This document shows, one piece after another, positions 1-64,000 of a stretch of DNA of 64,000 nt. Location: positions 18,786,501-18,850,500 of the forward strand of contig NC_090793.1 in the NCBI RefSeq assembly GCF_040054535.1, written 5' to 3'. The translations under genes and the position numbers were made by a program. Each line of letters opens with the position of its first letter. Position 1 is the first letter of the stretch. Source of the stretch: Antennarius striatus. Lineage: Eukaryota > Chordata > Actinopteri > Lophiiformes > Antennariidae. The notes under the pieces are model-generated. The model did no database searches. It saw only the letters and a program-made list of their open reading frames with translations, and was not told where the DNA came from.

Positions 1-183
1 TTTTTCTGTAATGTACCCACATGACAAGAAGACTAGATTGCTATAATGGGGTCCGCAGCAGCACAGCCTTAATTCAGTTAGTGTCCTGGGAAATTGCACA
101 TCTCACACATAGACTTCAGTTTGAAATTGTATTTGTGTGCAAGTTGGTGGCACAAGGCCGGATCCAAGATATTTCCTGGTAGC

Positions 184-270
184 TCAGTTCCTTGTCACTT
201 TTGAATGGGAGTCCACTGATATGAGCGGGTTTTCACATGTTTGACAGATGTAACGTGAGTCCAGGGAGAC
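184..270 (-). CDS. candidate 3'-terminal exon of an unidentified minus-strand gene
   Basis: On the minus strand a very good acceptor (a long TTTTCTCTCTCTAG tract) ends at 271 and opens a phase-0 frame of 28 codons that stops at TGA 184-186. The peptide contains a Cys-x2-Cys pair (YICQTCENPL), which resembles half of a zinc-binding module. I do not recognise the gene. It could be the end of a gene whose promoter lies near 4.7-4.9 kb, or the gene could continue left of the window if this exon uses another donor. The splice site is directly visible; that it is coding is inference. Confidence 0.35.
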   Translation of the reverse strand, partial: VSLDSRYICQTCENPLISVDSHSKVTRN

Positions 271-271
271 C

Positions 272-2657
272 TAGAGAGAGAAAAGATAATTGATTTAATT
301 TCTGTGGACTGAGTATAGCAGCAGAGGAGTTTGCTCTTCAGACATACTCTGTGTGTGTGCGTGTGCATGTGTGTACTTGAACAGCAAAGTGCTTCAAGGG
401 AATCATACACATTTCTGGCAAATCTGTGGAATAAGTCAACAAACTACGTATTACAATCACATCCCCATCCAACCAAAAAAAGATGTCACACAAGTCTTTC
501 TTGTGAAATTTGGGGTTTTGATCACAGATATTGCTGTAGACCGAGCCCTGCTGTAGGATGGCTGAGACAAGCCAGTATTGCTCAACAGGCCTAAATATAA
601 TGGTTGTAATAGGGGCCGATTGTCCAATTTGGGAGATTAGCCAAAGAATAGTTCAAGCTCCGGACCTTTCTGTCATCCAAAACAAAATCAGCATGGTACA
701 AAGGGTAACAGGAAAAGAAGTCTGTGACTAAAGGTTTTTCATACGTGCATAAACAATGTGGCTTTCATAACAAACCTTTAGGAATACATCTTTCCCCAGA
801 GAGAACCGACTCTTCCGTTGATAAGACATTTTGATCCTGGCTATAAATATCATTCCAATAACTTGAAAGAACAGTGCAGATTATATTGGTAAAGAAATTA
901 TTTTTCAATTGGGTAAGAATTTTTTTGTGAATTTCTATCTAATTCCTTCCAAACATTTTGCTCATTAAACATTTACTTCCCTACCATGAAGTTCTTAGTC
1001 AAAAACTATTGCATAATGAGTGAAACAACATCTAACTACCATTTTAAAAAGAATTAAAACTTTATTATTTATCAAATATTACTATTTTTCTACAATTGCA
1101 TGCAAAAAGAAACTGATTGTAGTGAATTGTTTTTTCTTTTTTTCAAAACTAGGTATTAATACCACTATTATCTGTACTTCTCACACTTAGAAATTATTTA
1201 ACTTACTGTAAATACCTGTAAATTAGTAAATCACCCACAGTAGACCTGCAGTGTATTTTTTTGGGAACAGATAATTCTACAAACACAGCAACACTGCCAG
1301 TGCTACCAGGCCAAACAAACTGATTTCCAGTTCTCCACCCGGAGCGACTCAGGAATGATTACAGGTGAACCCTATTAGTGGATGATTCTGAGATGTCCAA
1401 ATAAAACTAGAACCAAGTCAGTCAGAGACTGCAACATCCCGCGACTTACCTACCCTGAAAATAGGTCAGGGTACCCTTGAAGTAGTACCTGACCAGTGCA
1501 TAGACTAGTGCATACTGAGAAGACCAGTGTGAGTAAGACCATAGATCAAAGCTAGTGCATATGTAGATCAAAGCTAGTGCTCTGACCTACTGTCGTTGAT
1601 CACAGCTAGGGTCTTACTCACAATGGCTTTCTCCCTTGTCTTTCTATCCTATCCAGTTCCTGATTGTACAAAAGTTTAAATTTGACCTGGTTTTCTCAAG
1701 GTCAAGGTCATCATCTCATTTTCATCTCCTTTGCTGACCGAGTAATGTACTTTTTGTTTCATCTTTCTATCAGCAACGGTTGCAAAGGTATGTGGTGGAC
1801 TAACTAACAGATGAACAGATGGACGGACGGACGAACACACAAACACTGACAGATACAATACATCACCGTTTTGAAGCAGGATGAAAAAGCCAATGCTGGA
1901 TGACAAGGTCTATTAAGAATAATGAAAATACATCCCTAAAACCTCAAGTTTTTTTATTTTATTTTATCCAACGGCAAATGATTAACTATTTTCAGAATCC
2001 ATTATTCATTCAAATATAAACACAAAAAATACTGTTGCCTATGAACTGCAAAGCTATCTGCTTGTGAAAACAAAAATAATTTGAAGTTCATTATCAAGGG
2101 GTTTGGTTAATGGTTGGACAAATCAAGACTTTTCTAGATCAAAACAAAATTGTGTAGGACATTTTTTAGTTCCAGTCCTATTGTCAACCCCTTTAGCTAC
2201 ATTATAGAGAATTTCCATTGGTGTGGAAAATATACAAACAAAAACAAAACAAAAAGCAATGATTTGCTTTGTGTTTGTGATCAATCTATTCTTTTTAGTG
2301 CTTTTGACGTGTAATGAGCTCATGCCTATAATTACATGTCACCTAAGGATGACATAGCACCTCAACGTCTCTCAAAAGATTGTAGAACAAGTTTCTCACT
2401 ATATGGCTTTCATTCAAATGAGGAGCTAAGCATTGCGTGCATGCAAACGTTGAACACCCTTCAGATTCACTAAAAATCATGTTTCCAAGGTAGAATCAGT
2501 AACACTGCAGTGTTCTGTACATAATATAACTAGTTCAATCAAAACAAAGTCATTAAAGTATAAAGGATAGTGATTTTTTACAGGTGATTTAACAGATCTA
2601 CATTAAAAGAAAGCAGACGCAAAAGTCAATGTTAGGTCAAGAGGTCTTACGACTTAC
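272..2657. other. AT-rich noncoding stretch with a repeat-like segment
   Basis: No convincing coding exon is seen on either strand. The stretch between about 1520 and 1880 looks like an interspersed repeat: direct and inverted copies of short motifs (described separately) are followed by a segment rich in GGACGGACGGACG and ACACACAAACACTGACAG. The rest is AT-rich and probably intronic to the putative minus-strand gene. Confidence 0.4.
1529..1621. repeat. inverted repeat with internal 16-bp direct repeat
   Basis: GTGAGTAAGACC at 1529-1540 is matched by its exact reverse complement at 1610-1621. Inside, AGATCAAAGCTAGTGC occurs at 1543-1558 and again at 1565-1580 (22-bp period), and a degenerate inverted copy (GATCACAGCTAG) sits at 1598-1609. 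The structure suggests the terminus of a mobile element or a tandem-duplicated hairpin. The family is not identified. Confidence 0.5.
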
Positions 2658-2774
2658 ATCCTCAAACATTACATCACAGACACCAGACGTGTAGTCAGAT
2701 ACTGGACACCTCCTGACATCATTCTCCACTCCAGCTACATCCTTAAAAGGCTTGCCATCACCCACTTTCTCTCC
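2658..2774 (-). CDS. candidate internal exon of the same unidentified gene
   Basis: The minus strand is open for 39 codons after an in-frame TGA and ends in GAGGAT followed by a strong GTAAGT donor (GT at 2656-2657) in phase 0, compatible with the acceptor at 271. The peptide includes DVRRCPVSDYTSG and CDVMFED, so joined to the 184-270 exon it would give four cysteines. The weak point is the 5' side: the best acceptor (TTTTAG upstream of a CATGGCAG) puts a stop in this frame, and only a poor AG remains. It may be a chance ORF in an intron or noncoding transcript. Confidence 0.2.
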
Positions 2775-3895
2775 TCATTTTCTGCCATGCTAAAATGTTA
2801 CAGCAGAAAAAAAAATGCCTGTGCCAAGAAAAATACAATCACAAGTATTAAGCCGAGAATTTCTTTTCACATGTCAGTGGCTTTCCAGCCTGACAGTAGG
2901 GATAGAGGCACACATTTCATCAATGTCAGTTATCGGAATCGACAAGAGTAGGTCAGCAAGTAAGATAGAAATTCTCCCTTGAATCAAAGCAGCAGCTATG
3001 GAGATTTTGTACAAACACACCTACAGTCATCAAAGCTCTAGAATACTTTGATGACTCAAAGCAGTCTTGAGTCATCAAAGTCACTCTTCTAATATTTAAC
3101 AGAATGCAAACTGTTAATAACATCCCAAACCTTTGTTCTTCTTAAGATAGAGAGGTGGGTAAAATGTAGTTTTCAACCATAATTATCTTAATAGCTCAGG
3201 CAACATAATGTTGACCAAAAGGAATTTATACCAACTTCCGATCCAAACACAAAAAATAACATCAACTAAAACTACCACCAACTACAACTACCACTGGGGA
3301 GACAATTCCAATCACATAGTATGAAACAAATTCCCACCAGCAAGATAAAAAAGGTGACCATTATAACTTACAATAAAATGTGTTACTGAAAAACTTAGTC
3401 AAGCAAGTAATTACAAGGCAAACAACCATAGTTCATGACTACATTTGCTTCCAGACTACTCCCTGTTGTATCTAACGTGGGATTGGTTTAAAACACCACA
3501 GCAAAGAAACTGTGGATTAGGGTGGAATTTTGTAAGTCAGTCTTTTTCTGGTCTGTAAAATGTGGCCTGTTGCTACTTCAAAAACAGATGGGACATCTCA
3601 AAAGCAGCCTCAGGCCACATGTTTTCACAGGAGTTTGGAGGTCTCAACACTGTAGCTGCGTCCTGGTGGATTATAGACCAATGGAAAAAGCCAGCTATAA
3701 ATCAAAATTTAAGCGGCGTTATAATGGTGGGTTGCAGCGAGCCTTGGCATGTCTCTGAAGTATAGAAGAAGCATTAAATGGGCGTGTGGGAATGTATGTA
3801 AACTAAAATCATTTACCTTCGTGAATCTACGTTGCTTCACAAAAGAAGAATTGCATATTCTCACGATCCTGGATCTAAACCTCAATGCATAAAAC

Positions 3896-3927
3896 GATCA
3901 TGTCTCTAAAATGTTAGAGACATGATC
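3896..3927. repeat. perfect 14-bp hairpin, 4-nt loop
   Basis: GATCATGTCTCTAA (3896-3909) and its exact reverse complement (3914-3927) flank the loop AATG. No U-tract or gene end is nearby. It could be a small transposon end or a chance palindrome. Confidence 0.6.
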
Positions 3928-4379
3928 TAATGATCTAATTATTTCCATAATCTTCTGTCTTCTTTACAACATCAGTGATAGCTGAAGGTTCACCAATCTA
4001 GGTGACCCAGGTCACGTACGACAAAAGTGAATAAAAGCCTCTAATCCGATCACGATCAGTTCTGCTGAAATACCACGATTCTTGAGTCTAGGCATGCCTG
4101 TCATTCTTCAAGGGTTTCAAGAAATGAGAAACTCCGTGATGTAGGCAATGCTGGGAAAAAATGGCTATTATCAGAATACCACTCATGAGTCAATGCTTCC
4201 GAAATAGCTGTAGGTAAGAGGTCAAAATAAGTGTACATGATTCATTTAAAGCAGGATCGTGTGTTTCATTTACTGGTCAAGTGTTGCTGAATGTCTAACA
4301 GAAAATATAAACAAACCAATGCAGCAACAGTTTGTATTAGCTTTAAACAATCGCCTTCGTGAAAGTATGGCAGGCTTAC

Positions 4380-4720
4380 CTTATTTTATTCCATAGAGGT
4401 TTGTGCAGGAAATGTTCAAGCTTGGTTCCATGCCTTTCCCGGGTTACTTAGCGAATGCAGAAGACAAACAAACTACGCAACAGCAAAGTTGGCAACGGAG
4501 CTAGCTTAGTGGCTAGCGATAGCTGACTGAAGGCTGGTTTGTCAACAAACTCCAGTCATGCAAAAAGCAAAGATTCACAAATTGTGAACTTTGTCGCCGA
4601 GATGATATAAAGGTCTTAAGTCAAAATTATAAATTTAAACTTAAAATCTATTTTATCTTGCTTGGTCCATCAAAGAGTAAAAAGTACGGTGGAGTTTTGA
4701 ACAGTCCGATAGTTTAACGG
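4380..4720 (-). other. probable noncoding first exon of the left-edge minus-strand gene
   Basis: The minus strand has a consensus donor (AATAAG then GTAAGCC, exon ending at 4380). The sequence above it, up to about 4.7 kb, is less AT-rich and lies just downstream of a CCAAT/NRF1 promoter. The only ATG near the donor opens a 16-codon frame that ends in TAA before the splice site, so the exon is probably 5' UTR. The upstream boundary is a guess, since the start of transcription cannot be seen. Confidence 0.35.
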
Positions 4721-4737
4721 TTGGTTTTTGACAGCTC

Positions 4738-4862
4738 CATTGCTCCTGTTCTCACCCGACTCACTCCCACCTGACTCCGCCCACTTTTGATTGCCAGTTA
4801 AATGAACCAATCAGAACATTATTTACGTGTTCAGGAATCTGTGTACATATGCGCATGCGCTT
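4738..4862 (-). promoter_or_regulatory. TATA-less promoter with CCAAT box and NRF1 palindrome
   Basis: A CCAAT box (ACCAAT at 4806-4811), GC-box-like CCGCCC (about 4777) and a full NRF1-type palindrome GCGCATGCGC (4851-4860) cluster within 90 bp in otherwise AT-rich DNA. This is typical of a housekeeping promoter. It could serve the minus-strand gene to the left. Divergent activity cannot be excluded, since NRF1 sites are symmetric. Confidence 0.5.
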
Positions 4863-5375
4863 AACCATTAATGAAAAAATACATCTTAATAGTAATATTA
4901 AAACGATTAAAAAGTTAGATTGGAAAAAAATGTTTTAATTAAATTGTAAATCAACATGTTCACTTCAACAAAATATTTGAAAGGCTTAAAATGGAATCAT
5001 CTGCTTTGATTTTAAATGTTTCAGGCTATTCATTCAATGCAATTTACTACATGCAACTTTACAGTGAAAAAGTATAGCACTGTAAGCAATCGAAAATGAA
5101 ATATCTGTTTCCTCCAATGAGACAGTTGTTTTGGTTTCCCTTTATAATCGCTAATGAATATACAGCATCATCTAGTGGACAACATCAGACAGTTCACCAC
5201 TGTCAAACTGGCGGAACATTGGAGCAGTTTGATGCAAGAACAGTTCTGTATTCAAGTTCCTTCATGTTGAAAGTAGAGGAAGAGCACAGCGGGTCGCACT
5301 GTTGCAAGAACGATCTGGTGGCAACTGCCTCCGGTCTGCGGTATCGTGGGCATACTCAACCCTTATCAGCTGCTT

Positions 5376-5545
5376 AAACAGAACACATGCTGAAGGACCA
5401 GGTTTCCAGTGTCTGGCTTTTGGGAGTTTGAGGAGGACCGCAAAGTTGACCATCTTACTGGACTAGAAGCGTTCTCCTGTTCTACCATGAACTGGCGTGA
5501 CAGGGCATCAGGTTGGATGTTGTTGCAGGAGCCTGGTTGACAAGA
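5376..5545 (-). mobile_element. Ty3/Gypsy retrotransposon pol relic
   Basis: Translated on the minus strand, about 50 codons read like the link between the RNase H and integrase regions of a Gypsy-type polyprotein: an N-N-I-x-P-D-A-L-S-R-Q-F motif (the family's typical 'ADALSR' box), then a Glu/Ser/Pro stretch ending at a stop. No LTR, reverse transcriptase or integrase core is visible nearby, so this is a short degenerate fragment. Confidence 0.6.
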
Positions 5546-5929
5546 GAGGGACTAATTGAACCTGGAAAAAAAAAAATTATGAAGGCGATAACTATTTTTT
5601 GAAATTATACGCCTCACACCATCAATGATCAATCAAGAAAATTAGTTGAATATCAGCTAATCATGAAAGTACTTAGTCGAAAACTAAAACACACACACTT
5701 AATAAATCCTTTGACCATGTGTATGACTCCAGTTGCAGGCAGATTAGAATGTATTGATATTTGCTTGCCAATTAGAAAACAACGAACGAGCTACTAACGT
5801 GAAATAGCGCCGAATTTAAGGTAAAACAGGCGGCAAGGCTCTCAGACATTTTAGATTTTAACAAAATAATCATTGTTAGAACTACATAAATAAACACACT
5901 GGGACTCTCAGTCATTGTGGTGGCATAAA

Positions 5930-6320
5930 TTAAATTGTAAACACCGCTCCAGCCGCTCAAACCCAGAAACCCAACAGTCCCATGAGCCTTTGCGCTCTGA
6001 ACTCAGAACGGTCACCAATCAGGTTGCCCGCTCTCGCACGAGCCAAGTTGAGAGTGGGTTAGTTCGTTTTGTCTGCCAGGGTAGCGCTGCGCGTCTCAAC
6101 GCACCCCATGGATATATCTGATCAGCTCTGTATTGTATTTTGAAGCAAAATCGTAATATTGGAATCGATGGAAATGTAAAAATTCTCTTTTTTTTATTAG
6201 CAGCGGTGCTATCATAATTTCAAGGGTTTTTCCTCCTCAAAAAGGTGTTGTTGAAGTTTTCCTGCTGATAATATTTGTCCTAAAACCCGCGCCGTATATC
6301 CCCCGTCACGTGACCACCAG
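5930..6320 (+). promoter_or_regulatory. promoter region of the zinc-finger gene
   Basis: Upstream of the ATG at 6478 the sequence becomes CpG-richer. It carries a CCAAT box (ACCAATCAG near 6013) and a palindromic E-box GTCACGTGAC (6305-6314; core CACGTG 6307-6312) of the USF/MITF/MYC type, about 165 bp before the start codon. No TATA box is evident. Confidence 0.45.
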
Positions 6321-6477
6321 CGTTTCCTGTCACTATTGTGTTACACATCCATGTTTTCCACCTCAAACAACAACAGTAATGAGACGGACGACGTCGTAAC
6401 GTCTGCGTGGAAAAAAGATCGCTTCGGGTTCGTCGCGTCGCTCCGGCTGGCTGAGGTGCTACCGATCAGGGGACAAC

Positions 6478-8618
<2,141 letters not shown>

Positions 8619-8756
8619 TTGACTAGATCTTACAATAGGAAATATGAACATGTCTGTCTAGATTAAGGAAGACCTTTTCTTTGTATTTTGATAGAGCTGA
8701 AAAATCATGTAGCCAATTGATTCTACTGTATACTTCGTATTTTTGATATTGAAAAT

Positions 8757-8870
8757 TTGGGGAGGTGTTCCGGGCTTGTCCTACCAGGAGGAGACCTTGG
8801 GGAAGACCTAGGACATGCTGAAGGGTCTGCTGCTGACATCTTGATTCCAGAAGCCACAGCACAGCTTCAG
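8757..8870 (+). mobile_element. LINE-derived fragment (3' end of ORF2-like sequence)
   Basis: GGAGGTGTTCCGGGC...GTCCTACCAGGAGGAGACC...GGGGAAGACC is a decayed copy of a widespread fish LINE segment whose intact form encodes an Arg/Gly-Arg-Pro-rich C-terminus. It is short and broken. Confidence 0.55.
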
Positions 8871-10045
8871 AAGTCAAGTGTTTTTTTTTTTCCAATCCTC
8901 CGCAGCTATAAGCTGTTAAAGGTTATAACATAATGATCATAATGTTATCGCTGATTGGTGTTCATTCAATTTCAATTTAGTTTTTAATATTTAATTGGAG
9001 CTTGTGTCTAAAAACATCCAGTGGTGAACTCACACGACATCACGTCGTCTTCATCTGATGATGTGACTGCTTCTGAAGCAGTAAGCTGAGGTACATTTCA
9101 CTCATATTTATAATATCTGGGAGATTTTTTTTTTTTACTGCACAACTAAAGCTAACAAAGTGCTGACATCTCATCTTTCATTTTAAAAAGTTAAGCACAG
9201 ATAACCACGGGTTCCATTTCTATGTTTACAATAACTAGAAAACGAATTGGCACCTCCGCCAACTACCAGCTGCTTCAGTTCAACCTTATCCAGATTTAAA
9301 TCTGATGGATCCATGTTGTATGTATATTTGCACCACATTACATACATGTAAAAAATGAGTATTAATCACATTTAAATTGGATTCTTGACGTGAATCAGGT
9401 TAGCTTTTTTTCCCCGTCGATTTCAGTTGTTACTCAGCTAGTTCAACTGCTGGGGTTAACTTCTAATGTCCAGATCTAATGTCCAGATGATGGTAGTAAA
9501 GCCTGTGTTATTTAAATTCAAGATGCCAAGAAATAAAAACCATATTTTTAAAGAATGTCAGATGATTTAATACTGATGTCCTCTGAGATTCTGAACTCAC
9601 CTTCCTGTTGCAAGTCAGAAAAGCCACCCTGTAAGAAAAAAAAAAAGCACTTTCTTCTCATATGCAGTCCGGATGAATCCAGGCATTAATGCTAAAGATG
9701 TAACTGTCAGGCCAAGGATACACAAGGAAGTCCCTGCAGCCTCGCCCTTTAACCTCCAGTGTGAGCTGAAAAGAACCGTCTCAGCTTTTGACGAAGGACT
9801 TGTATTTATGCTGTACTTTTATGAATAAACATGTCAACAAGTATGAGTTTCATAGTTTCTCAGAAATAGCCTGAACAGATAAAACAATTTACACAAAATG
9901 TACACTACTGACAGTGGTGGGAGAAAGTTCAATTCCTGCATTTTTCATCCAGTCTGTCCATTGCAGGACTCACCCAAAAAGTCACATGGTTTAAAACTGG
10001 TCATTAAAACCACTGTTAATCCGTGAACATCGAGTAGTCGAACAG
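8871..10045. other. intergenic, AT-rich; zinc-finger gene 3' region
   Basis: No coding signal is recognised. AATAAA signals at 9532-9537 and 9824-9829 are candidate 3' ends for the plus-strand zinc-finger gene, giving a 3' UTR of about 0.9-1.2 kb. Confidence 0.4.
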
Positions 10046-10201
10046 TACAGTATTTTCCACACTATAAGGTGCATCTTAAAGCCTATAATTTTCTCATAAA
10101 CCTACAGTGCGCCTTATAATCCGATGCGCATAATATATGAAATAAATTATAAAATAAGCAATTCATTAAAGGTGCGCCTTACAGTGCAGAAAATACTATA
10201 A
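10046..10201. mobile_element. 156-bp MITE with terminal inverted repeats
   Basis: TACAGTATTTTCCACACTATAAGG at the left end is mirrored at the right (ending GAAAATACTATA), with GTGCGCCTTATAATCCG-type internal motifs common in fish genomes. TA at both ends fits a Tc1/mariner-superfamily target duplication. There is no coding capacity. Confidence 0.6.
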
Positions 10202-10265
10202 CTGCAACCTTTTTTGAGATAGTCTCTTCAGTTAGCTGTTAATTACACATAAACATACAGTATCC

Positions 10266-11029
10266 CGACACGACCGTTCAAAAGTTTAGGGTCACTTAGA
10301 AATATCACTATTTTTGAAGAAAAAAACAAAGCGCTGTTTTTTCTCAACAAAGATACCTTTAAACTAATTTTTTTACTAATGTGTAAATGACTATTCTAGC
10401 TGTAAATGTCTGGTTTTGGTGCAATATCTACATTTCAGGCCCATTTCCAGCAACTATCACTCCAGTGTTCTAATGGTAGAGTGTGTTTGCTCATTGCGTC
10501 AGAAGGCTAATGGATGATAAGAAAACACTTGTGCAATCGTGTTGGCACCGCTGAAAACAGTTTAACTGGTTAGAGAAGTTATAAAACTGACTTTCCTTTG
10601 AGCAGGTTGAGTATCTGGAGCATCACATTTGTGAGGTCGATTAAAGATTTAGATTAAGAATGTTAAGAACTTTAATGTTCTTAGAAATAAAGGATATTCC
10701 ATGCAAGAAATTTCCAAGAAAGTGAAGATTTCCTACATTAGTGTGTCCTACTCCCTTCAGACAACAACACAAACAGGCTCTAACCAGAGGAGAGAGGACA
10801 AATGGGAAGCAAATCGAAGTTTGAGGTGTTTGGATCACACAGAAGAACATTTGTGAGACGTTGAAGAATTGGAAAGATGCTAGACGCCATCTGTCCAACG
10901 TGGTGGGGGTACAATGACAGTCTGGGGTTGCTTTGGTCCTGGTAAGGTGGAAGGTGGTAAATAAAAGTGTGACTTTTCATGGAAAACACACAACTGTTGG
11001 GTGACCCCAAACTTTTGAATGGTAGTGTA
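10266..11029 (+). mobile_element. degenerate Tc1-like transposon with both terminal repeats
   Basis: The left end (CGACCGTTCAAAAGTTTAGG then GTCACTTAG) and right end (GGGTGACCCCAAAC, then TTTTGAATGGTAGTG) are inverted matches, as in common fish Tc1-like elements. Between them, on the plus strand, are remnants of the transposase helix-turn-helix (around 10655-10800, reading like KGYSMQEISKKV) and of the later VMVWGCF-like catalytic region (around 10900). Frameshifts and deletions leave about 760 bp of a roughly 1.5-kb element, so it is inactive. A (TA)n run follows at about 11028-11048. Confidence 0.75.
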
Positions 11030-11390
11030 TATATATATATATATATATACACATGTGTGTACCCACACACAGAAATATAAAAGCAACTTCTTATCTACAA
11101 GTTTCTTGAGAGTACTGTTAATTCGAGGCCCCGGAGTTGAGAAATGTTCTTTGTCCACATCTCCATGCCTCAAAATATACGATGTAAACAAATCCTAAGC
11201 TGACAGACATTGGAAGTCTCTCCGTGAACACCTGAGTCCTGCTGTGAGTTTTTAGCGCTGCAGATCAGAGTAGCATCGAAGGAGGCAGAGATGGTGGTCA
11301 TGAAAGGTAAAAAAAAAAAAAAATTTAAAAAGCAAAATTCCCATCAGTGGATCTTCAAAATCATTTGAATCAATAGCTTCAGCGTCTGAT

Positions 11391-12870
11391 CTAGATGATC
11401 AGTCCTCTGGAGTGCAGCAGGATGGCGTTGGAGTGCGGTTTGGGCCTGAGGATCCCGTTGCTGTAGTAGAAGTGAGTGTTGAGTGCCTCCGTCAGCTGGT
11501 AGCTGCTGCTTTCACCATCTTCTGTGATCTCCTCTAGCGACTGCGGAGAGTCTCCTTCCCTGGGGGGGACCGGCTCCGTGTCTTTGGACCCGCTGCCGTC
11601 GTCCTGCTGGGTCTTCACTGGAACCAAGGAGGAAGGCAGTCCCGAGTCCTGGCAGTGAAAAGTCTGATCACTATTTATTTGACAGAGAATATTAAATAAA
11701 GTGGTTGCTGAAGCTAAAGCTAATTGTTTTAATTTTTAAAAAAAATCATCCCCACAGATTAAATGAAGCCATTATTCACAAATTTAAAATTGAAGATTCC
11801 GCAATTACATTGTGCTGCTTTGTTCAGCTAATCCACTTGACGCTAAGTTGAATTTTTGATTGGGTACTGAAAAAGAATATTAGTTCAATTCAATTCATAA
11901 AATAAAATTATTTATGTTTAATATTTTACACTGTCCCTCAAACACACCAGCGAAATGTAAGAGGTCAGTCATTTCTGCCTGTTTTCAGTCTGGTGGTTTG
12001 ATCAGAAACCTGTTCTAGTCGTACAGAACAGTAAAATATGACTTAACTGAGAGATAATCTGTTCATTTATATAATCTAGATTCCTGTTTGATCAGTACTA
12101 AATTGTTTTTTTGAGATTTGTTTTCAAAAAAGAACGTCAGATGACACCAAACTGAACGTCTCCTACCAGCGACATGTTGCTGCTCTTCAGGTACGACTCC
12201 ACCCTCCTCCTGCGCTCCTCCGACTCTCTGTCCACCTCCGCTCCTCTCAGACTCTCTCTGCCATTGTGCCAGACGACAGGACGCCCCAAGTCGTCCAGCT
12301 CTACCCCATCTGGAGACCCCCACTTCCCACCCAGAGTGGACTGACTGCCTTTATATACTGGACGCTCCTGCAGGTTGGGAAATGACCCAAACAGTCACAA
12401 CAATGATGAGGCCGTCTTCTTGTTTAATGTGAGGTGTGTTCAATTGATTTTACAGGTGGAATTCAATTGGATTTGAAAATATCAATATTAATCAAAGGGG
12501 AATTTTGTTAAGACTGACTTATTTGTGAACTACATGTCATATTTTGGAACCTGTCTTACGTAATTGTGCAGAAAACTCACCAGAGACAGCTGGCTGTTCT
12601 TCATTCGGCTGTCGACTCGCAGAAGAGCATAATCTTCCGACTAGGAGCAAAAAAAGTTAAGAAAAATAAAAGGAAGTTAGTGAACATAAAGACAAAAACA
12701 GAAATAAAATGCCTGTGTGTCTGAACACTGGATTCAAGGTGTTTGAAGCTGCTGCAGCCTGTAATCATCGGCCTCCACGGCAGACATGGCTGCTGACTTG
12801 CCAGCAGGTCCACCCAATCTCCACCCGGCTGGGGTGGATGGTTTCATCCCTGCTGATGATTGTTCTCACC

Positions 12871-12938
<68 letters not shown>

Positions 12939-15414
12939 CTGTGATCTGGGATCTGAACTCACAGAGTTCAGTCTCCTGAAGGAGGCTTGTCTAGAAAGGT
13001 TGTTAATTTCCACCCTGGGAAAAAAAAAAGAAAAGAAAAAAAAGACACACATTTGGAGGATTTACTGAACAATAGTGTCTGAAAAAGTAAACGGAGAAAA
13101 TCATAGTGAGTAAATGGCCTAAATAAGCAGCTTGCACCGCTATCATTGGAACAGCTGGGGGGGGGGGGTGAATAAAAGCTCACGTTTTCTCCCTCAGCTC
13201 CATCTGAAGCTTTTTGTTTTTTCTCCGGTGGTGACAGCTGACCAGCAGGATGACGACGGCCAGGATCAGAACCAAAGCTCCGACTGAAGCACAGATAATG
13301 ATCGCCAACTGGTTGTCAAGAAGGGATGCCCCGGTACTTGCAGATTTCTCTAGAATTATGAAAAAGATGTCGGATGAGTCATAAAAATGCAACAAAATAG
13401 CTCAGAAAGAAAATTCCATCAGCGTCATGCTCTCCATTCACCAGAAGGGGGCAGCACCTTTTACTGTACTGTCATGAGTTCCTTCTAAAAATCACAAAAC
13501 CTACAGTGACAGATCAGTTTCTCATTTCTCATTGTACTTACCGGTTGCTATATTCAATTCATACTCGGCTTTCGCTACTCCAACGCCGTTCTTCACCGCA
13601 CACTCAAACAGCCCACTGTCATTCAGGCGCAGAGGGCGTCCAAAAACAAGTTTTCCTCCAACTGCAGAAACCCCATCTGGTAAAACTCCTCCTCTCCTGT
13701 GAATAATCAATGGAAATATCATCCATCATTAATAGATCAAGTTATTTGTAACAGAAAACCTGTGACGCCTTGTTTTTATTTCTAATTCATTATTTTCACT
13801 GTGAAATGATGTGAAATGAATGAACAAGCGTGCCTCTGAAGTGTTCAGTTTTTACACACAGGATCAGGTCACCACAGAGTGTAACGGCCAATTCAGAAGG
13901 ACCTGAACCAAAACCTGTTGGGCTTAAAAACCAGCCCCCCCATTCATCTGAAACGATCACATAAATACTAGGTTTGAGGGATTGGAGTCCCACAATGCAG
14001 CTGTAGCCATTCCTGGCTACATAATGGAGAGCCGGTTTCTGATCGGGTCCACTGAGAGGGGTCATGTTGCCCCTGGTTTCACTATTTAAACTGCCCCCTC
14101 ACCCCCCACCTATCCACTCCACAAACTGGAGCTGGCTCAGATTTCTTTTGTCCAAACCCCACCTTGCTTCTCCATTATTATGGAGTCACGGGTGGAGATT
14201 GCACCTGACACAGAGCAGATGCTTCTAGATGATAGAGATAAGGTGAGCAATCCACCTTATGCAGCCAAAGGGATTGTGGGAAGTGAAGGTATGCATATCA
14301 GGTTACCTTTTAGGCAGAGACTGGCTAACTGTTCCACTAAGCTAAACATTTTGTATTTCAAGTTCATGCATGAGAATGGTTTCGATTTCCTAATCTTGAC
14401 AACAACAAAAAAAACAATGAACATGTGACATTTTAATCCAGACTAATATTATTATATCTTATACAATACTGTATTTTAATATTTCCTCATGGCTGTAACA
14501 TTTTTTATTCAGCGCTAAACATTTGATCATTGTGTGTTCAGTGGCAGCCATGATGGTTGCTCCATTGTCTCTAATTAAAGTGCAGACCCTGTGTTTTACC
14601 AGGCATTACAGTGATATTTAAAGCAAGGCACTATGATTAAATGCTTAGCATGTGTCTCCTGCTCTTCCTCGTGTCGCTTTACTCCCTCCATCGTGTGAAA
14701 ACACCTCCAACAATCCTTTGAATTTCTCAACTTTGAATTAAAGCATCCTCCTTAAGGGTCGATGCTTCTTTAGTGTCAACAGGAGGGAAATCTACGCACG
14801 TTCCAATGCAAATTAAAGAGCAATTTGCTGGAGCGGATAGCGTTACAATGTTGTGAATTCAGCATGAAATCACAAGAATTAAATGGTGGAAATGTCTGAG
14901 AAGCAACTAGGATGAGAGTGGTACCATTTCCAGGTGATGCTGTCGGGCTCGGGGGAGCCGCCGCCGTTACACACCAGCTCAGCGTTCTCCAGACCCATGA
15001 ACCAGTCTGCTACAGAGGTGGAGATGGTAGCATCTGGGGGGTCTGACACACACACACACACACACACACACATCAGCATGCAGCAGTAACAAACATTCAC
15101 CTATGCACTTCATGGAAGACTATGGATGTCACATATTTCTTTGCAGGAATGGACATTTAATGAATTTATCCACATTATTAAGGCACAGCTTAATTTGTTT
15201 TTCTTACTTCCAAATAAATAGGTCTGTCTTTCCGGCCTTATCACCTCAGAATGGATTTTTATCTCCTCTTCAAGTTCTACACATTAGCTTTCAGGATGTC
15301 TATGAGTTTATTTTTTATAAAATCACTCGTGAAATAGTTCAATTCAAAACGCACATTGGATCACAAAGTCATCAGATTCCTGTTCTGAACCTGATACGTC
15401 CAGTCCGTTACACT

Positions 15415-15470
<56 letters not shown>

Positions 15471-18400
15471 CCCTGACCTGCACCAGCAGTGATAGTGGAC
15501 GATGCACCATTACTCAAACACTTTCCCAGCATCCAACCAACCTGCCAACATTATCTAATGTTTAGTCGACTGCCATCCATTTATTTTCACAGCCAGGAGG
15601 TTAAGCTTTCCAAATATTTCTTACAGTGAAGCCAAAAGGGAGATAACATGTCATTGTTTGACTCGTCCATTAGCGGGAGGACCAAAGAGGTTTGGCTCGC
15701 GGCCCAACAGAGGAGGGCTGAACGGAGATTTCATTCCCAGCACCTCTGAATCAGATGTGGTGTTCTTACTGGTAAATAACATTAGGAAGGTGTATTTAAT
15801 AAACCAGTGCAAAGATAGCATTCCAGCAATGTGAAAAACCATGCAGCAGGGGTGTCAGAATATCAGATTTTAATATTTGACCGTTTCATTCAGACTCTAC
15901 TTGCATTGGAATAAAGAGCCAGCGGAACTGACACTGTTAGAATCCATTTAAAACTTAAAGTAAATTAAAGTAATATTACATGTCTGTGCACTAATTAAAC
16001 CTATACTGTACTTTAACATAAAATAGGTAATTTTTTTAAACCCACTTTTGCTCATTTTAACCTCTGCCTGAAGCGAATGACTGGCTTGTTTTTCCCCAGT
16101 CTGTCAAAAAACAAGCACATTTTACTGGATGTACTTTCTGTTTGACTGCCTGCAGGGATTATTTTACAGCCTGCTCAGCGGCTGAATGCACTACGGCTTT
16201 CTCTCGATACTGGCCCAGTTCCAAAAAAACCCAAAATACTCAAGATAGGCGTCACTTGCCATCAAAATCATAGGGCAAAAGGTCAAGAAATATCAGTTAC
16301 TCTAATATTTCACACATCTCATCATTCCCAATCTTGTCTTCTTGTATACCGACAGCATAAACACTCCATTAAATGACTGTTAGAATCCTCTGTGCAATTT
16401 TTAGAATGGATTTGTAAAGCAGCAAATGTGACTGGAAGTTCAGAGCCGTCCTAGTTGACCAATCAAATTGAAGCAAGCTCTAGATTAGCCCAATCAGAAC
16501 CAAACGCATCTCTGACATTTAGAAGTCTCAATGTTGTCTATAAAAGTTGAGTTTCTCTGTAAACACACGAACGTGACCTCACAGGAACCTCTTTTAATAT
16601 CATTTTATTACGGGTGTTCCCAGGTCAGGCCTCATGACTTCCTACCTGACAAACCTGAATCTAACAAAAGCATCACTCGTGTTCTTCATTCATTGTGGAA
16701 CACGAACAGTAAAAAAGAAATGTCATCACTTCAGTTTTGACAGCACAAATCGAAATCTATGATTGTGTTGTATTCTTCCCGTAAGTAAAACCGGTTTCCT
16801 GTCACTAAAGACTGTACGGTGTCAAAAAATGTGTGTTATTATGCACACATTCTGTAAACACAACTAATTCCATGTCATACATTTCATTCTTGGTCTTTTC
16901 CGCTCTCGTTTGAACCTTTTTTCCAGACAGCTGTGGCCATCGGCCGTACTCACACTGCACCACTAGGCGGTTGGAGATCCTCTGAGGCTTCTCCAGGCCG
17001 GGATGCCACACCAAACAGTCCAGCTTCTTCCCGTTCATGCTGCGCAGCGGGTGTAGGGAGAAGTAGCTGGACACGGACCCACCCTCCTTGGTGCGGTTCT
17101 GGGATTGACCCGGCAGGTCGGTGTCCCAGGACAGACGGGGAGGAGGGCGGCCCACGGCTCGACAGGAGGCGGCCACGCGGTACGACTCGCCCTCCCTCAG
17201 CAAAACAGATTCCAGGGTGGACAAGGGTAGAACTGGTGGACGAGAACACAAACACGTTGAGGAAAGCCAAAAATGTGCTTTTCTTATCGTTATGTCACAA
17301 TTTTTAACTTTATTGTGTAAAGTTTGACACTTTAAAGTTAGGCCAACGTGAACACGGAGCCTCTGCAGGGCAGTAGGAGACCCCCGGCGCCCACCACTTC
17401 CTGTTTAAATAGTGTTTTCCTCATGATAGAATCATTTTATGTCAGGACTTTTAACAAGTTAATTGAAACCCGTCTCAAACTAGTTTTCAAAGCAGTAGAA
17501 TTTTATGTCACAAATCTTCTAGGAGTGACGTTTATGTCGTTGGCACGCACCTCCACCTGAGGCTCAACATGTCTTCCATCACAAAGGAGACCTCAAAAAA
17601 AAAAATCTGCTGACTTCAATATAGGAGCAGTTCTATACTGTTCAGTAAAGAATTGTACTGCATGCAAAGAATGTTAAGTAAAAAAATAACAGAACTATTG
17701 TGACATCGAAAAATTATTTTAAAAATGTTTAATTCCATCAGGTCTGATGTTTTATTTGTCAGATTTTGAGATTTATTTTCCTGTGTCTTATTTCATTTCA
17801 ACTTTTAATTTTATTGCAATTTGAAGTAATTTCTTTATAAACTTTAAAAAAAAAAAAGATTTAAAAAATCCCGTAAAAATAAAATCACACTGCAGAAAAA
17901 GAAAAAAAAAAGACCTTTCCTATTCATTTGTGTGGCACGAATGGGAAAGTGATTAAAATTATTTTTATGTACTTTTTCATATGATATAAACCTAAAACTT
18001 TTTACACTTCACAAGCAAAAAAACCAAACTTTTTTCTATTTAAACTGACTTAAAAAACAACTTCTCCTAGATTGTGTGTAACTGTATTGTATCAATTATT
18101 GTCTCATCCTCTGTTCTGTACCATCATGCTCTGACAGAACTGTATTTTGTCTACTTAAAGACCCGATAAACAGTATTTGTATTAAAAACGATGACCCAAA
18201 TCAGATGCTATATAATTAGAGCCTACTTTGACTGCATTCAGATTAATTAATCATCCCAAAAACAGCCTGACTTCATCCTAATCTACTTAATCTGTGATTA
18301 CAACCGTTGAAACAAGGCTTTCCTTAAATGCTTCTCCATGTTTGTAGTGATTGTCATTGTGCACCAGGGACAAGATCAGACTTGACGTTTGTCAAGTCAC

Positions 18401-21400
18401 TGTTGCTGAGAGCTTCAGATTAGAATATTAGAAAAATATATTTAATACTTCCTGAAAGACAAGAAAATGACAGCAGAAGCTTAAAGGTCCACAATGTTCT
18501 CATTCAGGATATGAAGTGAGTCACTGAGTTCTTCGTAAGTGTGCAAAAATACAGAGTTCGAACCGTGTCACTGCTGATATTTTTACATGACTACACTCAA
18601 ACCAACTGGTTTAACCCGATTGTGATTCACACACCAGCCACGAAGCGTCGGTGGCAACACGCAAGTTTCACTGGTGTTTGTGTTATTGTTGCACAACCAC
18701 AGAACAGGTAGTTAGCATTGACAAAATTAAACTATATGGATCGACACACAAAGAAAAGGTCAACGACCTGAAGGAGTCTTAAAAGGAAAACACATGACAT
18801 CACAGCGCCACACACAACGTCTGACTGACAGTTTATATGTCGTAAAAGAAAAGTCAGATTAAAAGAAGGAACTATTTAATCTTTTAATGATAGATGGCAG
18901 TTAGTCATGATTAAATAAAAACGTGCAAACACACCTAAAATTGGAAGAATACAATAAAGGTCTCTGAAGGGCCCAGAAAAGAAGAATGAATGAGAAATCT
19001 CATTTTAGGACTGGAAGGTAACAAATGATTTGGTGTCTATTTTAACAATTCCCCCACATCTAAATTCAACATCTGGGTGAAGAAGGGTAATTATTGCTGA
19101 GACTTTTCAGTTGGTGGTGAATGTGTGTCTGTTGGTTTATCTGATGCGTGGCGTGTCGGGACAGGTCTGTGACTGAACTGCGACCGGCAGCAAAATGATG
19201 ACGTTTAAGTTTGGAGCTAAAATCGTCATCGGATCAAGACTTATTTCAAAGATTTAGATCAAAAGATGAATCCCTACAAATGCTAATACTGAAATCAATG
19301 TATATATTGACAGAGGATGACATTTAGACCTATTTTATTGTCATTTTTTTATGTTTTAAATGTGAAGCTGTCTGTGTAAAACTACTTGTTTTGAATGGAA
19401 TAGTTTTCTTGAAACTGACAGCAGCTCCAGAAAGAGGAGTGACTTATGATTCATGACCTGAATCATCCACAGAGTAAATAAATCATGCTTCTAGTACTTC
19501 AAGTACTTCTTGTCCATCAATGTTTTATTTTACTGTTAGGTGACAATAAATTAATTTATTATCTTATGACATGTTTGAATCAAAACAGTCAATTCAGTGT
19601 TTTATCTCTTGACCTGACAAGGTGAGACGGGGGTAACAACAAACTGGGAGCTGTGGAATGCCCACAAACACCAGGTTTGGGGTATTCACAGGTGTGCAGG
19701 TTCACAGGTAACAGATTCCATGATTCAGTCTGAGTTTGATCCTGGAAAGGCATTCCTAAGAAAGGATGGGGCGAGTTTCGATTCAACACATAAATGTAAA
19801 AAGAATAAAATAGGAACGGGGTGTTTTTGTGAAATGGTTTGCGTCTCATTTGTAGGAATATTTTCTCTCAGGTTTATCCATATGTTTGTGCCTGTTTTAG
19901 TTAAATGAGAGCAAATCTGGGCTAACTTCTGGATTTTTAGGTCAACCTCAAACTTGCTTTGCATTTTGCTTGTGTTATTAATCGATCTGATGTAATAAGC
20001 GGATCCATATTGATCATTTTGTTTATTTCTCACCAGTGAAACCTCAGATGCTTCAAACTGAAGCGTTTGTGGCAAACCTGCTGAATTCTCCCTGATCGGC
20101 TGCTCTTTTAACTTTTATGGGTATAAATAAAGTTCAACCATCATGACTCTGATGGGATTAGGAAAGTGTGTGAGGGAAGAGAGAAAAGTAAGAAGGTGCT
20201 TACTCCAGACGGTGAGCGTGATGCGCCTCTCAAAGTTTCCGTTAGGGAAGGTGGAGATGTGGCAGATGTATCTGCCTTCATCTGATTCCTCTGTGCTGGG
20301 GATGATCAGGGCTGAGTTCCCCGTGGGGGTGCTGCTCTCGAACCGGACCCGGCCCGCGTAACGTCCAAACTCTAATGTTCAAAGCATGATGTCAATCCAT
20401 TTTTACTGACATTTAATCAAGAAAAAAAGTCCAGGAAATTATTGTTTGCCATCACACCGCCCCCTGATGCTCACCTGTGTGGCCGTCCGTGAAGTGGGCT
20501 GTGATCATCTGTTCCTTGCTGCCATCTGGGAGCTCTTTGAGCCAGGTCACCTGCACCACCTTCTCCCCGTCCTCCTCCTGGTAGCGACAGGGCAGCCTGG
20601 TCTCGCTGTCGGCCAGGGAGCGCAGGTTGGTGGCGTGCTGAGGAGGCTCCACGAAGACACTCCGCACGCCCACGGCTACAGGATAGCAAGGAAAAACCAT
20701 CAAAACACACATTCTAAATAAATCTCCTGCCGCTTTTAATGCAATATTTGACATTTATCATAAAATAAAACCTCCTAAATCAGTTTTTAACCTTTTTTTT
20801 CAATCAGGTTTTAACCTTTTATTATAGTCAGAACAGAAAGTTGATCAGTTGTGTTAAATATTATATATTAAGCAGGCAGGCGAGCATCACGAGGCTAAAT
20901 TTTATTTATACTATTATTTATTAATAGTTAACTAACCTGAGCACAATGTCACCATTAACATACACTGTCTTAGCTTAGTTTGTCAGTGTGCAAATATTTG
21001 GTTGTCAGTACCAAAGTGTCAAGAGAATGAGGGAAATGTCTTTTTTTTTTTTTTCTGCAGTGTCTGAGTCATGGTTTGCAGCCTATAGCTCTTTCCTTTA
21101 TGTCTGGGAATTTCATGGCAATCGCTCAAAAGAAACATCAACCTGCTATTGATGATAGCAGGTTGTTCAATTATTCAGTTCATTTCATTCTTGTTTTTTT
21201 TTTACATGCAAAAGAAATCTTTGAAGAAATCTTTGACTGACATTGTCAACCGACAAATCCAATCAATCAAAATCCCCCAAAATTTCACTGATTTCAATCA
21301 GACCATTTAAAGACATCCCATCACAACTTTCTTCTTTTCTCCCCTGATCTTCCACAAACCAAAAAAATAACAACAGTAAATATTACTGCAATTAGATGTT

Positions 21401-24062
21401 TTCGTCATTTTTTTCTGAAGTGACACAAGATTCAAGACTATAGGTTGTATCCCATAATGCTCTGAGCCAGAGGGGAGTTCTACCAGACAGGTTTGTAGAT
21501 GCAGAAAGTCATTCACACCTGCAGGCAGATGCCGGTTCACCCAACCTGCATGTCTGCTGTCATTCAGATCAAGACAAGATGGGGGGGGGACTTTAGGTCT
21601 TCATGCTGTGAAGCAGGACTTCCATCAACGTGAACAACAGTGCATTTATGAGTGATCATTTGTGAGAAAGCTGACAAACTCATAAAGAACTGCTTTAGAT
21701 TCTTCCTTTGTGCACAGTTTGTTTCCTTAAGTTATCATTTCTATTATTTTACAATCAGTTGAACCCTTATAAACAAAAACCCTACATTTTGCATTGCTGA
21801 TCTAATAAATATTTTACTTATTTAATTTTCAGCAGCACGCTGTGGGTCTGTAGAGGCATAATGTCTCATTTGAAGATATGAAAATTGGCCTGGGTTTTTT
21901 TGTAAAGATCTTATTAGTGACTGAAACTTTTTTTAAAAATATTTTATGCATGCTACAGAAAATTACTGTAGTTTTACATGGAAACATAATTCTGCACTGG
22001 AGCATTTATCATGTGTTAGAAATTACATTTTGAAAGAGACTCAATACAACATTCAAGTTATCAGCTTTTAGCAGGTTGAATACACTCAGTTATCTCCTAT
22101 CGCCGCCGACTACTGACGACGACGGCCAGTTAAAAGTCTACATCTAAACGTGGGAGACACACACACACACACACACACAATCATGAATGAAAAGGGTGTG
22201 AGAATGCAATGCATAAACAAATCCAACAGGAAAAAGACAAACATTTGCCCTTTGATTTGTGGGTCGAACGTGCATTTGTTCTATGGTTACTGATTGATGA
22301 GCTCAATTAATGATCACACTAAGGGAGGCAGACTCCCACAGATAAAACCCCACACAGTCAGTCTGCACAAGGACACATCAACTAAATGGTGACACACACA
22401 CAGAGAAAGACAGGGGGGAAACAGGACTACACACACACACACACACACACAAAGTTTACACATGGCTGACAAAGAGCTTCAGTGTGACTGACCTCATTGA
22501 GGAGAAGAGAGAGTGAAAGAGAAAGACTAGAGATGCAAGAGTAAAACCTAAGAGCAGGCAGAACAGAAATAAAATCAGGGGTGAGAACATAATAACCACC
22601 AAAATGAAAGGGTTAACATTCTGCAGACACACACACATAAACACACACAATCACAAGGCTGCTATACGAGATTTTCCTGTTCACACAGCATAAGATTAAC
22701 GCTGTCACGCATACGGTTTCAAGAAAAGGATCATCTCAATTGTGCATTTTCTTTTAAAATTAGAGAAACATAAGAGTTTAGTCTTAAATGAAAAAAGAAA
22801 CAACACTGGAAAACAGTCAGAAGACAACAGAATGCAAGTTGAGCAATAGTTTCTGATTCATGTCAACCAAATGTAAGAATGTGACAGAGCCACATTCTGT
22901 TATGCCGTTTCTTTCTCCACTCCTGCAGAGACAAACAGACACTGCAGGATCCAGTTATGTGGAAATCCTATAAAGAAACCCACTTCCTGAAAAATGATCA
23001 TTCTAAAGTCGTTGTTTTTAATCCGCCGCCGGAAAAATAAATCTAAATTTATTAATCCAGGGTCAGGAAGAATGAAAGGATGGTTTGTGTCAAACCAGGG
23101 GTCAATACAGACACGTCCTTGTTATATTTAATGTTGAATCATTTATCTGCAGAGACAGGAAGTATAAACCACCACAAATCAACGATGTTATAAAAACAGG
23201 AGGTTTTAGACACACCTTTGACCAAATAGTGTCACCACAGAAACCACAGACAACACTGGAGTCTCCTGGAATAAAGGAGTCACAGTCTCAGACACATCAT
23301 TCAACCAGTAGATGGAGCAAATATGGGCTACTGTATTGTGTAAAAATTGTGTTCTGTATAGTTGTTTTGGTTTATAAATCAGGACAACATCTGGTTTCAG
23401 CAGAGTCTCGACTGCATCCTGTGCAGGTTTATCATCAAAAATAATTAAGCTCAAACTGACTGAATTAAAGTCCACTTTGGTTTGGATACAGGAACGGTGT
23501 CTGTGATCACTGGAGGCTCATTCGTCCATGCAACTCACAGAAAACCCACTTTAATGGACTTTAATATAAAGAGACGGCGCACCTGAACCAGAACCCGAAC
23601 CCAGGCGGGATCCAGATGATAAATGACAAGAATTTCAGAGAGAAAACAAAGTGATCATACAGGCTACATTTACATAAATTAGAATAGGTCATTTAGAAAT
23701 ATGTCCCAGTAGCATTAATGTATGTGCTAATTATAGCAGAACCAGCAATTTAAGTCAGAATGACGCACCAAGAGGTTATTATTTCTTCCTGGATTCTATA
23801 GTCTTAATTCTAGTGGTAAAAAAAAAAAGAGTAACAACCAGGTTACTATTAACTCGGTGTGGTAATTCAAAATCCAAAGCAGTTTGAAGGACATGAAAAC
23901 ATAAATTATATTTTCCATTCCACCCTTTAAGTCTGTAGAGCTAAAAAAAATAACAGTCAGGGTTCCAAAAATCTTTTCGTGTAATAAATTATGAGAAATA
24001 TAGAACTCACCTAAGAGTAAAAGCAGCGCCAGATATTTTCCCCTTTGACCGGTCGCCTCCAT
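11391..24062 (-). CDS. nectin4: nectin-4 (immunoglobulin-superfamily adhesion receptor)
   Basis: Eleven coding exons join in frame (577 aa): 24011-24062, 20475-20675, 20204-20371, 16954-17232, 14925-15042, 13542-13696, 13184-13349, 12939-13014, 12581-12640, 12167-12367, 11391-11648. Exon 1 encodes a signal peptide (MEATGQRGKYLALLLLLG). Exons 2-3 make the V-type Ig domain (LPCRYQ...DEGRYICHIS), exon 4 the first C-type (AASCRAVGRPPPRLSW), exons 5-6 the second (YPPDATIS, ELVCNGGGSPEPDSITWKW, DSGLFECAVKN). Exon 7 has the membrane helix (LAIIICASVGALVLILAVVI) and basic stop-transfer HHRRKNKK. The tail shares SFRRLNS...DPRSQ and NGILRPKP with nectin-4 and ends GLII, a hydrophobic PDZ-type end for afadin-like partners. 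It should mediate cell-cell adhesion at the plasma membrane. Nectin-4 rather than nectin-1/3 rests on the tail and on neighbours. The tail is longer than I recall for human (about 510 aa in total). Confidence 0.88.
12873..12936. repeat. (GT)32 microsatellite touching a nectin-4 splice donor
   Basis: An uninterrupted GT run on the plus strand (CA in the transcript) ends 2 bp from the exon 8 donor of nectin4 (exon end 12939), so the intron begins GTACACACAC. Confidence 0.9.
13796..14430. other. unexplained GC-richer segment in nectin-4 intron 5
   Basis: A minus-strand open frame of 89 codons (13796-14065) and neighbouring moderate-GC sequence interrupt an AT-rich intron. There is no domain I recognise, no splice signals framing it, and no match to the nectin fold. 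It could be an old dispersed repeat. Confidence 0.25.
15046..15072. repeat. (CA)n microsatellite 4 bp upstream of nectin-4 exon 5 acceptor
   Basis: About 13 CA units on the plus strand lie directly beyond the acceptor (AG at 15043-15044). In the transcript this is a UG repeat in the place of the polypyrimidine tract, where UG-binding splicing factors such as CELF or TDP-43 could act (inference). Confidence 0.85.
15416..15467. repeat. (GT)26 microsatellite, nectin-4 intron 4
   Basis: Uninterrupted GT run on the plus strand; CA in the nectin4 pre-mRNA. Confidence 0.9.
17290..20200. other. nectin-4 intron 3, no gene seen
   Basis: About 2.9 kb of AT-rich intron between the V-domain and first C-type Ig exons. 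No coding exon or clear mobile element is recognised. Confidence 0.5.
20760..24005. other. nectin-4 intron 1, with AC microsatellites
   Basis: A 3.3-kb intron after the signal-peptide exon. AC runs occur at about 22158-22178 and 22431-22451. No exon is recognised on either strand. Confidence 0.55.
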
Positions 24063-24480
24063 CTCCAGTCCGAAATTGAAAGCTGGCGTGAATCAACTTT
24101 CTTTGCGGTTAAAATGCTCTTCTTAAACTTTCATGACTGATCTGTATTTTCAAATAAGTCCAGAAGTACCTGCAGGCAGGTGCAACAGGTGATCGCCCTT
24201 CAGATCTTATAAATGATGCTTCAAAATCCTCCTGGTGACCCTTGAGTTTAGTACGGGGCGAGTTTCAAACGTCATTTGTCGTGGGAGAGGTCGGCTGTCC
24301 CGCGTGGAGACGGACCACAGGAGAACCACCAGGTGTTTCCACCAAAACAACGCCCGTTCCGTCCCCGACGCGCCTTCAGACGAACAGGTTGGAGCGCCAG
24401 CACCTGTCCGACAAAGCTCCGCCCACCGCGCCAGCTGGAAACGCCCCCGTCTTACGGTACGTTCAGGGAAAGTAGAATTT
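24063..24480 (-). promoter_or_regulatory. nectin4: nectin-4 5' UTR and CpG-rich promoter
   Basis: Immediately upstream of the start codon (24060-24062) the sequence turns CpG-rich for about 250 bp (around 24240-24470). Overlapping open frames on both strands here are a by-product of that composition. No TATA box is obvious. Confidence 0.45.
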
Positions 24481-26500
24481 TTGGGCTTCATGTGATTCAC
24501 GAGTGGTTGTTAGATTATTTGCGTCCCCATGACGCGCTGGCGACTTCTCCGGGGTTCACCCCGTAGCCAGCTTAGATAACCTCCAATGAGGCAACTCAAT
24601 TCATCTTTAAAGCACATGTTTTTTTAAACTACAAATTTCCACAGAGACTTAAACAAGAAGTTTTCTTGACCAAATAAAGGCTGATGTGTAAGAAATAGAT
24701 TCAAGGTTCACTCTCGGTCAGCAATAATATAAATGTGTAAGATCATTAAAGAAATATTTGCATTGCACATCTGCCAAGAAGGTTTGGTGGTGATTCCGGT
24801 TTTCCTGCAAACAATACCTGACAGGTATTATTACACCTGACGGGAGGGTTGGACAAGCTGCACAATTAAACCATTACATTTTGGAGGGACTCCTGGGAGA
24901 GGAGGACATTTTTCAAGTCGTTGAAGACTGCAAGATACGTTGTTGGAATTCTTTTATTACATTTTTTTGTCAATTAAAAATGTTGGTATGATATGAAATT
25001 CTAGATTTATATCCTCACAGTGAAAGAATCTAAACACAAATATGGCATAAAAAAAAAAAAAGAAATCTAACATTTGGAGAGAATGTTCAGCATTGTTCGA
25101 GGTTCTTCTTGGGATGCTTGTTTTAGCTTTTGTCAAATTTTTGCAGCTTTCTTAAATTTCAATATTCTGACTGTCTTCAGTGTTGTATAAGACAGAAGCT
25201 TCTGACTGTTCCGCTGTTTCCCTGTTGGCTGAAGCAAACAACAGACAGTATCATTCAGAGTATTCAAAAGTTCCAATAAAACTGCAGCAGTAAAACAAAT
25301 GCTCAAGGCCAAAAAGGTTTTATTCAATAAAATTCTTTCATTGTATTGTTTGCAATTGAAATCAATAAAAACCCACAACATGAACGGTAACCCAGACAAG
25401 GTGTATCTTATTTTTATTCTAAAACTACTATTTTCTCCTTCATGCAGCTTTTCCTCTGTTTGCTTGAGAAGTTAAGATATGTCAACAGACAAGTAGGTCA
25501 AGTAGGTTCCTGGAGTCGTTGTGAAAAGCCTGCAGAAGGCAGTCACCATAACACAGGTTGATCTGAATCTGTTGTATTTCCAGTTATGTTTGAGATCACA
25601 GATCTAGAAAATATGTTTCTACCCCCAAAAACATCTGACTGTTATCTGCAGGAAATGACATGATTTCTTCAGACATGAAAGAATGTTGTTCAACTGACTG
25701 TCTGACTGCTCAACCTGAATAATTACGTTTAAAGCCTGACTGTCTTCTGCCTCAAGCAATTAAAATACCTGTTGAGTGTTTCCATTATTTTATTTTATTT
25801 TTTTCAAAACAGATAGATCATTTGCAGTAATCAAGAATAGGCAGCCTATCATTTGTTATATTCTTGAAAAGTTTTTTTTATCCATTTTGAGCTTTTAGGA
25901 TTGATTCTACTCTATTATTATACGTATTATTTTTTTTCCATGAAGTGTCATCTGACACAATGCAATGCAAAAGCTTTACTGCTTCTGGTTTTTACACAAT
26001 AATAAGGGATAGAATATGGACAAGTTAGATTTTTACCTCACGTTGTTTGTCAGTTTTGTTGGATGAACTTGTGTTTCAAATCAACCAGAAAAGTGAAGAA
26101 ACTTAAAAAGTAGACTTTCTAAAATGAACATGAAAGTAAAATTAATTGACCGCAAAAATCTAAATTAAACTAGGTGTTATTTATGATGAAATTCTGTTTT
26201 ATAAAGACGTTAAACATTTCTTATGCTCTTGAAATCCAAGAATTATATCTAAAACTAAGTATAACTAAATAAAAGTATTAATTATTTACAATAAGCTATA
26301 AACAATATCTCTTAAAAAAACAATGCTCTGCTCCATAGTTCTGATGCAACTTTGAAAAGAATTAAAAAAGATTGAAGAATCTATCTAAAAGCGTCACAGA
26401 CGGCCAAAAGCAGATGGTCTGTATGGTTAAACGAACCATCAGATTCACACCCGCCAAAATAAGAGTCAAGAGAAGACATGTTAGGAATAAATGGTTTAAT
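24481..26500. other. intergenic between nectin4 and vangl2, AT-rich
   Basis: No coding signal is recognised on either strand. Confidence 0.4.
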
Positions 26501-28368
26501 AATGGAAAAAAGTCTTAACACACTATACAAGCTACGGTAACCAAAAGAAAGGAAAATACTAGTCAAGTCTACAAAATTTTTTTACAAGTCATTCGTTTCT
26601 CAGAAGTAAAAACATTCGGAAAAATTGCTTCATCATAACTTAGGCACCTTCAAAATGACAGAAGAAAAAAGCTATTATAAAAAAGGTTTTGGAGCCTGAA
26701 ATGACTCAAGCATGCATTTAAAAAAAAAAGAAAGAAAAAGCTCTGCATTCTGGTCACTCAGATGAAACGCTGCACCTGTCGGGGTCTGGGATTTGGATCG
26801 ACCAGTCATTCGTGTCGCAGTTTCGAGTCACGACCTGGACTCGAAGCAGCAGGAGTCAGCGTGGGGACAGATGAGGACCTGCTGCTCGTCCACATCTGGA
26901 GTAAGGCTGGGGTTGTTTCAGCTCGTGGCAGAAGGCGAGGCGGTGATTTGCTACTGCTGCAGAGACGACTTACAATCACAGGTCTGTCAGGGATTTTTGC
27001 TAAGATGCATAAAAACTAGTTTTATTACAGCTGCCTGTTCCAGACTGAAAGAGCAAACCGCCGTTCTGTTCACACTCAGTACGGACATCTGATCCGTATC
27101 GGATTCCCAAGCCAATGGCATGTCAAGGGTGAGAAAATAAAAAAAATTGCAGTTACATTCCCACCCTCCCATAGTTCTAATGATTCGTTCCAAACCAGAT
27201 TTTTTTTTTGTCAGTCGTCTTCTGACCGCCTCCGTTCTCTACAGTCGTTACGCTCGATGTCGGCATCGATAAAGGTTGAAAGTGTTTGAACAGCGAGAGG
27301 AAAAACAGAAATATGTGTATGACTTAATCCTTGACAATCCCGCGATGATGCATTATTATAAAAGTGTGATGAGACAAACTCTGCATGTGGATATCACATG
27401 AATCAACAAATACGCCAGAATGACATGTTCCGTTTTTCTTTTGCATGGCTTTAAATTTCAAAAGATTTTTCTCATTCTCAAGAAATCCCATAAATAAAAA
27501 CAAAAGCAATTTGCTTGACCATAATTAAAAAAAGTATTATCTTTGTATTCAAAGTGTGATCATATTGCTGCTCCTTCATTACCATGAATTAACTAGTAAC
27601 ACAACTCACTAGTTTAGACTGAAGCTTTATGGGATTTGATGACAATAAGATCAGCTGGCTACAATTTGGATATTAATAGCAGGTGAAAAATGTATGAAAT
27701 GAATATTAAAAGAGGTCAGTGCACAATAAAACTAAAGCTGCACATTTGGACGTCATGAACCAACAGATTGTGGGGAAGCAACAACTTCAGAATGCACATC
27801 CATTTTCCTCTCCAGTCACGTAAAAAAGACATTTTTGGCCTTAAGGCTACGATGAAACCGTGTGTTAAACTCAACGTACATGATGCTACATTCTGTAAGT
27901 GAAAAAAAAATAAAATAAAAAAGGTCACACTCTTCAGTATAAAAACAGTTCTCCTCGTCTGAAACACGTCTGCACACTGACAGGGAACCAGAAGGCAGTG
28001 GTAGCCGGAGCCGAGCTCCATTTGCTCTGCTTTAAGACGCCGGGAAGTGACGGGTGTGATGTCATCTTCCTCATCTGATGCTCGTGCACAGAAAAAATTA
28101 GTCCAGTGGTTACAGCAACAAGAAACGGTCCCCTCGACGTGTTTCTACAGCATTTTTGTAGAGAATCAACACAAAAAAGGCCGCTGTTAGATCCCAGGTT
28201 CAGATCATCGATGAACCAATTACAATTTGATATCATAAAACAGGAAGGAGGGATTCACAGCCTCCTCTCCTTGAGTATTTGTCACAGACAGAGGTTATGA
28301 TTGGATGAGATTGGATCACATGACCACGATGCGTCCCGCTGAAACAGTAATCCAGCGTGGTGGCGGTT
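26501..28368 (-). other. vangl2: probable vangl2 3' UTR / downstream region
   Basis: The 1.9 kb after the vangl2 stop codon contains no convincing ORF. A minus-strand AATAAA (plus TTTATT, 27021-27026) would end a 3' UTR of about 1.3 kb; further candidates lie downstream. The true 3' end cannot be chosen from sequence alone. Confidence 0.4.
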
Positions 28369-31300
28369 TCACACGGACGTCTCTGACTGCAGCCTCATGA
28401 CAAACTTGTGGCTCTTCGGGTCGATGAACTCCTCGCCGAGCCGCAGGAAGGGCAGTGGCGTCACCATGACGACCAGGGAGAAGTCCAGGCGCCGCAGGGA
28501 GAACACCAGACCCTGACGCAGGGCCGAGGTCACTGGCTCCTCGCTCACCAGAGTCCACTGGCGCCCCCTGCCGCTCTGCTGCTGGTACTGCATGGTGGGG
28601 CCTGGAGAGAGGTAGCGCTCCAGAAAAGCCTACCAGGAAGAAAAAAGGAGGTTAGTCCTGCTTAAATAAGGACTATTAAAAAGTCAGTCATACATATATA
28701 TGTATATGGTTAACGCACAGCAGGTCTTAGAAACTATAGATATCATACAGTGTAATCCTGCTTGGTATGTTAGATCTTAAATTAAGACTATAGAAATGAG
28801 TCCAAGATCATTTAGAGGAACCTGCAGCTACAAAAAAATTAAATCGCATTAAAGCATTTTTTAAAATATTTTTTATATTTATATTTACTAGCAAATTTAT
28901 GAATATTTGTAATCTTTTTCCAGATGTTCCAATTTATTTAATTGTGCATTGGTAACAATGCATTTTTGGACTGCTATTGCTTTTTATTAAGATTTAAACT
29001 TTTAAATAATAAAAGAATATATTAATCGGTATTAAAACACCAGCTTAGAAACCCATCTGGCTGAGGAGCCACAGAGTTGAATTAGAAGGGGGTGAATTTA
29101 CCTTTGGTGTCATGTTGTGTGTGATGCAGAACTGCAGGTGTGTGAGGATGCTCTCCATGCTGTGGAACGCCTGCTGCCGCGTGGTTCTCAGGTACTTCTG
29201 CATGGCTCGCGCCATCGGGGCGAAGATGGCCTGAGCTGCCTCCCGGGGGTCCATCACCTCCCTCGGGTGTTTCGGGGACGAGGCGACCTCGTCTTCGTGG
29301 AGACGCTTGATGTGTGTGAACGCCTCTTCCACTGCTACAACCAACCTGCAGGAAAGGTCGTAAGCATTATTTTGTGGATTTTCCTTCCCATAAATCACTT
29401 ATTCCATTTTTCCTATGAGACGTGTTATTTGTGAAAGGTGTTTTCCTCCGACCTGGCTTTGCGTTTGCGGATCCTGCGGTCCATCTCGGCCTCCTCGTAG
29501 TAGAACTCATTGTGGGAGTTGTCTCTCCTGCGGGCAGCGGCTGCTATCATGGCCCGGGACTGGCCTGTGGAGTTGTTAGTGGTGTTTTCTACAAGGTGAC
29601 ACACACAGAAGGAAGCGTTAAAATATTTAAAACATGTTCTTATTATGAGAAAAGACAGAATAATTAGTGCAGCATCAGGAAAGAGTATTAACATTAAACG
29701 AGGATGAAGACTCAGGCGTGTGAGGCTACACCTACCATCCAGGGAGTAAACCTTGAAGCCGGTCATCTTCTTGGACAGGATGGACTTGGGCAGGTTGAGC
29801 AGTGCGGGGTTGTAGACGGGGAAGTCGCTGTAATAACGGTCCAACAACCAGACGGCCGCCCTCTGGATGCTAAAACATAGCATCAGTCGTCAGTCAGTAC
29901 AGGTGGAACACCAGCGGGACAGAGGTACACCCGACACACAGTCAGAGACACCAAGGTGCTGCTTATGGGGCCTCAACCAGGTCGGATTAATGTCATGTAG
30001 TCTTTATTAACTTAAAAAATGTTTGTATGACCAAATTTACATGCAAATTTACATGTAAACGAGAGATATGTGACCAAAAAAACTGTTTTAATTCATTAAA
30101 AAGGGTAAACTGCATTTTGAAAAATCTAAAATTACATTTAAATATAATGTAAAATAAAATAAATTTTAAAAAATTAATATAAGCATATAAGAATATAAAA
30201 AATTATTTTCATTGGATGTAATGTACAACAGTAAAATCTGATACCAGCAGTCTTTTCTAAGCTGTGATCACGTTTAAATTCTACAAATTCTAAATTCTAC
30301 CAGGTTTAAATAAACTCAGCTTTCATCGAGTCGGAGACCGATCCCGTCGGTCGTCCGTCGCTCACCTGAGGTGACCCACGTTGTAGAACCTACTGGCTCC
30401 GTCGGTGCTCCGCACCACTTTGAGGCAGAATGCCGGCTGCAGGTGTCGCACCTCCAGCAGCACCAGCGCCAGGTACTGGATGAAGAGCAGGGCGTCCACC
30501 AGCGAGGCGGCGTACTCCACGATCCCCCGGTAGTCCCGCTCCCGGGGCTCCAGCACGCGCACGCCGTAGAACAACCAATAGGACGCCACGAACAGGAAGA
30601 CCAGCACCATCAGCAGGCAGCGGAAGACGAAGAAGCGCGGCAGCGTGGCGCGGGGGGGTCGCAGGAACAGCGCCCAGGAGGAGATGAGCAGGACCAGCAG
30701 CTTGAAGGCCAGAGACACGTAGAGGCCCTCGCACGGCGTCCCACAAGGCTCCAGGGCGTCCCGCCACAGGACCTGAGGCAGGATGAGGAAGGCTAACGGC
30801 GTGACCAGGGCGAAGAAGCTCAGGCAGCCCCCCAGCGCGGGGCCCACGAAGCGCTTGCATTCCAGCGGAGTGGAGTCCTCCAGATCTTTGGTGACGCGGG
30901 TCAGGTCCTCGTTGGAGATGCTGTGTTCGGAGGTGCCGGTGACCACCGTGGTGGTCTCGCCCCAGTTGTCATCCTGTCGCGGAGAGAAAAAGATTCATCT
31001 TAAGGATTCATTCCACCAAATATAAAACAAACTAAAGAGCAGTAACTAATGAACCGGAGGAGTCGAGACGTGTTTCTGACGTCTGTCGGTTCATTTTCCA
31101 GCAGGAAGTGACAAAATAAGGATGTTTAAGGATTTCTACAACATCAAAATAAAAATTGGAATTATTTCCGGAAACTTTTGAGGAGGTGTGGGTCCGAGAA
31201 GTTACAGAAAAATTTCTCTAGAGACCTCTTTAACCCTTTTGAATCCTTAAAAACAATTTTTTTAAAAACCCCGACGTCTTTCACTTTTTAAAACTTGTTA

Positions 31301-31586
31301 TCGATAGTACAAATTACATTTAAGATCAATTCATATGCAAGACTTTTTCAGACCTTGTGATAACATATAAACTATGGAACACCAGAACAGGACTGACACC
31401 CCAGTGCCCAGAAGCCTCAGGCGGGGGCCGACAGAACAGCGACTGACCCGCTCGTCTCCCCGGGTCGACTCGGCGTCCAGCAGCGGCTCTCCTGGCGTCT
31501 GGATCGTCACCGATTTGTCCCCACGGCTGCTGCTGTCCCGGCTCTTGGAGCGATGGCGATCCCTCCGATCCCTGGATGGAGATCAG

Positions 31587-31617
<31 letters not shown>

Positions 31618-31779
31618 GGGTACCGCTATCGCTTCAACACACAGCAGCTCCCAGTTAAACCTCAAGCGGACCAGATGTCAGAGGTCATGTGGGCGGGGTC
31701 GTTCCCACCTGTGCTTGCGGGAGCTCCTGGAGTGGGACGACTTGTAGGAGTATCCCGAGTACTGCGACTCGTTGTCCAT
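28369..31779 (-). CDS. vangl2: Van Gogh-like 2, core planar cell polarity membrane protein
   Basis: Seven coding exons join in frame (525 aa from the usual ATG): 31709-31779, 31448-31571, 30366-30973, 29736-29869, 29453-29588, 29102-29345, 28369-28629. The N-terminal arm ([20 protein letters not shown]) carries the Ser/Thr clusters phosphorylated in the family. Exon 3 encodes all four membrane segments (for example [15 protein letters not shown] and [19 protein letters not shown]). The cytosolic C-terminal half ([40 protein letters not shown]) is highly conserved, and the end ETSV is the class I PDZ ligand for Scribble/Dishevelled-type partners. Residues matching mouse Looptail sites (Asp of VDALLF, Ser of FSLVV) are intact. 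Wording such as [12 protein letters not shown] and [16 protein letters not shown] matches fish Vangl2 as I recall it rather than Vangl1. Exons 2 and 5 use GTC-type donors. The frame continues upstream of the ATG (see the extension entry). Confidence 0.96.
31586..31612. repeat. (CA)n microsatellite beside vangl2 exon 2 acceptor
   Basis: About 13 CA units begin 14 bp from the acceptor of vangl2 coding exon 2 (exon start 31571), so a UG tract sits just upstream of the 3' splice site in the transcript. Confidence 0.85.
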
Positions 31780-31977
31780 GTCTCGGGTTGGCGGTGAGCG
31801 GGCTGTACGAGCCCCGCCTCCTCCTCCTCCCCCCGCGCCGCGCCGCTCGCCGACCCCTCCCAGCTGGATCTTGCGCTCGGAGATGGACTTGGTGGAGAGA
31901 GTCAGGGGCAGTTTGAGCAGGTCAACTTTACTCCTGAGGGAATCTATCTTGGAGGCCGATGAGGAAGGAGGAGAAAA
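31780..31977 (-). CDS. vangl2: in-frame N-terminal extension of vangl2 upstream of the usual ATG
   Basis: Reading upstream from the annotated ATG (31777-31779), the same frame stays open to TAG at 32005-32007 with no ATG in between. From the ATA at 31945-31947 there are 56 codons beginning I-D-S-L-R-S-K-V-D-L-L-K-L-P, then TLSTKSISERKIQLGG, then a Gly/Arg-rich hinge into the usual start. The ATA has A at -3 and G at +4, a strong context. Two possible acceptors, after CTCAAG (exon start 31977) and after TCCAAG (31947), are both in phase 0. The first 30 or so residues look protein-like, not like random GC-rich 5' UTR. I recall, unverified, reports of an N-terminally longer mammalian Vangl2 made from a near-cognate AUA; this would be the fish counterpart. 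It could instead be plain 5' UTR. Confidence 0.5.
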
Positions 31978-32079
31978 CTTGAGGGGGGGGGTGGGGGTGG
32001 GACGCTACGGAGAAGGAGGGATGACGGGTGGGAGGGGATGGCGGGTGGGCGTGTGGCGAGGAGGGAGACCTGGGATCTG

Positions 32080-33180
32080 AAAGAGGCGGGACAAGAGACG
32101 GAGACGGTCAGACTCGTCTGAACGTCTTCAGGGTTCCAACAGAACCAAAGATCTCTGGAAATTTACTTTCATCATGTTTAATGGAAACCCTCTCGTTTTT
32201 CTGTTGCCCCGGTAACAAACCAGCCTTCCACGGGGTTCATCCCACTGTCACATGACTCTCCTGCAACACCGACATTTACATCCGTTCATCATTAAAGATG
32301 GTAAAAATAAATTCTGCTAGCAGGGGGAAACGAAACCAATCCAGTGTCTGACTGGAGGCTTCATGGTTCATGATCAGATAAAAAAATACAAGAAAGTAAA
32401 AAACATGTAAACCAGAAATGGACATTTTTGGAAATTTAAATAAAATCAAAGAAATAAGGATAATTAAATAATTACCAATTTATAAACGCATGACAAATCA
32501 TGACCTTACAATAAGAACAACAGCAAACTGAATATTATTTTACAGCCAAGCTAATATTAGTTTGTCCACATAATGAGCTCAATGTATTCATTCATTATTG
32601 ATCCGCTGGAAGTTCCTCCGAATCGTCTTGAGTGATCAGTTTGCTCTAAATTTAAATTAAATATCTTCATCTTGAGATAAAATTTGTGTTGCAACTATTT
32701 TTTTATTTTATTCTTGAGTGCTTTCACAATCATTTTCTAGACATTTTGAATAACCAAAAGACTACAAATGATCCGCTAAAAACTGCCAAGACATAATCTT
32801 TTAAAAAAGCTTTTCATAAATATATAAAACAGAGAAAAACAGAAAATCAACACCTTGTAACAGAACATTTGTGAATGGTTTTCTTTTAGAATGAAATGCT
32901 GACAAAATTAAAAACTGCTTGTTGTCTAAATAAAAAAATTGTTTCCAAAATTCCTAGAATAAAACTTTGCTGTGAGAAAATTGCACAATTTAGAAAACAT
33001 ACTGATAAAAAAGAGAGAAATTGGATCTGGTTTCAGACGAAGAATCAAGCAGTTTATTTTACCAACATAACGTAAAACGACCCTTTATAATAAGAGTCAA
33101 TGAGCGGTGTGTGTGTGACCTCTGACCCCTGGCGATCCGTGAGCACACACTCCCCTCCTCAAACGGTCTCTATCCTCACA
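32080..33180. other. vangl2 5' intron/upstream sequence, no exon seen
   Basis: Mostly AT-rich with no recognised coding signal, between the vangl2 extension and the CpG island. Confidence 0.45.
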
Positions 33181-33229
33181 TCACGTCTTCCGCGTCTCGG
33201 TTAATCATCACACGACCGTTTCTGCTCTT

Positions 33230-33640
33230 ACCCAGAATCCCGCTCTGGCCGCCGCCAGCCCGGACACAATGGCGGCCATATTGGATTACAGTGTTTTCAC
33301 AAAACTTGTTTGCCCTCCCACCCCCCAGTTGGCGTCTCACATTCCCTACCGCGTTCCCCCGTCCCCGGGGAAACAGGGCCTCGCTGCTGCCATGACGATG
33401 AAAGAGGGTGTTCAGCTGAAGGGGGGGGGGGGGGGCTGGAGGTTGACAGTAACCATAGTAACCTGACCTGACCTCACGCCGCCCTCTGCCAGTCTGTTCC
33501 CCCACGCTGTGCAGAAATTTTCAAAAATAAAGTATTGGCATGACGGACCGTCGTAGTCTGGAGTGACGCTCGCCTGCTTCTGATTGGCCCCTGGCGGGTC
33601 ATGGACGGGCCCTCAGCTGGCATCGCTGTCTCACAGCGCC
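33230..33640. promoter_or_regulatory. CpG-rich island, possible alternative promoter
   Basis: A local GC/CpG peak inside otherwise AT-rich DNA, with AATGGCGGCCAT (YY1-type, about 33268-33279), a G14 run at about 33421-33434 and C/G tracts. It lies 1.5-1.9 kb upstream of the vangl2 start codon. Confidence 0.4.
33232..33279 (-). CDS. candidate alternative first coding exon for a long vangl2
   Basis: On the minus strand ATG (33277-33279) in a strong context (A at -3, G at +4) opens MAAIVSGLAAARAGFW and ends with TGG before a consensus GTAAGAG donor in phase 0. An in-frame TAA lies just upstream, so this would be the first ATG. Splicing to either phase-0 acceptor near 31.95 kb would fuse 16 residues to the vangl2 extension. 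It sits in a CpG-rich island with a YY1-like AATGGCGGCCAT. It may instead belong to an unrelated transcript or be chance. Confidence 0.35.
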
Positions 33641-34224
33641 TGTTTCACTTAGAGCAACAATAAATATGAGAGCTCCTCCTCGACCACTAATAATAAATCA
33701 GACGTTAAGGATGAGGGATCCCTGAGAAATAACCTCAACAACACAGAACCACAAAACCCAAACAACCTGCAGCACTTCCTGCTGAATCATCAGAAGCTTT
33801 TAACGTCAGTAACGATAAAGCAACGAGAACCTTATGTCTAGTTTATCCTAAGATTGATCACAGGATAGAGGAGAATCTGGCCTAAACACAACATTAGAGA
33901 CATTAAAAAACTACAGTCAGACATAAAAGTACATCTTCCTCAGATGGGATGTGTCAATAGATCAAAAATATTAAATTGTAGATTCAAGAGGAGGAACAAA
34001 ATCATCTTGAGACAAATGCAACCTGAAGTGTTTTTATCTAATGATGCAGGTTTGGAAAAAAACGTGTCCTTCCAGACTGAGAGATGGTCAAAATAACAAT
34101 CAGAGCTGAACACCGGCGTCACGGTGAAGCTAAAACCTCGTGAAAATAACAATTACAGCAACACCGTGAAAGATGATCTGTACCTAAAGGAAAAGCAGCG
34201 TTAAAACACTGTCAAAGTTTCCCA

Positions 34225-34232
34225 GACACACA

Positions 34233-34290
<58 letters not shown>
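34225..34290. repeat. (CA)n/(GT)n palindromic microsatellite
   Basis: A short ACACACACAC run passes directly into about 27 GT units, so the junction is a perfect inverted repeat able to form a hairpin or Z-DNA. Confidence 0.85.
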
Positions 34291-34291
<1 letters not shown>

Positions 34292-36777
34292 CGTCTGTTC
34301 CAATAGCTGCAGCTGCATCAGCTCAACCTTTACGTGTCCTTAGAGACCGAATCCAGCAAACCACAGCAGACGACATCCTCACCAGCGACCGATGAACATG
34401 CAAACGTGTTTGCGAGAGTCAATACTGTAGTGATAACACGTGATTATTGATTAGACTGGTCATCGATCAACAGACAACTTGACATTGATGCATCAGTCTC
34501 AGCGGAAACGTGTTGAAGTCATGAAGTCAACCGGACACCACAAACCCACACCTGACCCCACTCCCACATAGTGACAGGCGTTTGGCGTGGAAGCGTGGAT
34601 GAGACGAGGTGGCTCTCGTGAATGTCAAAAGAAAACAAAAGCTTGAATACAGCAAAGAAACTGGTTTGCCAGTTCTAGTGCAGCGTCAAATATCAAGAAG
34701 GGATGGAGTGACCTCAAATCTTTAGCGCTGTTGTATTTACCTCAGAGACGATGAGACAAATTCTGTACTCAAGTTCACGATTCGGTTTAGTCCTGAAGAG
34801 ACAAACGACAACAGGATCCTGGAGGTTTTATTTATTGTAGATGCAGTTCTTCTACATTTAATTTCAGACCTTTTAAATTGTTTTATATCAACTTAACATG
34901 AACATCGATTAATTAATAATGATCGTTACTACTTGGTCGATTAAAAGCTTTGTCAAGTCTGATGAAATTGATCCAAACATCACAGTGAAAAGAACATCAG
35001 TGAAGCAAAGATCTCATTACAAACGGAAGAAGCGGAGTTCACACACGTTCAGAGAGAAGCCTTTGAGCTCTTAGAGGATTTTATATAAAAAAACTTTTGG
35101 AGATTTGGGAAAAATGCATCACAAAATCTACCACTTAGGACCTCTAAAAGAGAGCTTTAGTCACTAGAATAGTCTGAACAACAGGTCAGAGGTCAAAGGC
35201 TGACACTTTTGGAGTTTTGTAGCTCCATTTTTTTGCCAAAGGAAGTCAAAGACCTTTCAAAGACTTTTTTCAAAGAATTTTTTTTGCCGATGCAGGATTA
35301 GCATCAAACCAGTACATGTGGTTGGTTTATCGCCTTTACCTGGTGCATTATGGGACTTTGACATGTCCTTCCTTCCTTCTGGGTAAACTTTTACTTCAAT
35401 AGCGATTTAAAACAGACCCTGTCTGCTAATCGACTCAAGTCTGTCTGACAGTTGGTGGAAATAAGACCCAACACTTGATCTCCAGAGGTGTGGTCCAGCC
35501 TGCCAACGGATCCAGTTTCCTATTCATCCTGGTGTCCTGTAGCCGGTTTGGTGAACTTCACCATGACTCTTCACATCAGCAGCATTAAAGTTCAACTAAC
35601 ATATAAAAGTACAAAAGATCCACCAGAACACAGTTGGGTGTAAAAGCATCACCGGTCGGCGTTCAGGGCGTTTCTCTGGCATCTCCAAGCGAGCACACCG
35701 CCTCACTCCTCTTCACCCCTACTCACACTCACACAGCCATTGTTAACCCAACAGTGGTTTCATTCTTCAGGGGTTTAAGATAAATGTACAGCTGCTTCAC
35801 TTCTCACAGTCCTGACTGCAAGAGAGAATCTGGAAAAGAGAAAGGAACCCGGTTTTCACCCCATCCCGACCTGAATCTAAAGCCACCAACAGGTCGGCTG
35901 ATGATCTGTGGAGGAGAGGTCCAGGATTAAAGTTATGATGCTGAACTAAAGGGAGTATAAAGGGTTTCATACCATCAACTGACTGTAAAAACAAAGAAAA
36001 GCTAAGCTACCTGCCAAACGGAGGCTTTACGTTTTCTAGGTGTAGGACAAACAGATGATACAACAGGACCAAAACGGAACCATGGAGACTGATAACCAAT
36101 ATTTGGAATGCTTGTGCTAAAATTTAAAATTGTATTAGAAAAATTGAGATCATAATGAAGATTGCCCTGACTAACAGCAGTTCTATCAATTTATCTTCAG
36201 CTCTTTTACAGTTCTAACGCTTTATATCTAAGAGACAAACTTTTTCTTGGTTACTTTGCAGATCCGGATCATTAAATAAACATTAGTTGTTCTTATAGTC
36301 ACGTCTCCGCAAGAGTTAACCTGTTCATAAGCAATGAATATATTCATTAAAGAATACATTCTAATGAATCAAAGTCTTTATCAGGTAGGTTTCAGTTTTA
36401 ACTTTAGCTCTACATGATGTGCAGAACTCTGAACAGCTGTTCGCCAACAAGACGATGATATTGAAGACGCTTCAAGCTCCTTCAAACCACCAATTACTGG
36501 AAGTCTAATAAAAGCAACGCAGGAATGTAGTTGTAAAGAGCAGCACCGAGCTTCACACAGCAGAGTGGGGGCTTCTTTTAAGAGACACCAATCCCAAAGG
36601 AAAAAGGAAATCAGGTTGTGTTGAATCACGTGAAGGAGGCGGGTTCAGCTGTCCGGGCCGAGCCGCCTCTGAAGCGCCAATCAACGGACGTTTGAGGCCT
36701 GATGTAGCAACTGTGAAAATAAGTGTGCACGGCAAGGGTCCGGTGGGGGGAGAGGCTCCTGACTGTAGTGGGGACCC

Positions 36778-36882
36778 CCCCCCACACACACACACACAGA
36801 CTGACCACCACACATGACAACATCCAAACAGGAGCAAGAAACAAGACGTCTGCAACGAAGGCCACGTCCAACAGACCTGAGC

Positions 36883-36919
<37 letters not shown>

Positions 36920-36945
36920 TGTGTGTGTGTGTGAGTGTGTGACTG
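36778..36945. repeat. clustered C-run, (CA)n and (GT)n tracts
   Basis: A C9 run followed by CA units (about 36774-36799) and, 85 bp on, an interrupted GT/GAGT tract (about 36882-36941). Confidence 0.8.
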
Positions 36946-38279
36946 GGACTGGGCTACACTCAGGGCTCCCTTTCAAAGGGGTTCCTGCATTCTGGCGGCC
37001 CTCGTATCCAAACAAGGAATTAAAGAGGCAGGATGTGGCTCATTGAGCTGAGATCACATAGATGTGGTTCAGGGGGGGTGGTGGTGGTGGGGGGGGGGCA
37101 CGACATTTAGTCATGAAACCAGGAAGAGAAACTCTTTAAAGACTCAGTTAAATATTAGTAGTAGTAAATTACCCCATTATTGCCGCCTCCAGGCACAAAT
37201 AGTGCGGATCTGATGCCCTGGACTAAAAGCAGGTCCATCATAACGTTCCACAATTTAATTATCGAGTATCAAAGTTTAAAAATGACAACAGGAAACACGA
37301 CATTTATTTCTGTGTAATGAAAACAATCCAAACACCGACGGCATCGCTCCACTGAAGACAATGGAGATGTTAAAGTTCGCACTGGAGATGAAAAAATTAG
37401 TTTTAAAACTGTTTTTCATATTTTCTTTGATGATTCTTATGCATTGTTTCCAAGAAATTAAAATGTCATTTTACATTTCTGTTTTCTATTTCTAGCATCA
37501 ACCAGTCTCAGTTGAAAAGTTGTTTTAAGCTTTTAACCTGAAGTACATCTAAAGTCACAAATATTGGTGGTGCTTTGGGGGGGCTAGGGGGGCATCACAA
37601 CAAACAAACAGGCCATGAACACACAAGTCAGCAGGACAATGGAAAGTTTCATGGAAATTTACAAAAACCAATTCCATGATTTTAGTTATTTACCACAAAT
37701 AAATGATTTCCCTCTTCCAGCCTGTTGAATTGAGGACGGCAAAAAAAAATTTGTCAAAGAAATCTAAAATATTTGTGGGAATATTAAGAGGGAAAATGTG
37801 AAATAACTTGTTTTCTAATAGTTTCTCATTTAATGAATTTAATGACTCCATAAATAAGAGATTATGGAAGCATAAAAAGACAACTTTACACGTGTAAATT
37901 TAAAAAAAAAACCTTGAATGTAAATGTGTAAAGCTGTCCTGTTAAACACTCCACAGGGATGGTACTGATAATCTGTCTGCGTGGATGTTGAATAAACGTT
38001 TTAAAAGGTGTTTCTGTTCATATTTGATGTTATCACTGTGATATTAATGTCGTTCACTCCCATCCACTGGATCCATCTATAAGATCACTGGATCATCCCT
38101 CCGAATCAGTTTACAGTTATTTCCCACTATTTCTAAGGCTCCTCTTCCCTCTATAATAAAGCGTCTGAACGGCCCGTGGGTTGCGAGCCCCCTCCCCACA
38201 CACCGGATCCGGGCCTAGCACCAACATCACACCGGTGCGTTTTGAATTCTAACGTTCAACTGCGTAAAACACCGCAGAG

Positions 38280-38440
38280 CGCGTTTGGAGGACCCGGGGG
38301 TGGGGGGTGGGGGGGGGGGGTCGACACGCGTGGATATTCGTCACGCACAAAGAGGCTACCGAGAGGCTAACTCACTTCAGAGCCGGTCACGGTGAGGGTG
38401 GGGTGCTGGGGGGTGGGGGCAGAAAGAGTTGTCTGACCTG
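38280..38440. repeat. G-rich runs with quadruplex potential
   Basis: Two clusters of G-runs (GGGGGTGGGGGGTGGGGG around 38296-38320 and GGGTGGGG...GGGGGGTGGGGG around 38395-38418) satisfy the simple four-G-run rule on the plus strand. They lie in the putative 5' intron of vangl2, within 700 bp of its promoter. Confidence 0.55.
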
Positions 38441-38990
38441 GAAAATGAAAGGAGGGTGTTGTGGGAGGACAATGGGAGACTCCCAGGCCCCACGGATCGC
38501 ATCCGAATCCACACCAAAAAAAAAAAAGAAGAGTCGCTCCGTTTCTCCACGCGTCCGCGCTCGTCTTAAATGAATGGACGCGTTCCGTTTCCCATCAGAC
38601 CCTCCGCCAGGGACGACAACTCAAACCCTTCGGCCTGCATTCAGTCCGGACGCGACGATCCGCTCCACGCGCATCTTTCTCTGGATCATTCCAGTCCTCC
38701 AGAAACACCCATGAAAGGCAACCGCTCGTCGTTCCACACGGTTAAAATCTCGCCCCGGAGCTACGTGGCCGCCGTGGGGGGCAACAACAGGACCGACGAG
38801 GGTCCGAAACTTCCCTGCGATTTCAAAAAAAGGCGACCATCGCGTCCTTTCCACTATTGTTTGGTCGAACGCGGAGATCTCCGGCGCAACAACCCTCCGC
38901 GCTCTCCTGCGCGTCACGGCCGCGCAACCCCACGCGTCACGACGCGCAGCGCTTCAATAGACTTTACGCAGGAAAAAAAAAGTCACTTAC

Positions 38991-39250
38991 TGAATCCAGA
39001 TCGTCCATTCAGGTATTTTCTCACTTTCCACTTTTCTTTCCCACTCAGCCGTGGAATCGTGGGCCCCGCCTCCGCTGCGCTTTGGCCCCTCCTCCTCCCT
39101 CCCGGGGGGGACCGGGCCTGTGGAGCGGCGCGGCGTTCGGCCGCAGCGCGCAGACCGGCGCTCTGTTTGCGTGAGAGCGCACAGAGCGCTCTCACGCAAA
39201 ACAAATTGATCTTCTATGGAGACGATCGTGGGAAAACCTTCCAGAACAAC
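38991..39250 (-). promoter_or_regulatory. vangl2: putative vangl2 noncoding first exon and CpG-island promoter
   Basis: CpG density is high from about 38.5 to 39.25 kb. On the minus strand TGGATTCA is followed by a strong GTAAGTGAC donor (exon end 38991), consistent with a noncoding first exon spliced to the region near 31.95 kb. No TATA box is seen. The start of transcription is not determinable, and the link to vangl2 is inferred from strand and distance. Confidence 0.45.
39166..39200. repeat. perfect 15-bp hairpin in the vangl2 promoter/first exon
   Basis: TTTGCGTGAGAGCGC (39166-39180) and its exact reverse complement (39186-39200) flank a 5-nt loop ACAGA. The stem is GC-rich and stable, and would lie in or next to the 5' UTR if transcription starts above it. 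Confidence 0.75.
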
Positions 39251-39251
39251 C

Positions 39252-39281
39252 GCCATCATCATCATCATCATCATCATCACC
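39252..39281. repeat. (CAT)n trinucleotide repeat
   Basis: Nine or so CAT units followed by CACCAC, at the outer edge of the CpG island. Confidence 0.85.
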
Positions 39282-39319
39282 ACACGTTAGAAATTGTCGC
39301 CTAACAACTTCTAATACAC

Positions 39320-39813
39320 GTTTCAAACTCTAGGCCCAGGGGCCAAATGTGGCCCGCCATATCATTTTATGTGGCCCCATAAAACGTCAGTGTCCAAAAA
39401 TAGGTTATAAGTGTGCTTTGAAAAAAAAAAAACAACTACATTCCCACAATGCAGTACTTCAGCCCATTTTAACTTTGATTAAAATGTTTTGAACAAAGTT
39501 AATGCCGTAACTTCATGTTATTTTTCTTTTATTTATTGGATAGTTTGATCCTTGATTGACGTAGTTCTGTGGGTTTAATAACCTGACAAGTTAAAAGGAT
39601 TGATGTTATATAACACAGCAACAAGCAAACATGTTTTCTGTGTAACTGTAATGTTTGGAACTCGAATGAGTAATAAATTCAGTTATTTCGCATTAAGGAG
39701 TAGTTACATTTATGTTACATTACATTTAGTTACATTTATTAGTTACATTTGGCCCTTTGAGGACAGCTATTATGACAGTGTGGCCCTCGGTGAAAATGAG
39801 TTTGACACCCCTG
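39320..39813. mobile_element. non-autonomous hAT-like element
   Basis: The right end (GGTGAAAATGAGTTTGACAC, then CCCTG) and left end (TTTCAAACTCTAGGCCCAGG, then GGCCAAATG) are the recognisable, partly decayed ends of a dispersed fish element whose intact end reads CAGGGGTGTCAAACTC. The left terminus is truncated by a few bases. The centre is AT-rich with no transposase. Confidence 0.6.
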
Positions 39814-39971
39814 TTCTAAGACTAAAAAATTTAAATGTTTAATGTTTGAGACTTTTAATCATCATTCTGGGTTTTAAGTCTTCAATCAGAGAAAAACTCA
39901 CTGAAAACTGATTTAGTTTCATGATTGTCAAAGTGATAACCGTCCTGAAACTATACCAAGTTTCCCATCCA

Positions 39972-40135
39972 TGTGAGCGAGAGCGTGCATAGTTGTCTGT
40001 TTACGTGTGGCTCCCCAGGACACTGGTGTTGCCACCGGAGTAAACCCTGCCTCATGCCCCCAGCCAGCTGGGATAGGCTCCAACAGCCCACAACCCACAA
40101 AAGTGGATGAAGCGGGTGTCTGACGATGAATGAAA
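39972..40135 (+). mobile_element. common teleost SINE/LINE-tail repeat
   Basis: The series GTGGCTCCCCAGGACACTGG, then AAACCCTGCCTCATGCCC, then AGCTGGGATAGGCTCCAACA, then GTGGATGAAGCGG is the familiar dispersed fish repeat, about 10-20% diverged by eye. The orientation is plus. Confidence 0.65.
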
Positions 40136-40522
40136 AATTGAAATGTCCTGAAAAACATCACAATGGAACTCAGCAGAAACTGTACCTCCACCAAAACCCA
40201 CCTGTTTAACAGAGATGAACCAAAACTCAATGACATCCATTCCCACCCAGGACCCATCATCCCACTGTGTTTCATGGATATCCACTCAGAATTTTCTAAA
40301 GTAATGCTGCTGAAAACCTAAAAAAGAACTAAACACCGATGAAAACATGATCATATTAACATGTTTTAAATTAACTATATTGCTACTCCAGGGCATCTTT
40401 TTTATACTGATATATTTGTAAAACCCCACAGTAGATGGGATCCAGTGTCCTTTACGCCAACATCTCAATCATTCAACTAAAAAAAACAAAAACGCAAAGA
40501 AAAAACTGGAAAAGAAGCGATG

Positions 40523-40528
40523 TTTATT
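40523..40528 (-). terminator. ncstn: candidate ncstn polyadenylation signal
   Basis: AATAAA on the minus strand, about 0.9 kb after the ncstn stop codon. The intervening DNA holds simple repeats (CA runs at about 41031-41054 and 41141-41162, A/T runs at about 41218-41258) and no supported ORF. Confidence 0.4.
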
Positions 40529-41414
40529 TCTTCATCAAGGCATCACACTTGGTCATTTGATTCCAGCCGACACGCGAACATCCATCAGCGAAAATAAAAC
40601 CACTAAAAGTGTATCGTCCCACTTTTCAAAAAGTTATCATTAAAAATGGGGAAAAAAAGAAAAGTGCAGAGCCGGAGTACCAGCAGGTCATCGGCGTCAG
40701 CTGGTCCACACGAAGGATCTGTCTTCATGTCGGACTCGTCGGGAACAAACCTTCGTCTCCACACAAACGTCGCGACGTGTCGTGAGATCGACGTGGGTCT
40801 GCTGTACAACAACGAATGCGTGAAACACGTCGACCGGGACCAAACGATAACGATTAGAACTGTCGACGCCCCAGGACCGGAAACTCATCGTACTTCTCCA
40901 CACACTTCCAATCATGAATTTAAATGTTATTTGTTCATTGACTCCAAAAGTGGTTTATAATCAGAACTAATCGATAAGTTAACTACAATGACAGAACAGC
41001 TACAGTATTGCACATAACATGGCAACAGGCACACACACACACACACACACACACTCAAACATACACAGCTCATCAGGTACTGAATCACACATTCAATTGC
41101 TCAAAGACATTTTCTTATTCTCTCTCTCTCACACACACGTGCACACACACACACACACACACCCCAAATGAAGATGTTGTTTAGTGCCTATCCCATGACA
41201 CAGTAAACAAAACATTCTTTTTTTTTTTTTACATTAAAAATGAAAAAAAAAAAAAAAAGCTCAAATAAAACAAATATAAACATCTTTTTGTCACTGCCAG
41301 GGTCTGCTGGTGCCTGACCAGAGTTTCTTGTGACCCCCCCATGAGTCCAGATCCATCCAGGCCAGTTCCGGTCTGGTGCAGTCCTCATGTAGCACCTCAC
41401 CTGAGTGAGTCCAT

Positions 41415-44400
41415 TTACATGGAGTCGTCATCGTCTTCGTCGTCGTCTGGGAAAAAAACAACAACAAAAAAAAACCTTTGCCGCTGTCTTGCGTGTACCT
41501 GCAACAGCCTGTCCGGATGGGGTTGGGATAGAAGTAGTCGTCGTAGTAGTTTTAGCAGTAGTAGTGGTCGTGGGCCTGCGTTGTCTCCGCCCAGATCATC
41601 AGTAGGTGGCGTTGGCCGGCTCCCTACCTGAGCTGAAGAGCATGTCGGCCTTGGAGCTGATGATGTATATCAGCGCCAGCGACGTTAAGAGAACGCCGAC
41701 ACCGACACCCAGAGTCAGCATCTGGAGAAAAATAACAGCAACGCTTTAAATTTTTATCCACTGCTCTTAACAGTTGTGTCTGTTTGCATCTGATGGATTT
41801 ATGTGATCGTGTTTGCTTATTTTTGGTTCCACAGCCACTGAATAGATGTGGTTTGTAAGCAGTAAAGTGCGAGTGTGCGAATCAACTTTATAAGTAAAAT
41901 TAGAATAATAAAAAAGCTGGAAAGTTCACCGAATCTGTTGCGAAGATTGACTCCATGTCCAAGAAATAACATTTATTAGAGGATAATATACTAATATTAA
42001 GAAGATATGAGAAAGATGTGGCTTTGAATGTAGAATTTCTATCCAATCTGAGGAGTGGGGGGTTTGTACCTCCAGGTCATGACTGGCCACCAGGAATATC
42101 CGTCCTTTAATGTCCTTCCACCGGGACTCGGTCCATGTGGAGAAGTCTCTGGAGGTGTAGTCTTGCTGCTCGAAGGCTGGCGACAGCGCTTTGGAGAGGC
42201 GGACCGTGGAGCGGACGCAGAAACCTTCCCGCTCTGTGCTGTTGGGAGGCGCTGCTCCTTGAACCCACATGTAATAGTACATCTGTGGGAGGAGAACGTT
42301 TCCTTTATTTTATCCTTACATCCTTAGAACATGAATCAAGACTCCTGCTGATGTTACCGTCCTTTAAAGCGGGTCACATTTGAGTTTTAGAGGTGATTTT
42401 CATAAAGTTAATTTATAGTCAACCTCTGAAAGTCTTACATGTTTTTTGTCTTTGTCGTCCTCGTCTTCTCTCTGGTTCTGGCAGTTCTCCTGCGTGATGT
42501 TGGTGGCGCTTCCGGTCAGGTTAGCCAGCAGGTACTGGACCAGAAGAGTCGGCTCGCTGGACTGCTGAGACACACCGATGTAGAAGTTTGTGGGCCTATT
42601 AGCTGCCAGACAGACGACAGAACAAAGGGTTAAAGGTCACGTCCGGTCACCCGTAGACCTCCTGCTGGTTTGGGGATCAACAGAGCAGAGATACCAACTA
42701 CTCTTCTACTCAGATCAGGAAAGAATGAATTCAAGTAGAACGAATCTTAAGCTCATTTTACCGAGGTGGCTTGCGAGGTCGGAGGGGATTAACTGTTGGA
42801 ACCAGGAGTTATTCGACCGAACAAGGAATCCATAGAGCATTTTGGTCACCTGAGTGGATGAAAACATTACAACACAGACTGTCAAAAAAAAAACATTCAG
42901 CAGAAACGACAACAGAACAGATTCCACTGGTATCTTGAGTTACTCCTGGATGTGGGAACAATGAACGTGTACATGAGATGAGTCGTTCTTTAACACTCAC
43001 CATCTGACTGTCTGCGTTGATGCTGCTCAGCTGGGTTTCCGCTCCTCCTGCCTGTACGTACAGAGCCCGAGCCACCATGGTGGCCACTTCCGTCAGAGCC
43101 TGAAAGACGCGTGAGGGGGGAAAAAAGCTTCATGATGTGTTTAGAACTAACGGTGTAAGACATTTAAAAGAAATGAAAAGCAAGTTTAAGTCGAGTTCAA
43201 ACTCAACAAAGACTGAAGAAACAACAACATGGAGTTGAATATTAGATAAGAATCATTACCTTTGCAGTCTCTGTGGTAAACTCCATCTGCTCATCTGATG
43301 TCATGTTGGGGGGGTAGGATATATTCAGGTATTCTGCATTATCATACATACTCTCATAGAACCTGACGCAGAACAGAAGGATGAGTTGAAACAAATAAAG
43401 GACATAAAGGAAATCGCAGTGGAGAAACCCTGAATCACCTGTTGGTGAACACGGACTGATGGTCCTGAAGGACGACGCCGGGGATTTGTTGAGCTCGCAA
43501 GAAACGCTGGAAAGACGAGGGAGGAAGTGGCTGAGAGACGTTGGGCTCCTCCACCGAGATGCTCAGACCTCCTGCAGCCAGCTGCAGGTTTTCAACGAGC
43601 TTCCTCACCTGAAAACACACACACGCACACACACTTGGTCTCTCAATTCCAAACATTAAAAGGTTTTAGACAGTACTAATAAACCAGAGTATGACGAGAG
43701 TAGACGGTCTCTAGTGATGCCTGTTTAAAATCTATTTTTACGCACTCCTGCAGGGATCACTGTCCTTGTTATTGTGTTTGTGTAACCATGTGGTGTGAGA
43801 CAGGAAGCTCTTCAGGACACCGACCTCATCATTGATACTGCTGTTCCTCCGAGACACAGGGTCAGAGTGAAGCCACACCTTGGATTCAGAGCGAAGTCCC
43901 ACCTGTGGTGAACAGAATCAAAGTTAATCCACTACACACACAGAAATGTCGATTTTCAGGTCAGATATTAATTTAAAAAGTCAGATTTTTTAACATTTTA
44001 TGACCTTGGAAGAGGTTGTACCGACATGTTTTGTCACTACTGGGTTTTCTATTACTACTTATTAGTGGACACGTCCAGTAAAGTTGTTTGTAATAGTAGT
44101 AATGTTATAATTACATTACACACACAAACACATATTCTGTATTCCTGAGCAAAACATTGAAACTATGTCATTCTGGAACCAAATGCTGGCTGTATGAGTT
44201 CCTTAAGTACTCTTTATTATAAAAACATTTTTGTTTTTCTATTTTAAAATAAATCTCACTGAAATTCAGTTATAGCATTACTACTTTGATTGAAAACCTC
44301 GCCGTGTCCCCTTAGAATCGAGCCGTGCTGAACATCCGGTAAACCAGCTCCTACGTGAGGCTCCACAGCTCACCTGTCCGATCTCCAGCACCGAGTGGAT

Positions 44401-45523
44401 GTTGTCCAGATCCACAGCAAACTGTTTGTTCTGCATGTCGTACACCATCCTGGAACTGCCGATGTAGTCAAAGGTTTCCTTGAGTCAAAATCAAAACACA
44501 CACAGAAAAAAATTAGGACTAGGGCTGATGATGCAATAGGAAATCTGGCAAGTTGATGAGTGCGATGATGAGTGCGACGGCATGGAAGCTACCGACCCCC
44601 TGAAAGAAGGTGTAGAGGATGGTGCGGTTGGGATGAGCCTCCTGCGTCGCGTTTCGCAGAGCGTGAGCGGCTGCCAGTAATGTGATGAACCCCGAGACGC
44701 CGCTCTCCGCTCCTGGAGCGATGTCAAAGAAAAAAGACCGGCTGTCCAACTGAAAAAACAAAAAAAGGTGTGCAGTTCGTTATCACATTTAGAATAATTT
44801 CAAATGGAAAACTGTTGTATTACCGGAGCTGGAAAAACATCTTTTGCTTTTATCTGTGCCTTATATGTGATGTCATGGCCTACATTCCTATATCACAAAA
44901 CTAATTTGGACTTGGAGAAATCACTGCAGGATCCTTTTGAAAAACCGTGTTCACAAACTCGTGTGGGCAGGCTGACAACAAACAAATGTAATGTAGTGAA
45001 ATATGACCACAGGACTATTTTAATGACTTCTAATAAGTAGAAAGAAACCCTTTTCTGCGACTCACCCTGGCTGCTGCTATGACCACACTCTCCCCATCCT
45101 TGTGGCCCTTGGCTGTGTTGTTGAGGGTCCTGGTGGAGGCCCAAACATTATAGTCCTCCAGTGGGTCACAAACAATTTCTAAAGGGAGACACGAAAAAAA
45201 GACTTTAGCCATACAGATAAAATTTAACTTTCTACAACAATAGATTTTCTCTCCTATATTTAGAAAATAAGGGAGGAAATTGGAGAAAGAAAATCACCAT
45301 ATCCACTTTTGCTCATATCGAAGCACCAAAAAAAATCACAAGTAAAAATGAAAGGTTCCTCATGTTGTATGAACACCTGGGTTGAGGCTGAAGTTGATGC
45401 CGTTCCTCCTCATGCAGGTGGCCGTGTCGGTGACGGCGGACATGTGGGAGTACAGCTGCATGGCACAGAGCGGGTACTGAGGGGCGCTGCCATTCACGCC
45501 ACGGTTATGGTCCAAGTAACACT

Positions 45524-45574
<51 letters not shown>

Positions 45575-48500
45575 TATACATTAAATATCATTTGGGGTTT
45601 TCTTCACAGGGACAGAGACATTCAAGCATTTTAAGAAATCTTAGATTGGTTCAACCCCTCAAACACGTTAGAACTCGTACAGCTGGTGTCAGGGTCTGGA
45701 ACTCTGGCTCGGGGGGGGGGCATGCTGGCAGCTGTGGGCACAGTAATGTTCTACCCACATACATCTGGGACAAAATACATCACTTTAAAGCATTGGGGAT
45801 CAAAATGGAAACAGTTCAGTGAAAAAGTCGTTTCCTTCTTCATCCAAGCCTCCTAATCTTGACTTCTAAAAGTCAGATTTCCTTTAGCAGGAATGTAACC
45901 TCTGGACTGAGTCATGAAGATGTTTCAGTAAACATATGGAACTGCACGGAGTCTTGCACAACATCATAAGACAATGATTTAAAACTTATGTGATACGATC
46001 TCTGTTTCTGTCACACACAATGCTGGGTCTATTAAACGGTCTTAACATTATGTGCCACAACACGCTGGTTTGAGAAAGAAAATGATCTGAAGTGCTGATA
46101 AAGAACTTAATGGTGCCATTCCTCATCTCAAGCACGACCGAGACAAACTGAGATCAGATTACATTAAAAGTGGAGTAATAATTTAAATAGTAATCCATTC
46201 CCCAGAGACAACTGGAGCCAATCAGACAACTACAGTGTGTGGATCACTTAAAATATCGGCTATTGCTGCAAACGTCTAGGACTTTCTGTCAAATTACCTG
46301 CCGTATGACTTGGGTGTCGTTGTCATCTTTCAGAGAGAAGATGGGGAAATCAAACGCTTCATAGGACAGACCGTTTCCCAAAGGGTTCCACACAGTCGCT
46401 TGACAATGGGCAAAGGCTGGACCGTATTCCTCTGTGTACACACCTGAGAGTAACAGATCAATACCGATGAAACACAGTCATAATAAGAATATGAACAGAC
46501 ATCTGAAGAAGCCAGAGAACATTTTCATATGCAGTGCAACTGTCGACACAACTTCTACGTTAAATGAGAAGTCAGGAGATTGTTCTCTAGCAACAGATAC
46601 GAACGTGTCTGGGCTGAATGGAAAGAAGACAAGAGAAATAAAAGCTTTAGGAAACATTCGGTTCTAAGATAAGAAGTCAGAAACAAGCCTGTCCAAACGA
46701 CACCCAAATCACAGACCTCAAAAATACGATGATTACAGGAAAGTCTTATGAATCTTACGTCAACGCTCTTTTGTGTTCGTGTCAGTTCTGATGGCTTTGG
46801 CTTCAGTTTAAAACTCTAAATTAACATAGAGTTTTAAAACTTAATTTACAGTTTAAAAACTCTACATTAATACATTTTGATAGGGAGTTCCGTCTCACGC
46901 CCCCGGGTGGATTCCTTTCTTTAATAACTGTGTAAGAAACTAAAAAATTTAGACTAAATCTATTGGGGAAAAACAGGACATCTCAGAAACTACATAAATA
47001 TAAACCTTGACCCATTCAATCAGTAAAATAAAACCTAGAATGGCTTTAGTCTTTACAAATTTAATTACATCCATCAAGATTTAAGCTAATAAAACATGAT
47101 GAATTTGTCGGTTTTTTTAAAAACTTGCATTGTGAACTTTTACATTGTGCTTATACGTGAGAACTTATTCAGTAAACATGACAACTGATACAACTGACAT
47201 GAACAACGCAGAAACACTTCACAACATGTGAAACCTGAGGAGCAATGCCCTCTGCTCATCATAAAACAGCAATTAATTACTGTAACCAGTGTAATACACA
47301 GGAACAGGTCGTGGCAGGAGAGCCCCCGCCTACCTGTGTTCTCGTTGGGGCAGGTTGTGTGTGGAGAGAAGCCCTCGGGTGGGTTTGAGTTTGGCGCCAC
47401 AACGGCAACACCAGCCACCCTGCTGGAGCCGTTCTTCAACTTCAGCATGACGGATCTGGCAGCAGACAGACGGTACGGGTCAGAGGTGATGATATAAATA
47501 CAGGTTGAAGTGTGATTGTACTCTCATTTCCTTACAGTATATATTTGGCACACAGCTTACTGTTCTGTATATTTCTGTTAATGATTTTTTATTACTGATT
47601 ACAGTACATGTTGCCACCATGTCCTGATGTGACCTTCCCCTCCCTGCTTCCAGAAAAGCACTGCTTTATCATTTAGTATAAATAACCACATGCTAAGGAC
47701 TCATATTACATTACAGTATGCTCACTATATGTGCATTTGACTTAAAAGGTAAAAGAAAAATATTTTGGGATAGGGAAGAGGAAAAAACCCCTAATGTGTG
47801 ATCACATGACACAGCTTCCATGCGATCCTCCCTCCCGTTAGGTATACCTGGTAAAGAGCGGGAACTCCAGGATAACCAGATATGGAGGATTGGGACCAGA
47901 GCTCAGCACCCAGTCAAGGTTTTCCTCAGACTCAAGGACATGGAGCACACCCACATTCCCTGACAGAGTGGCTGAAATCCAAAAAAGGGAAATTATTTAT
48001 CAGTGCCTGTGACATAAGCAGTCCTTCAAGTTTCTCTACCAATGTGTGTGCATTGGGAGGTTATACTGCGACATTTTAATGCAACAAAGACAACATTATT
48101 CCTGCTGGGCCTTTCGCAGTTTATAGAACATTCTGGCAACTTCTGAAAAATCTGATATTCATCACAGAAAATGGTTTATTGGAACTTTTAAACTTTTACC
48201 TTTGAGGAAAATTCACCTCTAACCTTCAAAGTCACATGACTAACTTGTTGGTTTCCAAAACAGAACTACCAAGTATAATTTCAGAGACACAATTTACCAG
48301 AAGAAGCAAGTAAAAGACACTCAGAGGCCATTAAGAGACACAGCCAGAATTTTAGATGTGCTAACTGAATTACTTTATTGGTTTACTCACACTGGCAGCC
48401 AATCTGATGTGTTGCATTGAGCAGTCGCACACATGGGACAGTGTAATTGAGATGCACATAAATCTTCTTTTCCACTGAATTACAGCTGACACCTGCAAGA

Positions 48501-49912
48501 GGAAAAACACTTGAATGCACAAGGACAACTGGGGGACATTACATTGTGTCCACATGAGTTATTCCGCTAGGGAGAGATTTACATTTCATGGATTGTCAGG
48601 TGATCTGTGACTCGACAACTCGACCGTAGTTGTAATGATTTGAAAGTGAATTCATGAGGAAAAAAAACTAAAATGAATATCTTTATTATTCAAAATGTCA
48701 ATATATATATAATGTTATTGTACATTATGTTAATGATGGTGGTAATACACCAATCCTACTTGGTGATCCGTGAGTCTTTCTTGTAATACGTCCCTAATTT
48801 TCTTTTGTTCAAATTTTGTATACTGTAGTATATTTTACTAAGTGTACAGTGCAAAACCACAGTCATACATAAACAGTCACACATACACAAACACATTTAT
48901 TTGGACAACTTTATATGAATAGCTTTAGTTAACAAAGATACATTTGTTCCATTGACAGTGCCTGTCACAAGTGATGGGATCTTGCAAAGCTGTACCTTGA
49001 CTAACTTCCCCATACACTGACACTTGCACATGATCAGATGATATTCTATCTTTTCTGAAGAAGAAATATCAGGACACTATTTCAAAATGGAACTATAGTT
49101 GTTTTGTACACCCTGATGCTAGTCTGTTGTAATTTTTTATTCCGTTATAACGTTCGTGTAACTGATAATGAGTGAATTTCTTCAATAAAAACCCAACTTT
49201 CGCAGGTGTTGCTCATCCATTCCTTATCATAACGTATAACCGGTTAATAGAAAAATGGAAAAACAGTTCTACAAAGTGTTGTTTTGATGGATAATCTGTC
49301 ACGTATGTCAACATTAATGGCAGTTCCCAGACATGTAAGCGGTTAGAAGAAGCACAACACTTTGACGGTGGCAGACACACTGGTTTGTGTGCCGTGTTAC
49401 CACTGCCCCACACCGGGACAACAAAACGCTTGAATCAAAGTTAACGAGGTGTTCTTTCCCCCAAAGCCTGGAGCTCAGCAGCGGGGGGGGATCACGAGCA
49501 GTCACGCTGATCCCCACACGTTTCCGTCACGAAGCCTGACCCACTGAGATTCGAAGTTGTCCGAAATACTTCATTAAGATCATACAGGAAGAATTCTTAA
49601 TTTATGGTTTATGGAATTGGTCTCTATTAAAGCTGTCACTGTGGACTTCGCTTTAAGATTTTAAATAAACAGCCGGCCATGTAAATGTAACGTATATCAG
49701 GGCAGCTTTTGCTAATGCTAGCTAGCCGACGTAATGTTTCCGCTAACTGCGGGCACAAAGAAGCCCACCCTGCTAATCCCCTAAAACAGAAACACACTCT
49801 GCTTATTAACAATTTCACATATATACGAATTTAACACATTTAAACTACACTTACCGATGAAAAACCAACAAACTATTAAATTAGCAAACCACTTGTTCGA
49901 CAGTAAATCCAT
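41415..49912 (-). CDS. ncstn: nicastrin, gamma-secretase subunit
   Basis: Eighteen exons join in frame (702 aa; human is 709): 49855-49912, 48391-48492, 47848-47971, 47334-47455, 46298-46443, 45377-45521, 45066-45178, 44597-44749, 44374-44478, 43825-43902, 43439-43608, 43260-43362, 43001-43099, 42762-42849, 42439-42602, 42070-42282, 41628-41721, 41415-41446. A hydrophobic signal sequence ([10 protein letters not shown]) precedes the large glycosylated ectodomain ([30 protein letters not shown]). The conserved ETFDYIGSS segment, with the Glu and DYIGS motif implicated in substrate recruitment and complex assembly, is intact. A single membrane helix ([11 protein letters not shown]) follows near the C-terminus. 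The protein works with presenilin, APH-1 and PEN-2 on Notch- and APP-type substrates. The last exon gives an acidic end ([10 protein letters not shown]) in place of the mammalian ending. Exons 8 and 10 use unusual GTCGGT donors. Confidence 0.95.
45527..45571. repeat. (CA)n microsatellite next to ncstn exon 6 acceptor
   Basis: About 22 CA units on the plus strand start 6 bp from exon 6 (exon start 45521). The transcript therefore carries a UG repeat just upstream of the short TTTGCAG acceptor. Confidence 0.9.
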
Positions 49913-50300
49913 CTTCCTGGTTTGGAATGCAGGAAACAGTGAGTGTTCACTGACAAAACGTCCGGGTTCGATTATTTGGTTCCGGTCTGCTTGAAAGGGA
50001 GTGAGCGGTCAAAAACGGCAGTTCACAATAAACGCAAAGGGAATAAAGACTTTTTTTTCAGCACAACTAAACAAAAAAATCTCCAAGTCAGCTCAATACA
50101 CGAAGACATAGTAAATGCCGTTTTCCTCAAAGTCTTCCTGGTTTTAATTGCAAATCCAGTCACTGTCAACTTTATACCCACTTGAACTGACATAACTCAG
50201 ATATGTAGCATCCCTAAAATCACATTTTCTTGACGCCATCTGTCAATATTATTGTCCACAAAGCCATGTCCACATACCACATCAAATAACACACAAACAC
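49913..50300 (-). promoter_or_regulatory. ncstn: ncstn promoter / copa-ncstn intergenic gap
   Basis: Only about 0.4 kb separates the ncstn start codon from the candidate copa 3' end. The 80 bp before the ATG contain TTCCTGGTTTGG and a TTCCGGT (ETS-like) site around 49980. No TATA box is seen. The close spacing suggests the copa 3' end and ncstn promoter nearly abut. Confidence 0.45.
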
Positions 50301-50326
50301 ACTGCAGCTCAGCTGATAAACAGACT

Positions 50327-50332
50327 TTTATT
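50327..50332 (-). terminator. copa: candidate copa polyadenylation signal
   Basis: AATAAA on the minus strand (plus TTTATT) about 300 bp after the copa stop codon, giving a short 3' UTR. Confidence 0.55.
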
Positions 50333-50631
50333 ATGCTTTCAGATCCACAGAGAACCAACGCTCACTTTCAGTGTTTCACTTCACACAAGTCGGAAATCAG
50401 ACAGTTATGTTTACATCTCTAGTTATGTCACAGAGCAGACAAGAGGCAAAAGAACTAACAAGAACAGTACATTTTGCTGGAAAGGTAAAGCATTCAAAAA
50501 GATCAATTAAAAGCAGTCAAGAAGGTTCTACATCACTGAACTTCTGATGTGAATAATTGTATTATATCTCATGAATAAAGGCGTCTGAACATATTGCAGA
50601 TTGCTCTTCTCTTTCTCTTCGACCCTTCATC

Positions 50632-62402
<11,771 letters not shown>

Positions 62403-62650
62403 CGTTGCTTCCTAGTAATAGAAGTAATAACGGTGTGTTAAAGTAAAAGTCCACAAGCACAGTAGAAAGTCCTCGAACTCTAAATAGGTAAACTTATATC
62501 GATTGACCACCGTCGCCCATTTAGCTGCTCTTCTTTTCCTGACACGTAGCTCGTTTTGTCTTCCGGTTTTTGACAATAAAGTTGTGCAGACAAAATTTGA
62601 CGCAGAAAGCTCCACGGAAGCGGAAGCTAGTGTGTGCGTGTGTAAAAAAT
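62403..62650 (-). promoter_or_regulatory. copa: copa 5' UTR and ETS-type promoter
   Basis: Upstream of the start codon (62400-62402) there is a perfect ETS-class core on the minus strand (ACCGGAAG, plus 62560-62567) and GGAAGCGGAAGC near 62617, with no TATA box. This is a typical housekeeping promoter layout. A plus-strand ORF that overlaps it (62503-62835) has no protein character. Confidence 0.5.
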
Positions 62651-64000
62651 ATTTTTTTATTGCCATAAAAAAATCAATCGAATTTAATTATGACTGTTTT
62701 ATAGTGTTATTACCTCAGCATGATGAGCACACGCTGTTTTATGCTTTAATGTTTTATGTCAGTTTTTGTCTTATAAAAGTTTTGTTTCAGTTCTGCATCT
62801 TAGAGCTGAAATGGATATTGCATTTTAGAGCTTAAAAATAAAACTCAACAGTATATATCAAGGCAGTAAATGTTCTCAGATGATCATCATATTTGAATAT
62901 GAAATTTTTTTTAAACCTAGCCAGTTTTGTAATTAATATATCATGCACCATGTATCAGTAATACACATAAAATATCTAAAATTGCTGATGCAAAAGCAAT
63001 TGTGAATAATAATCAACAACAACAAAATAACAAAACTGCATGAAGTAATTGCTTTATTTGATGTATTTTTTTAAAAAGTAGTGTCAAATAACATTTTAGT
63101 AATCTGGCCATATTTTCTTCAGCCCTGAGTGGAATAGATTCCATCCCCAGCCTTTAGTGGCCCCCCACACCGGCCTAACCTAAGTTGTTTGACGTAATTC
63201 TGATCATTGCAGCTCATGGCCGGCTAAATCCTTTCACAGTAACCCTTTATGATAGTTCCTGATGAGCTGATGGTTATGAGTATTCTAGACCTCTCTGTCT
63301 GACCACAGCCATAAAAAGAGTCCACTGGCAAACAGCAGCGGTGAATAGTAGCACTGGAGTTAAAAAAAGCCACCCACTACAGCAAAATGCATTAAAATTA
63401 AGCTGTTGATGCGTTACCAGGCATCAACAGCTTGTCATTTCTCTCATGTCTAAAATTCTGCCATTCAACCACTCTGGTTGGTACATGCTATACATTTAAA
63501 GGAGGGTAAAGAATATATGTTATCACATTTGGAAAAGGTTCTCCTTCTTGTACCAAATAAATCAACTATTTGTTCACACACTGGGATCACTTTGCACAGT
63601 AACTCACTATGCACTATGATGGCCACTATAACCACAGCAAAGGCATCTGGGAATCAACATGTCAGTCACTTCAATTCAACGTCTGGGAATGGAGGACAGC
63701 ACTGGGAGAAATATATTAGTTGTCTCAATTACAGCCTGTGCTGCAACATCTCATGAAGTATTTTTTAGTACTTAAATTTATTAACAAATGTACAATTAAT
63801 TTTTTAATTTCCTCATGTTAATAGATCAATAACTCTTTATGCTAAACCGTGTGCCGCTTACATTGAAACTATCATGATGTAAATCTTGGGCAATATTACA
63901 CACTCGATTACAACATCTTTATCATATGATGAGTTAAAATAATTTAAAATGAATTTTGCAAAGGCACCATTTATACCCACGTAGTGGTTTGTTTGAATTT
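62651..64000. other. intergenic to right edge, no gene seen
   Basis: AT-rich sequence with no coding exon, RNA gene or clear mobile element. In humans PEX19 lies near COPA, but no part of it is recognised here. Confidence 0.4.

Follow-up and report, generated by a model that had tools for sequence, protein, structure and literature searches.

A putative AUA-initiated Vangl2-Long extension in two vangl2-type genes of Antennarius striatus

Does the open reading frame ahead of the canonical ATG of a vangl2 gene in the fish Antennarius striatus encode protein, and, if so, at which codon would its translation begin? We analysed a stretch of 64,000 nt of NC_090793.1 (GCF_040054535.1), hereafter the window, in which the gene lies on the minus strand; coordinates are positions in the window, and exon positions are contig coordinates minus 18786500. 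A preliminary description made from the letters of this DNA had reported a vangl2 frame open for 75 codons (32004-31780), without an ATG and closed by a TAG, together with an ATA at 31945-31947 that has A at -3 and G at +4 and stands 56 codons before the ATG. All of these were found again at the same coordinates; the strand, which had been left unstated, is minus.

The locus and its gene

The elements of the open frame, the vangl2 exons and the neighbouring genes are as follows (splice cuts are marked by a slash).

32077-32079, minus strand: candidate 3' splice site CAG/ATCCCA, with 32076 as first exonic base; putative exon start
32005-32007, minus strand: in-frame TAG; alternatively a splice acceptor TAG/CGTCCC, hence possibly intronic
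31948-32004, minus strand: open frame 5' of the ATA, pyrimidine-rich; its final three codons are the same in the paralogue on C23
31945-31947, minus strand: proposed near-cognate start ATA (A at -3, G at +4), in the context tccaagATAGatt
31780-31947, minus strand: N-terminal extension of 56 codons, IDSLRSKVDLLKLPLTLSTKSISERKIQLGGVGERRGAGGGGGGGARTARSPPTRD
31855-31947, minus strand: first 31 codons of the extension, better conserved (tblastn match to C23 at E 4e-8)
31780-31854, minus strand: Gly/Arg/Pro-rich linker, fast-evolving in alignments with the C23 paralogue
31777-31779, minus strand: canonical vangl2 ATG, gacATGg
31709-31779, minus strand: first canonical coding segment, donor GT at 31708-31707 (by eye)
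31448-31571, minus strand: second canonical coding exon, AG and GT boundaries by eye
30368-30979, minus strand: large vangl2 exon (Pfam Strabismus, E 1.4e-106)
29728-29874, 29449-29613, 29099-29356 and 28372-28632, minus strand: other vangl2 coding exons (Pfam matches)
43432-44752, minus strand: nicastrin matches
51545-52201, minus strand: COPI_C (COPA C-terminal) domain
within 51545-60625, minus strand: WD40 repeats, presumably of COPA

Pfam matches place four vangl genes in the genome, namely that of the window (on C18) and those on C23, C24 and C12. The solved structure closest to the window gene is Vang-like protein 2 (335 bits; Vang-like protein 1, 321 bits), and the C23 gene is likewise slightly nearer VANGL2 (298 against 287 bits); C24 and C12 are nearer VANGL1, at 246 against 225 bits and 184 against 177 bits, respectively. 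A tree built from one exon joins the window and C23 copies with a support of 100 and sets C24, C12 and human VANGL1 apart from the window, C23 and human VANGL2 with a support of 96, the C23 copy being the faster-evolving of its pair (branch length 0.20 against 0.04). Two vangl2-type and two vangl1-type genes are consistent with the teleost genome duplication, from which the pair formed by C23 and the window probably derives.

Along the minus strand the gene order is vangl2-ncstn-copa, and we take nicastrin and COPA to be the neighbours of human VANGL2 as well. Elsewhere in the window, a 299-codon open frame with C2H2 zinc fingers lies on the plus strand (7719-8615).

Homology of the extension within the genome

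The gene in which the extension stands in frame ahead of the canonical AUG is a vangl2 and not a vangl1. Its openness alone is unremarkable at 65% GC: in a first-order Markov simulation of the local sequence (20,000 trials), all 75 codons stayed open in 43% of sequences and the last 56 in 53%, and openness was dropped as an argument for coding with this chance of 0.43. What exceeds chance is homology to the C23 paralogue. A whole-genome DNA search with the extension region found one other place, C23:2510801-2511058, at 73% identity, where 53 codons lead from an ATA at the corresponding position to the ATG. The 19-nt word GGCCTCCAAGATAGATTCC, which spans the ATA, is identical in the two copies, and the blastn gaps between the extensions (6, 3 and 6 nt) are all multiples of three. 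The two extensions align with a score of 120, whereas shuffles average 22.5 and 0 of 2000 attain that score. A protein search of the genome with the 56 residues, in which scores were computed for the best candidates only, returned ten rows, comprising the extension itself, C23 at E 4.5e-7 and eight at E 0.04 or worse; the window and C23 are the only places matching at E <0.04 among the candidates scored.

Comparison of the window with 50 kb around the C23 gene (E 1e-5) likewise gave ten DNA rows, of which five are other vangl2 exons, one covers the extension together with the first coding exon and four are repeat-like. Stretches at 39316-39709 (three places near C23) and 10045-10189 in the window, which also occur near the C23 gene, are apparently dispersed repeats.

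The vangl1-type genes carry no such extension beside their first exons, as found for C24 (in about 1.2 kb upstream) and C12, in which in-frame stops precede the ATG by 32 and 4 codons, respectively. A tblastn search of the C24 and C12 stretches analysed first, made with the first 31 residues, gave nothing better than E 1, and neither locus is among the rows of the genome-wide protein search. The best tblastn row in 45 kb of C12, SLRSEVDFLRL (C12:15455014-15455070, E 0.050), is probably a chance match, some 30 kb 5' of the first exon at 15484860.

Within this genome purifying selection is at most weakly indicated, since no significant lowering of dN/dS below 1 is seen between the two copies. 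For the first 26 codons dN is 0.269 and dS 0.371 (p 0.55), and for the full 53-codon alignment 0.445 and 0.56 (p 0.36); the 23 adjoining canonical codons, which served as a positive control, give 0.098 and 0.613 (p 0.006), all p values being Fisher tests on rounded counts. The higher dN of the extension relative to the canonical codons (p 0.07) is suggestive only. Changes in the first 26 codons number 9, 3 and 7 at first, second and third positions, with the first position changed most, and the +1 frame shows by eye about equal protein identity between the copies but contains stops. A Pfam search with the extension plus Met returned 0 families at E 0.01, and the best row of a solved-structure search with the extension, at E 0.79, belongs to unrelated chains. 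Structure prediction for the extension and N-terminus, run on two sequences, was uninformative (mean pLDDT 54.9, pTM 0.12), with no helix of four residues and no strand of three.

Vangl2-Long and competing explanations

The first in-silico prediction of this extension is said to be that of Ivanov et al. in 2011. Vangl2-Long was described by Walton et al. 2024 (PMC11065751), and the AUA-started long mammalian form mentioned in the preliminary description is borne out, as human VANGL2-Long starts at AUA-144: a construct with a 342 nt leader yields both forms in human cells, and changing AUA to GCA abolishes the long one. Peptides cover three residues of the extension in human and four in Xenopus. 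In Xenopus, Long-directed knockdown causes polarity defects, morpholinos over the AUA deplete about 70% of Long but <20% of short Vangl2, morphants of either form regained ciliogenesis when given the other, and an intermediate band was attributed to a further start (PMC11065751). VANGL2 (AUA) was listed for GENCODE by Fedorova et al. 2022 (PMC9789052), and PMC11317171 describes the ATA as nearly fully conserved in mammals and tetrapods, with ATT in some birds, and the extension region as conserved in fish species. A listing of the literature searched found no further papers devoted to the Vangl2-Long extension; none of the matches listed was by title a paper on teleost vangl2 duplicates, and the portions available of PMC3460870 and PMC5986786 contain nothing on the extension.

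Like published Vangl2-Long, the present case combines a vangl2 gene, an in-frame AUG-less extension of about 50 residues and vangl1 genes without it, and, as in Xenopus, the AUA has A at -3 and G at +4 (PMC11065751). It differs in its length, 56 codons against 48 in human and mouse and 53 in Xenopus, in its Gly-rich linker, in the two vangl2-type copies that carry it, and in being known from sequence alone. The GENCODE entry is alike in extension and start codon, its evidence being, in the portions available, human-centred and without fish sequences (PMC9789052, PMC11317171).

Comparison across species was based on oligonucleotide targets printed in papers, along with the C23 paralogue. In zebrafish, the sequence targeted by the morpholino MO4-vangl2 agrees with extension codons 2-10 (31919-31943 in the window) at 21 of 25 nt, each of the four mismatches falling on a third codon position (hypergeometric 0.0055), and in the window frame it reads SLRSKVE against SLRSKVD; its agreement with C23 is 19/25 nt, with three of six differences at third positions. 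This oligonucleotide excludes the zebrafish ATA and its distance to the ATG, and the zebrafish ATA is taken from the legend of PMC11065751, in which legend and text place a zebrafish row in the alignment of Fig. 1G. The Xenopus Long morpholinos correspond to AAA ATA GAG TCG CTA AAG, with start and context as in the window; 12 of their 23 nt agree with the window and 11 with C23, as do three of the first seven residues with the window. By eye, the human antibody peptide (residues 30-47) does not obviously resemble the linker of the fish extension. Protein homology to the known extensions is found through the zebrafish 25 nt and, weakly, through the Xenopus 23 nt, and the anatomy is that of an AUG-less extension with an in-frame AUA in good context some 50 codons upstream, here 56.

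A fish counterpart, whose existence the preliminary description had raised, is borne out by the same place, the same ATA and context, and SLRSKV as also read from the zebrafish morpholino. As to purifying selection on the extension protein, the zebrafish differences all fall at third positions, and dN/dS, calculated from two paralogues only, is not significantly below 1. Taken together, these comparisons support the window extension as a member of the already known, conserved and non-AUG-initiated Vangl2-Long. A fish extension is not new as such, since PMC11065751 aligned zebrafish and PMC11317171 states conservation in fish; new here are the C23 copy with the same extension and the vangl1-type genes without it beside their first exons. 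Read from the raw genome sequence itself, the extension independently confirms an AUA-initiated form that is deeply conserved in vertebrates. Furthermore, the retained duplicate represents a natural replicate, in which the linker has been retained less well than the AUA, the sequence around it and the first ~30 residues, a pointer to the part that matters.

We consider it highly probable that this stretch codes for the N-terminal extension of Vangl2-Long, started at the AUA by a minority of ribosomes, with the canonical AUG giving ordinary Vangl2. Initiation at AUA 31947-31945 by a minority of scanning ribosomes, favoured by the A at -3 and the G at +4 and most likely using initiator Met, would yield a Vangl2 with 56 extra residues, of which the first ~30 are the better conserved and the Gly/Arg-rich rest would act as a variable linker. 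The remaining ribosomes would pass by leaky scanning through the AUG-free leader to the well-placed canonical AUG and make ordinary Vangl2; ATG is absent from all frames in 31780-31947 and 31948-32080. The long form would join membrane Vangl complexes, tuning planar polarity. The anatomy of the extension, its homology and position, the paralogue with the same start and the absence beside the vangl1-type first exons are direct observations; AUA use and function in human cells and Xenopus come from the literature, and we infer its use in this fish and the role of the linker.

The 75-codon frame holds 12 in-frame near-cognate codons, the ATA included (AAG and AGG counted), and some of the others also have a purine at -3 (CTG 31920-31918 and CTG 31911-31909 among them), which means that the ATA need not be the sole or main start; CTG 31920-31918 and similar codons might give rise to additional minor forms. 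An RNA structure downstream of the ATA that enhances initiation was rejected as a candidate: in the two copies, 179/200 and 196/200 shuffles equal or exceed the folding stability of the RNA 3' of the ATA, which is less stable than most of them (z 1.2 and 1.8).

The same residues could be coding and be reached instead from a spliced upstream AUG exon or from another of these in-frame near-cognates, the ATA then being an internal Ile codon. Both copies have several AG sites accompanied by pyrimidine tracts, located at the ATA or 5' of it, and in the window the 19 nt preceding the CAG/ATCCCA acceptor contain 89% pyrimidines, the best tract among the candidate acceptors, equalled by that of AAG/TTTTCT at 31977. 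Such an arrangement would also fit the DNA similarity to C23, which extends ~26-30 nt 5' of the ATA into pyrimidine-rich sequence and then falls (identities per 6 nt from -42: 2, 1, 4, 5, 4, 4, 6), and the C23 frame, which is open for 78 codons further 5' of the ATA (2511033-2511269), across a CT-repeat, with two in-frame ATGs (2511248, 2511203). That C23 stretch is perhaps intronic, and an AUG start within it is also possible. On the other hand, the human 342-nt leader makes both forms and loses the long one with AUA to GCA (PMC11065751), the last three residues alone are identical between the copies among those directly upstream, and an unsystematic look found no upstream coding exon. We regard a start elsewhere as improbable.

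Still less probable is a conserved 5' untranslated or regulatory element of DNA or RNA that is open in the vangl2 frame by accident, although openness is cheap at high GC, dN/dS is near 1 between the copies and similarity continues 5' of the ATA. The gaps relative to C23 are in frame, the zebrafish differences fall at third positions and the RNA fold is not unusual, and the published peptides of human and Xenopus enter the extension (by three and four residues, respectively; PMC11065751). A chance open frame, for which the 43% of simulated sequences open over 75 codons could be cited, is refuted by homology to C23 (E 4.5e-7), to zebrafish and to the published family, and its probability is negligible.

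The zebrafish morpholino target

The preferred reading, a Vangl2-Long extension started at the AUA, bears on a reagent already used in zebrafish. The site of MO4-vangl2 is called 5' UTR in PMC10659374, where the terms Vangl2-Long and isoform are absent; aligned with extension codons 2-10, the target (PMC7250581, PMC10659374) would lie over Vangl2-Long codons. MO4-vangl2 is said to phenocopy vangl2 mutants (PMC7250581), and its phenotypes are largely rescued by mRNA without the morpholino site (PMC10659374), an indication that short Vangl2 can replace the long form in large part. In Xenopus, morpholinos directed at this region preferentially deplete Long, and MO4 perhaps does so as well. It is conceivable, as a tentative extrapolation from the two gene copies, that both vangl2-type genes keep AUA dual starts and so give four Vangl2 proteoforms, and that MO4 loss may be partly a preferential loss of Vangl2-Long. 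Because MO4 overlaps the extension, a published reagent is already at hand for testing what the long form does in fish.
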